Below the pieces are notes generated by a model. The model searched no databases. It saw only the letters and a program-made list of their open reading frames with translations, and had not been told where the DNA came from. Made by a program: the position numbers and the translations under genes. DNA of 64,000 bases from Candidatus Nitrososphaera gargensis Ga9.2 (GTDB taxonomy: Archaea; Thermoproteota; Nitrososphaeria; Nitrososphaerales; Nitrososphaeraceae): NCBI RefSeq assembly GCF_000303155.1, contig NC_018719.1, positions 2,108,001 to 2,172,000 on the forward strand. The letters are read 5' to 3'. Shown piece by piece: positions 1 through 64,000 of the stretch. The stretch's first letter is position 1. Each line of letters opens with the position of its first letter.

Positions 1-879
1 TATCCTTGCAATTGCGATCATTTTCAATAATAACAACCCACCAGCAGGATACTTGATCTTGCCCTCTGCCTGGATCTCTGTCCTGTTGGGCTCAAAGCTC
101 CATGGGATAAACACCAGAAAACCGCCTGTCTTTTCCTGCAGCTGCGCTATCTTCATGATGTGTCTTGCGCGGTCCTCTTCCGTGTCCACAGTGCCGTACA
201 TCATTGTGGCTACCGACTTGAAGCCCAGCTGGTGGGCCTCCTCCATTATTCGCAGCCACTCGTGGCTCTTTATCTTGAGCGGGCTGATCTCCTGCTTGAC
301 TCTGTCTTCCAATATCTCTGCGCCTCCTCCAGCAAAAGTGTCCATGCCAGCTGCCTTTAGCCGGGCAAGCACCTCTTTTGTGCTGCTCCGCTCGACTCTG
401 GCTATCATGTCTACCTCTGAAGGCGAGAGGCCGTTTATCCCGACCTCGGGGCACTTTTGCTTGATCGCCCTGAACGCGTCTTCATAGTATTCCAGCTTCA
501 GGTTCGGGTTGTGGCCGCCCTGTATCAGGACCTGCGTTATGCCAAACATCTCGCGTGATGTAGCCACGCGCTTTACAATGTCTTCCACCGGCACCGTGTA
601 CGACTCTTCGTGCCCCGGCGGGCGGTAGAACGCGCAGAACTTGCAGAATGTGATGCAAACATTGGTATAGTTCAAGATGATGTTGTTGATGAACGTGATG
701 GTGTCGCCGTAAAGCCTTTGTCTCAGAGTGTTTGCGACAAGGCCCATCGAGTAAACATCGTCAGATTTAATCAGCCTGATGCAGTCGTTGAGGCCAAGTC
801 TGCGCCCTTGCAGGGCGCTGTCAAGAATGTCGCTAATGTCTGACTTTTTCAGAAAGTCAGAGAGCAGTCTATTTTGCAA
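1..879 (-). CDS. mqnC: Cyclic dehypoxanthinyl futalosine synthase (MqnC), cut by left edge
   Basis: This is a radical-SAM enzyme of the futalosine menaquinone route, which cyclises dehypoxanthinyl futalosine. About 293 N-terminal codons are present; the C-terminus lies beyond the left edge. The cluster reads NVCITFCKFCAFYR (C-x3-C-x2-C), followed by IQGGHNP and a late FIPWSFEPN stretch, as in MqnC. No ATG lies upstream of the cluster close to the expected N-terminus. A TTG at 877-879 gives a sensible start, and an AT-rich TATA-like stretch lies about 34 nt upstream. It is divergent from mqnE and close to mqnD, which supports the pathway. The related enzymes MqnE and CofH share the fold; the GGHNP and WSF motifs favour MqnC. 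Confidence 0.85.
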   Translation of the reverse strand, partial: MQNRLLSDFLKKSDISDILDSALQGRRLGLNDCIRLIKSDDVYSMGLVANTLRQRLYGDTITFINNIILNYTNVCITFCKFCAFYRPPGHEESYTVPVEDIVKRVATSREMFGITQVLIQGGHNPNLKLEYYEDAFRAIKQKCPEVGINGLSPSEVDMIARVERSSTKEVLARLKAAGMDTFAGGGAEILEDRVKQEISPLKIKSHEWLRIMEEAHQLGFKSVATMMYGTVDTEEDRARHIMKIAQLQEKTGGFLVFIPWSFEPNRTEIQAEGKIKYPAGGLLLLKMIAIARI

Positions 880-903
880 ATGCGGACATGGCTTACGGGC
901 TTT

Positions 904-938
904 GATTGATATTTATTCTTTGACTACAATTTATAACC
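904..938. promoter_or_regulatory. Divergent promoter region of mqnC and mqnE
   Basis: The short gap between the two divergent radical-SAM genes holds TTTATAAC at 930-937, about 28 nt before the TTG start of mqnE, and on the other strand AATAAATAT at 909-917, about 34 nt before the TTG start of mqnC. This spacing suits archaeal TATA boxes with very short or absent leaders. It is inferred from spacing only. Confidence 0.5.
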
Positions 939-961
939 AACTCTGGTGCAGACAGTCACGG

Positions 962-2071
962 TTGCAAAAGAGCGATACCGTGGCAGGCGGGACGCCGGCG
1001 CTAGAGAAGGCTCTGGCCGGAGAGGAGCTGTCGTACAGCGATGGCGTCCAGCTAATGAAGGAGGAGAACCTATTCCTCCTTGGAGCGGCTGCGGACAAGG
1101 CCCGACAAAAGCTTTGCGGCGATGTTGTCACATTTGTTGCGTCTTACTACCTGAACTATACCAATGTTTGCGCGGCCAGCTGCCCGCTCTGCGCGTTCTA
1201 CAGAAAGGGCAACGAAAACGATGCCTATACGCTGTCGACTGAGCAGATAGTTGCCCGCTCCAAGATAGCGGTAGGGCAGCTTGGCGCTACTGAACTGCAC
1301 ATAGTTGGAGGATTCCACCCAAAGCTGGGGCTTGACTATTATGAAAAGATGATGAAGGCCATAAAAGCGGAATTTCCAAAGGTCACGATAAAGGCGTTCA
1401 CACCAGCAGAGATATTCTTTATCGCACGACTTACAAAGAACTCTGTCAAGGAAGTGCTCTCCCGGCTCAAGGCAGCCGGTCTCGATTCGCTTCCCGGTGG
1501 CGGCGCGGAGATCTTTCACAAGGACACCCGGAAGCAGATAGTGATAGGCAAGTGCTCCGGCGAAGAATGGCTTGATACCGCGCGCCAAGCTCATGAGCTT
1601 GGGTTAAGGAGCAACTGCACTATGCTCTTTGGACACGTGGAAAAGCCAGAGCACATCATTGACCATGTCATAAGGATAAGGGACCTCCACAAAAAGACAA
1701 AGGGCTTTACCACTTTTATCCCACTGAAATTCAGTCTTGAAAACACTGAGCTTGAGCAAAAGGGGCTTGTCACTGCCGAAAGCCCATCAACCTACGATCT
1801 TCGCGTGGTAGCAGTGTCGCGATTGTTGCTAGCAAACGTGCTGAACAACATTTCGGTGTACTGGGTGGCGCTTGGCAAAAAAGTCGCCCAAGTGGCGCTC
1901 TCATACGGCGGGAACGACATGGTCGGCACTGCGTTCTCTGAGGAGATATTCAAAGCGGCAGGCAAGGAGACAGGCACATCGACACAGGAGCTGGCAAGCC
2001 TGATCAAAGAGATCAAGCGCATCCCAGCTCAGCGTGACACGTTCTTTAATATCATTCGCAGACTGGATTAG
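962..2071 (+). CDS. mqnE: Aminofutalosine synthase-like radical SAM enzyme (MqnE)
   Basis: This radical-SAM protein of 369 residues carries cluster cysteines C70, C74 and C77 in NVCAASCPLCAFYR, then HIVGGFHPKLG and a late FIPLKFSLENT segment. This is the architecture of the MqnE/CofH/MqnC family. With mqnC divergent beside it and mqnD 2 kb away, the MqnE role (making aminofutalosine from the chorismate-derived enolpyruvyl benzoate and SAM) is the natural reading. The open frame extends upstream to an ATG at 779, but that stretch overlaps mqnC and has no family character. The TTG at 962 sits about 28 nt after a TATA box, so a leaderless start there is preferred. CofH is the main alternative. 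Confidence 0.8.
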   Translation: MQKSDTVAGGTPALEKALAGEELSYSDGVQLMKEENLFLLGAAADKARQKLCGDVVTFVASYYLNYTNVCAASCPLCAFYRKGNENDAYTLSTEQIVARSKIAVGQLGATELHIVGGFHPKLGLDYYEKMMKAIKAEFPKVTIKAFTPAEIFFIARLTKNSVKEVLSRLKAAGLDSLPGGGAEIFHKDTRKQIVIGKCSGEEWLDTARQAHELGLRSNCTMLFGHVEKPEHIIDHVIRIRDLHKKTKGFTTFIPLKFSLENTELEQKGLVTAESPSTYDLRVVAVSRLLLANVLNNISVYWVALGKKVAQVALSYGGNDMVGTAFSEEIFKAAGKETGTSTQELASLIKEIKRIPAQRDTFFNIIRRLD

Positions 2072-2158
2072 GGGAGACAGCAGCCAGCTATCTATGGCTC
2101 TTTTTGTCAAAAAAGATCTAGGCTAATATCGAGTTTCTAACATTACAAGAATGAAAAA

Positions 2159-2795
2159 ATGGTAAATCAGAAAGCAGATCAAAGGACAGAGTTGCTATGC
2201 GACCGGCAGCAGGTTTTTAGAAACTTGGCTAGCTTTTTTGACAACGCAAGGTCTCAGGTTCTTGCTTGCTTGAATTCTTATACGTTGACTTTTACAACCG
2301 ACATAGAGTCGCTGCAGGCACCAAAGCGGGCTGCAGAGCGCGCGGAGTAAAACTGCGGTACATCACCGACGTTACGAGAGAGAACTTCGTATACTGCAAA
2401 AGGCAAATGAAAATGTAGACGAGCTTCGTCACCTTGAAGGCGTCAAAGGGAATTTTATCTTGAGCGATAGCGAATTCATGGTATCTCCAGATATTTCAGA
2501 AGAAAAGCCACCGATAGACGGCGTGTACAGCAATGTTGATTCGATGATAAGGCAGCAGTGGTACGTCTTTGAGACGATCTGGAATCATGTGGTGCCCGTA
2601 GAAGAAAGAATAAGGGAGCTGGAATCGGAGATTAGCGACACGCAGCAGGATGCAGATACAAGCAAAAAAGGAAAAGCGATAGACAGGTTTTATGTCTGCG
2701 AGCACTGCAGGCTCGTATTTATCCTAGGCGAAGAAGTTGATGAGCACAAGATGCTGACAGGGCATAAGAAAATGAAAGAATATCCAATCGTGTAA
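2159..2795 (+). pseudogene. Decayed sensory-domain regulator with C-terminal zinc-finger motif
   Basis: Three reading frames together form one protein. The first (2159-2350) is an N-terminal helical part. The middle frame reads RGVKLRYITDVTRENFVYCK. After a lost base near 2415 the third frame reads DELRHLEGVKGNF, then IYSNV/EQQQ-like text typical of sensor proteins that are abundant in Nitrososphaera (family recalled, not searched). At least two frameshifts are needed to join them. The end carries YVCEHC and a later H-x4-H, a C2H2-like finger, in place of the kinase domain often found in relatives. The part from 2460 onward is open and might still be translated. Confidence 0.55.
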
Positions 2796-2929
2796 TAATA
2801 TGGAGTTCGCAAATCCAGAACATAGAGTGGCACACAGCTGCTCCAAAAAGCTCAGCGATATTATGATGCAGGATCAATTAACATAGTTCAGCAAGACGTT
2901 ATTTGTAATTCCCCCCGTAGGCCATATTG

Positions 2930-4180
2930 GTGAAGAAGACAGTGCAGAAACAGGTAGCAATCCTTGCTATAATTTCAGCGCTTCTGTCCTCCGCGCTTGC
3001 AATCCAAGTGGTGCGCGATGGCGGACTGGCCTTGGGACAGCTTGTCAGCCCGGCGATGCAGACATTACCAAACATAAATGCAGGACAATCGCAGCAATGT
3101 AGCAATAAAGGTACAGCAAGTACAACAACAGTTTCTAGCAGCAATGCATCTGCAATCCTTGACGCAGAAAGCGCGGCGCTGAATCAAGTATTCAAGAAAG
3201 CCGGCGGCTCGGTAGTCCAGATAACCAGCAGTGTCAAGACAGTCATCCCAAACATAATAATCAACGGAAATCCGCTTGAGCAGCAGTCAACCAGACTTGG
3301 CTCTGGATTTGTCTATGACACGCAAGGCAGGATCATAACCAACAACCACGTTGTCGACGGCTCCAAGACAGTCGACGTCACATTTATCGATGGCAACACG
3401 TATTCTGCCAAGGTTGTGGCGACAGATGCTTTCAGCGATATTGCTGTGCTGCAGATAACAGACGACTTTTCAAGCGAACATCTAACTCCTCTCTCGCTTG
3501 GTGACTCTTCGCAGCTGCAGGTAGGCCAGCAGGTGATCGCGATTGGGAACCCGTTTGGACTGAGCGATACCATGACCACAGGGATAGTGAGCCAAGTAGG
3601 CAGGCTACTTCCAAACGAGGAGATGGGATTCTCGATACCAAACGTCATCCAGACTGATGCCGCAATCAATCCCGGCAACTCTGGAGGTCCGCTGCTTGAT
3701 TTGCAGGGTAACGTGGTAGGGGTCAACACAGCTATCAGTTCCAGCACTGGTGAATTCTCTGGCGTCGGGTTTGCAATCCCATCAAATGCAGTGGCGCGCA
3801 TTGTGCCTCACCTAATACAGGACGGCAAGTACGACCACCCGTGGCTCGGTATAGCTGGAACAAGCCTGACACCGGATCTGGCAGAAAAGATGGAGCTGCC
3901 AAAGGACTTCAAGGGCGTGGCCATAGCCTCAGTGGCACCCAGGGGACCGGCAGACAAGGCAGGCATTATTGGCGCAACCAGAAATGACATTCCTGCGGGC
4001 GACGTTGTAACTGCGATCAACTGGCACGCGGTCAAGAGAATCGAAGACATCTTCTTTTACATAGAAGAGCACACATCTGTGGGAGACAAGGTGACTATAA
4101 CGGTGTACAGGGACGGCCACTCGAAGGACCTTACCGCGACACTCCAGGCAAGGCCGCTTCCTGTGATGCAGACGAGCTAG
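2930..4180 (+). CDS. Membrane-anchored HtrA/DegP-type serine protease
   Basis: This trypsin-like periplasmic-type protease has one PDZ domain. Numbering from TTG 2927, an N-terminal hydrophobic segment (about residues 10-27) acts as anchor or signal. The catalytic triad is visible: H141 in ITNNHVVDG, D171 in SDIAVLQ and S252 in NPGNSGGPLL. The C-terminal 100 residues read as a PDZ domain (IASVAPRGPADKAGI). It would degrade or refold damaged secreted proteins outside the membrane. Either TTG 2927 or GTG 2930 could be the start; GTG is preferred here. The stop abuts the stop of mqnD on the other strand with no gap. Confidence 0.9.
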   Translation: MKKTVQKQVAILAIISALLSSALAIQVVRDGGLALGQLVSPAMQTLPNINAGQSQQCSNKGTASTTTVSSSNASAILDAESAALNQVFKKAGGSVVQITSSVKTVIPNIIINGNPLEQQSTRLGSGFVYDTQGRIITNNHVVDGSKTVDVTFIDGNTYSAKVVATDAFSDIAVLQITDDFSSEHLTPLSLGDSSQLQVGQQVIAIGNPFGLSDTMTTGIVSQVGRLLPNEEMGFSIPNVIQTDAAINPGNSGGPLLDLQGNVVGVNTAISSSTGEFSGVGFAIPSNAVARIVPHLIQDGKYDHPWLGIAGTSLTPDLAEKMELPKDFKGVAIASVAPRGPADKAGIIGATRNDIPAGDVVTAINWHAVKRIEDIFFYIEEHTSVGDKVTITVYRDGHSKDLTATLQARPLPVMQTS

Positions 4181-5020
4181 CTAGACTACTTTTACTGCAA
4201 CGTCTGCGTCAATTATTTTCTTTTCTTTTGCAATTTCAAACATTCTTTCGATCGCTTGCTTGCCGCTGCGGCCCATATTGAGCGTCAGCTCGTTGACATA
4301 CATTTTCACGAATTTCGTTATAGTTTCCTTTGGCTGGCCCCGCCCGTACTGCATTGCATAGCGAACTGCGGCGTCAATATTGTCAAGGCCGTACTTGATT
4401 GACTTTGTAAAGATGTCGCTGAATTCTGTGATCTGGCTTTTGCTCATTGTCCGGGTGCTTGCCACGTTGATGCCAAGCGGAACAGGCAGGCCGCCCATGT
4501 TATCTGACCACCAGCGGCCAAGGTCTAGCGCGCTAGCAAACTTTGTCTTGTCAAAAGTTATCTGCGCTTCGTGGATCACAAGGCCGGCATCTACCTTGCC
4601 TGTCGCGACCGCGTCTGGTATTGCCTCAAACGACATCTCTATCTCCCTGAACCTGCCCCCGATTGCCAGTTTTAACAAGAGGTTGGCCGAGGTCATTTTC
4701 CCCGGGATCGCGATCGTCGCCTTTTGCAATTGCTCCGGTGTCGTCACCTTGCTGCTGCCTTTTTTTGTAATGACTATTGGGCCGTAGTTGAGCCCAAAGC
4801 TCCCGCCGCTCTTTAGTATGACATAATCGTTCAAGTAAGCGTAAGCGTGGGCAGATACTGCAGTCACATCCAGCTCGTGTTTGAGCGCACGGCGGTTGAG
4901 CGTTTCAATGTCTTGGATCACGTGCTTTACTGCAAAGCCAGACCTGACTTTGCCTGATGCGATGCCGTAGAACATGAACGCGTCGTCCGCGTCCGGCGTG
5001 TGACCTAGTGTTATCTCCAT
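4181..5020 (-). CDS. mqnD: 1,4-dihydroxy-6-naphthoate synthase (MqnD)
   Basis: This 279-residue periplasmic-binding-protein-fold enzyme catalyses the step after MqnC in the futalosine menaquinone route. The N-terminus LGHTPDADDAFMFYG and the GKMTSANLLLKLA stretch match MqnD. No signal peptide is seen, so it is cytoplasmic. It faces EF-2 head to head across about 80 nt and is convergent with the HtrA gene. With mqnC and mqnE 2-4 kb away, most of the pathway after the first step is represented. An MqnA homologue was not seen in the window. Confidence 0.9.
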   Translation of the reverse strand: MEITLGHTPDADDAFMFYGIASGKVRSGFAVKHVIQDIETLNRRALKHELDVTAVSAHAYAYLNDYVILKSGGSFGLNYGPIVITKKGSSKVTTPEQLQKATIAIPGKMTSANLLLKLAIGGRFREIEMSFEAIPDAVATGKVDAGLVIHEAQITFDKTKFASALDLGRWWSDNMGGLPVPLGINVASTRTMSKSQITEFSDIFTKSIKYGLDNIDAAVRYAMQYGRGQPKETITKFVKMYVNELTLNMGRSGKQAIERMFEIAKEKKIIDADVAVKVV

Positions 5021-5103
5021 ATGTCGTCTCCGGGTTCCTTCCTGCCACTATTAATTCTTGGCAACATTTAATAGTCCTGCTCAAAACTTTTTTCGATTGA
5101 AGC

Positions 5104-7305
5104 ATGCCAAAGTTCAAGTCAACTCAGGACATATTGAGGATAATTGGTAACAAGGATCAAATACGCAACTTTGGCGTCATTGCCCACGTAGACCACGGCA
5201 AGACGACCATGAGTGACAGCCTGCTTGCCGCATCGGGAATCATTTCCCCGTCTGTCGCAGGCCAGGCTCTGGCGCTCGACTCTATGAAGCTCGAGCAGAA
5301 TCGCCAGATGACAATCAGGGGAGCTAACGTCACGCTGTTCTATGAAACAGACGGCAAGGAATACGTCATCAACATGATAGATACGCCCGGCCACATCGAC
5401 TTTACCGGCAGGGTGACACGCGCACTGCGCGCGATCGACGGCGTGGTTGTAGTATCGGACTCTGTAGAGGGCATCATGACCCAGACAGAGACCGTCACGA
5501 GGCAGGCCCTAGAGGAGCGCGTAAGGCCCGTGCTTTACATTAACAAGATAGACAGGCTGGTCAAGGAGCTAAAGCTGGGTCCAGAGGAGATGCAAAAGTG
5601 GCTTATGAACATCATCAGCCACTTTAACCAGCTAGTCGACATTTACGCCGAGCCGGAGGTTAAGGAAAAGTGGAAGGTCAGCATACAGGGCAACAGCGTG
5701 GCCTTTGGCTCTGCCAAGGACAGGTGGGGCTTTAACTTCAAGATGGCCAAAAAGACTGGCATCAACTTCAAGGACGTCTATGACGCTTACACAAGCAACG
5801 ACCCAGCACTCATCAAGTCGCTTTCAGAAAGATCGCCTTTGTCAGACGCGGTTCTCGGCATGGTCGTGGAACACCACCCGCCGCCCCATGTCGCGCAGAG
5901 GTACAGGATTCCCAAGATCTGGCCCGGCGACCTTAACTCTGACATTGGAAAGGCGCTTTTGGCCTGCGACGAAAAGGGCCCCGCGCTCATGATGGTGACC
6001 ACAATAAACGTCGACCCACAGGCCGGCAGAGTCGCCACCGGCAGGCTCTACTCTGGCACGATAAAGGACGGCGATGAAGTCTACCTTATCGATGCAAAGA
6101 GGCCAGGCAGGGTTCAGTCGGTCAACATCTACATGGGCAACACTAGAGAAATAGTAAGCGTACTTCCTGCCGGCAACATCCCGGCGCTGCTCGGGCTTGA
6201 CTATGCCATTGCAGGTGAGACGATATCTACAGTCAAAGGCGCGCAGGCGTTTGAATCGATCAAGTACGTGTCGGAGCCTGTGGTAACCATTGCAGTCGAG
6301 CCAAAGCACCCCAAGGACCTGCCAAAGCTGGTCGAGGGCTTGCGCACCATCACTGTTGAAGACCCGAACCTCATTGTAAAGATCAACGAGGAGACTGGCG
6401 AGACACTGATGGCAGGAATGGGTGTGCTGCACCTAGAGATCGCAACTTCCCTTCTGCAGGAAAAGGGGCTTGAAATCGTGACGACTCAACCGCTCATCAA
6501 CTACCGCGAAACCATCCGCGCAAAGGCCGGCCCCATAATGAGCAAGTCTCCAAACAAGCACAACAAGATATTCATGCGCGTCGAGCCACTGCCAGATGAC
6601 ATCCTTGAAATGATCAGGACGGGCAAGATAAAGGAGGACATGGACAAGAAGGAGATGGCCAAGCTCCTGAGGGACAAGGGATGGAGCGCGGACGAGGCGA
6701 GGAGCGTGGCTGCGATCGACGTGAGCGGCAACATGCTAGTGGACGAGACAAAAGGTGTCCAGTTCCTGCAAGAGTCGATGGACTCAATACGTTCAGGCTT
6801 TGACGACGTAATCCGCAATGGGCCGATAGCCCACGAGCAGGTAAGGGGCGTGAAATTCGTCCTGCACCACTTTGTGCCGCACGAAGACCCAGCGCACAGG
6901 GGCCTTGCGCAGCTGATGCCGGCCACAAGGAGGGCCATGCTGGGCTCGATGCTCATCGCAGATCCTGTATTGCTAGAGCCGATACTTGGAATAGAAATCA
7001 AGTGCCCGCAAGACCTGATAGGGCAAGTGTCAAGCGTGCTGTCAGGCAAGCGCGGCAAGCTCTTGAATGTGGAGCAGAAGGGCATCATTGCAATCATGCA
7101 GGGTGAAGTGCCGGCTTCTGAAACGTTCGACCTGTCAGAGAAGATGAGGGGAGCGACAGCAGGCAAGGCGCTGTGGAACACTTACTTCAAGGCATGGCAG
7201 CCAGTTCCAAACTCGATATTTCGGACGCTGGTTGGAGACGTGAGGAAGAGGAAGGGACTCAACCCCGAGCCACCATCGCCAGACGAGTTCATAGACAAGG
7301 AGTAA
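5104..7305 (+). CDS. fusA: Translation elongation factor 2 (EF-2)
   Basis: This is the archaeal/eukaryotic-type translocase GTPase of 733 residues, full length for the family. G1 is AHVDHGKT at 27-34, G3 is DTPGH at 93-97 and G4 is NKID at 147-150. The diphthamide loop is present late in the protein, with the modified histidine most likely H598 in DPAHRG. That loop reads LAQLMPATRRAM after HRG, slightly different from the common GGGQ form. A TATA-like ATTTAATAGT at about 5066 precedes the ATG by some 30-35 nt. GC content and codon use match the other core genes. Confidence 0.97.
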   Translation: MPKFKSTQDILRIIGNKDQIRNFGVIAHVDHGKTTMSDSLLAASGIISPSVAGQALALDSMKLEQNRQMTIRGANVTLFYETDGKEYVINMIDTPGHIDFTGRVTRALRAIDGVVVVSDSVEGIMTQTETVTRQALEERVRPVLYINKIDRLVKELKLGPEEMQKWLMNIISHFNQLVDIYAEPEVKEKWKVSIQGNSVAFGSAKDRWGFNFKMAKKTGINFKDVYDAYTSNDPALIKSLSERSPLSDAVLGMVVEHHPPPHVAQRYRIPKIWPGDLNSDIGKALLACDEKGPALMMVTTINVDPQAGRVATGRLYSGTIKDGDEVYLIDAKRPGRVQSVNIYMGNTREIVSVLPAGNIPALLGLDYAIAGETISTVKGAQAFESIKYVSEPVVTIAVEPKHPKDLPKLVEGLRTITVEDPNLIVKINEETGETLMAGMGVLHLEIATSLLQEKGLEIVTTQPLINYRETIRAKAGPIMSKSPNKHNKIFMRVEPLPDDILEMIRTGKIKEDMDKKEMAKLLRDKGWSADEARSVAAIDVSGNMLVDETKGVQFLQESMDSIRSGFDDVIRNGPIAHEQVRGVKFVLHHFVPHEDPAHRGLAQLMPATRRAMLGSMLIADPVLLEPILGIEIKCPQDLIGQVSSVLSGKRGKLLNVEQKGIIAIMQGEVPASETFDLSEKMRGATAGKALWNTYFKAWQPVPNSIFRTLVGDVRKRKGLNPEPPSPDEFIDKE

Positions 7306-7441
7306 AAAGACAAAATCCCTCCTCCCTATGCTCATTTTTGTGCCGTCTCTACATTAGTATGTAGGCGAGGAGACCAGAGCTCCCTTTTCTTCGAAAAACA
7401 CAATCGTTCGCGAAGCTCTTTTTCAGTACGTATATTGCACA

Positions 7442-7834
7442 ATGCAATTAGTAGTACACAAGGGTGAACGATTCTACAAATCGTTTAAGCCGGTGGCAGT
7501 GCTCAAAAAGATGCTTGGCGTGCTCTTTGAACTGGTAAGCAAGGAAAACATCGATAGGCTCACTGAGCAGTGGGCCGCAGAATCAAGAAATATCGTGCTT
7601 CTTTCAGGAAGCAGTTTTTTCTTTGGAGACTGCGATTGCCTTTACCTACAAGGTATCAAAATATTTCATAGACGCGGACGCCAAGCTCATAAGATCCAAG
7701 GACAATAACGATTCTTCTATCTCGTTCATTATCGGCATGATGGGGGCGCAAACTTTTCCTATTTCCGCGCGAGGTGCTTTTACCATTTGTATAACTTTTC
7801 CCTCCAAAACACGTCGTTCTTGGCCGTCGCATGA
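7442..7834 (+). pseudogene. Frameshifted gene of unknown function
   Basis: Three collinear frames read through as one protein. ORF1 starts at ATG 7442 (VVHKGERFYKSFKPVAVLKK). After an indel in the T-run near 7617 the text continues LETAIAFTYKVSKYFIDAD. After a second shift near 7737 it continues HDGGANFSYFRARCFYHLYN to a TGA at 7832. Codon use stays coding-like in each piece, so these are remnants of a single gene. I do not recognise the family with certainty. A TATA-like CGTATATTG lies just upstream. Confidence 0.5.
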
Positions 7835-8085
7835 TTTGCATTATTCTGGGGATGGTTGCCCTGCCTGCTGTGCCACCTTTTGCCTGTTTCAAATAACGAC
7901 TGCTTGTTCACAAAGTTCGACACTGTAAGGAAGAAGCCGATTATCGCTACGATGGACCACACCTAGCTTACTGTGGAATTCGTTGCGTGCATGATGTTGA
8001 GCCCGTGCATTATTGTACCCACCACGGCAAAAGACAACGCCGTACTTCTTACCGCCTTCTCACGATTGACAAATCTGCTTATCAT
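7780..8085 (-). pseudogene. Small membrane-protein remnant with in-frame TAG
   Basis: An ATG at 8083-8085 opens a frame with one hydrophobic stretch (STALSFAVVGTIMHGLNIMH), which meets a TAG at 7963-7965. The same frame continues with VWSIVAIIGFFLTVSNFVNK, a second membrane helix, to 7780. Together they would make a protein of about 100 residues with two helices. Either the gene is dead or the distal part starts at the GTG following the stop. It overlaps the pseudogene on the other strand. Confidence 0.3.
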
Positions 8086-8214
8086 TTGAGGTCACGGCTG
8101 CCTTGAGGTACAATCTCAATCAGCATGAGGGCATGAAGAAAAGGGTTAGTTTGTATAAAAAAGGACATACACACACCGATGTTCCACAGGTGTTATATGA
8201 TCGCCTGCCCTTGG

Positions 8215-8514
8215 CTACCATGTTTCAGCCAGCGGCCAGGATGACCTAGAGTAAAAAATAATGACGAGCTTCATAAAAGAAGTAGAAAAGGGTAGTAGTT
8301 CCTTCAGTACCCTCTGCGGCTCAGATCTTTGGAGCAGAGAAATACTTCTTGTGTTCTGGATGAAAGTATCCTCATTTTCTTTGTGTTCTTCGGCAGGTGC
8401 CAGCTGCTTTGCCATGTCTTCAGCTGTTTTTGCCGGCTTGCGCAAGAACTCCATCGAGATCCTAAGGGCAATTGAGATTACTAGACAGGTGTCTGGAGAT
8501 AAAAATGACAACAA
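8215..8514 (-). CDS. Doubtful small ORF, possibly a gene fragment
   Basis: This is an open frame of up to 99 codons. From an internal ATG it contains a charged stretch (LRKPAKTAEDMAKQLAPAEE) with coding-like codon use, and then loses character toward its end. A competing plus-strand frame at 8261-8524 reads like a shadow. No domain is recognised. It lies among other decayed small genes and may be one of them. Confidence 0.25.
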   Translation of the reverse strand: MLSFLSPDTCLVISIALRISMEFLRKPAKTAEDMAKQLAPAEEHKENEDTFIQNTRSISLLQRSEPQRVLKELLPFSTSFMKLVIIFYSRSSWPLAETW

Positions 8515-8580
8515 ACGATCCTAAAACACAAGGCAAGGGTAGATACTAGTTAGTCTCTGCCTTGCGCCATAACGTGCTGG

Positions 8581-8915
8581 CTAGACGCTTTCGATGTTCT
8601 TTGCAGCCTTGTTGATCTTCTTGCATATCCTGTTTATTTTTGCAGACCCATAGGCGGTTCCAATTATGATCAGTATTCCCCCGATGCCTGCCAAAAGGAC
8701 GATATAGTTATCAAGGGCCTGTTGCACGATATCGTACTGGATCTCAGACACTATCAGCTGGCTTATCATGACCTGATCTATCATGTCCTTTACCACCGGC
8801 GGAACGGTCAAGCTGGATGCCTATGCTGATCGCAAACAATGCCGCTCCCAAACACGCTTGTAACGATCTGGGCCGCAGCCAGATCCAGTTGCAGCGACAA
8901 ATCACTAATGCTCAT
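8581..8915 (-). pseudogene. Decayed two-helix small membrane protein
   Basis: The intact 3-prime part (8581-8811) encodes 76 residues with one strong membrane helix (NYIVLLAGIGGILIIIGTAYG) and a lysine-rich tail. Upstream, an ATG at 8913-8915 starts SISDLSLQLDLAAAQIVTSV. A base gained in a T-run shifts the frame to LGAALFAISIGIQL, a second helix, and another shift is needed to rejoin TVPPVVKDMIDQ. The full original would be about 110 residues with two helices. The downstream piece could still be expressed by itself. Confidence 0.5.
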
Positions 8916-9030
8916 TTTTTATTATTCTGTTACCGCCCCGTGTTCTTGTAAAAAGCTGGAAGTAACAGGCCACTACACATATCCATCATCATCAAAGTGG
9001 GTTTAAAAACTGCCTTGTCAGTTCTGACAT

Positions 9031-9465
9031 ATGGTCAGAGTGCAGATATTCAAGACGATCGACGCACCGCAGGACAAGATATTCTCAATTATCACCGACT
9101 TTGAAAGGCTGCCTTCCAGGTTGCCGGACAGGTACAAATCGCTGCAGGTGCTTGAACGGACAGGCAACAACATTGTGACTGTCAAGGAAACCATCGTGTA
9201 TGCCGGCAGAGAGATTCACCAGATTACACGACATGAGATAGACCCAAGCCGGCGTCTGAGGAGCGAAGTTATAGAAGGTGACACTAAAGGGACGGTGGTA
9301 GAAATAACGTTCGAGCCGGATGATGCCGGCGGGACAACAACAAGGGTGTCTGTGGACTTGGACCTAAAGCTGGGCAAGCTAGGCTCTGTGCTAGGAGTCT
9401 TTGCCAAAGGCAGGATAAAGGGCGGCCTTGAGCGCATGATGGCGCAGTTCTGCAACGCTGTCTAA
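9031..9465 (+). CDS. SRPBCC (START-like) family protein
   Basis: This 144-residue protein has the polyketide-cyclase/START-like pattern: an N-terminal strand ending in IDAPQDKIFSIITDFERLPS, alternating beta strands, and a long C-terminal helix (GRIKGGLERMMAQF). Members bind hydrophobic ligands in a helix-grip pocket; the ligand here is unknown. A TATA-like GTTTAAAAAC lies about 30 nt before the ATG, suggesting a short leader. It stands alone between decayed genes. Confidence 0.8.
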   Translation: MVRVQIFKTIDAPQDKIFSIITDFERLPSRLPDRYKSLQVLERTGNNIVTVKETIVYAGREIHQITRHEIDPSRRLRSEVIEGDTKGTVVEITFEPDDAGGTTTRVSVDLDLKLGKLGSVLGVFAKGRIKGGLERMMAQFCNAV

Positions 9466-9486
9466 ACACGACATCACTGAAAAAAT

Positions 9487-9510
9487 GCGCGTTAATGCAG
9501 CGCGCGTTTT
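9487..9510 (+). terminator. GC-rich hairpin followed by T-run
   Basis: GCGCG at 9487-9491 pairs with CGCGC at 9501-9505, and GTTTT follows. It sits 22 nt after the stop of the START-like gene and is a plausible transcription terminator; the stem is short. Confidence 0.35.
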
Positions 9511-9565
9511 GTGCTAAAAAAGTGCATTATTCTGGTTTGATTATTAGCAGCTGTGGCTGGATTTA

Positions 9566-9760
9566 TTATTTGATACGCCCTTCGCTGCGCAAGTCCGACA
9601 GTATCCTCATGAGCGTGTCATAATCTACATCAACGTTGTTTAGTATGACAGAATGGTCGATCTTGCCGGATTTCTTGATGAACTTTTCCACTAAAGCCTT
9701 TTTCTTGTGATACTTTCTGTCCTGCACAGCAAGAGACTGACTGGCAGACATTATAAACAA
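9566..9760 (-). CDS. Small winged-helix-like hypothetical protein
   Basis: This basic protein has up to 64 residues. The second half (KIDHSVILNNVDVDYDTLMRILSDLRSEGRIK) has the helix-turn-helix-wing rhythm of archaeal small DNA-binding proteins that end with EGRI. Starts at 9760 and 9751 (both ATG) are possible. A TATA-like sequence lies upstream between it and the divergent secreted-protein gene. The function is inferred only from pattern. Confidence 0.5.
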   Translation of the reverse strand: MFIMSASQSLAVQDRKYHKKKALVEKFIKKSGKIDHSVILNNVDVDYDTLMRILSDLRSEGRIK

Positions 9761-9821
9761 TTACTGATAATGGACTAAGAATGCACAATGCTTTTATTTT
9801 TGCTAGGCCAAGCAGGTCTTA

Positions 9822-10327
9822 TTGCCAAGGCTGGCAGTTCACACTATAGTTAGTGTGCTGGCAGCGGCTATCATCCTGTTCCCAGCTTTTGCTGCAAATG
9901 CTACCGCCGTCATGAACAAGGTCGCAGAAACAACGATAATTGTCAATGAGCGGTGCGACGGCCCCGTGATTGCTCCTGATCTGTTTGTCAAGGATCGGGC
10001 TGGCAATGTCATCATCAGCCAGGCAACCGCAGGGACACAACTGTTGATTGAGGGATCTGTATTTATGGACTGCTTCCAATACCCTGAAAACTTGCAGACG
10101 GCTATCTTTGAGGTCAAGGACGAGCAAGGTCATACTACACATCTCGGCAGCAGACTCTTTCTTCAGAGGACTTGGGCGGGCAGAAGATAATAACAATAAC
10201 GGCCGGGGTGTCTTGGACGCCGGACAAGCCGGGCACCTATACGGTCAGGTTCTTTCCAATCGTCTGCATGACATGCACCCCGATTCTGCACAATGTTGTG
10301 ATCAAAGAAATCACTGTTGTGGTCTAG
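9822..10327 (+). pseudogene. Frameshifted secreted protein
   Basis: A TTG at 9822, about 28 nt after a TATA-like CTTTTATTTT, opens a signal peptide (VSVLAAAIILFPAFAANATA) and a beta-rich mature part. The frame ends at 10190, but near 10170 a one-base shift restores LGGQKIITITAGVSWTPDKP and the stretch ending PILHNVVIKEITVVV at 10327. The shifted part contains VCMTC. The intact ancestor would be a secreted Ig-like protein of about 165 residues. As it stands the product is truncated. Confidence 0.55.
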
Positions 10328-10396
10328 CAGAGACTAGTACAGTGAAAGTTGCTAATAATTATAAACAATCAGAACGTCTTTTCTAATGCAACAACA

Positions 10397-11575
10397 ATGA
10401 AACTGGACCTGCCAAGGTACACTGAAAGGTTTGGAGCTACGAGCCTGCATGGGGTGCAGCGGGTCTACGAGCTGGACTCGGGCTTTGACGATGGCAAGTC
10501 AATGTCAGAGACACTCATGAAGGTTGGAAACGAGCAGATCTCCGAGATCGAGAGAAAGATGGCCATAGTGATCCCAATCAAGGGCGAACGGCTCAGGCTG
10601 CTCGAAGGGGTGCTCAGCGGGGTGCCGCACGACTGCCTTGTCATAATCGTGTCAAACAGCCCCCGCCAGCCGGTGGACAGGTACATGCTGGAAAAGGACG
10701 CGCTCCAGCAGTTCAACAAGTTTGTAGGGCGCAACGCGTTGATCCTGCATCAGCGCGACCCCGGCCTGTCAGAAGCGCTCAATGAAGTGGGATACACCAG
10801 CATGCTTGGGCCCGACGGGGTGGTAAGGAGCGGCAAGGCGGAAGGGATGGTCCTTGGCATGCTGCTTGCCAAGATGGCCGGCAAAGAATATGTAGGATTC
10901 ATTGACGCGGACAACTATGTCCCCGGCGCAGTCAACGAGTATGTCAAGATTTTCGCCTCCGGCATAGCCATGTCCAAGACTCCTTATACCATGGTCAGGG
11001 TGTCGTGGATCTACAAGCCAAAAATGTCAGAGACCGGCCTTTACTTTAGCAAGTGGGGGCGGGTGTCAGAGCTGACGAACCAGCACCTGAACTCGCTCAT
11101 ATCGTACTACACCGGCTTTGAGACCGAGGTAATGCGCACCGGCAACTCGGGCGAACACTGCATGTCGCTCAAGCTGGCAGAGCTCCTGACGTTTTCGTCC
11201 GGCTATTCTATAGAGCCGTATGAAATAGTGAACGTGCTTGAGGAGTTTGGCGGCATCATCCCAACTTCATATCAGGACGCGATGGACAAAGGAGTGGAGG
11301 TGATGCAGGTCGAGACCCGCAACCCTCACTTTCACGAGGACAAGGGCGAGGACCACCTGAAGGAGATGGTGGTGGCATCTATGGGATCGATATACCACAG
11401 CAAGATATGCCCGCCAAAGCTTCGCGAAAAGATACTGGAGAGCCTGCGCACAAGGAACATGTTGGAAGAAGGCCAGCAGGAGCCGCCTGCGCCGGTCAAG
11501 ATAGACCCTTTCAAGGACATCGACATACGGCAATTTGCAAAAGTTCTAAGCAAGGCTTCTACATACGCACAGTAA
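10397..11575 (+). CDS. mpgS: Mannosyl-3-phosphoglycerate synthase
   Basis: This 392-residue GT55-family enzyme transfers mannose from GDP-mannose to 3-phosphoglycerate, the first step of mannosylglycerate (compatible solute) synthesis. Recognisable blocks are MAIVIPIKGERLRLLEGVL, a GFIDADNYVPGAVNEY sequence with the metal-binding D170-A-D172, and the EVMRTGNSGEH loop. The open frame extends upstream, but ATG 10397 starts the family N-terminus KLDLPRYTERFGA. A TATA box lies near 10357-10366. It is followed after 10 nt by a HAD phosphatase gene, so the two probably form an operon. Confidence 0.92.
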   Translation: MKLDLPRYTERFGATSLHGVQRVYELDSGFDDGKSMSETLMKVGNEQISEIERKMAIVIPIKGERLRLLEGVLSGVPHDCLVIIVSNSPRQPVDRYMLEKDALQQFNKFVGRNALILHQRDPGLSEALNEVGYTSMLGPDGVVRSGKAEGMVLGMLLAKMAGKEYVGFIDADNYVPGAVNEYVKIFASGIAMSKTPYTMVRVSWIYKPKMSETGLYFSKWGRVSELTNQHLNSLISYYTGFETEVMRTGNSGEHCMSLKLAELLTFSSGYSIEPYEIVNVLEEFGGIIPTSYQDAMDKGVEVMQVETRNPHFHEDKGEDHLKEMVVASMGSIYHSKICPPKLREKILESLRTRNMLEEGQQEPPAPVKIDPFKDIDIRQFAKVLSKASTYAQ

Positions 11576-11585
11576 TAGATTGTTG

Positions 11586-12236
11586 ATGCCAAAGCTTGCA
11601 GGGTTTGACATGGATGGCACGCTCATACAGGGTCGACTGGTCTTTGCGCTAGCAGATAGGTTCGACCTATCAGACAAGGTCAGGGCTATACAACAGTCAG
11701 AGGGCATGCTGGGGCACGAGCAGACAAAAGCTATAGCCGCGCTCTTTGCCGGCCTGACAAAAAAGGACCTGCTAGATGCGATAGAGTCGATACCGCTTAC
11801 AAAGAACTGCGAGCGGACCGTTGCGGCATTAAGAGAAAGGGGCTACTACAAGATAGGGATAATAAGCGACAGCTACACTGTTGCCGCAAGCGCTGTCGCG
11901 GACAGGCTGCAGCTGGACTTTGTGTCGGCAAACGAGCTCCAAATGGAAAACGGCAAGATCACTGGCAAGGTCAAGATGCCGCTTGGGTGGGAGAAGATCG
12001 GCTGCTTTTGCAAAATTTCGGTGTGCAAGCGCTACCACTTGGAAAAAGCTGCGCGGCAGTTCGGCGTACCAATACAAGCCACACTAGCAGTCGGCGATAC
12101 CAAGTCTGACATTTGCATGATAAGGCGCGCTGGAGTAGGGGTCGTGTTCATGCCAAAGGATAGCGAAATAGCAAAGGCAGCTGACAAAATCGTACAGGAG
12201 TCCGATCTCCTAAAAGTATTAGAATTTGCTGCATAA
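11586..12236 (+). CDS. HAD-family phosphatase, probable partner of MpgS
   Basis: This 216-residue HAD hydrolase has motif I FDMDGTL (nucleophile D8, acid D10), motif II ISDS and motif IV GDTKSD. The cap and the SDSYTVAASAVADRLQLDF region look like the phosphoserine-phosphatase (SerB) subfamily rather than classical MpgP of the Cof type. Placed directly behind mpgS, it may dephosphorylate mannosyl-3-phosphoglycerate, but phosphoserine phosphatase is a fair alternative. Two TTG codons precede the ATG at 11586; the ATG is preferred. Confidence 0.8.
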   Translation: MPKLAGFDMDGTLIQGRLVFALADRFDLSDKVRAIQQSEGMLGHEQTKAIAALFAGLTKKDLLDAIESIPLTKNCERTVAALRERGYYKIGIISDSYTVAASAVADRLQLDFVSANELQMENGKITGKVKMPLGWEKIGCFCKISVCKRYHLEKAARQFGVPIQATLAVGDTKSDICMIRRAGVGVVFMPKDSEIAKAADKIVQESDLLKVLEFAA

Positions 12237-12333
12237 ATGTTTAAAAACCATTAATGGGTAGTTAAGTCGGTTAAGTCAAGCTATCTGCCACCTACGGCAA
12301 GGCTTGGCTTTTGAAATTTGGTTAGAGGAAAAT

Positions 12334-14007
12334 ATGTGTGGGATAGCAGGTATTGTGAGCAAAAATGGTGAGAACGTCGTGCCGCTTGTAGGCTCGATGC
12401 TCTTATGCATGATTAACCGCGGCCCGGACGGGGCTGGGCTGGTTGCCGATGGACACATCATCAAGTCAAACTCTATTGCCACGATGCGGCCACAGTTCCA
12501 GAAGATGAGCGGCAAGAGTGCTCTTGGGCACACGCGCCTTGCAATAGTTGGCGGCACGTGTGGCGCGCAGCCATTTAGCAGCTGCGACGGCCGGCTTGTT
12601 CTGGAGCACAACGGCGAGATATACAACTACAAGAAGATAAGGAAAAAGCTGGAAAAGCGCCACAAGTTTTCAACGACGACTGATAGCGAAGTCATTGTCC
12701 ACCTCCTTGAAGATCATCTTCGCAGGAACAGCCTGATCGGCGCGATCAAGCGTACAGTTGCAGAGCTTGACGGAGTGTACGCGCTTGCAATTCAGGACAT
12801 AAAGACTGGCAAGACGGCACTTGTCAGGGATAGGATAGGAGTGCGGCAGCTGTACTACGCAGACAACGGCAGGTTTGTCGCCTTTGCATCAGAGCGCAAG
12901 GCACTCTGGAGGATCGGGATGTCCGAGCCGACAAGGTCCATACTGCCGGGCAGCGCGACTGTAGTATCATCAGACGGCCAGCTTGAAAGCTTCCACGTGG
13001 CCGACCCGATCCCGCCAAAAGTCAGGATAGTGCATAGGACCATGAAATCCGCGGTGGAAGGGTACAGAAAGGCACTTATTGAATCGATGGAAAAGCGCAC
13101 GCAGGACTTTCAAAGGATAGGAATAATATTTTCTGGCGGCATCGACAGCGTCCTTGTCGCATACTTGGCAGCCAAGATGGTGCCCGAAGTGGTATGCTAC
13201 ACTGGCGGTGTCAAGGGCTCTCATGACATCGCCTATGCACGCCAGATCGCCGAGAGGCTCGACCTGAAGCTAAAGGTGGCCGAGCTTGACCAAGATGCAG
13301 TAGAAAAGCTGGTACCCGAAGTGATCAATGTGATCGAAGACGCAAACGCCGGGCAGGTCGAAGTGGCGCTGCCAGTCTACAGCGCAGTCAAGCTTGCTCA
13401 TGAAGATGACATAAGGGTGATGCTCACCGGGCAGGGCGCGGACGAGCTGTTCGGTGGCTACTCGTGGTACCCCAAGGTGGTTGAAAAGGAAGGCTACAAG
13501 AAGCTGCGGGAACGCATGGTTGAGGATCTGCTTTTGCTATACAAGGAGACGCTTGAACGGGAGGACAAGATAACGATGGCACACAGCATTGAGCTGCGTG
13601 AGCCTTTCTTAGACACCGAGGTCATTAGGGTCGCGCTGGCAACCGAGCTCCGGCTGAACGTAAAGGGAGGGCATGACACTTTTGGCAAGCACGTCCACCG
13701 CAGGCTTGCACAGAGCTTGGGGATTCCAAAAGACATCGCCTACCGCGTCAAGGAGGCGGCGCAGCACGGCTCTGGCATGCACGATGTCATTGGCGCCATT
13801 GCAAGAAAGCACGGCTTTGACGACTCGTCAGTCCCGGCAAGCTATATCGCCGCGCTCAGGCAGCGAGAGAAGATAGGGAGCTCGCAGAGGTACGGCTACC
13901 TCTTTGGCGACGAGAAGATATGGACAGCAGAGCCGCACGTCCAGATGTATCTTGACAGCATATCAAAGAGGCTGCCGCAGTTCGAGGTCGTGGCCAAGGT
14001 CAAGTAA
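12334..14007 (+). CDS. asnB: Asparagine synthetase (glutamine-hydrolysing)
   Basis: This class II glutamine amidotransferase is fused to an ATP-pyrophosphatase domain (557 residues). The ATG at 12334 is chosen because MCGIAG puts the catalytic cysteine at position 2; the longer open frame from 12304 would bury it. The glutaminase part ends near residue 200. The synthetase P-loop is SGGIDSVL, and GQGADELFGGYSW follows. It makes asparagine from aspartate and glutamine. Upstream GTTTAAAAACC (about 12239) may be the TATA element, leaving a leader of 60-70 nt. Confidence 0.92.
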   Translation: MCGIAGIVSKNGENVVPLVGSMLLCMINRGPDGAGLVADGHIIKSNSIATMRPQFQKMSGKSALGHTRLAIVGGTCGAQPFSSCDGRLVLEHNGEIYNYKKIRKKLEKRHKFSTTTDSEVIVHLLEDHLRRNSLIGAIKRTVAELDGVYALAIQDIKTGKTALVRDRIGVRQLYYADNGRFVAFASERKALWRIGMSEPTRSILPGSATVVSSDGQLESFHVADPIPPKVRIVHRTMKSAVEGYRKALIESMEKRTQDFQRIGIIFSGGIDSVLVAYLAAKMVPEVVCYTGGVKGSHDIAYARQIAERLDLKLKVAELDQDAVEKLVPEVINVIEDANAGQVEVALPVYSAVKLAHEDDIRVMLTGQGADELFGGYSWYPKVVEKEGYKKLRERMVEDLLLLYKETLEREDKITMAHSIELREPFLDTEVIRVALATELRLNVKGGHDTFGKHVHRRLAQSLGIPKDIAYRVKEAAQHGSGMHDVIGAIARKHGFDDSSVPASYIAALRQREKIGSSQRYGYLFGDEKIWTAEPHVQMYLDSISKRLPQFEVVAKVK

Positions 14008-14845
14008 GCCTGCAGTTTGAGACCGACCTTATGCTCCTTGCGATCAGGAAGGGAGCTATTACTAGAGCAGGGATGCTTGCGGCGATAAACAATGTCTGAA
14101 ACGGCGCCAGCACGCTTGCGCTTGTTCCTGCCCCTGCGACGCCAACTCCGATAAGGGCAGAAAAGAGGCTGCCGGCACACGTCGGGCACCCGACAAAGAG
14201 CCCACATGTCGCGCCCACTCCGCCTGCAAGCGACGTGGTGGCGCGCATTGCTTTCTTTAGCCTGTAGGCAAAGATGCTGAGGGCCACGTTAAAGCCGACC
14301 AGCCCAGAAACGACGGTGGCCAGTATCACGTTTAGCGGAATTATCAATATCAAAAAGTGGTCGGTAATGTAGACGGTGAACATTGGCATGTAGCCGGGGG
14401 CTGCGCAGCAGAGAGTCAGGTCAACTGACGACACTTCGACTCCCCTTTCTGTGAGCGATACGTCCGGCCGGTAGACCAGTATCTGAGATAAAAAGCCGAA
14501 AAAGACCCCGTAGCCTATTGCCGCGACCGCCATTATCTTCCAGTATGTCCTGTTGGCAAACGCGCCGGTGATAAACGAGATCAGGCTGTCGCTTCCCGCG
14601 GTGCGCATTTGTTCCGCGCGAAAGATTGTGTATACGCCATACAGCATTGACGCCATTGAAGCTGCAGTTATTGCAAGGACAGCGTATGCAAGGTTGCTCA
14701 GCTGCTGCGCCTGCACGGCCAGAGGGTCTGCGGAAGGCACAGTGAGCCGCGAGTATACTATGAAAGCAATAACGAGCGAGAAGAGTCCTACAAAAAAGAT
14801 CCTAAAGCCGCTTTCTCTCAAGCCCTGCCAGCGCTTCTCGTCCAT
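14000..14845 (-). CDS. Polytopic membrane protein with CPTC motif
   Basis: This is a membrane protein of about 281 residues with six or so helices. A glycine-rich late segment reads GATCGLFVGCPTCAGSL, a CPxC pair inside a helix. The same idea recurs in two proteins of the mercury island (27075 and 28207). The open frame starts at 14941, but ATG 14845 (DEKRWQGL) is preferred because the earlier part would overlap the next gene's start. Its last 8 nt overlap the end of asnB on the other strand. A redox or metal role is inference. Confidence 0.65.
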   Translation of the reverse strand: MDEKRWQGLRESGFRIFFVGLFSLVIAFIVYSRLTVPSADPLAVQAQQLSNLAYAVLAITAASMASMLYGVYTIFRAEQMRTAGSDSLISFITGAFANRTYWKIMAVAAIGYGVFFGFLSQILVYRPDVSLTERGVEVSSVDLTLCCAAPGYMPMFTVYITDHFLILIIPLNVILATVVSGLVGFNVALSIFAYRLKKAMRATTSLAGGVGATCGLFVGCPTCAGSLFSALIGVGVAGAGTSASVLAPFQTLFIAASIPALVIAPFLIARSIRSVSNCRLT

Positions 14846-14940
14846 GCCTGATGTGACCAGAACAGGATCGGCCGACTGCAAATTAAATCCTATCGGATTC
14901 TGATAAACCCTTAATTCTTGGTACGTGTATAGTAGACACA

Positions 14941-15366
14941 ATGCCAGACCTTCAGGACGAAGAATACATCCCAGCCCGGATAAGCTACGTGGGGTTCGTG
15001 GACCAAGTGGGACTGGAAGGAGTCGTCGTGCTCAAGTCTGAGGACGGCAAAGAGTTCCCAATGCGCGCCTTTTCCGGCGAAGTTGCAAGGCATATTTCGC
15101 GCTTTCAGGAAGGCGACAAAGGCAGCATCCCGACGATATACAACCTTGTAGAAGAGATCGCAGTGATGCAGGATCTGCTCTTGGTCGAAGTGCACGTCTA
15201 CCAGAGCGGCTCTGTGCTGCGGGCAAACCTCTACTTCAAGAGCAAGAAGGATGGCGAGCTGGTGCTGCGGAACTACCGAGCTTCAGACTCGATTGCACTG
15301 GCAGCTTACTATGACATTCCAATCAAGGTAAGGAAGAACCTGTTTGAAGAAGCGATAGAGCGTTAA
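14941..15366 (+). CDS. Bifunctional nuclease (BFN/DUF151) domain protein
   Basis: This 141-residue protein has a single BFN domain: EYIPARISYVGFVDQVGLEG, then VLKSEDGKEFPMRAFSGEVA and a C-terminal SDSIALAAYYDIPIKV. This matches the small archaeal and bacterial DUF151 proteins, some of which show DNase/RNase activity. The substrate here is unknown. ATG 14941 follows a TATA-like CCTTAATT at about 14909, so it is probably leaderless. It marks the right end of the GC-rich core block. Confidence 0.8.
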   Translation: MPDLQDEEYIPARISYVGFVDQVGLEGVVVLKSEDGKEFPMRAFSGEVARHISRFQEGDKGSIPTIYNLVEEIAVMQDLLLVEVHVYQSGSVLRANLYFKSKKDGELVLRNYRASDSIALAAYYDIPIKVRKNLFEEAIER

Positions 15367-15530
15367 TAATAATCGTTCTAATGGTATATAGCTCAATTAC
15401 GCTAAAGCATTCGAATTCTGACAGGCCTCTATCATCTGGTATAATAATAACATCGCCAGAAAAAATTGACAACAACCTCATGCGCCGAAAGTTCTAGCCA
15501 TTGCTTGCCTGCTTTGTTCAAAAATCGTCG

Positions 15531-16446
15531 TCACGTTCTGCGATGAAACCCATACGCATGCAAGTACTCACAGTCATGACAGACCTTCAGGTTTTCCCAT
15601 TCCGGCATGTTCCAGAGCTCGCCTATGTCGTACTGCAGTATATTGTACTGCTGCGTCGGTACTGCTAGTTTCCAGCAAGGTATTCGTACCATGCCATTGG
15701 CCTGTATAGTCAGGCTTTTCCACACGCCACATTCTTTGAACATGGGTCTTCCAAAATCAACTATTTGTTTCCAGTAAAGGGGCGGCACGCCAATGAAAGG
15801 TTTGTCATGAGTCTTGGTGTAGTTCAAGATGCCCTGAGCAACCTTGCGAATAGTTTCTTGATCTGGCGACAATGTGTCAAATCCAAAGCCGCCTACCCTG
15901 TTCTCTACAAGCGCTGGCGTTATTGTGGGAATCCCAAATTCCTTGTACATGTGATCAAAGTATTCGCCAGTTATGAACTCGTCAGTGTTTCACTTTGTGA
16001 TGACAGCATTAATGTACCTGTTCATCTTGTGCTCTGCGACAGCATGCAGGTTATCCATCACCCTGTGGTATTGTTCTGTAGGACGCCTCTTATCTTGCAG
16101 TACAAGTCTTTGTGTATTGAATCAACACTGACGCACAGGCTGTCGATATTTTCTTTCAGTATTTTTATGTCAAAAGTATGCAGGAACGATCTGTTGGTAA
16201 CTACGGTTACTGGCAGATGCAAACTCTTCAGGTGCTGTATCAATTCAAGAAAATCCTTTCTTGAAGTAGGCTCGCCTCCTCCATTATTGACCAGATGCAA
16301 TATTTGGCAGCCTTTGCCATAGCTATCTTCCATTGATCTGTATTGAGATCATGTTTTGCCGCAAATTTCAGCTGGTTCTCCTTGTTAAGATCGCTAAAGA
16401 GGCACATGGGACACACAAAGTTGCAATAATGAGTCATGCCAAACAC
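15531..16446 (-). pseudogene. Broken SPASM-type radical SAM gene
   Basis: Three pieces in different frames make one radical-SAM protein. The first (16446 down) has CNFVCPMC, the C-x3-C-x2-C cluster. After a shift near 16320 the next has NNGGGEPTS, the GGEP SAM-binding motif. After another shift near 16070 and a TGA at 15990-15992, the last piece (15531-15950) has the C-terminal cysteines typical of SPASM domains (CGVW, CHDCEYLH). At least two frameshifts and one nonsense codon make it non-functional. The intact radical-SAM gene at 16672 is divergent from it. Confidence 0.75.
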
Positions 16447-16618
16447 TGCTACCAGAGGCAGCCTTCTTCCAACGATTCTATTGAATGACTATTTTCCAAG
16501 AACTCTGATTGCTTTACCGGTATCAAATGACATGCTCTCATAGAACAAAAGCTAATATTTAACATGAAATGCATTTTTTATTAATAATGATGCGTAATTG
16601 TGCTAAAGGTTTTGTATA

Positions 16619-16650
16619 TTTGACCAAAGTCAAAATTCTTATAAATTTGT
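16619..16650 (+). promoter_or_regulatory. Palindrome and TATA box ahead of radical SAM gene
   Basis: TTTGAC-CAAA-GTCAAA (16619-16634) is a perfect 6-bp inverted repeat directly followed by CTTATAAAT (about 16638-16646), which lies about 30 nt before the ATG at 16672. A palindrome abutting the TATA/BRE region is the expected place for a repressor or activator site. Binding is inference. Confidence 0.45.
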
Positions 16651-16671
16651 TACTGCTTTCTTATTATATTT

Positions 16672-18183
16672 ATGATTAAAGGAAGGCAGTACGTTCTGAC
16701 TGCAGACAGGTCTCTCATGTCGCATTACAGGCACAATATGCTTTTTGGGTTCATAGTGTGCTTCCCTGCGGAGAATGTACCACCATTCATGTTCAAGCAG
16801 GTGTTCTGCCCGGCTGTCCCGTTTGATAAAAACACGGGCAAAGCCGACGCAGCTCCCCTAGGACTCCGAAGGATAGAAGCGGGCTTGATGCAAGGTGGAT
16901 TTGATAGAAAGGACATAATCATAGCTCACCCAGATCATATCAACAAGTCGATAGGACAGGATACAAAAATAGTTGGCTTAAATGTCATGGATCCGCTTGG
17001 AGTAGGACCATTTCCTTCTGCAACAACCCAAGGTCAGGTGGTCACCATCAACAGAGTAATATTCCGAGATCTCTGCATGAAAGTAAAGGACCTCAAAGAA
17101 AAATATGGGTTTAAAGTGGTGGTTGGCGGAAGCGGGGCGTGGCAACTATCGTTTGATAAGAATATCCGAGAAGAGTATGGCATAGACCACCTAGTGATAG
17201 GGGAAGCAGATGACAAGATCGCCGAGATCTACCAGAATATAATAGCAGGCAATGCTCAGGAAATAACATTTACCCGTACAAATACGATAAAGGACATACC
17301 GTACATACAAGGCCCAACAACGAACGGCCTCATAGAAGCTATGAGAGGATGCGGCAGAGGATGCGACTTTTGCGATCCGAACCTGAGGATGAAGAGAGAT
17401 TTTCCAATTGACCGGTTAAAGAAGGAAGCGATGATCAACCTGAAACATGGGATCACTAGTGTATGGCTGCAATCAGATGAAATCTTGCTTTATGGTTGCG
17501 ACAACTCTGAATTGAGGCCAAACAAGGATGCTGTGATAAATCTGTTCAAGGAGATGAAGTCTCTGCCAAATGTTAACTACGTTGGTGCTGTACACCTCAC
17601 ATTCTCGTCAGCAATGGCAGAGCCAGAATGCATAAGGCAGATGTCACAGATTAACAACTTTGGGCCGGACAGATGGAACGGAGTGCAGATCGGGCTAGAG
17701 ACTGCGTCTGCGAAATTAATAAAGAGACACATGCCTTACAAAGTCAAGCCATTTTCTCCTCAGGAATGGCCCTGGATAGTCAGGGATGGCATCAAGTTAC
17801 TCAATGACAATTATTACTTTATAGCAAACACTATTGTAATTGGCCTGCCTGGAGAAGATGACGATGACGTCAGAGAAACCATAGAGCTGATCAAATCGCT
17901 GGATGGAACGGCATGTGTAGTCGCGCCACTACTTTACACAGATTACCATGATCCCAACAAAACGGTAACGGCAAACAAGCTGACAAAATTACAATGGGAG
18001 CTTTACTTTCGCTGCTGGTACCTAAATGCCAAGACAGTTTCCAACTGGGTTTGGTATGGCACTGCGCACTTTAATCCCATTGTAAGGATGGTTGCCGTGA
18101 CATTCACAAAGCTTGGCCTGTGGTATGCGCTCAGGCTTATACACCGTGATGCAAAGCGTTTTGCAGGTGTAGAATTAATGTAA
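16672..18183 (+). CDS. B12-binding-type radical SAM protein
   Basis: This intact 503-residue protein has an N-terminal Rossmann-like segment (about 70-200, with VGLNVMDPLGVGP and KVVVGGSGAW) resembling the cobalamin-binding domain. A radical-SAM core follows, with C227, C231 and C234 in GCGRGCDFCDP. The IVIGLPGEDDDDVRE motif is typical of these B12-type enzymes. The histidine that binds cobalt in classical domains is not evident, so B12 use is uncertain. The substrate is unknown. It lies at the left side of the AT-rich island beside a broken SPASM radical-SAM gene. Confidence 0.75.
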   Translation: MIKGRQYVLTADRSLMSHYRHNMLFGFIVCFPAENVPPFMFKQVFCPAVPFDKNTGKADAAPLGLRRIEAGLMQGGFDRKDIIIAHPDHINKSIGQDTKIVGLNVMDPLGVGPFPSATTQGQVVTINRVIFRDLCMKVKDLKEKYGFKVVVGGSGAWQLSFDKNIREEYGIDHLVIGEADDKIAEIYQNIIAGNAQEITFTRTNTIKDIPYIQGPTTNGLIEAMRGCGRGCDFCDPNLRMKRDFPIDRLKKEAMINLKHGITSVWLQSDEILLYGCDNSELRPNKDAVINLFKEMKSLPNVNYVGAVHLTFSSAMAEPECIRQMSQINNFGPDRWNGVQIGLETASAKLIKRHMPYKVKPFSPQEWPWIVRDGIKLLNDNYYFIANTIVIGLPGEDDDDVRETIELIKSLDGTACVVAPLLYTDYHDPNKTVTANKLTKLQWELYFRCWYLNAKTVSNWVWYGTAHFNPIVRMVAVTFTKLGLWYALRLIHRDAKRFAGVELM

Positions 18184-18253
18184 GAGATCAGCAGCTTGTA
18201 AAAGTAGTCGCCCACAATAAATAATTCACTGCAAAAATCTCTCTATTCACGCT

Positions 18254-18421
18254 CGTTATGCAACAAAAGCGTTGCATAACTTGTTGCATACTCATGAACA
18301 GTTCAAAAAGTCATTGATGCTAAGCTTCTTGATATGCTGAAATTAAGTAGAACTAATTATGTTTCGATTTTGTTGCATAACGAGATGCAATCAAGATAGT
18401 GGGTAATATAATATGCAACAA
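18254..18421. repeat. Cluster of GTTGCATAAC repeats, direct and inverted
   Basis: GTTATGCAAC (18255-18264) and GTTGCATAAC (18271-18280) form a perfect 10-bp inverted repeat with a 6-nt loop. Further copies or near-copies follow at 18283-18290, 18372-18381, 18385-18390 (ATGCAA) and 18412-18420 (TATGCAACA). The stretch from 18184 to 18497 has no gene. It may be an operator cluster for the small membrane gene at 18498 or a termination/processing hairpin for the radical-SAM gene. Confidence 0.6.
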
Positions 18422-18497
18422 GATAGACCAAGGGCTCGAAAGCAGCTTTCAAATCATCCAAAAACTACAAGAGTAACAGAGTCCATAACATGGTATA

Positions 18498-18806
18498 GTG
18501 AATAGAATCACAGTTACAGTTGGTATTGCCATAGTCGCTGCTGGAGCTATACTTATTGGAAAGGGCTTTTTGGAGAAAAATACCTATGAAAATTGTCTTA
18601 GGTGGCTAGAAGGACATTATATGGATTCAGGCACTTCAGTTCCAATGCAATGTCAATCTGATCAATCTCAAACTTTCTTCTTAACAGGATTATTATTGAA
18701 AGCGATTGGCAGTATCGTATTGTTATTGGGATTGAAGGGTTTGCCATTGTTGCCGTCATTTAATCCACAACCACAAAAGGAGAATAATCATCATCAGACA
18801 TTTTGA
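18498..18806 (+). CDS. Small two-helix membrane protein
   Basis: This 102-residue protein starts with GTG at 18498. Two membrane helices (about 5-22 and 62-82) flank an outer or inner loop containing two cysteines (ENC and MQC). The tail is polar. No family is recognised. It lies just downstream of the GTTGCATAAC repeat cluster. Confidence 0.5.
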   Translation: MNRITVTVGIAIVAAGAILIGKGFLEKNTYENCLRWLEGHYMDSGTSVPMQCQSDQSQTFFLTGLLLKAIGSIVLLLGLKGLPLLPSFNPQPQKENNHHQTF

Positions 18807-18917
18807 AGGATAAGTTATCATGTGCCTAAGTCAGTCTGAAGTTGCGTCTAATGAGCTCTTTCTCAATCCTAAATAGACGTAGCCGAAGTGACAACTAACT
18901 AGAGGCTCGGAAGCATA

Positions 18918-19100
18918 TTATTTAACATGACAGAGGTGAGTCTCGATAGTTTCATAATACCTACTGCAGTGAGGACACAGAAATCTTGGCTTAAACTTCA
19001 GCGATTCTACCTTTCTCATTGAGTTTGACACCTTAATCGCAGCAATGCCCAAGCCTGTTACTATCGGAACAATTATTGCAACTATCTGCCACCATTCCAT
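18918..19100 (-). CDS. Tiny membrane-anchored zinc-finger-like protein
   Basis: This 60-residue protein has an N-terminal membrane helix (QIVAIIVPIVTGLGIAAIKV) followed by FLCPHCSRYYETIETHLCH. The CPHC pair with a later histidine and cysteine could bind one zinc. The plan of helix plus finger occurs in small archaeal proteins of unknown role. The ATG has a plausible AT-rich upstream region. Confidence 0.5.
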   Translation of the reverse strand: MEWWQIVAIIVPIVTGLGIAAIKVSNSMRKVESLKFKPRFLCPHCSRYYETIETHLCHVK

Positions 19101-19209
19101 TTAGGCTTTACCTGCTTTATAGCTAGATACTGGCAAATTAACTTATTCTTTCTATTGGTATAACCAAGGCTCAATAAGGATTTAGGAAAAAAGAATGAGG
19201 CAGAAACCT

Positions 19210-19692
19210 CTACCTGTCTGCCTTCTTTACAGTCACAGTGCCTTGGAGCCATGGATGAGCGGCACTGAGATAGTTGTACGTTCCTTCCTCTGTGAAGGTA
19301 AAGGCAAAAGTTCCGCCCTCTGGTTCAATCAGAGTTCTTATCTTGCCAAAGCCACCTGGCATGTCCTCGTCCTGTCCAATGACTCTCTCTGGATTGACAT
19401 TTTCATTTACCCATACTACCGTATTGTTGACTCCTAAAACAACTGTAATGTCTTTTGGCGTAAAGTTAACATTGTTATCAGCCAAGCTTGCGCCTGCAGG
19501 GATAGTTACAGTAACAGACTGTGGCGGATGGATTACATCTAATGCAAATGTGTTTCTTGGTAACGTGGTATTGATAATTATCCCAGTAAAGACAGCCACT
19601 GAAACTCCGGCTACCAAGGCAGCTATGATAGCCCTTCTTCTGGATTCCTGCCCTTTTCGTTTATCGGTGTTGTTGCTATTTTCGTTTGTCAT
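19210..19692 (-). CDS. Membrane-anchored cupredoxin-fold protein lacking copper ligands
   Basis: This 160-residue protein has one N-terminal helix (about 22-42) as anchor and a plastocyanin-like beta sandwich outside the membrane (VTIPAGAS, FTPKDITVVLGVNNTVVWVNE). In functional relatives the C-terminal loop reads like YxC-x2-H-P-W-M. Here it is YNYLSAAHPWLQG, so the cysteine is serine and the methionine is leucine. The earlier ligand histidine (N-E-D-x-x-PH) is replaced in NENVNPERVIG. Only the HPW histidine remains. The fold is probably kept but a type 1 copper site is unlikely. Confidence 0.75.
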   Translation of the reverse strand: MTNENSNNTDKRKGQESRRRAIIAALVAGVSVAVFTGIIINTTLPRNTFALDVIHPPQSVTVTIPAGASLADNNVNFTPKDITVVLGVNNTVVWVNENVNPERVIGQDEDMPGGFGKIRTLIEPEGGTFAFTFTEEGTYNYLSAAHPWLQGTVTVKKADR

Positions 19693-19932
19693 CAGGTATC
19701 TTTACGACTGCTTGCTACTTTATCATAATGTTTGTATTTCTTGTTCAAATGCTGTCTAGGCGACATTCAGAGCTGTTCCAATGTTGGAACAGGCACTACG
19801 AAGGTTTTCTTTAATATCAAGCGACATGCAAATCACAGTGAAATTATCATGTAGGCACCAGCAGCAGATGACAGTGGTAAGAAGGATGCAACGACGGATG
19901 CCGAACTAAAGGAAGCACTACAGGGCAAAACG

Positions 19933-20319
19933 TTGCAAGTCTATCTTATGCTGCTAGATTCTCCTGACCCTATTGGGGCTAGAGAGGTACAAAGAAGACC
20001 AGATTATTCAAGCGTCAATGTCGCAGTTCATCACTTAGAGAAACTTTGTAGAGTTGGACTGGCAACAAAGGATGAGCATGGCAGATATTCTGCATCTAGA
20101 AAGGTCAGCATAGGAATAATGGAGCTTTTCATGAATATAGGAAGGGTACGTTTTCCAAGGCTTTTGTTTTATGCGGCCTTTTTTGCAGCTCTAGCTGTCA
20201 TGTATTTTGCTACTGCACCTATAGTACTAGGAAGAGATAGCGTCTATGTCATGGTATTTGCAATAGCCGGCACAGGATTGCTTGCTTATGAAGCGTTCAA
20301 GGTTTGGCGGCAGATATGA
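19933..20319 (+). CDS. Winged-helix protein with two C-terminal membrane helices
   Basis: A helix-turn-helix/wing domain (YLMLLDSPDPIGAREVQRRP to DEHGRYSAS) is followed by two membrane helices (LLFYAAFFAALAVMYFATAP and VYVMVFAIAGTGLLAYEAF). Such membrane-tethered regulators occur in Thaumarchaeota. The start is unclear. The same frame is open back to 19855, but there an ATG (19849-19851) is directly followed by TAG (19852-19854). The TTG at 19933 leaves a slightly short first helix. A nonsense mutation at codon 2 of the original gene is possible. Confidence 0.55.
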   Translation: MQVYLMLLDSPDPIGAREVQRRPDYSSVNVAVHHLEKLCRVGLATKDEHGRYSASRKVSIGIMELFMNIGRVRFPRLLFYAAFFAALAVMYFATAPIVLGRDSVYVMVFAIAGTGLLAYEAFKVWRQI

Positions 20320-20391
20320 GCTATATCAGGTAGTAACCAAAGGCTGAAAAGATCATTTGGATAAATCGATAAATCTTACTACCACAATAAC

Positions 20392-20832
20392 ATGCATAAT
20401 TTGAGCTCAGCCAAAGGCTCCAAGCTTTTTGCAAGTGATAGAAAAAGTATTATCATAATGCTTACAATATCTCTATTTGCTCTAGGTGTAACAGCCGGCG
20501 TGCTGTTAGCATATCAGCAATTTACAAGGTCAGCTATTCCAAATCTGATAGCAGAAAAAGATGCAATACAACTAGCAATCAAAGAAGGGAATTGGGATGA
20601 ACAAAGTCTTAACGATAAGAAAATTGAAGCTACTCTCTTGCACGTGAAAGCAAATGGCTTTTCATTTATAGTTGACAAAACAGCACTGCATGACACTCTA
20701 ACACTTTATCACAGCCAATTTCCTAACTATGAAGGCCAGTACATATGGATAGTAAGTATTACAGCACCTAACAATAGGGACTGGGGTTATGTAATAGATG
20801 CCACTAATGGCGAAATACTGATGCAACCGTAG
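20392..20832 (+). CDS. Membrane-anchored PepSY-like protein
   Basis: This 146-residue protein has one N-terminal helix (SIIIMLTISLFALGVTAGVL) and an extracytoplasmic domain. The domain ends in YIWIVSITAPNNRDWGYVID and ATNGEIL, the usual strand-turn signature of PepSY domains. The function is unknown; PepSY proteins are often inhibitors or accessory lipoproteins. It follows the winged-helix membrane gene on the same strand after about 70 nt. Confidence 0.6.
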   Translation: MHNLSSAKGSKLFASDRKSIIIMLTISLFALGVTAGVLLAYQQFTRSAIPNLIAEKDAIQLAIKEGNWDEQSLNDKKIEATLLHVKANGFSFIVDKTALHDTLTLYHSQFPNYEGQYIWIVSITAPNNRDWGYVIDATNGEILMQP

Positions 20833-20906
20833 CTCTATGTGTATATTGGTCGAAACTCTCATCTACCTGAAATGCTACCAGCACCATCCCACTCTTCAAA
20901 TCTGAT

Positions 20907-22094
20907 ATGAGCAAAGTCCTTTGCATGCCCTGTCATGGCGGCATTGTCATATCGCTCCAGCAACAATTATCCCTTGAGTATGCCAAGCTCCAGAATGAAA
21001 AGTACAGCCAGCTTCCATCAATTTAAAAATGGATAACCTATCTGAAATCAGGCAAGGTTTCGGCAAATAGAATCCAGTACATGATAAGCATGAGTCATGG
21101 CATATCTGATCAACTTATGGTCATGCCGGAAACTCTGGTCAGTCATGGCATGCCGATAGATACGGCAAAGCGCAAAGAAATTGCAATTGAATACTGGCAG
21201 AATTTCCTTGCTTGGTTCAATACTGCATATCCTCACATGCAGCGTACAAACACCATAGTTGCGTATCGCGGCTTTTTATCCTCTCATAGTATCAACTTTG
21301 CTCATGGAGAAGGTAAGCGTTATGGTCTATCAACCATATCTGAGAGGCTCGGCGAATACAAAGACATCATATGCTTACGCCGGAGCAAATTGAAACAGTA
21401 AACAGGCGGCTTGAAAATGAAAAATGACTGGCAATCATGGTCATTCATGAACATTGACCTGCATACCGGGGCTAGAGCTTTTGCAATGGCATCATTGAGC
21501 TGGGATAGGATAGCCATGTCTCCAGCGTTCAGGGTAGAGCAATTTGAACCCAAGATAAAGAAAGCATCGTGGTACTTGACAAGGGAAGGCAAGTGGTGGG
21601 TCAAGTATCCTACAGAAGAATGCCGCGCTATTGTTGAAACTGCTTATGACAGGCTGCCAAAAAGAGATTTTATGTTCTTTGAGGATGCTAAAAGTGATAG
21701 AGCCAACTGTCTGAGAGCAAGCTATTTTGCAAAGAGGATCGCAATCTGGTTCAGAAAGATATTTTCCGAGCTTGACAAAGGCACTTGGCTTAATGAAAAG
21801 ACCAGAGTTTACGCGCTAGGAGATGGCTTGTACTTTGACGGCAAGCCGCTGCATTTATTCAGACACACTATGGCTCAATATTATCTGGCAGCCACTAATT
21901 GGTCATTAGCCTATGTAGCTAGTTTAGGCGGATGGGAAAATACAGAGATACTGAACAAGTGTTATGGAGGAATACCTGAGCACATCAGGGCACAGATTTC
22001 AAAGTCTGTACATGTTAGATTTGATACATTAGATCTTAACACTTTGATAGTTGCAACAGGTTACTCAGCCATTACTCCTACTGCTATTCGATAG
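20907..22094 (+). pseudogene. Decayed tyrosine integrase
   Basis: One integrase is spread over interrupted frames. The first 39 codons (20907-21026, with CMPCHGG) end at TAA but the same frame continues KWITYLKSGKVSANRIQYM into the core-binding domain. Near 21369 the frame shifts to MLTPEQIETVNRRLENEK, and near 21424 it shifts again to NDWQSWSFMNIDLHTGARAF. The C-terminal piece holds the catalytic LHLFRHTMAQ, GGWENTEI and the tyrosine in KCYGG. One nonsense codon and two frameshifts make it dead. It abuts a truncated flavoenzyme. Confidence 0.7.
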
Positions 22095-22109
22095 ATTAAT
22101 CATAGATGA

Positions 22110-23464
22110 GATTTCCATGCATTATGTGAGTCTAACGAATTCAAGACTGCCACAGTAATAGGCGAACGTCTGGGCGGCACATGCTTGCAGGTAGGTTGTA
22201 TCCCCACCAAATCCATTTGGCAGGCTGACCACTATGAGAATAAGATAGAAAAGTCAAAAGTTTGGCTATTCTGTAAAAGGCAACGGCGAGATCCATGACT
22301 TTAGATCAGTAATGGAATATCAGGAAAAGATAGTCAAAGGAATGATGCAGCTGAGAACAGGTAAGATGAGAGAGTGGAGTGCTGAAGTTATTGAAAGCAG
22401 AGGAGCTCTAAGGTCAAAGAATGAAGTGATAACCGAAGACGGTCAAATTTTGCAGGCAGATAAAATCCTGATAGGTACAGGCTCAAAATATCATGTGCCC
22501 TCAGTCGAAGGCATACAATATGCAATAGATGGAGATCAAGTACTGAAACTAAGAGAGCTGCCTGGCGAGAAAAGAGTGTTTATAATTGGTGCGGGCTTTG
22601 GCGGATTGGAGTATGCAACATTCAACCATTTGCCAAATCAATCTATCTTTCAATAAGAAGAGCTATTCTCAAAAGACAAGGATGTATCTTCGTTACTCTA
22701 CAGAAAAATCACAGACCAAGGCATAACTGTATTTTTGAAAGATAAAGTCAAGAAGATAGAATCAAGCGGCAAGAATAAGATGGATCTGGGCAATGGTCTA
22801 TCAATTGAATATCCTCTTACAGTACACCATGAAACATTTAATGGAACTGTGCAGAAGGCAGAAGTTGACTTGGTTCTGTATATGACAAAGCGCATACCCA
22901 ACATAGACGGATTGAACCTTGACACTGTAGGAGTTGAATATGACAAGATTTGCATAAAGGTCAATGAATACTTGCAGACTACCGTTCCAAACATCTATGC
23001 AGGTGGTGACATTACAAACACGACAAAAAAGCTGACGACAGTTGGAAACCTAGACTGAGTATGCTGCCATAAACATGGTTAAAGGAAACATAAAGAAGCA
23101 TCAGGACTTGAATCTTGCAGTAGAAGTGTATTACACAGAGCCGCCTATTTATCACGTGGGCGTCATGGAAGGGGAAGCAAAGGAGAAGGGAATCAAATAT
23201 TCTACTGCCAAGGCTACTTACAACAAATTCCCTAGAGAAATAATAAATGGCAACTGGAATGAAAATGACGGTTTTATCAAAACGATATTTGAAAAAGATA
23301 GTGGCAAAATAATAGGCGGGCTGGTGTCCGTAGAGGAGGCAGACAACATCATCCATATGATAATGGTGGCGATGCGCGCTGGGCTGACAACATTTGATTT
23401 AGGAAATCTACCTTTTTTCCATCCCTCACTTGCAGAAGGCGTAAGTTATGCTTCGCTTCATTAA
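22110..23464 (+). pseudogene. Truncated and frameshifted flavin disulfide reductase
   Basis: Four pieces belong to one class I pyridine nucleotide-disulfide oxidoreductase. The redox motif LGGTCLQVGCIPTKS (about 22165) comes without the N-terminal FAD GxGxxG segment. Then come VFIIGAGFGGLEYA (NAD site), VPNIYAGGDITN (second FAD motif) and the dimerisation domain ending near 23464. At least three frame changes are needed, and the 5-prime end is lost where it meets the integrase remnant. It is distinct from merA, which is intact on the other strand. Confidence 0.75.
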
Positions 23465-23518
23465 TGCAGAAAACGTTTGGATAGAGCAGTTTAAATCGTT
23501 GAATTGCTAAATGCTGGC

Positions 23519-23809
23519 GTGAAACAGAATCACGCAATAGAGATATTCTCCGCCGGCTGCCCACTATGCAGGCATATAACCGATGAAGTTGAGATTGGCA
23601 AATGTGAGGGCTGCTCACAGACAGTCTATGATATAAATAACATGACCGATGGAGTAAAGAGAAAGATGCGAGATTATGGCATAACGTCTGTACCAGCTAC
23701 AATCATTGATGGCAATATCAAAGTCGTTGGGATTCCAGATTTTCCTTGGATATGCAGCGACGAGCTGTATCAAAAGCTCAAAAAGGAATATCCATTAAGG
23801 AAGTCTTAA
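23519..23809 (+). CDS. Thioredoxin-fold protein with CPLC motif
   Basis: About 96 residues from GTG 23519 (a TTG at 23504 is an alternative). FSAGCPLCRHITDEVEIG carries a CxxC active site after the first strand. Further on KCEGC adds a second CxxC, and TSVPATIIDG is the cis-proline loop. This is a glutaredoxin/thioredoxin-like protein with an extra metal- or thiol-binding pair. It ends 6 nt before the end of merA on the other strand, which fits a role in mercury or thiol handling, by context. Confidence 0.65.
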   Translation: MKQNHAIEIFSAGCPLCRHITDEVEIGKCEGCSQTVYDINNMTDGVKRKMRDYGITSVPATIIDGNIKVVGIPDFPWICSDELYQKLKKEYPLRKS

Positions 23810-23815
23810 GCAGTT

Positions 23816-25234
23816 TTACTCGGCACAGCATGATAGCTTGCTTACGTCCTGCTTGAAGGCCGTCGCTACAAGTTTTATTGCTTCAGACATTGTTGGAAAC
23901 ACATGCACTGTGTCAATAATGTCATCAATCGTCAACTTGTATTTTATAGCCATTACTGCCTCGTGAATCATATCTGCTGCAATGCTTGCAAGAATGTGCA
24001 CGCCTACAATGCGATTGTTCTTCTTTGGATCTATAGCCATTTTGATCAAGCCTTTTGTATCGTTGACCGTCAGCGCTTTAGGCACTTCTTTCATTGACAG
24101 AGTTCGACACGAGCAGTAATTGTATTTCTGCATCATCTGCTTTTCTGTCATACCAACGTTTGCGACTTGCGGCGAAGTGAAAATAGCAGATGGTACAGAG
24201 AGCAGATCAATCTTTTTGTGGCTGCCCGTCAATGCATTCTCGGCAGCGGTTGCACCTGCCTTTGCCGCCAGCGTTTCAAGCATAGGCTCGCCTACAACGT
24301 CGCCGCCGGCCCAGATGTGAGGTGCACTCGTGCGCATCTCCGAATTGACAACTATAGCTCCATCTTCTCTTAGCTTGACGCCGGCATTTTCCAGATGCAA
24401 ATCAGCAGTATTTGGTCTTCTGCCGGTTGCCATCAGCAACTGTTCTGCTTCAAACACTCTTTCTTGCTTATTTACAGATACTTTGATAAACCTACTTCCA
24501 TTCTTCTGCCATACTTCCTGCACGTTAACGCCAGTGACAATTTCTATGCCTTCTTCAGTTAGATATTGATGCAGTCCTTGCGATATTTCAGGCTCATGCT
24601 CTGGAATTATCCTGTCGCTTCTCTGCAATACAGTCACTGTGGTGCCAAACCGGGCATACATCTGTGCAAATTCAAGACCAAGAGCACGGCCGCCTATCAC
24701 TATCATTGAAGACGGCTTTTCCTTCAATGCTAACGCTTCATTGTTAGTCAGATACTTTACATTCTCTATTCCTTTGAATCTTGGAACAGATGGCGAGGAG
24801 CCAGCGGCGATAATGAATTTATTGGCCTCGAATTGCTTGCCATCAACTTTGAGTTTCTTTGGAGAGACAAATGAAGCGCTTGCCTCTACAAGATCTACAT
24901 GCTCAAGCGACTGCAATACATCATAGTACTTTTGCTTGCGCAATCCCTTTACAAGCGCGTCTTTAGCCTCAATTGTCTTGGAAAAATCAAAATCTGAATC
25001 GCATGGAAAGACAGAAGGATAAGGGGGTTTCTTTGCTGAGTGAAGCATTTCTCCTACGCCAAGCAGGTTTTTGCTAGGGACACATCCTACGTTGACACAT
25101 GTGCCTCCTAACGCAGCGCGCTCTATCATTGCTGTTTTTACACCATGCATATTTGCTTTTATGGCCGCGCTAAATGCAGCCGCTCCACCGCCGATAATTA
25201 TCAGGTCGTATTCGCCATTTTTCATTATTGCCAT
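23816..25234 (-). CDS. merA: Mercuric reductase (MerA)
   Basis: This 472-residue FAD disulfide reductase should reduce Hg(II) to Hg(0) with NAD(P)H. It has an N-terminal FAD site LIIIGGGAAAFSAA, the redox pair C46 and C51 in GGTCVNVGCVPSK, an NAD site IVIGGRALGLEFAQ, and a second FAD motif HIWAGGDVVGEP. At the very end a vicinal pair C469-C470 (KLSCCAE) matches the C-terminal Hg-binding cysteines of MerA. There is no N-terminal MerP-like domain. Starts at 25234 or 25225 are possible. GTTACTAT and ATAGTTAC half-sites lie just upstream. Confidence 0.9.
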   Translation of the reverse strand: MAIMKNGEYDLIIIGGGAAAFSAAIKANMHGVKTAMIERAALGGTCVNVGCVPSKNLLGVGEMLHSAKKPPYPSVFPCDSDFDFSKTIEAKDALVKGLRKQKYYDVLQSLEHVDLVEASASFVSPKKLKVDGKQFEANKFIIAAGSSPSVPRFKGIENVKYLTNNEALALKEKPSSMIVIGGRALGLEFAQMYARFGTTVTVLQRSDRIIPEHEPEISQGLHQYLTEEGIEIVTGVNVQEVWQKNGSRFIKVSVNKQERVFEAEQLLMATGRRPNTADLHLENAGVKLREDGAIVVNSEMRTSAPHIWAGGDVVGEPMLETLAAKAGATAAENALTGSHKKIDLLSVPSAIFTSPQVANVGMTEKQMMQKYNYCSCRTLSMKEVPKALTVNDTKGLIKMAIDPKKNNRIVGVHILASIAADMIHEAVMAIKYKLTIDDIIDTVHVFPTMSEAIKLVATAFKQDVSKLSCCAE

Positions 25235-25243
25235 TCCTCACTC

Positions 25244-25281
25244 GTTACTATTTCATTGCCCGTAGAGTAAAAAATAGTTAC
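25244..25281. promoter_or_regulatory. Inverted half-sites upstream of merA
   Basis: GTTACTAT (25244-25251) and ATAGTTAC (25274-25281) form an inverted pair just upstream of the merA start. They share ACTAT/ATAGT with the 11-bp palindromes elsewhere in the island and may be a weaker site for the same regulator. This is inference. Confidence 0.35.
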
Positions 25282-25301
25282 AGTCTGAGATGCCATGTAT
25301 A

Positions 25302-25411
25302 TCACACCTTTTGCTTTCTCTTGGTCTCTTTAATCTCTTGAAGTATCTCGCCTACCTTTTTCTCAGACTTTTTTCCGACATTTCGCTTGTTCCACAACAA
25401 CAATCGCACAT
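25302..25411 (-). pseudogene. Tiny Cys-cluster peptide gene, frameshifted
   Basis: ATG at 25409-25411 starts MCDCCCGTSEMS. The frame then meets TAG, but a shift near 25380 gives KKSEKKVGEILQEIKETKRK to TGA at 25302. The joined product would be about 36 residues, with a C-x-C-C-C cluster that suits soft-metal binding and a basic helix. It lies between merA and a small membrane gene on the same strand. It may be a dead gene, or the short form may be made. Confidence 0.35.
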
Positions 25412-25463
25412 TGCAGTATTACTATCAAATGTATAGTATTTAAGATATGTAGTTTATAGTGTA

Positions 25464-25474
25464 ATAGTGACTAT
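25464..25474. promoter_or_regulatory. ATAGTGACTAT palindrome, copy 1
   Basis: This is an 11-bp perfect palindrome (5-bp arms around one base). It is upstream of the tiny Cys-cluster gene and merA. ACTAT/ATAGT half-sites also occur at 25421-25425, 25433-25437 and 25484-25488. It is a candidate operator of the mercury island, possibly bound by the HxlR-type protein at 26585. Confidence 0.5.
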
Positions 25475-25488
25475 GTTTGGAGATAGTA

Positions 25489-25749
25489 TTAATCGGCTGG
25501 GAGTTCTAGGTCTTCGGATTTCTGTTTCTTTTTCCTAATGAGGCTATTACAGCATGCTATCGCCCGATTTATTGGTTGACTCTTGGCGTTTTTCTCCTTC
25601 CTTTCATCAAGCGCTCTTAATATCGTGATGTCTGTCAGTATCCCTCCGCCCGCTCCAATACCAGCTGCGACAAGGGGCATCCATGGTATTCCAGTAGCAG
25701 CTCCCAAGACGAATCCGCCGAAAAGACCTGCACAGCAGAACATGAACAA
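25489..25749 (-). CDS. Small membrane protein with CC motif
   Basis: This 86-residue protein starts FMFCCAGLFGGFVLGAATGI, a helix with a vicinal Cys pair, followed by a second glycine-rich helix (LVAAGIGAGGGILTDITILR). The cytoplasmic tail is basic and has another CC (AIACCNSLIRKKKQK). Paired cysteines in or near the membrane resemble small mercury-uptake proteins such as MerT/MerF, though I cannot assign a family. Copy 2 of the island palindrome lies 43-53 nt upstream of the start. Confidence 0.55.
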   Translation of the reverse strand: MFMFCCAGLFGGFVLGAATGIPWMPLVAAGIGAGGGILTDITILRALDERKEKNAKSQPINRAIACCNSLIRKKKQKSEDLELPAD

Positions 25750-25791
25750 TCTTTGCCAGACGGCTATTTAACAAGCAAAGTTTCAATCGGG

Positions 25792-25802
25792 ATAGTCACT
25801 AT
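25792..25802. promoter_or_regulatory. ATAGTCACTAT palindrome, copy 2
   Basis: This is the reverse complement of copy 1, located 43 nt upstream of the ATG of the small CC membrane protein (start 25749). Its position near the expected promoter supports an operator role. Confidence 0.5.
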
Positions 25803-25925
25803 CTTTGAAGAAAGTTAAAAGATTACAGGGAGCCTCGGCTGAATTATTTATGTTTTGAAGGCAAGCGTTTTGGTTCTCTAACAACCGTGTCTAATCACTA
25901 AATAATTTGCATGGAGGTATTGAGC

Positions 25926-26544
25926 ATGGTGACTAAATCTGACGTAGATCAAGTCCTCGGCAGGACTGAAAAACACCGCATATGCAGAGGAGAGATATAG
26001 GAAGCATTATGCCGACAGAGATTCACTATCATCAAGCGAGTTCACAGTAGTGATGGAAGGTCTTCTAAGAGAATATGTATGCATGGGTCAATGCAATATG
26101 TATATCGCAGTGGCAAAAGACTCCGAAATCAAGCAGGCAATCAAGACCTATCTGATGGATGTGTGCAATCAAAACTTTATGTCGATGAAAAAGATACTGC
26201 AGGATGGCGGCTATGATGTGCCTGTCTCTGAGCAGAATGCTACAAGCCCTGACAAGGTTCATGATGTTCAGATAAACGCAATTGATGATCAAATGATAGT
26301 AGTCGGGCAATGGTTTGCTGCAAGAAGCTTTATGCAGCTTTGGGACATGGGCGCAATAAACAGCCAGCGCACAGACATAAGAGATGCGTTTATCCAGAAC
26401 TTCCATCGGGCAAATAGATGGCATGTGGCATTCCACGACCTAGCAGTAAGCAAGGGACATTTGCAAAAGCTGCCTGAAATTAGCCCGACTATGACAAAGA
26501 TGTCAAAAGCAGGACAGAAGCTAAAGGAAAGCCTGACACCTTAA
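25926..26544 (+). pseudogene. Frameshifted helical-bundle protein
   Basis: ATG 25926 opens MVTKSDVDQVLGRTEK. After a one-base shift near 25970 the text continues NTAYAEERYRKHYADRDSLS in the frame of the long downstream ORF (26050-26544, 164 residues). The long part is all-helical with conserved-looking charged and aromatic residues (QWFAARSFMQLWDMGAINSQ) and reads like a four-helix bundle. The downstream ORF could be translated from its own ATG at 26050. No function is recognised. Confidence 0.5.
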
Positions 26545-26584
26545 GCAGATAGGTCTTCCTTTTCTATTCTTTTTCCCTTTGGAA

Positions 26585-26938
26585 TCATATAGAGCAGGAG
26601 CAGTGGGCGATGACAGTCCCCTTCTTTGAAAGAGCCCATTGCAATATGGGTATGATTGATTTCCTGAGCTCTTCGCCGTCTTTTGTCAGAGTGTAATCCA
26701 CTCTTGGCGGGATCTCATTGAATGCCTCTCTTTTCACAAGGTTGTATTTGACTAGCTCTTTGAGCGTATCAGCTAAAGTTTTCGGGCTTATTGCCTGTAT
26801 CTCCTTCATCAAATCATTATAACGTATGCGTCCGTGGTTGCCTATCTCATTGACTATCAAAAGCGCCCATTTCTTGCTGATTATGTCTATGACGCCTTCA
26901 AGCGGACAGAGACATATCGCTCTGTTTGACTTAGCCAT
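26585..26938 (-). CDS. HxlR-type winged-helix transcriptional regulator
   Basis: This 117-residue regulator has the HxlR pattern: CPLEGVIDIISKKWALLIVN, the recognition region RIRYNDLMKEIQAISPKTLA, and the wing PPRVDYTLTKDGEELR. Extra cysteines at both ends (AICLCP near the N-terminus and AHCSCSI at the C-terminus) could form a metal- or thiol-sensing site. It is divergent from the MerT-like gene, and the shared region contains one ATAGTGACTAT palindrome. A TATA-like AATTATACT about 25 nt upstream suggests a leaderless transcript. It is the likely regulator of the island, by context. Confidence 0.8.
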   Translation of the reverse strand: MAKSNRAICLCPLEGVIDIISKKWALLIVNEIGNHGRIRYNDLMKEIQAISPKTLADTLKELVKYNLVKREAFNEIPPRVDYTLTKDGEELRKSIIPILQWALSKKGTVIAHCSCSI

Positions 26939-27006
26939 GCCTTAAACTGTAGAAGCGATAGTATAATTGCTTTCCTTTCTGTAGCTTTGCATAGCTATCC
27001 TTTTCA

Positions 27007-27017
27007 ATAGTGACTAT
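27007..27017. promoter_or_regulatory. ATAGTGACTAT palindrome, copy 3
   Basis: This lies between the divergent HxlR-type gene and the MerT-like operon, a few bases upstream of the TATA-like CTATAAAC (27021-27028) of the plus-strand operon. It is the best-placed of the three copies for control of both directions. Confidence 0.55.
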
Positions 27018-27074
27018 CTCGCTATAAACTTGATAGCTTAAATCCTATTCATCGGGAGGTAACAGTGACGGTAA

Positions 27075-27632
27075 ATGCGAAGTCTTCAGACTCCAGATCC
27101 TATGTTTAGGCCTATCAAGCATGTCCTTAGAACTCCAAAGTATAGGACAATAGCCTTAGCATCTGGACTTGCATATGCTATAATCTATATCATAACAGTC
27201 GGTATAATATCATATGTTCCCGGCCTTTCTTCTGCATCCGGCATTCCTGTCTTCAGGACAAGCTATCTTGGAATATCAGCTATTCCTACCGATAACATAT
27301 TCTTCTTCATCTTTTACGGAGCGCTTGCCTTTCTTGTGGCTTCCTCATTTCTTGTAGGCATCAATACTGCCCTAATGTTCTATTCAAGACGAGTTGCGAA
27401 AGTATGCGGCATACAAAAGAAACCAGAATCAAAAGGATTATTCGGCATTGTTCCTGCTTTCTTTACAAGCTTTTCATGCTGTGGTGGGGGGTTACTTGCG
27501 CTTGCAATAGGCCCGGCTGCCTTCTCTTCTCTGTCTATATACAGCAAGTTTATGGCTCCGCTCACAGTAGTAGTCTTGGCTGCTGGAACGTATTTTGTAT
27601 CAAAAAAGATAGCAAAAATGGAGAGATGCTAG
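27075..27632 (+). CDS. MerT-like membrane protein with intramembrane CC pair
   Basis: This 185-residue protein has about five membrane helices. A late helix reads FFTSFSCCGGGLLALAIGPA, a vicinal cysteine pair in a glycine-rich helix as in mercuric-ion uptake proteins. The sequence is longer than bacterial MerT, so the name is by analogy. A ribosome-binding site GGGAGGT (27054-27060) is better placed for GTG 27065, whose frame reads VTVNAKSSDSRSYV and then stops. A shift near 27105 would join it to FRPIKHVLRT, so the original N-terminus may be damaged. It is the first gene of a three-gene operon. Confidence 0.6.
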   Translation: MRSLQTPDPMFRPIKHVLRTPKYRTIALASGLAYAIIYIITVGIISYVPGLSSASGIPVFRTSYLGISAIPTDNIFFFIFYGALAFLVASSFLVGINTALMFYSRRVAKVCGIQKKPESKGLFGIVPAFFTSFSCCGGGLLALAIGPAAFSSLSIYSKFMAPLTVVVLAAGTYFVSKKIAKMERC

Positions 27633-27633
27633 A

Positions 27634-28197
27634 ATGGTTAACAAGAAGTATGCAACGATAGGAGGGGCTGCAGTAGCTGCCGTGATAATAGCAGTTGCAG
27701 CCATGAGCTCTTCATTTCAGACTTCTAACAGTCTAAGCCTTACTACTGTTTCAGGAAATGAAAAGGCAGAAGGATTGAAGGTTGGTAACTCCGCGCCCAG
27801 CTTTAGTTTAACTGACCCTGAGAATGGCAGTATAACAAAGCAAACATTTGTAGGCAAGCCTGTGCTCATTTTCTTTACAACCACATGGTGCACTCCATGC
27901 CAGATCGGAGCTCAAAACATTGCAAAGCTTGATGACGAAACTGGCGGAAATGCTTTCAATGTCTTAATCGTATTTGTAGATCCGAGGGAAACCGATGAGC
28001 AATATCTGCAATGGAAGCAAAATTATGGAAGGGATGACTGGTATGTGGCAGAGAGCGAGCAGATGCCGCAGGAATACCATGTGCGATACCTTGATACTAA
28101 ATATGTATTTGACAGCAATGGCATTGTAAAATGGGTAGATGTCAACCCGCTCGAATATTCAAAGGTAAAGCAGGTATTGGAGCCGCTTCTCGCGTAG
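27634..28197 (+). CDS. Membrane-anchored TlpA/AhpC-like thioredoxin
   Basis: This 187-residue protein has one N-terminal helix (about 8-26), then a thioredoxin-fold domain facing outside. The active site is TTTWCTPCQIGAQN. The segment LKVGNSAPSFSLTDPENGSI is the usual start of TlpA/AhpC domains. It starts 2 nt after the stop of the MerT-like gene and is followed 9 nt later by another CPxC membrane protein, so the three are likely one transcript. It may reduce the membrane cysteines or extracellular thiols. Confidence 0.8.
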   Translation: MVNKKYATIGGAAVAAVIIAVAAMSSSFQTSNSLSLTTVSGNEKAEGLKVGNSAPSFSLTDPENGSITKQTFVGKPVLIFFTTTWCTPCQIGAQNIAKLDDETGGNAFNVLIVFVDPRETDEQYLQWKQNYGRDDWYVAESEQMPQEYHVRYLDTKYVFDSNGIVKWVDVNPLEYSKVKQVLEPLLA

Positions 28198-28206
28198 TGG
28201 TAGAAA

Positions 28207-28674
28207 ATGTCAGGCATAAGGCTCCTTTCTGCTTTGAAATATAAACCTGCCATAGCAGCTTTAACAGCAACAGGCATCTTCTTTCTTCTTCCTCTGATTC
28301 AGCTTACGAACACGCTGCTTGCATTTGACATATGGTTCCTTGACTTGCTGCAGAAACCGTGGAGCTCAATATTATACATTACATTCTCCATTTTCTTTGG
28401 CATGTTTATCTCTCTTTATATGTTCACAAGAAACAAGTGCTTTGACTGCAAGCCAGAAGCAGCGAGAACGGGTTTTGCTGGCTCAGCTGTTGGATTCATG
28501 GTTGGTGTATGTCCTGCCTGCTTCTCATTCATAGGCATTCTTCTGCCTTTAGGGCAGGCACTTTTTCTAACAGCATACTCGCCTATTTTTACTGCAATGT
28601 CCATAGCAATAGTGCTATTTTCTATCTACAAGCTAGGCGGATTCAGAAAAGCAGAATTAATGATGAGACCATAA
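28207..28674 (+). CDS. Membrane protein with CPAC motif
   Basis: This 155-residue protein has four membrane helices. A loop reads RNKCFDCKPEAARTGFAGSA (CxxC), and the next helix reads VGFMVGVCPACFSFIGILLP. The CPAC pair sits at the start of a helix, as CPTC does in the 14000 protein. It is the third gene of the operon with the MerT-like and thioredoxin genes. A role in passing reducing power or metal across the membrane is inference. Confidence 0.6.
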   Translation: MSGIRLLSALKYKPAIAALTATGIFFLLPLIQLTNTLLAFDIWFLDLLQKPWSSILYITFSIFFGMFISLYMFTRNKCFDCKPEAARTGFAGSAVGFMVGVCPACFSFIGILLPLGQALFLTAYSPIFTAMSIAIVLFSIYKLGGFRKAELMMRP

Positions 28675-28789
28675 GAGCGGCCACTGTTGTATATATTATT
28701 ACTCCCGGTCTGACTGCCTCTTGTCATGCAATAAAATAACAGTTTAATTCTTTTATACTTTTGATATCTCGACTGGAACCACTGGAAAC

Positions 28790-28815
28790 GCGCACGTACA
28801 TATACATACGTGCGC
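28790..28815. terminator. 9-bp hairpin downstream of purP
   Basis: GCGCACGTA (28790-28798) and TACGTGCGC (28807-28815) pair perfectly around an 8-nt loop. It lies 8 nt beyond the stop of purP (minus strand) and between convergent transcription units, so it may end transcripts from either side. No T-run follows. Confidence 0.45.
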
Positions 28816-28822
28816 GCGCCAA

Positions 28823-29923
28823 TCAGGTGACGATGTCACGCAACTTCCTCTGCGCCGCCGCATCCTTGATCTCCATCGCGATCCTGCGGCCGACTCCCAT
28901 CGTGTGGCCGTAATAATATTTGGTGTATGGGCTAGTCGTCGCCATTATGGGGTTGCCCGGCACCCGCAAGGACACGTCATACACTACAAAATCAAGGTCG
29001 GTCGTCACGACGCTCTGCAGCGAGATCGGCCCGATCACCCCCGGTGGGTACTCTTTTCTGACTGCGACTGCAAACTTGTCGCCCATCTCAAAGACCTTCT
29101 CAAGGAGCGACTCTCGGATGCTCGCCGGTGTGTGCCCAACTTCGATGTTCGATGGCTGCGGCAGGTCCATCTCAATCTGCTGCCTTGCTGGGAGCGACAC
29201 AAAGTCGTGCACGTTGGTCTGCAGCCTCCTTTCGATTCCGAGGAACTCGGTTTCACCGGTGAGCGGGGACACAAAGTAATTCAGGTTGAAATACGTGCCT
29301 GGCACGTATTCCTCTATCGTCGCCTTGTCAAGATCCTGCTTGGTGACGAGCCCCTGCTCGATCTTTTGCTTTGACTTTTTCTTGTAGTCTTCGTACGACG
29401 ACACGATGAAAAACGCCCTTTCTAGCTTCCGCTTTGCTTCTTGCACCTTGATCATGGCCGGCCCATCAATATCGGAAGACTTGCGGTAGAGCTTTGGGTG
29501 GCGGATGCCTGCCTTCTCCAGAAGGTAGTATTGGTTGCGCGGCGCGGTGCGCTCCTCTGCGCGCAAAAGCGACCTGTTGCCAAATATCGGGACCTTCAGA
29601 TTGTTCTCGATGTTGTCATATCCAAGGTAAGCGGTAAAGGCCCGGTGCGCCACCATTATGGTATTGAGCTCTCTGAGCCTTTCCTGGTTCTCCCTGTTCA
29701 TAATGTCGGAAAACTTGTCAAGCAGTATGATTTCGTCGGCCAGACGTTTGAAGCGCCTGTACGGCAGGTCTCTCCCCTTCTGACAGATGCACACCGTCTT
29801 CATGCCTTCGTCCTTGGCGCCGTCCATCACTTCAAGCGCCGAGTGGCTGCCGATGGTGCCCACAGTGACATTCTTCGGGTCATACCGGTCGACAATGGAT
29901 GCGATCTGCTGGAGGCCGATCAA
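28823..29923 (-). CDS. purP: PurP, formylaminoimidazole-carboxamide ribotide synthetase
   Basis: This 366-residue ATP-grasp enzyme of the archaeal purine pathway converts AICAR and formate to FAICAR with ATP. Recognisable blocks are TIGSHSALEVMDGAKDEG near the N-terminus, RNQYYLLEKAGIRHPK before the ATP-grasp fold, and YFNLNYFVSPLTGETEFLGI. The C-terminal YYYGHTMGVGRRIAMEIKDA is typical of PurP. It marks the return from the AT-rich island to core sequence. A 9-bp hairpin follows its stop. Confidence 0.92.
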   Translation of the reverse strand: MIGLQQIASIVDRYDPKNVTVGTIGSHSALEVMDGAKDEGMKTVCICQKGRDLPYRRFKRLADEIILLDKFSDIMNRENQERLRELNTIMVAHRAFTAYLGYDNIENNLKVPIFGNRSLLRAEERTAPRNQYYLLEKAGIRHPKLYRKSSDIDGPAMIKVQEAKRKLERAFFIVSSYEDYKKKSKQKIEQGLVTKQDLDKATIEEYVPGTYFNLNYFVSPLTGETEFLGIERRLQTNVHDFVSLPARQQIEMDLPQPSNIEVGHTPASIRESLLEKVFEMGDKFAVAVRKEYPPGVIGPISLQSVVTTDLDFVVYDVSLRVPGNPIMATTSPYTKYYYGHTMGVGRRIAMEIKDAAAQRKLRDIVT

Positions 29924-29967
29924 CAGCCTAGAGTGAAAATGGAATATAATAAAAAGGTTTTAAGCTA

Positions 29968-30291
29968 CTACTGCTTGCTCTTGTTCAGCTCTACTTCGAT
30001 TGCAGCCCTTAGCTCTTCGTCGTTCTTGTTGGTGTAGTCAATGCCAAGCGAGTCAGCTATGGCTTCGAGCTTTTCCCTGCCGACGCGGCCCTCGCTTTTC
30101 ATTTCCTGGAGCTCGCGCTTGGCTTCAATCCTGGCCTTTTCAAACTCGGCTGTTGCCTTGCCAAATGACCTTGCAAGCTCGGGGATCTTTTTCGCTCCGA
30201 AAAAGACCACTACAATGAGGCCGATAATGATTATCCATTCCCAGCCTCCGACGAACTGCATTATGAGACCTGACAGTCCTTCTGCAACCAT
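29968..30291 (-). CDS. tatA: Twin-arginine translocase subunit TatA
   Basis: This protein has 107 residues from ATG 30291. The single N-terminal helix WEWIIIIGLIVVVFFGAKKI is followed by PELARSFGKATAEFEKAR, the classic TatA/B hinge and amphipathic helix. The tail is charged. It lies 31 nt downstream of tatC, with which it should form the Tat pore for folded, cofactor-containing exported proteins. An upstream TTG at 30300 is an alternative start. Confidence 0.92.
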   Translation of the reverse strand: MVAEGLSGLIMQFVGGWEWIIIIGLIVVVFFGAKKIPELARSFGKATAEFEKARIEAKRELQEMKSEGRVGREKLEAIADSLGIDYTNKNDEELRAAIEVELNKSKQ

Positions 30292-30321
30292 CTCCTGCAA
30301 TAGGTTAGCTTGCTTAAGAAT

Positions 30322-31113
30322 TTAAGTGTTAGTTTTGACAGCCGCCCTTCTCTCAACAACCAGCATGCCTGCGGCGTACAGCACGAGCATAGGACCGGCC
30401 ACGAACCACATCGTCACCCCGCTCCCATCGGGGGTGATTATGGCCCCAAATATCACCAGTATTAGGGCGGCATAGCGGAAGTTGTCGCGCCAAAAGCGGG
30501 GCGAAACTGCGTCTGTCATCGAGATGCCGTACATCACTATCGGCAGCTGGAAGGCGACCCCAAAGCCGAGGAAGAACTGCATTACAAACGAGATAAAGTC
30601 GTTTATCGTGAGGAAGGTCGCGACGTTAAGAGCCTCGCCGTACTGGTACAGAAAGTTGAGGGTGAATGGTATGACTACAAAATAGGAAAATACAAGACCT
30701 GTGACAAACAGCGCGACTGCAGGAAGAAAGATGTTTAACACCCCGATTTTCGTCTTGGTGCTTATCGCCGGCGAAATGAACGCGGATATTTCCCTAACGA
30801 TAATGGGTATCGACGCGATAAGCCCTATCAGTGCAGACACGTATATCTGGGCAAAGAACGCCTGCCCGGGGGCGGTCTGGATGAGGCCAACGCCCTCCGG
30901 GAGCAGAGTGTCCTGCATGTAGAACGTAAGCCGGGTGGAAATGTTGTGTATCGGGTCAGGGTACGGGTATGCAAGCGGCAGGCCGGCGACCTCTACGGGC
31001 CGGAGGTCAAATGTCATGGCAAAAACAGTGATGATGATTATCGAGAGCGCAACCCTGAACACCCTTGTCCGAAGCTCCTCAATGTGCTCCCGGATGGTCA
31101 TCCCTGCGGCCAT
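30322..31113 (-). CDS. tatC: Twin-arginine translocase subunit TatC
   Basis: This is a six-helix membrane protein of about 263 residues, the receptor for twin-arginine signal peptides. The N-terminal MTIREHIEELRTRVFRVALS is the conserved TatC opening, and FLLGFGVAFQLPIV-like text is found near the middle (FFLGFGVAFQLPIVMYGIS). Starts at 31113 (MAAG) or 31101 (MTIR) both work; the longer frame to 31134 adds nothing recognisable. It is co-transcribed with tatA. Confidence 0.92.
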   Translation of the reverse strand: MAAGMTIREHIEELRTRVFRVALSIIIITVFAMTFDLRPVEVAGLPLAYPYPDPIHNISTRLTFYMQDTLLPEGVGLIQTAPGQAFFAQIYVSALIGLIASIPIIVREISAFISPAISTKTKIGVLNIFLPAVALFVTGLVFSYFVVIPFTLNFLYQYGEALNVATFLTINDFISFVMQFFLGFGVAFQLPIVMYGISMTDAVSPRFWRDNFRYAALILVIFGAIITPDGSGVTMWFVAGPMLVLYAAGMLVVERRAAVKTNT

Positions 31114-31257
31114 GGACACTGAGTAGGTAAGCACCCGAGAAATATAATGCTAAGCATTGCCATATGGAGCGTAATTTGCAAAGAATAGTCCTATAAAGAG
31201 CAAGAATTCAAAGGAGCACATTGCATGTATGTGCGGCGAACGTTACACGCTACTAGG

Positions 31258-31410
31258 TTATTCCAAATGCCTTTTCCATAATGCCCTTGTAAGTACTGTC
31301 ATGACTTTGTGGCGAAATGCAGTCTGCAAATTGCCGGCCTTTTTCTCCGCTTCCATCATGGCTAATTCGATGACCAGTTTTTCAAGGTTAATATCGGTGG
31401 TTTTGATCAT
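31258..31410 (-). CDS. Possible small helical protein
   Basis: This open frame of 50 codons starts at ATG 31408-31410 and reads INLEKLVIELAMMEAEKKAG, charged and helical with coding-like codons. On the same strand just upstream another frame (EKASMRDMLNRIIEGKVDAN) ends at a stop and could be the N-terminus of the same decayed gene. It is reported with low confidence. Confidence 0.3.
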   Translation of the reverse strand: MIKTTDINLEKLVIELAMMEAEKKAGNLQTAFRHKVMTVLTRALWKRHLE

Positions 31411-31601
31411 GCAACTTTTCCAAGACATCGTCTATGTATCAGCGGTTTGCGTCAACTTTGCCTTCTATGATCCTGTTTAACATGTCTCGCATGCTTGCCT
31501 TTTCCTTGTCTGAGGTTGTCGATATGATGATTCGTGACTGTATATGTATAAGGTCCAATCAGATAATTAAATCAAGCTGGCACCTAATGCCATATACAAT
31601 A

Positions 31602-32063
31602 TCAGTCGGGGCCGGGTATCGGGAGCGCCTTTGAAGCGGGAAGCTTGAATGCCTCCTGATCTATCTCTTCTTTTGTAGCCTTCTCAAACTCTATTGTGAG
31701 CTCGACTGGGGCGTTGAACTTGAGGCTCAGTTCGTTGGCAAGTATCGCTACAGACTTGCCATCGGCAAACTCTTTTGACCCTTGCAAAAATCCTCTGGCC
31801 TGCCGGTAGAGAAGCTGTCCTCCAAACTTGCTTTGCAAAAATGATGCCAGCTCGTCAACCGTCTTTCGGGGTATGTCGTTGAAGTAGAAGCAGATGCCGT
31901 GCACCGGCTCCTTATCAAATGGTGTGCCGTAGCGGTACCAAAAAACACCAAAGTGCTCGTACTCGCCCTGCATGCACTTTATATCCCAGTGGTTGGCCTT
32001 CTCGGCAGGATAGCCCGAATTCAAAACGTCGGTGATGCCTAGACGCCAGTACCTTACGCGCAT
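31602..32063 (-). CDS. Hypothetical protein
   Basis: This 153-residue soluble protein has mixed alpha/beta content and many aromatic residues (YEHFGVFWYRYGTPFDKEPV). No signal peptide or membrane segment is seen. Codon use and GC match core genes, so it is probably real. The ATG lies directly in a TATA-like CATATATG, suggesting either a leaderless start or a downstream start. The function is not recognised. Confidence 0.65.
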   Translation of the reverse strand: MRVRYWRLGITDVLNSGYPAEKANHWDIKCMQGEYEHFGVFWYRYGTPFDKEPVHGICFYFNDIPRKTVDELASFLQSKFGGQLLYRQARGFLQGSKEFADGKSVAILANELSLKFNAPVELTIEFEKATKEEIDQEAFKLPASKALPIPGPD

Positions 32064-32091
32064 ATATGCCCCAACGGTAATCCGAGGCGCT

Positions 32092-32134
32092 ATAATAAGT
32101 TACCATAACTTGCACATTAGAGGTAACTTATTAT
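32092..32134. repeat. Perfect 13-bp inverted repeat
   Basis: ATAATAAGTTACC (32092-32104) and GGTAACTTATTAT (32122-32134) match perfectly with a 17-nt spacer. It stands just upstream of the hypothetical gene at 31602-32063 and may be its operator, or the end of a lost mobile element. The following 32135-32651 contains no gene I can support; it is AT-rich with short TGACG/ATGACG repeats near 32440-32470. Confidence 0.5.
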
Positions 32135-32651
32135 TCATGATATATGTATGTGCGAGCTCGTGCGCTGGACCCTTGGTTGATTGCTGCTGGTCGGGTTCTC
32201 ATATCTTAACCTCCATTGGAGTATTTTGATCTGTTGCTGTGTGCAAAGGTATCAGGTCCGTCAATTCTGGCCAAGATCCGTCATTTTAGAGTCGATTTTG
32301 TCATCTGATAATTTAGTATAGTGCGTAAAACAGTGTTAGTATCCCGTGCCGGACAAGATCGATTTAGCCACAATAACAACTAAGGATACCTCAAGTTTGA
32401 CAACTTTTTGACTAAAATGACTGGTTGGTGGCAGTCTCCTGACGGAAAAATGACGCAAATGACGCTACACGAAATGAAACATAACTGTATCTGAACTCTT
32501 GATCCCGAGCGGCCACATAATATGTTCTAAGGACGCACATGGCAAACCCGGTACTGCCGCAAGCAGCCAGTCACCGCAGATGTAGTCTACCTATATAAAA
32601 ATCGCCTTTGACAAAAATCCCTTTAACCAGGAAAAGCCAAACTACCATAAT

Positions 32652-33852
32652 TTGAGTAGCAGTGAATTAGCTCCAGATGAAGAAGTCCTGTCACTACGTT
32701 ACCAAGGATACAACCATGACGAGATAAATCGCAAAAACGGCTTCAGTACCGGCAAAATTAGCGGGATTTTTGCCAAGGAAAAAGTCCGCTTTGGGGCCGC
32801 AAATGTAGATGCAATAACGCGTGTGGGAATACAATATGCAAAAGCGGAAAATCATGGCCCGATCTGGCTGACGCGTTGACAATCTCGAACTATTGCGAAA
32901 AGCATGGTATCGACCAAGAAGCGCTAAAGGAAAATCTTTTGGCTATCACCGAGAAATTGAAAACATGGCCGGGACATCTCTTATCTTCCGCAGTACATTG
33001 AAGATAAAGAAAATCTAAATGCCGATATTGAAGTAAAAACGGCCGCGCTGCAAAAAGATCTAAGGCAGCTTGAACAAAATTTGGCTGAAGAGCGGAAAAA
33101 AGCAGGCCATGGAAAAATTGACAGAAGATATACTAACGAAGTACGAGCCTCTTTCTGGCTTTGAACGTGAGATCTTGACAAAGCAAAGTGAAATAAAAGG
33201 CATAGATGAAAAGATCGACAATCTCAAAGCAACATATGCAAAAGAAATGAACGCGATAGAAGACCTTTTGGCTCTTCATAAAGAAGGAATTGCTCATGTA
33301 GATGTCATAGCATTCAAGCAGCTGGTAGATGACGAAGGCGGGAATCCTTCAGCGCTTAAGGACAAGGTGAAATTACATGACAGCTTGAGCAATATCACAA
33401 CTGCGCTTAGAAAGGACATTAAAGACCTTGAGACGAAAAACACACTTGAACCGGAAGTTATTGCTCTCGAAGGACGAAGGGCGGCAGCTGAAAGGAGAGC
33501 TCAAGAAGAAGATATTGAATGAAAGAATGAAGTCTCTTGCAGATACTCTAGATGGCACAGTTAAAAAGGCCGAGGCTGCAAGAGATAGTGTTGTGACGAG
33601 TATTGAGGATATTGGCAAAAAGGCAGATGTAATCACAACGCAGTATGCGCGCTCCAATGCGGCCATTGTATTCGGACCCTTGGCGCGTTCGTTGTATGGT
33701 GAAAAGGTGGTCCAAAGGAAATGCGTCATGCGGTAATCTTGGCGTAGCAAGTTCTCTTGGCAAAACTACCGATGGGCTCCCGCAGTGGCGTTGCAATTGA
33801 GGCCCTAATCAAAACTCTAAAAGAGGATATCTCATTCGAGTTTAGTCTCTAA
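32652..33852 (+). pseudogene. Decayed HTH plus coiled-coil protein
   Basis: A TTG-started frame (32652-32879) has a helix-turn-helix (EEVLSLRYQGYNHDEINRKN). A frameshift near 32860 leads to LADALTISNYCEKHGIDQEA. More shifts lead to a long coiled coil (33070-33522, KQSEIKGIDEKIDNLKATYA) and then a further helical part (33428-33736). The last piece (PMGSRSGVAIEALIKTLKED, ending at 33852) is reached through an in-frame TAG near 33750. One long HTH/coiled-coil protein has been broken at four or more places. Confidence 0.6.
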
Positions 33853-34111
33853 GTTTACCTTAATCGACAGGGATAATTGCGACTTGTAAATCGTACGATA
33901 GTCGAATAGAAGATTAGCGGAACTATTCTTGTTTGTATTGCTTCTCGGCTTGGAGTTGGCTTAATGTCATTCTTCTTCATTTTCCGAAAAGATGCCTCTG
34001 TCATATGGCAACGTACGAGTTACAGATGATATCTTGGCCAAAGTGATCCGCTCCCGAGCTGTCGACAGGGCGAAAAAATAAAAGCCCTTTGCTTTCTGTA
34101 GTGTCGCACAT

Positions 34112-34591
34112 ATGGCATATGACAGGATCAAGCTATTCGAGGAGATGGAAAAGCAATTTGAGATTAAGAATGAGCAGTACTTCAAGGAGCTGCTGGACCA
34201 TCCAGATTCGGTTGTCCGCACGCGCGCAGTCTGCATCCTCGCCGATATTGCCGGCGAAAACGCAGTCAGCCCCATAGGCAAAGTGCTAAAGGAGGACAAG
34301 AATGCGTTGGTAAGGCACGAAGCAGCGTTTTCATTGGGCCAGCTGGGTTTTACAAGCGGGATTACTGCCCTTGCTAACGCAGTTAGGTCGGATCCGAGCT
34401 TTTTCGTCCGGCACGAGGCGGCAGTCGCACTGGGAGTCATTGGCTCGGAAGAGGCAAGAAAGGTACTTAACGACGCCTTAAAGGATGAGAGTGAAGAGGT
34501 AAGAGAGTCCGCAGTCGTGGCCCTTGCGAATCTTGACTACATCAGAAACACAAATAGCAACAGCCGGTTCACAAAGATGACGGGCGGATAG
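34112..34591 (+). CDS. HEAT-repeat protein
   Basis: This 159-residue protein is made of about four HEAT/PBS-lyase-type helical repeats, for example NALVRHEAAFSLGQLGFTSG and FFVRHEAAVALGVIGSEEAR. The HE pairs recall deoxyhypusine hydroxylase-type repeats, but the protein is half that length, so a scaffold role is safer. A TATA-like sequence lies about 30 nt before the ATG. The minus-strand frame here is a shadow. Confidence 0.75.
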   Translation: MAYDRIKLFEEMEKQFEIKNEQYFKELLDHPDSVVRTRAVCILADIAGENAVSPIGKVLKEDKNALVRHEAAFSLGQLGFTSGITALANAVRSDPSFFVRHEAAVALGVIGSEEARKVLNDALKDESEEVRESAVVALANLDYIRNTNSNSRFTKMTGG

Positions 34592-34616
34592 AATAATAAG
34601 ACCACAGGATCTCATC

Positions 34617-34934
34617 GTGATTGCATTGTCTGATGACAGCACTTGGCTGCGAAACATCTCGGGGAGCTGGCGCGATGTTAAGTGCCCCTGCGGCAGCACC
34701 TTTCATTTCCGAGGCAAGATAGACGAGCTCTTTTCTTGGGAGCGAATCCATCTGCGGCACATGGCGTCAGATTCTGCCAACCACGAAATGCTCTCATTCT
34801 ATCCAAAAGACATGGTGATAATATACCACTCGACAAGTGGTTATGTCCTTGAGCGTAGAAAGCACAGGCGCGACGAAATAGGAGAGCTGCATCAAGCGCG
34901 CCTTTATGGCCGTGCAAAGCTGGCCGGCGTTTGA
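34617..34934 (+). CDS. Hypothetical protein with CPC motif
   Basis: This 105-residue protein starts with GTG at 34617, 25 nt after the HEAT gene. It has WRDVKCPCGSTFHFRGKIDE, a possible zinc knuckle, and a basic C-terminus (LERRKHRRDEIGELHQARLY). No further family signal is seen. It is probably co-transcribed with the HEAT-repeat gene. Confidence 0.5.
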   Translation: MIALSDDSTWLRNISGSWRDVKCPCGSTFHFRGKIDELFSWERIHLRHMASDSANHEMLSFYPKDMVIIYHSTSGYVLERRKHRRDEIGELHQARLYGRAKLAGV

Positions 34935-35042
34935 TACAGCAAAATATACTCAAAAGCCCTGTTCTAAAGATGCTCAGCTATCTTATTATATTGCAGAACT
35001 AGCAAAGGCAATCTGTATAAGTGATATTTGCATCCATTTTGC

Positions 35043-35183
35043 ATGGGAGTTATTGGAGAAAAATGGAGATGTCCAACATGCAACGTTGATGTCGGCGGAA
35101 GCATGGGCGAGTTGAAGAACCACATAAAAAGGGTTCATACTACTGCCCGCAAGTCTGAAATGAGGGTCGTGACAGCAGCATAG
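35043..35183 (+). CDS. Single C2H2 zinc-finger mini-protein
   Basis: A 46-residue protein is encoded from ATG 35043 to TAG 35181-35183. It reads MGVIGEKWRCPTCNVDVGGS, then ELKNHIKRVHTTARKSE, a C-x2-C-x12-H-x4-H finger with a basic tail. A TATA-like GTATAAGTG about 28 nt upstream suits a leaderless transcript. Tiny C2H2 proteins are common in archaea and their viruses and usually bind DNA. Confidence 0.7.
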   Translation: MGVIGEKWRCPTCNVDVGGSMGELKNHIKRVHTTARKSEMRVVTAA

Positions 35184-35256
35184 CAGCATAATCCGGACAC
35201 CTTACGGCTCAACAAATTCCTGTCACAGAAGATTAGCTATGCAAGCACCGATCTTG

Positions 35257-37134
35257 TTATACTCTTCTTAGCGATGCAAAGAATATGTAGAGAATTGCAA
35301 TGATCTCAAATCTGCCTGCTATCATGTTTGCTGCAAGTATGGATTTGGTAATCAAGTCGGAATCCATAGAGACCAATCCAACTTGGAGCCCTGTATTGGT
35401 AAGCGAAGAGGTTGAGCTGAATACTGCATCAAGGGTATTGGCATTATTGAGGTAGCCAAGAGCAAGGCCGCTTAGCACAGCTACTGCGGGAAAAAGCGCG
35501 ATGACAAGTAGCGTCTCTCTGAGCAGTTTATCTGATTCTTTTTTCGCTTTAAAATCTATCGCTTGATCAGGTACGACTGCAAGTCTTGAAATCGAGGAAG
35601 GAGTTTCGATCATGTCTGTTCTTTTGACAAGCTTTTGAAATAGCAGCAAAAACCGTCCTATCTTTATGCCTCCTGCAGTAGAAAATGCCGTTCCTCCTAT
35701 AAGCATCAGCACTATCATAACGATTTTCGCTTCAGTTGGCAGCACTTGGATATCTACGAATTGAAATCCTGTATTCGTGGACGCACTGACCGAATGGAAG
35801 GCCGCTGGCAACCATTCAATCCCTGCAATAGCCGCAAGAATTGCTGCAGACGTCACCAGAAGCACAATATATGCCAGAACCTCGATGCCTATTTTCCTGA
35901 TGCGCATGCTCTTGTAAAAAATAGAATAATGGAAAGCAAACGGTAGGGCCGATATTATCATTGCCACGCTGGCCACAAGCAGATGAACTATATTGCCAAC
36001 AGAAACAATTGTCGAATCCGGAGTAAAGCCGCCACCCACAATGGCACTAAATACAAGCGATATATCGTAGACAGGATTTGATACATTTAAGAACAAGAGT
36101 ATGAGAAAGAGCACGGCAGTATATGCGCTAAAGATTAGTACTATGGTTACAATGAGCTGCCTATACTCGAGCGCGTCGCCGCCAAGTACTCCCCTTATGG
36201 CCTTCAGTTTTTTCTCTGGGTAGAAAATAGCCATGATCAGGTAAATGAAACTCAGACCGCCTATCCACTGCGTATAGGACCGGAAGAACACAAAACTTTG
36301 GGGCAGGTTCTCTGGCTGGGTTATCATGGTCATACCTGTAGTGGTGAATCCGGAGATGCTTTCAAAAAAGCTATTTACAAACAGGGAAAGACCATCTATC
36401 TCTGGCCAGAATGGGTTCAAGTACATATATGGAAAGCTGCCAAAGAAGCTCAGCAGGATAAAGCTGGAAATTACAAGAATGGACGCTTCCTTCAGGCTCA
36501 GCGGGCCGCGTTCACCATACGCATTTAGCACAAAGCCTGTTGAAAACATGCCAACGACTGCAAGGTACATGCCTGTAGTAGGGGCGAATTCTTCATGCGC
36601 GGTTCCAAGGAAGGCAGGAACTACCATCAGGATGCCTGCAAACTGCATGACAAATCCGAGGTTCCCAAGGACTGGCTTGTAACGCTCCCTTATACTCGCC
36701 CTGTATTTGCGAAAAGTCCTTTCAATGACCGAAGTCCGAACAGCGTTTGCCAACGTCTTTTGTGTGACCATTCCTATTATCCGGTCGTTTCCTCCGTTTT
36801 CCCTGTCGGTTATGAGAATGCGCTTTATCTTGTTGGACTTCATCGATTCAAGTGCTTCTTTTCCAGTCGAACCCTTTGGCAGCGTTATGATGGGAGATGT
36901 CATGACATCTTTCAGCAATACCTCGTCAGAATCCTCGCCTTTGATTACCACCTTCTCAAGGATGTCGCTATCAGTAACAATTCCAACAGGAGAGCCGCCG
37001 TGAGTTACGACAATGGCCTCCATCTTGTTTACCTGCATCTGCCTGACCGCCACTGCAACATTAGTCCGTCCGTCTATCAGCAAAAAGCGGTTAGTCGCAT
37101 AAGATGCCACTGGTCGCTCTAACGGGTCTTGCAT
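35257..37134 (-). CDS. TrkH-type potassium transporter with N-terminal CBS pair
   Basis: This 625-residue protein has residues 10-130 forming two CBS domains (RQMQVNKMEAIVVTHGGSPV and SMKSNKIKRILITDRENG), and the rest a TrkH/KtrB pore. The four filter regions are visible: SGFTTTGMT, VGGGFTPDS, SASTNTGFQ and SSLTNTGLQ. CBS domains bind adenine nucleotides and would gate ion flow directly. Most TrkH proteins instead rely on a separate TrkA/RCK partner, which was not found nearby. The start ATG is at 37134. Confidence 0.88.
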   Translation of the reverse strand: MQDPLERPVASYATNRFLLIDGRTNVAVAVRQMQVNKMEAIVVTHGGSPVGIVTDSDILEKVVIKGEDSDEVLLKDVMTSPIITLPKGSTGKEALESMKSNKIKRILITDRENGGNDRIIGMVTQKTLANAVRTSVIERTFRKYRASIRERYKPVLGNLGFVMQFAGILMVVPAFLGTAHEEFAPTTGMYLAVVGMFSTGFVLNAYGERGPLSLKEASILVISSFILLSFFGSFPYMYLNPFWPEIDGLSLFVNSFFESISGFTTTGMTMITQPENLPQSFVFFRSYTQWIGGLSFIYLIMAIFYPEKKLKAIRGVLGGDALEYRQLIVTIVLIFSAYTAVLFLILLFLNVSNPVYDISLVFSAIVGGGFTPDSTIVSVGNIVHLLVASVAMIISALPFAFHYSIFYKSMRIRKIGIEVLAYIVLLVTSAAILAAIAGIEWLPAAFHSVSASTNTGFQFVDIQVLPTEAKIVMIVLMLIGGTAFSTAGGIKIGRFLLLFQKLVKRTDMIETPSSISRLAVVPDQAIDFKAKKESDKLLRETLLVIALFPAVAVLSGLALGYLNNANTLDAVFSSTSSLTNTGLQVGLVSMDSDLITKSILAANMIAGRFEIIAILYIFFASLRRV

Positions 37135-37217
37135 CTCAGAATGGAGTTAGCAAGTAGCCAATGCTAATAACCATTATGACAGTTGATCACGTTATCATCA
37201 TCATAATAGAATTTTGA

Positions 37218-37310
37218 GTGGGTCCAGAGGTTTGGCTTACATTTTTGTGTTGATCCTTTGGATTCCAGATGAACTCATCAATTATGATTAGCAGATAAGA
37301 GCTTTAAGAG
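37218..37310. repeat. Dispersed repeat, copy A
   Basis: About 93 bp here are similar (roughly three quarters identical by eye) to 43874-43964 in the same orientation. Shared blocks include AGGTTTGGCT/GTGGTTTGGCT, TGGATTCC, GAACTCAT and AGCTTTAAG. It lies in the 407-bp gene-free gap between the transporter and the IS200/IS605 element. Its nature is unknown. Confidence 0.55.
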
Positions 37311-37541
37311 TTCGTCAAATGCCTTACTGGTCTGCCTCGTCAGCCTAGCAAAGCCAGAAAGAATATGGAGCAACAGTTTTTCTTTGAAATAAAATTTTGT
37401 TTGTTCTCCAGAAGAGCGTCCCTGCAACTATTAATATCGCGTCAGTCTGCCAATACGGTACTGACAGTTGTTATAGCCAGCTTTGTGAGCCTCGGCAAGC
37501 AATAGAATAATTCCTTATTCTCTGTCGTTATCTTGTGTGAA

Positions 37542-38711
37542 CTACCCACGTCTTAAGACGTGGGCTTCTTGCTTCCTCGACTGAAACTTGCTTATCCGTT
37601 GTCGGATAAGTAGAGGTTCTGTCTCTGCACGGGCCTGTTCCAGACCCGATTTCAGAATGTTCTTTGCTGCGTTCATGTCTCTATCGAGTACAAGGCCACA
37701 GCTATGACATTCAAACGTGCGTATCGACAGGTCAAGCTTTTCTTTTGTTTCCACTCCGCACCCAGAGCATTTCTGCGATGTACCACTTGGGTTGACTGTT
37801 ATGCAACGTCCGCCACGCCGCTCTACCTTATAGGCAGTTAATTGGCGCAGCTTTCCCCAGGTGGCATCCATTATTGCCGATGCTAGATTGTGGTTCTTTA
37901 CCATGTTAACGATATTCAGTTTCTCAAATACTACTAGAGTATATCCTTCATCTACAAGCATTTTTGATGTCTTGTGTACAAAATCATCACGACATCTTCT
38001 CACCTGCCTCCACGCTTTTGCCAAAGCAACCCTTGCCTTCTCCCTGTTGTGAGAACCTTTCTCCTTGCGTGACAGATTCCTCTGTAGTTTCTTGATCTTC
38101 TTTGCCTGTGCGTCAAAGTCTAGTGGATTTTCTATCATTCTGCCGTCACTCAATGCGAGCCAATTAATCAAGCCAACATCTATTCCGACAGATTTTGTTA
38201 CATCGATCTTGATAGATTTTTCAACATTATCGTCAGTAGTCATGCAAGCATACTATTGATCGACATCTCTTACTATGGTACAGCTTTTCAATGTACCAAT
38301 AGGTATCCTGTGCATCTTAATTTTAATGGAACCTATGCACGATAACACAAGCTTATTGTTGTCCTTGATTTTCCAACCATTGTTGTATTGAGGATATGTA
38401 AATGAATTGTACTTGTCTTTCCTTTTGAATTTGGGATACTTGGCAAGTTTCTTGAAGAATGCCTGATACGCCTTGTCTAGCCTCAGGATAACATCTTGCA
38501 GCACCTGGCTGTGTACCTGCTTTAGATATTTGCTGTCCTGCTTTCTCAGAGTCAGTAGCTGTTTCTGTTCATAGAATCCGACATCCCAATCTACACGCCT
38601 TTCGCCAAGTGAATCATTGTAGAGATGCCTGCATGTTTCGATAGTATCTTCCAATTTTTTCACCTGTTCTTCCGTTGGATAGAGACGAAACTTGTATGTT
38701 CTTTTTGTCAT
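37542..38711 (-). pseudogene. tnpB: TnpB RNA-guided nuclease gene with one in-frame TAG
   Basis: This is the OrfB/TnpB of the IS605 group. The first 152 codons (KRTYKFRLYPTEEQ onward) end at TAG 38253-38255. The frame continues unbroken to 37542 for a total of about 389 codons. All RuvC residues remain in the distal part: SVGIDVG (RuvC I), VVFEKLNI (RuvC II) and DRDMNAAKN (RuvC III), with the zinc finger KCSGCG and CHSCG. A single TGG-to-TAG type change could explain the break. Restart at ATG 38243 would give the catalytic half alone. Confidence 0.8.
37545..37564. repeat. Right-end palindrome of the IS element
   Basis: CCCACGTCTTAAGACGTGGG is a perfect 20-bp palindrome directly at the tnpB stop codon. 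Such subterminal hairpins are recognised by TnpA on single-stranded DNA in IS200/IS605 elements. Confidence 0.6.
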
Positions 38712-39116
38712 ACTCCTTTCTGTTCCTCGATATATTTTTTGATTACATCGGCTGAAACATGACCGTGTGTTGAAACAAAGTAACTTCTAGTCCAAAGAGT
38801 TGGCAATCTACTCTTCAGTTCTGGGAATTCTTCTCTGAGAATCTTTTTGATGTGTATCCCTTCAAATTGGCAACTATTCTGTTTGGAGTTGCTGTAGGTT
38901 GTGTGCTTCTACAAAGATATGTACATGATCTGGCATTATTTCAAGAGATATTAATTTACAACCAATTTCTTTCACTCTTTCTACCAGTAGCTCTTTCAAT
39001 CGCTTTTCAATTTTGTTACCAATTAAGACCTTTCTTCAATATTTTGGACACCATACAAAATGGTAGTTCATAAAATGAACTGATGTTTCAGAGCGACTGT
39101 AGCCTTTTGGCAACAA
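38708..39116 (-). pseudogene. tnpA: TnpA (Y1 HUH transposase) remnant
   Basis: Pieces of IS200-type TnpA occur in several frames. YHFVWCPKY is followed by an in-frame TGA, then the HUH motif in LEIMPDHVHIFVEA. After a shift come TPNRIVANLKGYTSKR and, after another, REEFPELKSRLPTLWTRSYF and the catalytic tyrosine helix VIKKYIEEQ. Its TGA overlaps the ATG of tnpB (GTATGA), as in intact elements. One nonsense codon and two frameshifts make it dead. Confidence 0.75.
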
Positions 39117-39152
39117 GACATTAGATGTATGTTATGTATATAAGATTTTCAT

Positions 39153-39208
39153 GATGGGAAACAAATTCATCCCACCTCTAAAGAGTGTGGGGTTTCTTTG
39201 TTTCCCAT
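39153..39208. repeat. Nested left-end hairpin
   Basis: ATGGGAAACAAA (39153-39164) pairs with TTTGTTTCCCAT (39197-39208). Inside, CCCACCTCT and AGAGTGTGGG form a second stem. It marks the left end of the IS element. The following 39209-39573 has no gene I can support. Confidence 0.55.
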
Positions 39209-39573
39209 ACCCTTCGTCAGGCTAAATTCTCCCAATAGGGTAGAGCGAGACTCTATTAAACATGCATGATAAATTGTTATAATACACTCTATTGTTCGTC
39301 ATATGGCGATACAATAATTCGATGTTGTCGAGCTATCCGTTGTTGAAGTGTAATTATTAGGATATTATCAGCAACCGGAGACTTGACATAACTATAGTGG
39401 CAAGACATTTTGTGAAAGCCTACCTGTTGTTTGCCTGCTAGTTTGATTTGATACGATATACAACCTGTCCATTGTCACTTCTCGTCCATTCATGACTAGA
39501 GCCATGCATCCGGTGGCTATTAGCTGGTAGCATGAAGACCATAGATTTGCTGCCGGCGAGCTGTTGCACTTGC

Positions 39574-39756
39574 TCAACACGCTTCAGTTCTTATCGGCTC
39601 CTTCTGTTTTGTGTTATGCAAATGAATCGAGTCATATGTTGTCAGGCAGTTGGGACAGTTCCATATAGTAGGTTCATCGCAATGTTTGCAGACTTTTGTG
39701 ACTGCAAGCAAGGAGCAGCATGACCTGCAACTGACCCTATTATACGTGATCGGCAT
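39574..39756 (-). CDS. Small multi-CxxC zinc-ribbon protein in the znu operon
   Basis: This 60-residue protein has C10, C13, C14, C23, C26, C34 and C37 (SCRSCCS, CKHCDE, CPNC), enough for one or two zinc sites. ATG 39756 is chosen because TTGGAGG, a strong ribosome-binding site, lies just before it and right after the znuB stop. The earlier TTG at 39768 is part of that site. Being last in the zinc-transporter operon, it may be a zinc chaperone, store or sensor. Confidence 0.6.
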   Translation of the reverse strand: MPITYNRVSCRSCCSLLAVTKVCKHCDEPTIWNCPNCLTTYDSIHLHNTKQKEPIRTEAC

Positions 39757-39768
39757 AGTGTCCTCCAA

Positions 39769-40608
39769 TTATGCTTCAGCTTTAATGCCTGCGAGCCTCT
39801 TGGTTCTTTCAGCCTTCTTTGCAACAAGGGCTGCGAGGAATATCATCACAAGCACAAGCACTATTGTCCCGCCTGTGGCTATGTTTGCTGCATAGGATAT
39901 CAGTATGCCTGCAATGACTGAAGAGACAGCTATTGCTCCTGAGATTATTGCAGTCTTGCGAAAGCCCTTTCCAAACAGCATCGCTGTTATGTTTGGTATG
40001 ACTATGAGAGAAGAAATCAGCAGTATGCCCACTAGCCTTATGGACGCAATGACTGTGATGCTTGCAAGCACTATGAAAAGATAGTTCAGTTTTGACACTT
40101 GCAGCCCGCTGACCTTTGCCTGCTCCTCGTCAAACGCTATGTACATGAACTTGCGGTAGAGCAGAAGCAATATGGCCATTATTCCGGCTGACAGCCCAAT
40201 GATGATGTAAACTTCATCTGGGCTCACAAGCAGTATGCTTCCGAAAAGAAAGCTGAACAGGTCTACGCTAAAGCCGCCTGATATGCTCACAAGCACTATT
40301 CCCAATGCAAGACCTGACGAAAGAAGGACAGCCACAGTTGCATCAGGTGGCACTTTAGTAGATTGCCTGAGCTTCGTCATACCCAGCGCTGCTAGGACGG
40401 ATACTACGATAGCAGTCCACAAAGGGTAGATGTTTGTGAACAGGCCGACTGCAATTCCGCCAAATGCCATATGGGACAGCGCGTCGCCAAATAGAGAGTG
40501 CCTTCTTAAGACAAGAAAGAAGCCGACAGCAGAGCATATGACTGCGACAGCTATGCCTGTCACAAGCGCTCTCTGAATAAATGCTGTCTCTAGAATTTCC
40601 AGCACCAT
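39769..40608 (-). CDS. znuB: Metal ABC transporter permease (ZnuB/MntB type)
   Basis: This 279-residue permease has about eight membrane helices. The family text ALVTGIAVAVICSAVGFFLV, RRHSLFGDALSHMAFGGIAV and GLQVSKLNYLFIVLAS is clear. It works with the ATPase (40623) and binding protein (41354) just upstream. The metal could be Zn or Mn by family; the His-rich tail of the ATPase and the His/Glu loop of the binding protein favour Zn or Ni. Confidence 0.9.
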   Translation of the reverse strand: MVLEILETAFIQRALVTGIAVAVICSAVGFFLVLRRHSLFGDALSHMAFGGIAVGLFTNIYPLWTAIVVSVLAALGMTKLRQSTKVPPDATVAVLLSSGLALGIVLVSISGGFSVDLFSFLFGSILLVSPDEVYIIIGLSAGIMAILLLLYRKFMYIAFDEEQAKVSGLQVSKLNYLFIVLASITVIASIRLVGILLISSLIVIPNITAMLFGKGFRKTAIISGAIAVSSVIAGILISYAANIATGGTIVLVLVMIFLAALVAKKAERTKRLAGIKAEA

Positions 40609-40622
40609 ATTTCTTATGCCTC

Positions 40623-41366
40623 TCAGTGATGATGGTGATAATGGTCGTGCATGTGAGCCTGCATGCTCGACTCGGAATATTTTCTGAGCAGCTCTGGATT
40701 GTCAAAGAACTCATGCGACTTGCCGTGGAAGAACATGCTCCTGTTTATGCATGCCACCTTGTTGGCAATGCTGTTTATAGCTTCCAAATCATGCGAAGAC
40801 CAGATTATTGTGATGTGGTTTTCTTTGTTCAACTTTTTCACAAGCGAGTAAAACTTGTTCTGAGTCTCTTGGTCAATGCCTGTAGCCGGCTCATCCAGTA
40901 TCATAAGCCTAGGCTCGTTCACAAGGGCCTTGGCTATGAAGACGCGCTGCTGCTGGCCGCCTGATAGTTCGCCTATCCTTCTGTCTTTGAAATCCAAAAG
41001 ACCCACTGTTTCAATAGCCTGAGAAATATTTCCTTTAGACGGCTTTCTTGTGGCTCCGAGTGACACAATATCTTCCACTGTTGCGGGAAATCCTTGCTCT
41101 ATTGATTTCTTTTGCGGAACGTAGCCTATCTGCTGGAGCACTTTTCTGCTCTTTCGAATGTCTTCGCCAAATATCTCTATCCTTCCATCGTAATCTTCAA
41201 TCAGACCCAGCATGCAGTTGAAAAGCGTTGTCTTGCCAGCGCCGTTTGGACCTATCATGCCAAGCAGATCTCCTTCCTCTACTGAAAATGATATGTCGTC
41301 AAGTATCTTGCCCTGGCCGTAATCGTAACTTACTCTGTCCACTTTCACTGCATCTATGATTGGCAC
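40623..41366 (-). CDS. znuC: Metal ABC transporter ATPase with His-rich tail (ZnuC type)
   Basis: This 247-residue ATPase starts with GTG at 41366, overlapping the end of the binding-protein gene by 13 nt. Walker A is GPNGAGKTT, the signature LSGGQQQR and Walker B LMILDEP. The C-terminus MHDHYHHHH is rich in histidine and may sense or buffer the cargo metal. It energises import through the permease encoded downstream. Confidence 0.92.
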   Translation of the reverse strand: MPIIDAVKVDRVSYDYGQGKILDDISFSVEEGDLLGMIGPNGAGKTTLFNCMLGLIEDYDGRIEIFGEDIRKSRKVLQQIGYVPQKKSIEQGFPATVEDIVSLGATRKPSKGNISQAIETVGLLDFKDRRIGELSGGQQQRVFIAKALVNEPRLMILDEPATGIDQETQNKFYSLVKKLNKENHITIIWSSHDLEAINSIANKVACINRSMFFHGKSHEFFDNPELLRKYSESSMQAHMHDHYHHHH

Positions 41367-42313
41367 TTTAGGCCCACCTTGAGGTTCTCCACATTTTGCC
41401 TCATCTTTTCGATGTATCCAAAGCCCTTCTCCTGCTCTTCTCTGTCCAATCCTTCTATCGGGCTCAGCACAAGCACCTGTCCATTCGGTATCTCGCTTGC
41501 TATCACATTTGCAAGCCTAGGGTCTACCAGATCCTCTGAGTATATGATATTTATGCCAAGCGAAGTGGCCAGCTGCTTTATCTCGGATATCCTCTGGGGA
41601 AGCACTTCGCCTTCAGGCGACAGGCCTTCGTGAACGCTGTGCTGCGTTAAGCCATACCTCTTGGCAAAATAGCTGAAGGCGTTGTGGAAGGCTATGAAAT
41701 CAGTCTTCTCACAATTAGAAAGCTCTGACCTGATGAATGCATCCAGAGAATCAAGCTCGGCTATATACTGCTGGGCGTTCTGCCTGTAATAGTCTGCATT
41801 TGCTGAATCGACCTGAATGAGCCCGTTCCTTATTGACTCGACCTGCTTCTTTGCAAGCACAGGATCAAGCCAGATGTGGGGGTCAAGTGCAGACTCTTCG
41901 TGCCCCTCTTCCTTAGCCTCGCCTTCCTCTTCATGCTCACCTTCCATGAGCTCAATGCCTCTGCTTGTGTCGACAGCATTCTTGGCATTCAATTGTGCCA
42001 CCCAGCCTTCGAAACCTGCTCCGTTATAGATTATCAGATCGGCATTCCCTGCATCTGCTATGTTTCTGGGCGTGGGTTCCCAGTCATGGGGCTCTATGCC
42101 GGCCGGCACTATTACAGAAACGTCAGCCTTGTCGCCTCCCACATTGCTGGCAAAATCATAGAGCGGGAAGAATGAAGCGATGACTTTTACTTTTTCAGTG
42201 TCGCCTGAGGCCAGAGGCTGCGGTTGGGTTGATATTGCAATAACCCCGACAGCTATAGCAACTGCTACTGCCGCAGCAGCGATTCCTACAATAATCTTCT
42301 TGTCCATATCCAC
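41354..42313 (-). CDS. znuA: Metal-binding ABC transporter substrate protein (ZnuA type)
   Basis: This 319-residue protein has a hydrophobic N-terminal anchor (about 6-29). The cluster A-1 fold is shown by IASFFPLYDFASNVGGDKAD and by ligand histidines in GIEPHDWEP, DPHIWLDP and AFHNAFSYF. The acidic, His-containing loop (GEHEEEGEAKEEGHEE) is typical of zinc binders. It is the first gene of the operon, and its upstream region holds the GTTATTAAC inverted repeat. A TATA-like ATATATAC lies inside that repeat. Confidence 0.92.
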   Translation of the reverse strand: MDMDKKIIVGIAAAAVAVAIAVGVIAISTQPQPLASGDTEKVKVIASFFPLYDFASNVGGDKADVSVIVPAGIEPHDWEPTPRNIADAGNADLIIYNGAGFEGWVAQLNAKNAVDTSRGIELMEGEHEEEGEAKEEGHEESALDPHIWLDPVLAKKQVESIRNGLIQVDSANADYYRQNAQQYIAELDSLDAFIRSELSNCEKTDFIAFHNAFSYFAKRYGLTQHSVHEGLSPEGEVLPQRISEIKQLATSLGINIIYSEDLVDPRLANVIASEIPNGQVLVLSPIEGLDREEQEKGFGYIEKMRQNVENLKVGLKCQS

Positions 42314-42322
42314 ATATTCTTG

Positions 42323-42353
42323 GTTATTAACAATATATACTTATGTTAATAAC
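42323..42353. promoter_or_regulatory. Candidate metal-repressor operator of the znu operon
   Basis: GTTATTAAC (42323-42331) and GTTAATAAC (42345-42353) are a perfect 9-bp inverted repeat with a 13-nt spacer containing ATATATAC, the likely TATA box of znuA (start 42313). Further TTAATAAC copies occur at 42379-42386 and 42507-42514, with GTTAATAA at 42539-42546 touching the start of the NikR-like gene. Shared sites suggest one repressor for both, and itself. Confidence 0.6.
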
Positions 42354-42544
42354 ATTTAATTGCTGATATATAAGGACATTAATAACGGCAGGCGGTGTGT
42401 CCCTGCAATGTAGGCCGGTGGCTATTGGGGTTTCCCCTGCGTATTGTTGGCAACATTCCAGGAAATGCACATCATTGCAGAATGATATTAAGATTATATA
42501 CTTTTCTTAATAACTAATAAGATGTATTTATAAGGCAGTTAATA

Positions 42545-42940
42545 ATGAGTAAAGGCGTGACCATAGTCAGCGTATCGCTGAATGAAGACATCATAGGAGA
42601 GATTGATAAGCTGCAGAAGGAGCTCGGGTTCTCTGGTCGCTCTGAAATAGTGAGAGCCGGCCTGCGCAGTCTCATTGCAGAAGAAAAAGAGCGGAAGAAC
42701 CTCGCAGGCAACGTTCATGCGGTGATGCTTGTGATCCATGACGAAAAGTCAGACAACGAAGTAAATGAGATGGGTCACTCGTTCGACAGCATCATCACAA
42801 CCCACATACACAACAAGACTGGGAGAGACAAGTGCTTGGAGGTGTTCCTTCTGAAAGGCGATGCTAAAGAAATAAATGAAATGGTCAAGCGCTTCAAAAC
42901 TAACAGGAAAATGGATCATGTCCGGCTGCTGCCAATGTAG
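42545..42940 (+). CDS. nikR: NikR-like ribbon-helix-helix metal regulator
   Basis: This 131-residue protein has an N-terminal ribbon-helix-helix (TIVSVSLNEDIIGEIDKLQK and GRSEIVRAGLRSLI) and a C-terminal ACT-like metal domain. The nickel-type ligands appear as H-x-H with a later cysteine in TTHIHNKTGRDKCLEVF, plus an upstream histidine in MGHSF. NikR represses nickel uptake genes; here it is divergent from a ZnuABC-type operon. The cargo could therefore be nickel, or the regulator may respond to zinc. Confidence 0.88.
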   Translation: MSKGVTIVSVSLNEDIIGEIDKLQKELGFSGRSEIVRAGLRSLIAEEKERKNLAGNVHAVMLVIHDEKSDNEVNEMGHSFDSIITTHIHNKTGRDKCLEVFLLKGDAKEINEMVKRFKTNRKMDHVRLLPM

Positions 42941-43738
42941 CTACTGATTCGATTTTGCTGCATTCATTTTACGGTAGGCTTCTGGCACGACCACAGTAAA
43001 TGCGCCCGCCAGCAAAGCCAGAGGAACTGCCAGCAAGATAGAGTATTGATAGAATATCAGATCCACAGCCTCGGCAGTCAGTATGCATGCGCTCTCTGCG
43101 GTGACCAAGATGTAGCCGCTTGTCTTGAGTATGTGCTTCAGATTCCTCTGCTTGTGCAGTCGAGTGATTCTAGTGGTGCCGACTGCAAAGTTTCTGAACG
43201 TCATCTTAAGGTTCGAGGTGATGCCCGTTCCCTGCTCCAATACAGAACAGCAGCTATCAATCCTGCCATGGTCGCATCTGCCTAGGATGGTTGCGAACGT
43301 GGTAAAGCCAGCCAGCGCATAGCCCATCGCATATGCTATTGGTATTCCAACAAGGTTGAATCCAAACAGATGCAAGCCGAGATTTTCTCCAATCTCTGCA
43401 GCAGCTATGCACAGGATTTCGATGCCAAGCGCCGCGGCATATAGGCTCTTGACGTGCCTGAAGAACTGAAGCCATCCAGAAGAAAGCAAATGCGGCGAGC
43501 CAGTTTGCCGCTCAATCATTTCATCTTTACAGGCATCGGTGGAACAGCAGTAGTCCTTGTTAGCTAGCGAGGGTTCATCAGACAGCGCAAGAGACTTTTT
43601 GATTAAAGAAGTGTGCCTATGGATTGCAATACAACAACAAACATCTTTTTGGCAGATAATACAGCATTGCTCTGCTATGGCATTTGTTGTACAATTTTGG
43701 GGAGCACACTGGCATTCTGCGCATTTGATAACTGCCAT
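42941..43738 (-). CDS. Cys-rich N-terminal, multi-helix membrane protein
   Basis: This 265-residue protein has 15 cysteines among the first 70 residues (CAECQCAPQNC, EQCCIICQKDVCCC, YCCSTDAC), which look like a metal-binding domain. Four membrane helices follow (LYAAALGIEILCIAAAEIGE and others), with another RCDHGRIDSCC loop. It is convergent with the NikR-like gene with no gap. A metal exporter or store is plausible, but I do not recognise the family. Confidence 0.6.
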   Translation of the reverse strand: MAVIKCAECQCAPQNCTTNAIAEQCCIICQKDVCCCIAIHRHTSLIKKSLALSDEPSLANKDYCCSTDACKDEMIERQTGSPHLLSSGWLQFFRHVKSLYAAALGIEILCIAAAEIGENLGLHLFGFNLVGIPIAYAMGYALAGFTTFATILGRCDHGRIDSCCSVLEQGTGITSNLKMTFRNFAVGTTRITRLHKQRNLKHILKTSGYILVTAESACILTAEAVDLIFYQYSILLAVPLALLAGAFTVVVPEAYRKMNAAKSNQ

Positions 43739-43873
43739 GATGGATTATGCTAACAATGAGTTTTTAGATATTAAAACCTGCTACCCTCAGATAAAATTCC
43801 CAGCCCCATCTAAGATGCAGAACTTCAATTGACAAAAGGTGGGCAAACCTACACTTATACCCTCATTATTGTA

Positions 43874-43964
43874 GTGGGGCCAGTGGTTTGGCTCACAGTT
43901 TTGTCCTGATTGCTGGATTCCGTAAGAACTCATTAACCATGGTTAGCAAACAAAAGCTTTAAGC
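43874..43964. repeat. Dispersed repeat, copy B
   Basis: This is the partner of 37218-37310, same orientation, about 6.6 kb away. It lies in the gene-free stretch 43739-44130, just upstream of a decayed response-regulator gene. No open frame spans both copies with conserved protein text, so it is more likely a non-coding or mobile-end sequence. Confidence 0.55.
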
Positions 43965-44130
43965 ACTTTACTGAAAACCTTTGGCAAGGTCTAGCTGTTT
44001 TTAACTGGTTGTGTATTAGAACACAGCAAGCGATACATGATCATGTGTGCTTCATGTCCTTCTTGTTTCATATATGGCCGCAAAAGCTTTACTTTCGGAT
44101 CACTACTTTCTTTTCTCTTATAAAGCTCTG

Positions 44131-44526
44131 TTAGCTAGCTGCTCCTGCTGGTGCAAGAAGAATTAGGAAGTCTCGCAACGGGTGGTCTATCCTCGGCTCA
44201 TCAGGATTAGTGCCTGATAGAATGCCGAAAATGGCGCAAGTCCGGATAGGTAAACGGCTCCAAAAAATATGGATACATTTGTGATAATCCGGAAAAGCCA
44301 TCATAAGTATAATGCGCAAATCAGGCCGTATTTTCTTCAAATACTTTACCAGTTCAAGGCCTGTCATATGCGGCATCCTTATATCAGAGACTGCGATGCT
44401 GCAGTCTTTGCAGCCTTTTTCAATGTGTTCTAATGCTAAACGCGGGTCTGCCAAAGCATGAACTACATATCTCTGCTTTTCAAGTATCAATTTAATAACC
44501 ATTAAAGAATCTGGCTCGTCATCCCT
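44131..44526 (-). pseudogene. Response-regulator receiver remnant
   Basis: The text RDDEPDSLMVIKLILEKQRY to VSDIRMPHMTGLELVKYLKK is a receiver domain, with the phosphoacceptor aspartate in SDIRMP. The first strand (normally ILLVD) is missing ahead of DDEPD, with no convincing start codon, and the end after IILMMAF loses all receiver character, including the conserved lysine. The gene-free 44527-44932 upstream shows nothing I can support. Confidence 0.5.
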
Positions 44527-44932
44527 GCCAAGGCAGTTTTCTTGTTCGTTGCAGTTCTCTCATCAGGGAACATACAGGCATCTATTTAAGGAAATTGTAA
44601 TTTTCAGTTTTTATTATAATATTCATCAAATGACAAAGTTTTGATGCTTGAATGGCCCGATGTCATGTTATGATACTCGACATCTGCCTGAAACAAAAAG
44701 ACGGCTTTGCAATTGTTGCAAAAATATATCCTGTCTAGCATCCCTTGGTGCCCGTTGACAGACACTCCCATAAGAAATACTTATAATAAGAAACTATAAA
44801 ACAATGTGAAAGAAAACTACAGTCTGTTTGCTCAATTTATGTAGACATCTATATTCTACATGGCCAGCATATGAAGCCGCCTAGGTGGCTGCCGAAACAA
44901 CTCCAATAAATGCGCCCGAGTCATCTGTGTGG

Positions 44933-45222
44933 TTATGGTGCATCTTGATCTTTATAGACTGCAAGCGGCTCGTCGATTATCACGTAACCATGGCACTCAA
45001 TCAACCTAGCTATGTGTTTTTCGTCAGATATGTTTTCCAAGTTGTACGAACACAATAATAACATATTTTGTTGAATCTGTCGATGGCTTTTTCTGCTCCA
45101 AAGCATCCATTACCAAAACCATTTGTGAAAAACCATGCACTGTCTTCGCCAGCAAATCTAGTTTTCTCGTTCTGACTTGTTTGACGCATGCAGGTCTGTT
45201 ATCCACTTGAACATCTTTCCAT
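44933..45222 (-). pseudogene. MEDS-like sensory domain remnant
   Basis: Two frames form one sensory domain. LAKTVHGFSQMVLVMDALEQ and KKPSTDSTKYVIIVF come first. After a shift near 45060 they are followed by LLCSYNLENISDEKHIARLI and ECHGYVIIDEPLAVYKD, ending at TAA 44933. This text resembles the MEDS (methanogen/methylotroph DcmR) sensory domain, many copies of which occur in Nitrososphaera. The family is recalled, not searched. Confidence 0.5.
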
Positions 45223-45323
45223 ATCTACAGTATTGGTCGCTTTTAGAAACTCGTCATATGCAACATTTCGAACTCTTAATGCTGACAGGCTTGATTGAAA
45301 GAATTCAGAAAAAATAGGACGTT

Positions 45324-47114
45324 TTAGTTGAACACTCCGCCGTCTGCAATAGGAAGCAGAATGGTAAACGTAGCCCCGCCTTCGCTGTTGTTCTGAGCAT
45401 AAATTTCTCCGCCGTGTGCTGTCACTATCGCTTTGCTAATAAATAGCCCGAGGCCGGTGCCATGTTCGGTGCCGCCTTGGACGCTTTTTGTGACAAACTT
45501 GCCAAAAAGCTTCGGCATTATCTCAGCAGGAATTCCTCCACCTGTGTCGCTAATCTTTATCCCAAGCTTGTTTTCTTGAACGCGCGTCTCTATCCTGATT
45601 CTGCCTTTTCTTGTGAATTTGACTGCGTTGTCTATGATGTTCATGAAAACTTGGCTGAGGCGATTTTCATCTCCATAGACTTCTACGGCATCGCTTATTT
45701 TGTCCTTGACAAGGTCAATGGATACATCGCTACCAAGCTTGTCAGAAATTTTTGTCGAGCTCACAATCCTGCTGATTATATCGATAATCTTGATTCTCTG
45801 CATATTGTATGACAGCGCTCCACCTTCAATTCTAGTTACATCAAGGATGTCGTTTGCCAGCTTGATAAACCTCTGAGACTCTGAATCAATAATTCTGAGC
45901 GCTTCGTCTTTATCCATCAAGCCTTTCAATGCAAGCTCGTTATAGCTGATGATTGGCTGAAGCGGCGACCTCAACTCATGAGCAGCGATGTTGATGAATT
46001 CATCTTTCAATCGCTCCCTGTCTTTTAAGTCGTTCTTCATTTTATCGAATTGCTGTGATAACTCTCCAATTTCGTCGTTGCTGTTTATTTCAACGGCGAT
46101 GTCAAAGTTGCCCTTGGCAATTTCAGCTGCTGCGTTTTTGAGTTTTATCAGCGATTGTGTATAAGCTTTGGAGAATATGATGACTGGGATAATAGCCGCA
46201 GACAGGATTGCTATCGCAACAATAATGAAATTGTTTTGCAATTGCGTTACTTCTTTAAATGCAACTTCAGTAGGAACTGCTATAATTAGAATCCATTGAT
46301 TTCCTTTGTAATCTAGAAAACCCTGCTCACTTGCTGCTACATAGATGGTTTCATCGTTGCTAAAGAATTCTGCCTCGTCAACATCATTCACGCTGCCAAT
46401 GTAAGATTCTGAAGGGTTGCCAGAAACGGCTATCTTGCCAAATATTGGCAGGTACGACAAATTCTTCTGCATAATCGCTTCTTTGTCATAGTTAGAGTAA
46501 ATGACCAGTCCGCCTGATGAAACCAAGTCTGCCTGCAAATTCTCTCTGCTCTGTGAAGCCTGTTCGACGATATCATATATTCTGCTGATAGGTATTATGC
46601 CTGCCAGCACGCCGTCTATGTTGCCATCCTCATTAAGCAGCGGGCCTGAAAAGTGCATAACATACTGACCAACATCGTTTGAGAAAGTGGGAACCGAATC
46701 ATAGTGGATGTTTCCTTTCATGGCGTTTACAAAAAATGGTTCATTTGAGCTGTCTGCGCCAATCGAGAAATCATGTGTGTCCGCGATCTTTATCCCGTTT
46801 TTGTCGTATATTGAAAAAGCAGAATACACCTGATAAGTCTTCTCAACCGATTGAAGGTATTCAAGTTTTTGAGATATTGATGGTCCTCTCATTATGCTAT
46901 TGCTAGGATCAGTAAGTAGCTTGATGTCTCCCTGCCGTTCGAACAGAAATCTTGATATCTTGTCTATGCTCCTGATGCTTTCCTGCTCTAAGTTGTGGGT
47001 GATTTGTGACTCCAGTTCTTGCGAAAAGGATTCCAGCGCTATTATTGAAGGGATTACTATGGAAGCTATGATCAGTGAAATCGTGACAATGGTCAGCTTG
47101 GCTCTGATCTTCAT
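45324..47114 (-). CDS. Membrane sensor histidine kinase with Cache and HAMP domains
   Basis: This 596-residue protein has helix 1 at about 8-26, an extracellular dCache-like region (30-290), helix 2 (295-315), HAMP (320-372), the HisKA phosphoacceptor H379 in NIAAHELRSPLQP, and an HATPase domain with FMNIIDNAVKF (N box), ISDTGGGIP (G1) and GTGLGLFISKA (G2). It should sense an external small molecule and phosphorylate the response regulator encoded 32 nt upstream. All key residues are present. Confidence 0.9.
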   Translation of the reverse strand: MKIRAKLTIVTISLIIASIVIPSIIALESFSQELESQITHNLEQESIRSIDKISRFLFERQGDIKLLTDPSNSIMRGPSISQKLEYLQSVEKTYQVYSAFSIYDKNGIKIADTHDFSIGADSSNEPFFVNAMKGNIHYDSVPTFSNDVGQYVMHFSGPLLNEDGNIDGVLAGIIPISRIYDIVEQASQSRENLQADLVSSGGLVIYSNYDKEAIMQKNLSYLPIFGKIAVSGNPSESYIGSVNDVDEAEFFSNDETIYVAASEQGFLDYKGNQWILIIAVPTEVAFKEVTQLQNNFIIVAIAILSAAIIPVIIFSKAYTQSLIKLKNAAAEIAKGNFDIAVEINSNDEIGELSQQFDKMKNDLKDRERLKDEFINIAAHELRSPLQPIISYNELALKGLMDKDEALRIIDSESQRFIKLANDILDVTRIEGGALSYNMQRIKIIDIISRIVSSTKISDKLGSDVSIDLVKDKISDAVEVYGDENRLSQVFMNIIDNAVKFTRKGRIRIETRVQENKLGIKISDTGGGIPAEIMPKLFGKFVTKSVQGGTEHGTGLGLFISKAIVTAHGGEIYAQNNSEGGATFTILLPIADGGVFN

Positions 47115-47146
47115 GGCGTTTCATCGCACGGTTGTTGCAATATCGA

Positions 47147-47689
47147 TCAGTTGTTCCTGTGAAGCTGGCCGTTTATCTTGCTGACTAGGTTGTCAAATGA
47201 CACCGGCTTTTTAATGATGCACTCTGTCTGCAGATCTGGGACTCTGTTTCTTACTTCTTCTTTCTTCAAATCATATGCGGTTATGAAACAAATCTTCACA
47301 TTGCTGTCTATCCTTAATAGCTTGTTGCAGAGGTCTAAGCCATTGATCTCTGGCAGCCTTATATCGATGAGCAGCAGGTCGTAGACGCCTGGCTGAAACG
47401 AGGATAGTGCTGCTTTTGGATGGTTGAAAACATCAACAGCAAAGCCGTATTGCTCCAGCCCATATTTGATGACTTTTGTGATGTTAACCTCATCGTCTAT
47501 ATACAAAATCCGAGGTTTGGATCTGCGGTCGTCTTTGGGCGCTGAGCCAGTTGCTGATGGCAACGAGAGAGCTATCTTGGAAAGTATGTTGGGCACCGAT
47601 AGCTTTAGAGCAACCGGGTTAAATTCAAGTAAGAGAGCTTGCGAGCGTCGGTTGTTCGATTTTGTTACTTGCACGGGCACAGAACCCAT
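47147..47689 (-). CDS. Receiver-only response regulator with N-terminal extension
   Basis: This 180-residue protein has about 57 unusual N-terminal residues (including ALLLEFNPVALKLSVPNILS) preceding a complete receiver domain. The acidic pair is YIDDE, the phosphoacceptor D109 in LLIDIRLPE, then the switch threonine in CFITAYD and lysine in IIKKP. There is no output domain. It lies 32 nt before the kinase gene and is probably its partner. Confidence 0.85.
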   Translation of the reverse strand: MGSVPVQVTKSNNRRSQALLLEFNPVALKLSVPNILSKIALSLPSATGSAPKDDRRSKPRILYIDDEVNITKVIKYGLEQYGFAVDVFNHPKAALSSFQPGVYDLLLIDIRLPEINGLDLCNKLLRIDSNVKICFITAYDLKKEEVRNRVPDLQTECIIKKPVSFDNLVSKINGQLHRNN

Positions 47690-47817
47690 GAAGCGTAAAC
47701 CATATTTTAACTAAGACTTTTTAACGCGAGTGTACAAAGCACGCAAGTTGATTTATCACATACGCAACAAATGCCAAAGCTGACCGTCCATATGCAATGC
47801 TTCAGATATTGAATTTA

Positions 47818-48480
47818 CTATAGCCTCTTAAACTGACCTTCCACGTTTTCTCTTTTTGCGGCTGCAAGCTTCGATTGCATGTATATTTCATATATTTTGC
47901 CTCTTGGCCCATGGGGCGGCGTCTCAATGAGGATGCTCCCATCAGTGTTTGCCAGTCTTGAGAATGCAGCTGCAAACAAGCCTGTATCGTCTTTATGGCT
48001 CTCTTGGACGGCAATGTCGCTCATGTGTATATGGGCGACATTCTTCCACGACCAAACTTGACCTTCCCTAGCACCCAGCCCTAAATGCGAGTAGGCCGGC
48101 GAGGATTGTCAGGGTTGTAAATGTAGGCTACTTTGACCTTTGTCTTTTCCTCTCTAAACAGCATTTCGGCAGGTTCAGTTATCAAATAACGTGAATATCT
48201 TACAGAATTGATAATCATTGCATTTAAGGTGCGTAAATGTTCGTTAGCGTGGTCCTGGCTTTGTGCTATGATAAGGATGTCCCGTCCTTTGCAAACGGCG
48301 ATAGCGCGCTGAAAATCCTCTATTAGCGCTGATGTGGTCAAAATCCCACTTTTTGGCTTTTGATAACCAGCCGATATTTTGCCGAGTCTTTCCAGATTGC
48401 ATATTGATAGCTCGTTAGCTTCCTTGCAGGCCTATGGGTTTTTGGATGTTCTAAAACACCAAAGATAATCAGGATCAAGT
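47818..48480 (-). pseudogene. Terminase large-subunit (ATPase part) remnant
   Basis: Read in order on the minus strand: SYQYAIWKDSAKYRLVIKSQ with a broken Walker A region (KSQKVG, then a shift to TTSALIEDF), GRDILIIAQSQDHANEHLRT, a further shift, EGQVWSWKNVAHIHMSDIAV and ANTDGSILIETPPHGPRGKI. This is the order of motifs in virus terminase ATPases. At least two frameshifts are present and the nuclease domain is absent. It is fused in frame to the integrase remnant on its upstream side. Confidence 0.55.
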
Positions 48481-49255
48481 GGATTGCCTCTAGTGTTCTA
48501 CCACTCTTCATATTATAGAATAGAGGAGCTTTTGGATCGTTCTTGAATGGGTGTTTGTTCTTCCACTCAAGCAGGTAAGGAAATGACATTCTTAGAACTG
48601 CTGGCCCGCCGCCAGTCTTGATATCATGCGGAATTTCAGCATCTGCATATTCCTGCTTGTATCGAACGTGCTTATTCTTCATCTTTGTTAATTCATGATT
48701 TCTTCCATCGACATCCCATAGAGCGGTGATTATCGCCTTGTTCCTAACCTCAGGTTCATACGGAATTATAGTTAGAACTTCGTCTTTTTCCCATGTCTAA
48801 CTGATAGAGTACGTATTTTTGCGCTTGGTCTTTTGCTTCTTTATTCTGACAAATTTTGGAGTTTTCCAGTCGTCTAACGGTACTTCATCACTAGCCCTTC
48901 CCTTTATCTTGACGTTATGCAGCCATCTGAAAAAGTGGATTAGCCTGCTTCGATAATCGTTGCATGTTATTACCCACTTTTCTTCAGGATCATCCTTTGC
49001 CGTCTTTCTGTATCCATTCAAGAAAGGCAGGATATGGAGCTCCCTATTCTTGACATCGTAGAACGTCATTGAAGGGTACGTGACTGATAACCACTTTGCA
49101 TAGTATGTTATACCTTTCAGGTTATTCTTTCTTCTACTCTCGCTTATCCTGTTGATTTCATGAAATCCATCATAGTCCTTAATAAGTTGGGCATTTGTCA
49201 GGTTTTGTACTTCGCTGTGAATCTTTGATTGCAGCGTTGCAAGGGTTATCGGCAT
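48480..49255 (-). pseudogene. Archaeal virus-type integrase remnant
   Basis: The N-terminal core-binding domain (MPITLATLQSKIHSEVQNLT onward) ends at TAG 48797-48799. The same frame continues TWEKDEVLTIIPYEPEVRNK and the catalytic-arginine region DVDGRNHELTKMKNKHVRYK, then IPHDIKTGGGPAVLRMSFPY. The domain breaks off before the second arginine box and the tyrosine, running into terminase text. It is therefore dead by nonsense and by deletion. A tRNA-like fragment lies 140 nt upstream. Confidence 0.65.
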
Positions 49256-49395
49256 AGGGATGCAACTCCTATAGTTGTCTGCTTGTACAAAAAGACGTAC
49301 TTCATTTTTGCATGGCTCGCATAAGAAAATTTCTCACTTCTAATACCATGCTGGTGAAAAAATTTTCCAGTAGGTACTAGAACCTGATAAGCGAG

Positions 49396-49416
49396 CGGGC
49401 CCGTCGGGATTGGAAC
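49396..49416 (-). other. tRNA 3-prime-end-like fragment, possible attachment site
   Basis: On the minus strand the text TTCCAATCCCGACGGGCCCG matches the T-loop-to-acceptor end of a tRNA whose acceptor would start GGGCCCG. The 5-prime part of the T stem and the rest of the tRNA are absent. Archaeal integrases often use exactly this half of a tRNA as attachment site, and the integrase remnant starts 140 nt away. No second copy was seen in the window. Confidence 0.4.
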
Positions 49417-49508
49417 GCTACATGTTGTAGGGTTCGACATATCGATACTAGGTTAGCAGGGTAAGCTTTAAAGTTATTGCTGCAAGCCAGCTCTAGCAGC
49501 AACTACTC

Positions 49509-50294
49509 ATGAAAGAAATTCCCTATGACCGCCTCCCAAGAGGGATAAAGCTCTGTATCCATAATGCCAATAGACTGCTTCAGGATGCAAAGCTGCTTAG
49601 GGATAACAAGAAATTTTCTTCTGCATTAGTATGTGCGATCTTTGCATATGAAGAGTTAGGCAAGGCCATTTCTCTTCGGGATAAATGGATCAAGAAAGAG
49701 AATCTCACATTGAAAGACTGGAAGCAGATGCTCGATCATGTCAAGAAATCTTACCACACAAACAAGTTCATGCAAAAAAAATCAGGAAGACAGTTTGATT
49801 CTGATGATAATGATTTTCGGCGGCAGCTTCAGAAGATAGAGGATGATATGCTTACGTTTGATGCTACAGAAAGAAGTATTTTTGAGAAGGAATCTAATCT
49901 GTATGTAAACTGGACAAAGGCTGGTTGGATATCACCTAATGATCTCGATAAGATTGATGGCATAGCGAACAGAAGAATATTGGAAGTTAGTTCTGCAATA
50001 GAGCATTTTCTTGATGAAGAGCAAACACAAGAGATTTTGAGTGCTCCTGAAAGTGAATGGATAGATAAGAAGAAGATAGAACTTGAACTTATGATGCTCT
50101 TGTTCTCATTTGACAGATATGACAACTCGATAAAGGTCGAGACGGTCGTAGAATCCGATAGAATAACCAAAATAATACTGACCAATTCTGGCCGTCGTCT
50201 CTCTGGTCAAGAAAAGCAATTGATCGTCTCTCACTTCAAGGAATATCAAACAATGAAAAAGACAAAATTCTTTTTTATCGAACACCAAAGTTAA
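49509..50294 (+). CDS. AbiV-like abortive-infection protein
   Basis: This 261-residue protein opens with CIHNANRLLQDAKLLRDNKK and ALVCAIFAYEELGKAISLRD, which is the AbiV family signature (helical HEPN-like core with an EELGK motif). AbiV proteins block phage translation in bacteria; here the role is inferred from family and from the nearby restriction-modification genes. The C-terminal 90 residues are less familiar. It has its own promoter-like AT-rich upstream region and no partner gene on the same strand close by. Confidence 0.7.
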   Translation: MKEIPYDRLPRGIKLCIHNANRLLQDAKLLRDNKKFSSALVCAIFAYEELGKAISLRDKWIKKENLTLKDWKQMLDHVKKSYHTNKFMQKKSGRQFDSDDNDFRRQLQKIEDDMLTFDATERSIFEKESNLYVNWTKAGWISPNDLDKIDGIANRRILEVSSAIEHFLDEEQTQEILSAPESEWIDKKKIELELMMLLFSFDRYDNSIKVETVVESDRITKIILTNSGRRLSGQEKQLIVSHFKEYQTMKKTKFFFIEHQS

Positions 50295-50405
50295 CTTCAG
50301 CCGGCGCACGTAAACATATACGGCAACTGCCGTATTTCCCTTCCATCTTATCGCCTCTTATTCTTCAAGTTGATTAGTTAGCAAAAGTAACTGTTGCCAG
50401 CAAAT

Positions 50406-50936
50406 ATGACGCTGGCTGAAATTCTATTCTTGCTTCTTGCAGCCTATCTAATCATATTCGTTGGCATCGCTTGGATTCTCGGAAGAAAGTATCTCTATAC
50501 CAATCCCATTGAAGGGAAAGATGATGAAGGTCGGAAATGGGTAATTGAAGAGCATGGGAAGTCAGAGTCAACATCCATGACCTTGGCTGGTTTCGCCTTA
50601 GCGGCCCTTGTCTTTGTTTTTACTGCAAATCAGGAACAGCTCGAATCAGCAGTCATTGAACTATTGGTTATCTTCTTATCGCTTGCATTTGTACTTGAAA
50701 TCATTTCTGCATTGTGCTACAAACACCTGTATGCTCGGCTATATCCTTACTATGGTTTTGTATTCCAGTACGGCGGCCTTCTCACAATTCTGATGGGATT
50801 CTTCATCTTTCTGGGTGACAGGTATCCTACGTCAGAAGGAATATGGGGCATCTATGGAGGTGCAATCCTTATATTTTTCATCCTGACTGGAAGGGAGCTA
50901 CAGCTGTATGTCAAGCAATGGAGGCTGTCTCGATGA
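50406..50936 (+). CDS. Five-helix membrane protein
   Basis: This protein has about 176 residues from ATG 50406 (TTG 50394 is an alternative). It has an N-terminal helix, a conserved-looking cytosolic insert (GKDDEGRKWVIEEHGKSEST), and then four helices. No transporter signature is evident. The stop overlaps the start of the first mini zinc-ribbon gene (ATGA), so translation is probably coupled. Confidence 0.6.
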   Translation: MTLAEILFLLLAAYLIIFVGIAWILGRKYLYTNPIEGKDDEGRKWVIEEHGKSESTSMTLAGFALAALVFVFTANQEQLESAVIELLVIFLSLAFVLEIISALCYKHLYARLYPYYGFVFQYGGLLTILMGFFIFLGDRYPTSEGIWGIYGGAILIFFILTGRELQLYVKQWRLSR

Positions 50937-51046
50937 ATGACAAGTGGCGTGTCGGCGACGGAGCGGTTATCGAGTGTCCTAAATGTCACGTGAAATACAA
51001 CGCATTAGATGAATGTCCTAATTGCGGGCGACAGAAAAATTCATAA
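50933..51046 (+). CDS. Mini zinc-ribbon protein 1 (37 aa)
   Basis: ATG 50933 overlaps the preceding TGA. The peptide contains IECPKCHVKYNALDECPNCG: CPxC, 10 residues, CPxC, a complete four-cysteine zinc ribbon in 37 residues. It is the first of three tandem look-alikes, each with a C-P-x-C/H, then C-P-x-C. Confidence 0.65.
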   Translation: MNDKWRVGDGAVIECPKCHVKYNALDECPNCGRQKNS

Positions 51047-51218
51047 TACATTTATACAAAACGTATCAAGCTTTGTCTCGACAAGACAGGAAATACCGTT
51101 CGACTTTCGTGAGGTATGGATCAATTGTCCTACTCATAAGATCATGATTACTTCTACAAGCGACTGTCCAAACTGCGACGAAGAAAATAACCTTTATCTA
51201 CAGCCAGACGAGGATTAG
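51009..51218 (+). CDS. Mini zinc-ribbon protein 2
   Basis: Up to 69 residues from ATG 51009, which overlaps gene 1 by 38 nt; the true start may be later. The C-terminal half reads WINCPTHKIMITSTSDCPNC, with CPxH replacing the first CPxC. The spacing between pairs matches genes 1 and 3. The tail is acidic. Confidence 0.6.
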   Translation: MNVLIAGDRKIHNTFIQNVSSFVSTRQEIPFDFREVWINCPTHKIMITSTSDCPNCDEENNLYLQPDED

Positions 51219-51222
51219 GCTA

Positions 51223-51339
51223 GTGGCAGAGAAAGACAACTGGTATGAAGTAAAGAAGGAGGCTTGGCTTAAGTGTCCACGTCACGGCATCCATTATCCC
51301 GCTTCGGATGGTTGCCCAAGCTGCAAAGCAGGTAACTAG
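51223..51339 (+). CDS. Mini zinc-ribbon protein 3 (38 aa)
   Basis: GTG 51223, 4 nt after the stop of gene 2. It reads WLKCPRHGIHYPASDGCPSC: CPxH, then CPxC, with a tryptophan before the first pair as in gene 2. It lies in the same operon as genes 1 and 2 and the membrane protein upstream. Confidence 0.65.
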   Translation: MAEKDNWYEVKKEAWLKCPRHGIHYPASDGCPSCKAGN

Positions 51340-51380
51340 ATTTCTGTGTAGAACGTTTTGCAGTCATAGTCACGTACCGA

Positions 51381-51629
51381 ATGTCAAATCCAATTACTTA
51401 CAGATACCAATTAACCTGTTTTCATGAATCGAAGTATATCTCTACAAGACAAGTTCCTGAGAATGGCGAAGTACCTTGGCATGAAGGAGATTCTTGGCAC
51501 GTCCTTACAGGCTTTGATCTTGAATACAAATACAAGCAAGCATTAGAAGAATTGCAAGATAAAACAGGCATGAGTGAGCGAAAAATCATTGAAACGATTA
51601 TGTGCGAGCGCCTGCAAGAACTATTGTAA
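51381..51629 (+). CDS. Hypothetical protein
   Basis: This 82-residue soluble protein has a beta-rich first half (ITYRYQLTCFHESKYISTRQ) and a helical second half (YKYKQALEELQDKTGMSERK). No family is recognised. It follows the zinc-ribbon genes by about 40 nt on the same strand. Confidence 0.5.
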   Translation: MSNPITYRYQLTCFHESKYISTRQVPENGEVPWHEGDSWHVLTGFDLEYKYKQALEELQDKTGMSERKIIETIMCERLQELL

Positions 51630-51653
51630 CCTATTCCCTAACTAACTATAGTC

Positions 51654-52429
51654 TTATAGGCTCGCTTGTTTCTTTTCTTCCCATAACAGTTCTGGCAATC
51701 CTATCATCTTTCTAAAGGTGTTCGCAGTCGCAGGGCCAAAGCCCGCATAGTGATTGGTTGCCGGTACAAATCCACCTTCAGGCTTGATCTTTTTTTATTA
51801 TTCCTGCCCAATATCTTAATTCCTTTTCCCTATCCTTTTGTATCTTGCCAAAGTCTTTTTCATCGATGCTCCTATCACCAATGAATCGAAGGTAGATGAA
51901 ATCTGTTGTTACAACTGGGAGTCTGAATTTTATCCTGCTGAGTCCAAGCCAAGCATAGCTCATTCTTTTTTAGAAAAGAGTAAACCTCTTCATCAAACCA
52001 GCTTTCATGCCTTGGTTCAATTGCGTACCTGAACCTTTTATCAAATGGCAGACTTTGGAGCTTTTTCAGCCCTTCCTTCATCGTCATTGAAGGCGGCAGC
52101 TGCAATAACAAGCAGCCAAGTTTGCCAGCTAATGGAGTCATGGCTTTGTAAAAGTACTCTAGGTCACTTTCAATTCCTTCTCCTAACCGCATGTCATGGG
52201 TCATGGATTTTGGGAACTTTGCAGTAAATCTAAAGTCGTCTGGAGTCACTTTTTCCCATCTACTAACTGTTAATTGGCTAGGTATTCGATAAAATGAAGA
52301 ATCAATCTCAACATAATCAAATACCATACTGTAGTACTCAAGGTACTTTGCTCCCTCAAGACCTTTAGGGTAAAAGTGACCTAGCCATGCAGAGTAGCTC
52401 CAGCCGGAGCAACCTATGTAGAGTTGCAT
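51654..52429 (-). pseudogene. Frameshifted DUF72 (YecE-like) protein
   Basis: The N-terminal part (51875-52429) reads LYIGCSGWSYSAWLGHFYPK and EIDSSFYRIPSQLTVSRWEK, the DUF72 TIM-barrel signature. Near 51915 the frame shifts to VVTTDFIYLRFIGDRSIDEK (51778-51963), and shifts again to NHYAGFGPATANTFRKMIGL, ending at TAA 51654. All three parts are needed for a full-length protein of about 258 residues. The biochemical role of the family is not settled. Confidence 0.75.
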
Positions 52430-52475
52430 GTTTAGAAACTTGTTTATATAGACATAAGCTCTCCAGTTATTCCAC

Positions 52476-52670
52476 TTGGTAGATTACCATGATCTACATA
52501 GCGACACTCCCTGCCATTGTGCAAGACGCAGAGATGCAAGAAAGAATCTAACTTGGGAGCCAAGTCCACAAACGGTCATAACGTGCAACTGTCCTGAATG
52601 CAAAGGTCAGCGCAGTCATCCGCCTACTGAAGCTCGAATAGAAGAAGAAAAACGGAAAAGATGGTTTTGA
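52476..52670 (+). CDS. Possible small Cys-rich protein
   Basis: This frame of up to 64 codons has TPCHCARRRDARKNL, then TVITCNCPECKGQRSHPP and a charged helix to the end. The five cysteines could bind one zinc. The start (TTG) is uncertain. It is divergent from the DUF72 remnant. Confidence 0.4.
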   Translation: MVDYHDLHSDTPCHCARRRDARKNLTWEPSPQTVITCNCPECKGQRSHPPTEARIEEEKRKRWF

Positions 52671-52759
52671 ATAGATTAACAGTAAAGCGCCAAACATGAC
52701 TGCATTAGATAATTCTGCAAAACAATCTCCTTAAATAATCCTGGTATATTCTTCCTATC

Positions 52760-54061
52760 ATGAGGCAGGCCATTGTGCTTGGAATCGTCGGTATTTTCCT
52801 GTCTTCACTATTTATCATGTCACAAACTGCAAGATATCAGGCTCATGCGACAACAGGTCTGAATCTAGGTACTCCGTCTTTGCTAAACACAAATGGAGAT
52901 GTCCTCGACACCGCTGGCATCAGGTCACAAGTCATGTTGTCTACCACGATCTCTAATCCACAAAGTGCAAGACAACCTTTCATCACACTATTCGAAGTAC
53001 GAGATAGTAATCAGGTAACGGTATTCCTATCGTGGGTATCTGGCACCATTCCTCCCGGAGAGCAATTTGACTTGGGAGTAATGTGGCAGCCTCAAACAAC
53101 TGGAAGTTACAATGTAAGAACGTATGCTGTAACTGATCTGAAGAATCCTCAAATCCTTTCAGCTGCCAAAACAGCCACAGTCTCAGTGGGCCAAACATCA
53201 GTTGTTGCCCAAACACAGCCTACGCCAAGTCAATCGTCAGGGAACCAGAACAACAGCAACGAACCCAAAGGATCGCTTGTTGCAGGCATTTCTGAGTTTT
53301 CAGTCCAAGGCGATGGTAAGGAGAATGGGAGCTACACAATCGTATTCAGTCTATTTGATGCAGGTAAACGAGAGATTTCTTCCGATGGCAAGGTTTCTTT
53401 TTCAATCACAGATGGTATGAATAGACAGCTCTACAACAAGAGCTTCTCAGTAACCAGCTCGCAATTTTCAACTTGGCACTATACCTTCACAGGTGCTGAA
53501 TTTTTGGGATATGGATGGACAATCCCTACAAGTGAAATTCAGAAAGGTATTACTTCAACTGGCACTGCCAAGATTGTGTTCACTGACCCCGCCGGAATTT
53601 CATTTACATCTACTACGTCACTTGTAAGTATTCCTGCACTATCACAAGAAGAGGCAAAGCAGAAGCTTGATGAAATATTTACACAAACTGCTACTATCGT
53701 CAATGACAAGCGGCAGAATGGAAATATTGAAGTGACCTTGGTCAAGTATGGAATGTTCACCCATCCTCAATTTACTACTTATGGAGACGTAGTAAATGAG
53801 TTTAGAGTAGATTTGATAGTCAGAAATATTGGCACCACCGACGAATATCCACCTGACCAGTTTGTGATCATCGATAAACAGGGAATCCAACACGACAAAA
53901 GCTATGGTGGCACCTTGCCATTTTCCGAGCTTCTGGCAGGCTCGACCGTTCAAGGGTCTGTTCTTTTCGACAGTATTACGAATGAAATGGATGTCTCGAC
54001 CTTTGTCGCAAAGAAATATTCATATCCACAAGACTACATTTGGACATATTACCTATCCTGA
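52760..54061 (+). CDS. Secreted Ig-like-fold surface protein
   Basis: This 433-residue protein has a signal peptide (IVLGIVGIFLSSLFIMSQTA) followed by a CARDB/Ig-like domain (SQVMLSTTISNPQSARQPFI), a Ser/Thr/Gln/Asn-rich linker (about 150-170), a second beta domain, and a C-terminal domain resembling DUF4352 (EFRVDLIVRNIGTTDEYPPD). No membrane anchor is seen at the C-terminus. It is likely displayed outside the cell or released. A poly-C stretch follows its stop. Confidence 0.65.
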   Translation: MRQAIVLGIVGIFLSSLFIMSQTARYQAHATTGLNLGTPSLLNTNGDVLDTAGIRSQVMLSTTISNPQSARQPFITLFEVRDSNQVTVFLSWVSGTIPPGEQFDLGVMWQPQTTGSYNVRTYAVTDLKNPQILSAAKTATVSVGQTSVVAQTQPTPSQSSGNQNNSNEPKGSLVAGISEFSVQGDGKENGSYTIVFSLFDAGKREISSDGKVSFSITDGMNRQLYNKSFSVTSSQFSTWHYTFTGAEFLGYGWTIPTSEIQKGITSTGTAKIVFTDPAGISFTSTTSLVSIPALSQEEAKQKLDEIFTQTATIVNDKRQNGNIEVTLVKYGMFTHPQFTTYGDVVNEFRVDLIVRNIGTTDEYPPDQFVIIDKQGIQHDKSYGGTLPFSELLAGSTVQGSVLFDSITNEMDVSTFVAKKYSYPQDYIWTYYLS

Positions 54062-54087
54062 ATTGTGACGCCCCCTCCCCCCAAAGT

Positions 54088-54122
54088 GCCAGCTATGTTT
54101 TATAATTTGTTTCAGAGCTGGC
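54088..54122. promoter_or_regulatory. TATA box bracketed by an inverted repeat
   Basis: GCCAGCT (54088-54094) and AGCTGGC (54116-54122) flank TTTATAATT (about 54098-54106), which lies about 25 nt before the ATG at 54126. A 7-bp inverted repeat that straddles the TATA box and reaches the start codon is well placed for a repressor of the polymerase operon. No such protein can be named. Confidence 0.5.
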
Positions 54123-54125
54123 GGT

Positions 54126-54998
54126 ATGGGGAACTGGAACAACATTACACAACATGTTGTCCAATATTTCTGCACCAAATGCAATACCCTGCTAAGGGAA
54201 ATTTCGTCATCTATCGAGTATGTACCTAGTGGTTCTGAACAGTGCCCATACTGCTCAAATCTTCTTTCAGAATCATTGAAAATAAGAAGAAAAAAGTCAG
54301 ATAAAGCAAAGCTCCCAAAGTTGCAAACAGCCTATGATTTGACAGCAAAACTCACCTTTGATATTCAAGACATTGATAATTCGATGGCCCTCTCAACAGA
54401 AGATAGGGCTTGCATAATTGGCAGTCGTAGGTATGCGAACTTGCTTGTTACAAGGCTTTGGGTTCGAGCATTAATGTCACAACGATATGGCGGCCTAGCA
54501 TCTAAAAGCGTACTATGCATTGATGCAGGGAATAGTACTAACCTGTACCAGTGTGTTAATTTCGCACGCCAGTACGGCATGGACATAAGAACTGTTCTTA
54601 GAAGGATAATTATTAGTAGGGCTTTCACAATCTACCAATTAGCAGGCTTAGTAATACGCAAGCTGCCAGAAGTGATCCATCAATTCAGTACAAAGATAGT
54701 GGTCATTTCTGACTTGCTGAACATGTTCCTGGATGATCCACAAATTAGGTACCGTGAGGCTCAATACCTGCTAAATCAGATTATGAATGCACTTTGGAAA
54801 TTGCCAAGAGATATTCTAGTCATAGTATCGATGTACAATTCAGCAAGCAAGTATGACAAGTTGATTCTTCCTAATTTCAGCAAACAAATCGAGTTGTCAG
54901 AAAGTGATCCTCTTCAGATTAGGCTGCTTCAGAACAAGCGTACCTTATCTGAATTTACAATGCCTGAGAATGCCTTGCGAATAGTTTCTGCTAGGTGA
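54126..54998 (+). CDS. Zinc-ribbon RadA-like protein without P-loop
   Basis: This 290-residue protein has an N-terminal zinc ribbon (C16-x2-C19, C40-x2-C43). A RecA/RadA-type core follows: SKSVLCIDAGNSTNLYQCVN, then QYGMDIRTVLRRIIISRAFT and TKIVVISDLLNMFLDD. This text follows archaeal RadA strands and the RIIVSRAFT helix closely. The region where Walker A should be (IIGSRRYANLLVTRLWVRAL) lacks G-x4-GK[ST], so ATP hydrolysis is unlikely. It is the first gene of a four-gene overlapping operon ending in a DNA polymerase. A structural or recruiting role like that of bacterial ImuA is inferred by analogy. Confidence 0.75.
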   Translation: MGNWNNITQHVVQYFCTKCNTLLREISSSIEYVPSGSEQCPYCSNLLSESLKIRRKKSDKAKLPKLQTAYDLTAKLTFDIQDIDNSMALSTEDRACIIGSRRYANLLVTRLWVRALMSQRYGGLASKSVLCIDAGNSTNLYQCVNFARQYGMDIRTVLRRIIISRAFTIYQLAGLVIRKLPEVIHQFSTKIVVISDLLNMFLDDPQIRYREAQYLLNQIMNALWKLPRDILVIVSMYNSASKYDKLILPNFSKQIELSESDPLQIRLLQNKRTLSEFTMPENALRIVSAR

Positions 54999-55282
54999 AG
55001 GCTTTGGGTAGAACAATACCGTCTTTTACAATGGCGTTAATGGAAGAAGAATCTGAGTGGAAGGGGTTTCGTAAATGCCTTGAAAGAAAGGAACGAAAGA
55101 TACTCGATGGCATGTTTGACAAGTCAAGGCTCTATATTCCATCTTGTATGTATTCTGCGAATCCTATTGTAATTTATCCTATCTTTCTTTCAATGCTTCT
55201 GCATCACTATAGGGAGCTGTCTGAGATAGTCAATCGAGTTGAACAGTTGACAGGAGAGAGGTATGACACTATTCCCAAATGA
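54995..55282 (+). CDS. Small helical protein A of the polymerase operon
   Basis: This 95-residue protein starts with GTG at 54995, overlapping the previous stop by 4 nt. It is predicted all-helical: WKGFRKCLERKERKILDGMF, then PIFLSMLLHHYRELSEIVNR. Its pattern (W-x2-F, ER-x4-D-x-M, a Y, F-x-x-MLL, then an amphipathic helix) repeats in the next gene, so the two look like paralogues. No family name is recognised. Confidence 0.65.
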   Translation: MKALGRTIPSFTMALMEEESEWKGFRKCLERKERKILDGMFDKSRLYIPSCMYSANPIVIYPIFLSMLLHHYRELSEIVNRVEQLTGERYDTIPK

Positions 55283-55529
55283 TGATATTATCACTCAAAT
55301 CATAGGCTCTTGGCAGAGCTATGCAGATGTACTGAATGCAGAAGATAGAATCGCATTTGATAACATGATGAAAAAATGCTACAAGTACTCACGATCAATC
55401 GAAGCCAAGGCAAAGCCATTTGAAAATGAAGCCTTGTTCATGGCTATGCTGCTTGAACAGGAGAAGATCATCCTGTGGCTGCTTGCCAAGATAGAGAAGC
55501 TTGAGAAAGGAAAAGTTGAGAAGCCTTGA
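55263..55529 (+). CDS. Small helical protein B of the polymerase operon
   Basis: This 88-residue protein has its start overlapping protein A by 20 nt and its stop overlapping the polymerase start by 4 nt. The helical text IIGSWQSYADVLNAEDRIAF and ALFMAMLLEQEKIILWLLAK parallels protein A. The last helix (LAKIEKLEKGKVEKP) could be a coiled coil. It is probably an accessory subunit of the polymerase, by context. Confidence 0.65.
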   Translation: MTLFPNDDIITQIIGSWQSYADVLNAEDRIAFDNMMKKCYKYSRSIEAKAKPFENEALFMAMLLEQEKIILWLLAKIEKLEKGKVEKP

Positions 55530-57787
55530 CTGTCTCAGGCTGGCTATTCGATTCCTACACTCTAGGAGACAGAATGATCTTTTGGATATTAACAGAGAGC
55601 GGCAGAGCTATAAAACTTGAAGATCAATGGACTCATTCGTTCTACGTTGCATCAGATAACTTGAAGGGTATTGCTAAGAACAAAGAATTAGCGGGATTCA
55701 TCAAGGGAATAGAAATCACTTCTAAATATGAAAGATTAACAGATCGTGTCAAGTCAGAACTGCTGAAGATAACCCTTGCAGATTCAAGGAAGGCAGAAAT
55801 GCTTGCTAATCGAATCTGGCAGTCGGGTGATTATGGACAATTCCGTTTGTACAATGTAGATTTGCTTCCTGCTCAATCCTATTTTTACGAACACGATCTA
55901 TTCCCACTGGCTTTCTGCAAAGTGAAGCCCTTACGATCAAGACTGCAATGGGAAGTACAAGACGATGTATGGTTAACAGATTATCGATTACCTGATTTCA
56001 GAACAATACGACTTGATATTAAACTACAGAGAGAAGGCAGACTGCCTAGCTTCACAGACAGAATAAAGTCTGTCTCAATCAAGAAGAATGACGATGATAC
56101 TACTATTGATATTGAAAAACAATCTGAAGCAGAAATTATTCAGGAACTAATATCAACAGTTACAGAGCTTGATCCTGATTTTGTACTCCTGCATGACGGA
56201 GATGCTTTCGTCTTTCCTTACCTAATCCGGAGAGCTGAAATGAATGGCATTGATCTGTTACTGAATAGAGAAAAGCTCAAGGTTTCAATGCCCTCCTATG
56301 AAGGAACTTCGTACGTGTCATATGGCAAGATACATTTCAAGCCTGCGACTGTGCCCTTGTTAGGCAGGATACATCTTGACTTTTCAAACTCATTTGTCTA
56401 CGATGAATCAGGAATGCAGGGATTCTTTGAAGTGGCTAGAATTTGCAGAATGCCGCTACATACTGCCTTTAGGGCCTCTATAGGCAAGTGTCTTAGTAGC
56501 TTGCAATTCTACCATGCTATAAAGAATGACCGCCTTGTACCTTGGAAGCCTGATGAAGCAGAGCACTTCAAGACTCTGGAAGAGTTGCTTCTAGCTGATA
56601 GGGGCGGCCTGATTCTAGTACCAATGATAGGTGTCCATGAGAAGGTTGCAGAGTTTGACTTTGTTTCGTTGTATCCAAACATCATGTACAAGAAGAATGT
56701 CTCGGCAGAAACAATATCCTGCAATTGCTGTATCGACTCAGATAGGAGAGTACCAGAGCTCAACTTCAATACCTGCAAGCAAAGAACAGGGATCGTTCCT
56801 ACTGCCTTAGAGATAGTAATCAAAAAGCGTTCTAAATACAAGCAACTAAAGAAGGCGGCCAAAGATAGCAAGTCAAAAGCAATCTACGATTCTAGACAGA
56901 ACGCATTGAAATGGATTAATGTCACAAGCTTTGGCTACCTTGGATTTAACAATGCGAAGTTCGGTAGAATAGATTCCCATCAGGCTGTATGTGCTTATGA
57001 CCGTCAGACTCTTTTGAGGGCTGTAAAGGTAGCTGAAAAACAAGGCTTTCGTGTTCTGCATGGCATAGTTGATTCACTGTGGGTTCAGAAGAGAGATGCT
57101 AGCGATGATGACTACCTAAAGCTGAAGCAGGATATTGAAGATGCAACAGGCTTTGAGATCAGTTTTGAAGGTGAATACAATTGGGTGGTATTCTTGCCAT
57201 CCAAGAGAAATGAAAAGCTGCCTGTACCAAACAGATACTTTGGAGTGTTCACTGATGGCTCTATCAAAGTAAGAGGTCTTGAAGCAAGAAGGCACGATAC
57301 GCCGCCGTTGTTTTCAAAGTTTCAACAAGAAGCATTGAAGATAATGGCAAAAGGAAAAACTATTCATGAAGTAAAGGCTCTCATGCCTGAAGTTAAAAAC
57401 TTGTTTAACCAGTATGTCCTGAGATTGAAGGAGGGGAGGGTACTACTTGAAGAACTGATGTTTACGAAACAACTTTCAAAAGATTCCGATCAATTTGAGA
57501 ATAGGAACACTGCTGAAATTAGCTCCATCCATCAACTGTCTGAAGAAGGTAAACCCTTGAAGGCAGGTCAAGTATTGCGCTACATCGTAACAGATTATTA
57601 TCAAAAGAAATCAAAGCAGAGAACTGTTCCTGAAGAGCTGATTGATGGAAGGACAACCTATGATGCAAAGCGGTACGTGGAGCTATTAGCAGAAACTTGT
57701 AATTCTATTACTGAACCATTTGGATATGAACTGCAAATAAACGAAGAAGGACAGGACTTGATGGGCTTCCCTTATAGTTCTATCTAG
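55526..57787 (+). CDS. B-family DNA polymerase with degenerate exonuclease
   Basis: This is a 753-residue polymerase. Palm motif A is FDFVSLYPN with D378. Motif B is LKWINVTSFGYLGF with K462 but V and T where N and S are usual. Motif C is HGIVDSLW, with D516 kept and the first aspartate of DTD replaced by I514. The two metal-binding aspartates are thus kept. Exonuclease motifs have decayed: Exo I reads LDIKL (D164, but K166 for E), Exo II has V229 for D, and Exo III is not found. It should copy DNA without proofreading. It is the last gene of the overlapping operon. Confidence 0.88.
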   Translation: MTVSGWLFDSYTLGDRMIFWILTESGRAIKLEDQWTHSFYVASDNLKGIAKNKELAGFIKGIEITSKYERLTDRVKSELLKITLADSRKAEMLANRIWQSGDYGQFRLYNVDLLPAQSYFYEHDLFPLAFCKVKPLRSRLQWEVQDDVWLTDYRLPDFRTIRLDIKLQREGRLPSFTDRIKSVSIKKNDDDTTIDIEKQSEAEIIQELISTVTELDPDFVLLHDGDAFVFPYLIRRAEMNGIDLLLNREKLKVSMPSYEGTSYVSYGKIHFKPATVPLLGRIHLDFSNSFVYDESGMQGFFEVARICRMPLHTAFRASIGKCLSSLQFYHAIKNDRLVPWKPDEAEHFKTLEELLLADRGGLILVPMIGVHEKVAEFDFVSLYPNIMYKKNVSAETISCNCCIDSDRRVPELNFNTCKQRTGIVPTALEIVIKKRSKYKQLKKAAKDSKSKAIYDSRQNALKWINVTSFGYLGFNNAKFGRIDSHQAVCAYDRQTLLRAVKVAEKQGFRVLHGIVDSLWVQKRDASDDDYLKLKQDIEDATGFEISFEGEYNWVVFLPSKRNEKLPVPNRYFGVFTDGSIKVRGLEARRHDTPPLFSKFQQEALKIMAKGKTIHEVKALMPEVKNLFNQYVLRLKEGRVLLEELMFTKQLSKDSDQFENRNTAEISSIHQLSEEGKPLKAGQVLRYIVTDYYQKKSKQRTVPEELIDGRTTYDAKRYVELLAETCNSITEPFGYELQINEEGQDLMGFPYSSI

Positions 57788-58018
57788 CCAATAAATTCAA
57801 TTTCACATCCATGCCCTTTGAATGGCATCTCATGTAATTACTTGAGAGTAAGAAAGATTCCATGTTAATCATTAGGTTCTCATTGCTTTGTCCAACCACA
57901 GGAGCAGCGAAGAATGTAGCCAATAACGGCAAGAGAGGAAGTGGAATAAAAAGCCATTGTAGTATACATACTACGCCAATTGTCGCACATATTCATAGTA
58001 CTATAATTGATGAACGCT

Positions 58019-58198
58019 ATGCACACAGACACAATCAACTTAGTGAGACTAAAGCAATTGGCGATAAAGTATCTTGATCAGGATTCTGCCTTTCGCCATC
58101 TCTTGCTTGCCGAACCTGATGAAGTTCCGTTTCAAGAAGGGGTTATCAAATTAATGGTGTATTCAAGACTTTTTGAGTTTGAGTTAAAGAAAATGTAA
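58019..58198 (+). CDS. Small hypothetical protein
   Basis: This 59-residue protein from ATG 58019 reads LVRLKQLAIKYLDQDSAFRH, then EVPFQEGVIKLMVYSRLFEF, helical and coding-like. No family is recognised. The stretch 57788-58018 before it shows no gene. It precedes the restriction-enzyme gene by 67 nt on the same strand. Confidence 0.5.
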   Translation: MHTDTINLVRLKQLAIKYLDQDSAFRHLLLAEPDEVPFQEGVIKLMVYSRLFEFELKKM

Positions 58199-58265
58199 AT
58201 ACTGATTCTGAATCTGTTGGTCGAGCCTCGTCGCCCATGACAGTGAGAATCAGAATGTTTTTCTA

Positions 58266-59060
58266 GTGGACTTGTCAGCTTCTTGGGAGCATACCTTGAC
58301 ATTGTTAGAGCTGACGGAAAGCGAAATCGCAGCTTTTCTCGATCCTGCATTGAAATCGATTCCGCCACCTATCAAGATATTGCAAGAATCAATCGATAGC
58401 CTCCCATTCAAAAAGCTAGAACCTGAATATGTCAAGAACCACTTCTCTGAAGTTATGGAGCTTGTAACAGATAACGCCTTTGCCAAATTCAAGGTGTATC
58501 AACGAATGGCTTCGAGGCCAGTGATTCAGAAGTTCATGGAGAAGTATGGGCCTGAGATAGAAGCGAACACCAAGAATCAAAAGGAGTTTGTTTCAGAGCT
58601 CTTAGACATATTCATGCCTGTTGCTGTGTCCTTTGAATTTAGGACAAGTCAAATGAGAAAGTCCAGAGCTGGCACTACGTTTGAACATATCACAGTATTC
58701 CTATTGCAAAAATGCGGTATCAAATGTGAGAGGACCGCCAAGAGTGTACGTAAGAAAATGAACAGAATGGACATTGTTATTCCAAATCAGGAAGTGGCAT
58801 TAAAGAAACCCGATCAGGCAAAGTTCCTTTCATGCAAGCACACGTTGAGAGAGAGATGGAAGCAAGCTTTACCAGAGAAGAATAGGAATTGGGTAATGTA
58901 CCTTATCACTATGGATGATGATATTCCAGATCAGAAGGCTAAAGAAATCAATGATCACAATCTAATCGTATATGTCAAGGATCAGGTTAAGGCCAAGAGC
59001 TATCTTGCAAAGAAGGATTGGATTAGAAAGTTATCCGACCTTCCTAAAGACTTGAGGTAA
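58266..59060 (+). CDS. Type II restriction endonuclease, PD-(D/E)xK fold
   Basis: This 264-residue protein starts with GTG 58266. The nuclease core lies in the second half: RAGTTFEHITVFLLQKCGIK, the aspartate in NRMDIVIPN, and FLSCKHTLRERWKQALPEKN with the catalytic lysine. The CKHTLRERWKQ block is characteristic of several type II enzymes (EcoRII-C-like group, from memory). The N-terminal half is helical. It is convergent with a DNA methyltransferase 3 nt away, so the pair forms a restriction-modification system. The recognition site cannot be told. Confidence 0.78.
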   Translation: MDLSASWEHTLTLLELTESEIAAFLDPALKSIPPPIKILQESIDSLPFKKLEPEYVKNHFSEVMELVTDNAFAKFKVYQRMASRPVIQKFMEKYGPEIEANTKNQKEFVSELLDIFMPVAVSFEFRTSQMRKSRAGTTFEHITVFLLQKCGIKCERTAKSVRKKMNRMDIVIPNQEVALKKPDQAKFLSCKHTLRERWKQALPEKNRNWVMYLITMDDDIPDQKAKEINDHNLIVYVKDQVKAKSYLAKKDWIRKLSDLPKDLR

Positions 59061-59063
59061 TAA

Positions 59064-60347
59064 TTAGTATTTCCACACAACTATATTTTCCTTTGAAATT
59101 GTTTCGCCTTTGAGAGCTATTTCATTCTCTGGAGCATTTTGCAAAGGCATTGTCTTGTTTGGAATTTCTCGGTGGTATGTGTCATAATACTTGAACCCAT
59201 GCTTGTGACCAAGTTCAATCATAATCTGATCCGCAGGTACTACCATGCGCTTTACAGTCCTATTGCCTAGAACAAAGCAGATCGTACTCTTCCTTTTCTT
59301 CATGACCTTTGCAATCTGAGCAAAGCAGGTATCAATATCTTTGAAGAAGGCATAGGTTTCTCTGGCCCTATATTCGTCTGCATCTGCTATCATGTGCAGA
59401 GTATGAGTTAATGCGGGACTTTCCAAATCTTCTACTTCATCAAAGAGCTTTCCGCCAAGGGCAATCCTGTCTACTTTCCAGACTTCCTCTTCATCAAAGT
59501 CCAGCCATGCAGAAGAGTATCGAGAGAACTGCCCATAGGCGACAGTGGTATGGGAATCACCATAGGGTGGAGAGGTAATCAGAAGAGTAGCACAATTTTC
59601 ATACAGATTCCTTGGATCAAGCTCAAGTAACTTCCTTGTATCACCTTTTACTACAATCGATTTAACAGACTTGTCAACAGCCTTGTAGAACTTGTCCATT
59701 CTCTGAATGTTGTTGTTGGTTACTTCCGAGAATGCAAGTAGTGGTTTTGGATCATGGAGCTTTAACTTGTCTGGCGGCAGTCGATATAACTTAAATTCTC
59801 CTGATCGAATGTTGCTAACCTTCCTGACTGTTACTGAAAAGCAAACTTTGAAAAAGTCCTGTACATCCTTATTCTCTATTTTGTTAATGTGGTGCTTGAT
59901 GATCGCAAGGCCATTAATTGCCTGTGGCTTGAACCAGTATTCAAGGTTCTTTATTGTTGGAACTTCGACTGGCTTCTCCTTGGAAATATCTCCTTCAATC
60001 TTTTGACGCAGACTGCTCCATTCCCTTTCAAGTACTTCCTTTTTGATTGGAGTAGTCTTTACTTTTGAGATAAGAACCGCAAGAGGATTGGCATCAACTC
60101 CCACTGATTTTATTCCTTTTAGTTTGGCTTCTACCAGGACTGTACCCGATCCACAAAAGGGATCAATACACAAGTCGTCAGACTCAGACTTCGCAAACTT
60201 GGTAATTAGTTTCTCTGTGACTTGCGGAATCATTCGGGCAGGATAAGTATGCAGGCCATGAGTCATTCGCCTTGTATCGGCATCTGCAAATGTCCAGTCG
60301 TCCTTGATTTCCCTTTTCCTTTCTGGGCCTTCAAAGGTCGATTGCAT
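59064..60347 (-). CDS. DNA methyltransferase of the restriction-modification pair
   Basis: This 427-residue amino-methyltransferase (N4-cytosine or N6-adenine type) has the order motif I CIDPFCGSGTVLVEA (near residue 63), then motif IV TSPPYGDSHTTVAYGQFSR (near 260). The catalytic block is SPPY. The early MTHGLHTYPARMIPQV is typical of enzymes that scan for double-stranded sites. ATG 60347 is preferred to the TTG at 60350. It protects host DNA from the convergent endonuclease. Confidence 0.88.
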   Translation of the reverse strand: MQSTFEGPERKREIKDDWTFADADTRRMTHGLHTYPARMIPQVTEKLITKFAKSESDDLCIDPFCGSGTVLVEAKLKGIKSVGVDANPLAVLISKVKTTPIKKEVLEREWSSLRQKIEGDISKEKPVEVPTIKNLEYWFKPQAINGLAIIKHHINKIENKDVQDFFKVCFSVTVRKVSNIRSGEFKLYRLPPDKLKLHDPKPLLAFSEVTNNNIQRMDKFYKAVDKSVKSIVVKGDTRKLLELDPRNLYENCATLLITSPPYGDSHTTVAYGQFSRYSSAWLDFDEEEVWKVDRIALGGKLFDEVEDLESPALTHTLHMIADADEYRARETYAFFKDIDTCFAQIAKVMKKRKSTICFVLGNRTVKRMVVPADQIMIELGHKHGFKYYDTYHREIPNKTMPLQNAPENEIALKGETISKENIVVWKY

Positions 60348-60592
60348 CAAATGTCAGCTCCGTTAGAAAGGGCGATGACGTTGTGACAGTCTAACTCCAA
60401 GCTCAAGTCAGACCAATTCTTCACGTATGAAGCAGAACTTACACCATCTATTAAAGTAATCGAAGCTTTTCCGTCTGCTCTGCGATTGAAGGAGACCGAT
60501 TCAGGTAATATGAGCCTGTTAAGACTCGGCTGAACCTCGCCTTCGTATTATGGCATAATACTTAAGAGCAGACAGGCTTTCAGATTTCACCA

Positions 60593-61033
60593 TTGGAAGG
60601 ACCTTCTGATAATGAAAGAATCAATAAGGCTCTACGATACATAGAGCGAAAGCGGAAGGCAATTCAAGAGCTACGCAATCTCATTTCATCATCAAAGGAC
60701 AAGAATAAAGATAACATTCCTGTCGAAGTAAAACAAAAGGTTGATGAAATCTTTGGTTGCCTAAGCGCCGTCGAGCTTCTAGTAGGCGGCAAAATGGGCA
60801 GGAAGATACACCAAGAGACTGAGAGGTTAGTTGAGCAATGGATGTGGCTACAAAAAGCTGTACTGGTATTCCATCTCGGGCTTGACAGGCTTCAACTTAC
60901 TGAAATGTGGCTAACAAACCTGAGCACCTTGAGGATAGGTTTTGATAAGAAGGGGAGGAACTGGACTGTTAATTGGAAGGTCAACCCCTTTACCAATCAA
61001 TATGAGGGCAGTTTTTCAACCGGGCCTTCCTGA
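60593..61033 (+). CDS. Hypothetical helical protein
   Basis: This 146-residue protein starts with TTG 60593. The first two thirds are charged and helical (INKALRYIERKRKAIQELRN, KQKVDEIFGCLSAVELLVGG), and the end is beta-like. No family is recognised. It stands alone between the methyltransferase and the recombinase operon. The plus-strand frame at 61048-61272 overlaps the recombinase partner gene and is not supported. Confidence 0.5.
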   Translation: MEGPSDNERINKALRYIERKRKAIQELRNLISSSKDKNKDNIPVEVKQKVDEIFGCLSAVELLVGGKMGRKIHQETERLVEQWMWLQKAVLVFHLGLDRLQLTEMWLTNLSTLRIGFDKKGRNWTVNWKVNPFTNQYEGSFSTGPS

Positions 61034-61223
61034 CCTTGTAGTTATTCATGGAATTGTTACAACCTTCAATTGTAGAAAGCGCTCCTGTAGTTCATCAGGC
61101 ACAATCAGTACTTCTTGAATGTCGTATAGTCATTCCACAGATGCATCAGAATATCTTCCTCCTTGACAAAGCCAAGCATTTGCATGTAATAATATCAAAA
61201 CTGGCTTTCAGTAAATTGAGCCT

Positions 61224-61523
61224 TCAGAATGTTTGTTCTTCCGCCTGCACTAATACCCTGAAGAGCTTCTGAACGCAATTACTACATACTGTGGTTCTGG
61301 CTGTTGTTTTCTCCCCTGCTATCTTGTAGTCTATGGCTGCTCGGTCATTCTCTTGATTGTGACAGAAGGTACAAGGATCGCCTGAACGCATAACACGGAC
61401 AAGATTGGCATAGTCTGGTTTGGCGCATTTGTGCTTTTTCTTTGTTTGAACTTCACACCATTCGCCAGTTAGCTCGTTGTAATAGATAAGAGCTGATTGG
61501 CAGAATTTACAGGGAAAAGACAA
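61224..61523 (-). CDS. Multi-CxxC zinc protein downstream of the recombinase
   Basis: This 99-residue protein starts with TTG 61523, one base after the recombinase stop, so it is co-transcribed. It has CKFCQS at the start, then DPCTFCHNQ and TVCSNCVQK, with further C and H residues (HKCAKPD), enough for two zinc sites. It may be a DNA-binding partner or regulator of the recombinase. Confidence 0.6.
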   Translation of the reverse strand: MSFPCKFCQSALIYYNELTGEWCEVQTKKKHKCAKPDYANLVRVMRSGDPCTFCHNQENDRAAIDYKIAGEKTTARTTVCSNCVQKLFRVLVQAEEQTF

Positions 61524-61524
61524 G

Positions 61525-62766
61525 TTAGGTCACCAGTTGCTGAAAATTAAGACTGCTTGCTGCCTTTAGAAAGTCTTGAGGGGCAAGGCCGGCGTAGTGC
61601 ATGAATAAGGTCTTGTCAATTGGGAAACCCATTACCTGAAGCATCGGAATTGCTGCGAATCCATGAACCATAATCCAGCGTTGTATTCCAATATGCCGTA
61701 TACAATAAAGTGAATCTTCATGCCACACAGGTTCTTTCTTATCCAAGTGCCTGAATAGAGCTTTGTAAATTGCAGAATACTTTTTCCTAGTGTCAGGCAG
61801 CTCTTTTAGATCGGTGATAAAGAGGTATCTCCATCCTTGCCTAGTATCTTCTAGCCTGAATTTCCAATAGGATTCAGCCCACTTGACTAATTTTTCTTCC
61901 ATCACGTACTTTGGGAATATCTTCTGTTGCTTTGATTCTTGCAACATGAAGTGCAGAGCGGTCCTATTTAGAAAGCCATGATTCTCTATGGCTCTTGTTT
62001 CTAATGCCAGTACTGATGAAGGTCTGCCAAAAGAAGAAATGGCTATTGCCCAATGACAAAGCAGGGCCGAATGTCTGATCCCTTGTTGCTCGCATAGCTG
62101 CTTACATTCGTCAGACTCTAGCCATCTTTCGGCTTTGTCAAATTCATCTTTAGTGAGCTTCAGATAACGATATTTGCCTTCATTAGGAGCTACAACTTTT
62201 AGTCCAAGTATGGCAGAGTCGTACTTGGTTAATCTAACACCAAGACAGAGCTGAAGGAAGGTTCGTACTGCATCACGTATATGTGGCTTGAAAGGAGCTT
62301 TGAAACGCTTCTCATAGGAATCTCTGAATTGCTTGGTCGTTTCTGGATGCCTCCAGTACACAGGATTAATCTTGAAGGTTGGAACAACCTTTCCATAGCA
62401 CAGGTTCTTGAAGGTCCTTAAGTCATCCTTCTGACCTCTTGTTTGTGCATATCTGTACCAATCATGAATCAAGTGAATATTATAAAAGCAATAGGCAGGA
62501 ATGGAATCAATGTCTGGTGACTCGTAATCAATATTGTATCGGTGATCCCTGAGTCCGATCCAAGCAGCCTTATCCTCATATACAACTTCAATCTGATTCA
62601 TCCTTGTGAGCCATTCAAAGGTAGCAGTATAACTCAAGTCCAGTTTCTTGGCAAGCTCTGGAATTGTGTGTGGTCGTTGGCTAAGTATCCTTAGAATTGA
62701 TGAGGTTATCTTTTCTCTATGCTTGGCCCAAAGATCAATGTGTTGTTCAAACTGAAGAGTTGACAC
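61525..62766 (-). CDS. Tyrosine recombinase with N-terminal HTH domain
   Basis: This intact 413-residue recombinase has residues 1-65 forming a winged-helix-like domain (ILRILSQRPHTIPELAKKLD). A core-binding region follows, then the catalytic domain: box I arginine in SFGRPSSVLALE, box II YCIRHIGIQRW (the archaeal Y-C-I-R-H form), and the nucleophile tyrosine in LFMHYAGLAP. It probably integrates or excises the surrounding element. The HTH domain may let it control its own operon with the zinc protein downstream. Confidence 0.7.
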   Translation of the reverse strand: MSTLQFEQHIDLWAKHREKITSSILRILSQRPHTIPELAKKLDLSYTATFEWLTRMNQIEVVYEDKAAWIGLRDHRYNIDYESPDIDSIPAYCFYNIHLIHDWYRYAQTRGQKDDLRTFKNLCYGKVVPTFKINPVYWRHPETTKQFRDSYEKRFKAPFKPHIRDAVRTFLQLCLGVRLTKYDSAILGLKVVAPNEGKYRYLKLTKDEFDKAERWLESDECKQLCEQQGIRHSALLCHWAIAISSFGRPSSVLALETRAIENHGFLNRTALHFMLQESKQQKIFPKYVMEEKLVKWAESYWKFRLEDTRQGWRYLFITDLKELPDTRKKYSAIYKALFRHLDKKEPVWHEDSLYCIRHIGIQRWIMVHGFAAIPMLQVMGFPIDKTLFMHYAGLAPQDFLKAASSLNFQQLVT

Positions 62767-63347
62767 TAATGAGAGTGTGTTAATTCCAAGCTTTAACTGT
62801 GTCGTTCCAAAGTTGCAAGAAGAGAAAGATGATAAAGGTGTTTTCCGTACAAGGTTGAATTTGGTACTTTAATGAAAATGATGGTACATATAAAATCTAC
62901 GTTCTGTTCAATAATAGAATATGAAAACGAGGAAGGAAGCGACTTTTAGAAACTTTGGCAAACGTCACAATATTCGAGCGAAAATCGATTTATACACACT
63001 TTCTCAGAGTGTATTTGTTTGACCGTCGATTCCCAAATTTTTTGCTAAGTGGTACTGCACCATATAGAGGGAGACTTTAGACTGCAAAACACAACTCTGC
63101 AGAATTGCCTTTTTCTGACCTGTACAGACTATCAAGACTTGAACCCCGTATGCCTAGGGTACCCGTCGTACGTACTAGGGGTAGGCGGCCATACTAGCCA
63201 AGGGCCATCTTTTCATGACTTGATAACCTCAATTTCCACTGGTAAAATGCTGGTCAAATCATGTTAACTAATATCAAAATGGAGTCAATTCGTCATTTTT
63301 TCAATGGTACTGTTCCTTATAGCTAAGTTATTTTGTGCTCAGTTTCA
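62767..63347. other. Gene-free control region of the right-hand element
   Basis: No supported gene lies here. It holds an inverted repeat around 62992-63012 (ATACAC and GTGTAT arms with an ACACT/AGTGT core) and a GC-rich patch at 63151-63188. In that patch GCCTA and TAGGC bracket short palindromes GGGTACCC and GTACGTAC. It lies between divergent units (recombinase to the left, virus-like genes to the right), so promoters, an attachment site or a replication origin could be here. Confidence 0.35.
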
Positions 63348-63530
63348 ATGGTAACAACCATTCAAAAACAGCAATGCAAGTACGCTAGGTATTGCAGGTA
63401 CCACAGCACACTGTCAGAACACTGTAATAACAAGAATAAAGCGCTAGAGGATTGCGCTATCGCTTGGACGTTTGTATTATTTCGACTAAATGACGAGCAA
63501 AAAACGGTATCAGTGAGGGATATAGTATGA
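63348..63530 (+). CDS. Small Cys-rich protein of a virus-like operon
   Basis: This 60-residue protein from ATG 63348 has KQQCKYARYCRYHSTLSEHC, four Cys/His positions that could bind zinc, and a C-terminal NDEQKTVSVRDI. The stop overlaps the next start (GTATGA). No family is recognised. Confidence 0.55.
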   Translation: MVTTIQKQQCKYARYCRYHSTLSEHCNNKNKALEDCAIAWTFVLFRLNDEQKTVSVRDIV

Positions 63531-63796
63531 GCAAGTCCACAAGGCATTATCATGTACTGGCTGGTTTACATGGATGCATTCCAGACTCTGACGAATTATA
63601 CCGTACAAAGCAAGAAGCAAGGCAAGGCTTAAAGTGGATAGTTGGAGAGCTCAGGAGCTCGAATAATCGCTTACGTGGCAATTTGAAGCAAGGTTACTTC
63701 GAGCTCGTCAAAAAGACTGATGCCTTATGTGATTACTGCGAAATTTCAGACTGCTATGAGTCCGACTGTTTAAAGGAGCTTGATAGATTTGACTAG
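63527..63796 (+). CDS. Hypothetical protein of a virus-like operon
   Basis: This 89-residue protein has its start overlapping the previous gene by 4 nt. It reads TRHYHVLAGLHGCIPDSDEL, and later ALCDYCEISDCYESDC with four cysteines near the end. The opening is like small phage proteins that begin with a YxVLxGxxGxxPD pattern. The function is unknown. AAAGGAG near its end serves the following gene. Confidence 0.55.
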   Translation: MSKSTRHYHVLAGLHGCIPDSDELYRTKQEARQGLKWIVGELRSSNNRLRGNLKQGYFELVKKTDALCDYCEISDCYESDCLKELDRFD

Positions 63797-64000
63797 ACAA
63801 AAACAGACTCTAGGGCCAGACTACAACGAAATAGAACAAGCAATTGCAGATATGCTTAAAGAAAACACTGGTATGCACTTTTTAGATAGCGGCGGCGCTT
63901 ATGGGAGACACTGGCAGAGAAATCAAGCAATAGCAGACTTTAGACAATTGCCAGAATTGAGCATCGAAATATGGGATGATAGAGATTTTTGTATATCTCT
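63780..64000 (+). CDS. Virus-type hypothetical protein, cut by right edge
   Basis: This open frame runs off the window from TTG 63780 (or TTG 63789), with AAAGGAG just upstream. The text NTGMHFLDSGGAYGRHWQRN closely resembles a widespread uncharacterised phage protein family (recalled, not searched). With the two genes before it, it forms an overlapping operon, which suggests that the integrated element continues beyond the edge. Confidence 0.6.
   Translation, partial: MIDLTRQKQTLGPDYNEIEQAIADMLKENTGMHFLDSGGAYGRHWQRNQAIADFRQLPELSIEIWDDRDFCIS

Follow-up and report, generated by a model that had tools for sequence, protein, structure and literature searches.

The locus considered here lies in the window, a stretch of 64,000 nucleotides from Candidatus Nitrososphaera gargensis Ga9.2, and all coordinates are positions in that stretch. 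Four open reading frames are tightly packed on the forward strand (54126-54998, 54995-55282, 55263-55529 and 55526-57787). The first gene (54126..54998) encodes iRadA, a protein with a zinc ribbon and a RadA fold from which Walker A and the Walker B aspartate are absent. It is followed by PPB2 (arCOG07300; 55004..55282), which has an N-terminal MGRT, by PPB2′ (55263..55529), a diverged second PPB2 copy without MGRT, and by PolB2 (55526..57787), a B-family polymerase with an inactivated exonuclease. Judged from their sequences, the four genes are a copy, in a soil archaeon, of the already described PolB2 mutasome, a DNA-damage-tolerance complex. The preliminary description had the genes joined by overlapping stops and starts. 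The tight packing holds, and the overlap between the first two genes probably vanishes in favour of a short gap, because the true start of the second gene is probably an in-frame TTG at 55004 (MGRT...) and not the GTG at 54995 adopted there.

The iRadA protein matches Pfam Rad51 above the family cut-off (24.2 bits), and its AlphaFold2 model (pLDDT 88) finds RadA/RAD51 as top PDB matches. Its N-terminus is a CxxC...CxxC ribbon in place of the N-terminal helical domain. Walker A is absent and the Walker B aspartate is lost both here and in every aligned iRadA relative. The two PPB2 proteins match each other (phmmer E values of 2e-4 to 5e-4) as diverged copies and thus point to a gene duplication. 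In our alignment 35 loci have MGRT or MGRS at the start of the first PPB2 copy and none has it at the start of the second, as described earlier for this motif, which is carried by one duplicate only (PMC11791011).

The PolB2 model (pLDDT 92) has archaeal PolB proteins as top structural matches. The exonuclease acids are largely lost: the D-I-E of ExoI reads D-I-K, the N..FD of ExoII reads D..FV, and ExoIII has no clear alignment. In the palm, Asp378 of motif A and the second aspartate of motif C, Asp516, are retained; the first aspartate of the DxD is replaced by Ile514 (HGIVDS versus YGDTDS), which is the usual state of PolB2. Asp358 is, like Asp378 and Asp516, unvarying in 46 aligned PolB2 sequences and belongs to a D(K/R)GG motif before the palm (D358-R359-G-G in the window), found in all PolB2 rows but one and in none of six canonical PolBs. 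Several statements of the preliminary description can be compared with these data. A zinc-ribbon RadA-like protein without Walker A and a polymerase without exonuclease residues were both correctly recognised, and relatives likewise lack an intact P-loop and an intact exonuclease; the palm aspartates said to be kept are two of three. Candidate sliding-clamp motifs, KRTLSEFT in iRadA and QDLMGFPY in PolB2, are weak and not kept in relatives; only some members of the PolB2 mutasome group have such a motif, close to the C-terminus of either protein.

The order iRadA–PPB2–PPB2′–PolB2 is identical in about 30 Nitrososphaeria genomes at a polymerase identity of 42-60%, so the operon is neither a chance arrangement nor unique to this genome. 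Of 45 genomes of the family covered by a genome search, 39 contain PolB2. The operon is absent from some complete genomes of the same genus, and in several genera PolB2 and iRadA-PPB2 occupy separate loci, so their linkage is not obligatory. A DUF72 gene (51778..52429, reverse strand; 5′ part, Pfam DUF72, 152 bits) that is not readable in one frame lies upstream; DUF72 genes adjoin PolB2 or iRadA in many relatives and are known members of the PolB2 neighbourhood. Other nearby genes include an EcoRII-like nuclease and methylase pair and an AbiV-like gene.

With the PolB2-iRadA-PPB2 mutasome as published (Makarova 2014, PMC4104785; Timinskas 2025, PMC11791011), the window operon shares the three protein families, gene order, an inactive RadA, MGRT on one PPB2 copy, the D(K/R) motif, a dead exonuclease and a DUF72 gene nearby. 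It differs in the N-terminal zinc ribbon of iRadA (the word 'zinc' is absent from the main text of PMC11791011) and in the promoter box and RadA2 link presented below, neither of which was found in the literature searched. The published analogy for the PolB2 mutasome is Pol V (UmuD′2C-RecA). As in E. coli Pol V, a lesion-bypass polymerase would have as its partners a RecA-family protein and a small subunit with an arm; unlike Pol V, the polymerase is of the B and not the Y family, the RecA-fold partner is ATPase-dead, and PPB2 differs from UmuD′. The preliminary description had invoked the bacterial ImuA-ImuB-DnaE2 mutasome and was right in kind in proposing a damage-tolerance complex, although the complex is the PolB2 mutasome already known. 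The two systems are alike in logic, with a dead RecA-like protein and a damage-tolerance polymerase in one operon. Profile searches of the operon matched Rad51 and PolB only, with no Y-family ImuB or C-family DnaE2; homology is therefore rejected and ImuA-ImuB-DnaE2 remains an analogy.

We consider it very probable that the operon encodes a PolB2 mutasome, that is, a lesion-bypass extender polymerase held by iRadA and PPB2. The inactive RadA and PPB2 would hold a polymerase lacking proofreading and one palm aspartate, the MGRT arm of PPB2 would reach towards its active site, and PolB2 would extend primer ends beyond lesions that stop the replicative polymerase. Published models of relatives show a PolB2:iRadA:PPB2(3) heteropentamer (PMC11791011), and Sulfolobus Dpo2 is described from experiments as damage-inducible and responsible for targeted mutagenesis (PMC7390963) and as an extender polymerase (PMC8764526). 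By extension from this Sulfolobus work and from the AlphaFold models, assembly of the complex, its induction by damage and its extender activity may be expected in N. gargensis.

Upstream of the operon is a candidate damage-regulon box, GCCCCCTCCCCCCAAAGTGC (54070..54089, forward strand; consensus nCCCCCTC[C/T]CC-N5-GTGC), followed 8 nt further on by a TATA-like element, TTTTATAA (54098..54105, forward strand), about 24 nt before the ATG; this promoter would be leaderless. An inverted repeat, GCCAGCT/AGCTGGC, with arms at 54088-54094 and 54116-54122, flanks the TATA element, and the genome contains one further such pair. The combined motif, CCCCCTC[C/T]CC-N5-GTGC-N8-TTAT, stands at a constant distance from the start codon, and the N8 spacing between box and TATA element is the same in the other box promoters. 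The genes behind the box are the mutasome operon, RadA2 (one of two RadA paralogues, with an intact P-loop), a fusion of DUF72 with a Y-family polymerase, a radical-SAM gene and a few small zinc proteins.

The exact 19-bp box occurs at 36 places in 12 of 18 genomes of the genus and in none of the 52 other genomes of the family, while its backward control has no match in the same 70 genomes. A looser pattern has four sites in the genome of N. gargensis against 0.02 expected from a third-order Markov model. Among 84,980 prokaryotic genomes (257 Gb) the exact box plus TATA motif matches 31 times, 27 of them in Nitrososphaera(ceae), and one further contig among these matches bears a PolB2 operon. 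Of these 28 promoters, nine precede RadA2, four PolB2 operons, four the radical-SAM gene and one the DUF72-PolY fusion. A complete genome of 2.53 Mb from the same genus has box-like promoters ahead of RadA2 and DUF72-PolY and lacks PolB2. Some sites are followed by genes for small zinc proteins, by one for a SWIM protein, by a TnpB-like gene or by no recognisable feature, and the stress to which the regulon responds may therefore be broader. The exact form of the box is restricted to one genus, and many iRadA promoters of relatives are without it (CCCTCCCC is present in 9 of 48). In one other genus a looser pattern was found in five of eight genomes, never more than once in each, and its four exact sites coincide with iRadA promoters; the regulon is thus not replicated there. 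An identification of the radical-SAM protein as a spore photoproduct lyase is rejected, since its score of 23 bits is far below the cut-off of 400. It is nearer to PA0069/Rv2578c-type families, yet below their cut-offs too, and a literature search returned no match naming Rv2578c.

In a subset of loci fetched independently of the box, CCCTCCCC was found upstream of RadA2 in eight of ten cases and upstream of RadA1 in none of ten. In deep-branching relatives RadA2 lies within the mutasome locus, where a related C-rich box is present, and a tree groups the box-bearing RadA2 with the PolB2-linked RadA of these deep lineages (100/99). RadA2 may be the counterpart of RecA in Pol V, linked to iRadA-PPB2-PolB2 physically in the deep-branching relatives and by its promoter in Nitrososphaera. 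Taken with the distribution of the box, these sequence comparisons lead us to favour, on balance, an SOS-like regulon in Nitrososphaera in which the 19-bp box co-regulates RadA2, the PolB2 mutasome, the DUF72-PolY fusion and the radical-SAM enzyme and in which the mutasome has RadA2 as its recombinase partner. As in the bacterial SOS/LexA regulon, a single promoter box precedes recombinase and translesion-polymerase genes, and a recombinase and two translesion polymerases would be switched on together. Unlike the bacterial element, the candidate box is C-rich and lies upstream of a TATA element.

It is possible, if less probable, that in Nitrososphaera the box marks strong promoters in general, or promoters responding to some other stress, and is not a damage operator; this explanation bears on the regulon only and leaves the mutasome untouched. 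Several box promoters do stand before genes for small zinc proteins or genes without an assignment. However, the genome of N. gargensis contains just eleven matches at up to two mismatches, at least two of which are intragenic and likely due to chance; behind 18 of the 28 promoters lies RadA2, a PolB2 operon, DUF72-PolY or the radical-SAM gene; and the second RadA paralogue lacks the element at all ten of its loci.

That PolB2 and iRadA are dead scaffolds regulating replication initiation or fork restart is in keeping with the loss of one palm aspartate, the exonuclease and the Walker motifs, and with the original proposal for PolB2 of inactivation and a role in repair or replication regulation (Makarova 2014, PMC4104785). 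We regard it as unlikely: the S. islandicus Dpo2, likewise without the first DxD aspartate, is reported to be a robustly active polymerase without exonuclease (PMC8764526) and responsible for targeted mutagenesis (PMC7390963), and the invariance of Asp378 and Asp516 speaks for a working active site. Less likely still is the element-borne replication system of an integrated mobile element that the preliminary description offered as an alternative, since, although PolB2 homologues occur in phage and plasmid records (those of Leptospira phages also with iRadA-like and PPB2-like genes) and the patchy presence within the genus and the EcoRII-like and AbiV-like neighbours would fit, viral and plasmid relatives are all at most 43% identical, ten neighbouring proteins scanned include no integrase or replication protein, PolB2 is widespread in the family, and the promoter is of a type in common with a chromosomal radA.

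With this operon the range of a known archaeal translesion complex comes to include soil ammonia oxidisers, in whose family it is widespread. We know of no damage-response cis element in Thaumarchaeota, and the literature searched contained none; from its sequence context the box has the look of an archaeal equivalent of the bacterial SOS box that has not been described before. If it is a damage-response element, a group that is abundant worldwide would have a concrete regulon open to testing, one in which an SOS-like logic would be built from archaeal parts and the PolB2 mutasome would have a specific RadA paralogue as its active partner.

The operon belongs to a system which is already known, the PolB2 mutasome (PolB2, iRadA and PPB2). 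It was first described as a PolB2-inactive RadA-arCOG07300 operon (Makarova 2014, PMC4104785). The names PPB2 and iRadA are due to Timinskas 2025 (PMC11791011), who modelled a PolB2:iRadA:PPB2(3) complex, obtained a poor model when PolB2 was paired with active RadA, reported the MGRT rule for duplicated PPB2 and drew a parallel with Pol V. The four genes are co-stranded and neighbours overlap or are separated by short gaps. Gene 1 (iRadA, 54126–54998) scores 24.2 bits against Pfam Rad51 (cut-off 22), and its predicted structure matches the RadA fold. The loss of Walker A noted in the preliminary description extends, together with that of the Walker B Asp, to all aligned iRadA relatives; GEFG[TS]GK[TS] is kept in both full-length RadAs of the same genome. 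Paired CxxC motifs at the iRadA N-terminus are present in most close relatives in the alignment and missing from others. Gene 2, read from the TTG at 55004, starts with MGRTIPSF, the conserved arm of PPB2, and gene 3 (55263–55529) is a diverged copy without the MGRT arm.

Gene 4 (55526–57787) is PolB2. Its exonuclease acids are mostly lost, as had been recognized, and the palm aspartates, described as kept, are so in motif A (FDFVSLYP, intact) but not fully in motif C, where HGIVDS replaces the canonical YGDTDS. D358-R359-G-G precedes the palm and occurs in all but one PolB2 row of the alignment and in 0/6 canonical PolBs. According to two publications (PMC7390963, PMC8764526), S. islandicus Dpo2 is damage-inducible and responsible for targeted mutagenesis; it polymerizes but does not proofread, copies undamaged DNA accurately and extends primers beyond lesions. 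On that basis, the "error-prone" look attributed to the polymerase is better taken as mismatch extension.

The N. gargensis genome is a single contig of 2,833,868 bases. Its canonical PolB is a 1,589-aa frame whose polymerase match is split in two, in agreement with the two inteins published for its PolB1 (Makarova 2014, PMC4104785). Just 3′ of the operon lies an EcoRII-C-type nuclease gene (58266–59060, +), convergent with an N6/N4 DNA methylase gene (59064–60350, −), likely a restriction-modification pair. Upstream are an AbiV-like HEPN protein (49509–50294, +; Pfam HEPN_AbiV, 102 bits), possibly a defence gene, and a DUF72 gene (51778–52429, −) which cannot be read in one frame, reflecting either a pseudogene or a sequencing error.

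The gene order proved to be recurrent: iRadA-PPB2(-PPB2′)-PolB2 was found in about 30 loci, in a few of which the PPB2 copies are fused to one another. Of the 45 genomes of the window's family among the 300 searched from the class, 39 have a strong PolB2 match (E < 1e-80); outside the family such matches are scattered. In genera g2, g5, g8 and others PolB2 stands alone, with iRadA, often accompanied by PPB2, elsewhere in the genome. Neither PolB2 nor iRadA is present in G131 and G137, two 99% complete genomes of the window's own genus. In G169 (L107, G169:C5) the operon is decaying: PolB2 is absent, and the PPB2 frames after iRadA are broken. Together, these cases imply a tendency for the whole mutasome to disappear at once. 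Beyond the archaea, Leptospira phages (L255, KF114879.1, 53671–63791) carry iRadA-like and PPB2-like genes immediately 5′ of PolB2, in effect a phage-borne mutasome; the annotation goes no further than "DNA polymerase family B" for the one and hypothetical proteins for the others.

Comparison of upstream regions revealed a shared element. CCCCYTCCCCN{1,7}GTGC was observed 4 times in the N. gargensis genome against 0.02 expected, preceding the mutasome operon, one RadA gene, a radical-SAM gene and a gene for a 330-aa protein. Within the genus the spacer is 5 bases in every match although 1–7 were allowed. In most cases the box starts 55–61 nt from the start codon and TTAT follows GTGC by 8 nt. 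The exact box gave 36 matches in 70 family genomes, all in the same genus, and a backward control gave 0. When 84,980 genomes were scanned for the box together with TTAT, 31 stretches matched: 27 belong to Nitrososphaera or Nitrososphaeraceae, one lies on a contig deposited as a TM6 bacterium, and the other three come from elsewhere. Named records sharing the window's promoter are Nitrososphaera MAGs. The TM6 MAG contig (LDIY01000068.1, L220) carries iRadA, two PPB2 and PolB2 with the Nitrososphaera-type box and is probably a misbinned archaeal contig. No published account of the box was found in a search of limited scope in the open-access literature. iRadA promoters of other genera differ from the boxed one, and a regulon sought in one other genus was not established. 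In another lineage a different conserved stretch, about GATCGGGGTATTCTGACATTACCTGCCCTATTAAG, precedes iRadA (L031, L032, L055, L058), possibly a lineage-specific operator.

The 28 box-plus-TTAT promoters (the 27 and the TM6-filed contig) precede RadA2 (9), the PolB2 operon (4), radical SAM genes (4), small zinc proteins (6), DUF72-PolY (1), SWIM (1) and other genes (3); several precede genes without an assigned role. DUF72-PolY, a single ORF of about 600 aa joining DUF72 to a Y-family polymerase, is encoded by many members of the family (for example G137:C30:66322; L168, L207). The N. gargensis copy (G000:C1:1034142-1035584, L212) has a variant box, CCCCCTCTCT-N5-GTGC, and four further genomes of the genus have DUF72-PolY with box variants. 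The fusion suggests that DUF72 acts in lesion bypass. The 330-aa protein (G000:C1:2281028; L146, L162), whose gene is preceded by an exact copy of the box, has no Pfam or NCBIfam match; its ILYAGDFDPYG gives the impression of TOPRIM proteins.

Sampled RadAs fall into two groups in the tree (split support 100/99). One comprises the boxed N. gargensis RadA and the P-loop-intact RadAs located beside iRadA(-PPB2)-PolB2 in deep-branching genomes; the other comprises all remaining RadAs. Such P-loop-intact RadAs lie near PolB2 and iRadA, often PPB2-fused, in deep-branching Nitrososphaeria (L064, L075, L076, L077, L079, L080, L081, L088), and most of these genomes hold another RadA elsewhere. Among loci fetched without use of the box, CCCTCCCC lies upstream of RadA2 in 8/10, four deep-branching ones included, and of RadA1 in 0/10. 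RadA2 is connected with the mutasome by physical linkage in some lineages and by promoter linkage in others.

Motif states, gene order, box geometry and RadA2 linkage are observed here; each step of the possible mechanism that follows is inferred. Damage would free or recruit a putative regulator at the box, and RadA2, the mutasome and DUF72-PolY would rise together. RadA2 would coat single-stranded DNA. Insertion opposite a lesion would be the task of PolY or the replicase, and extension that of PolB2, with iRadA and PPB2 holding this polymerase.
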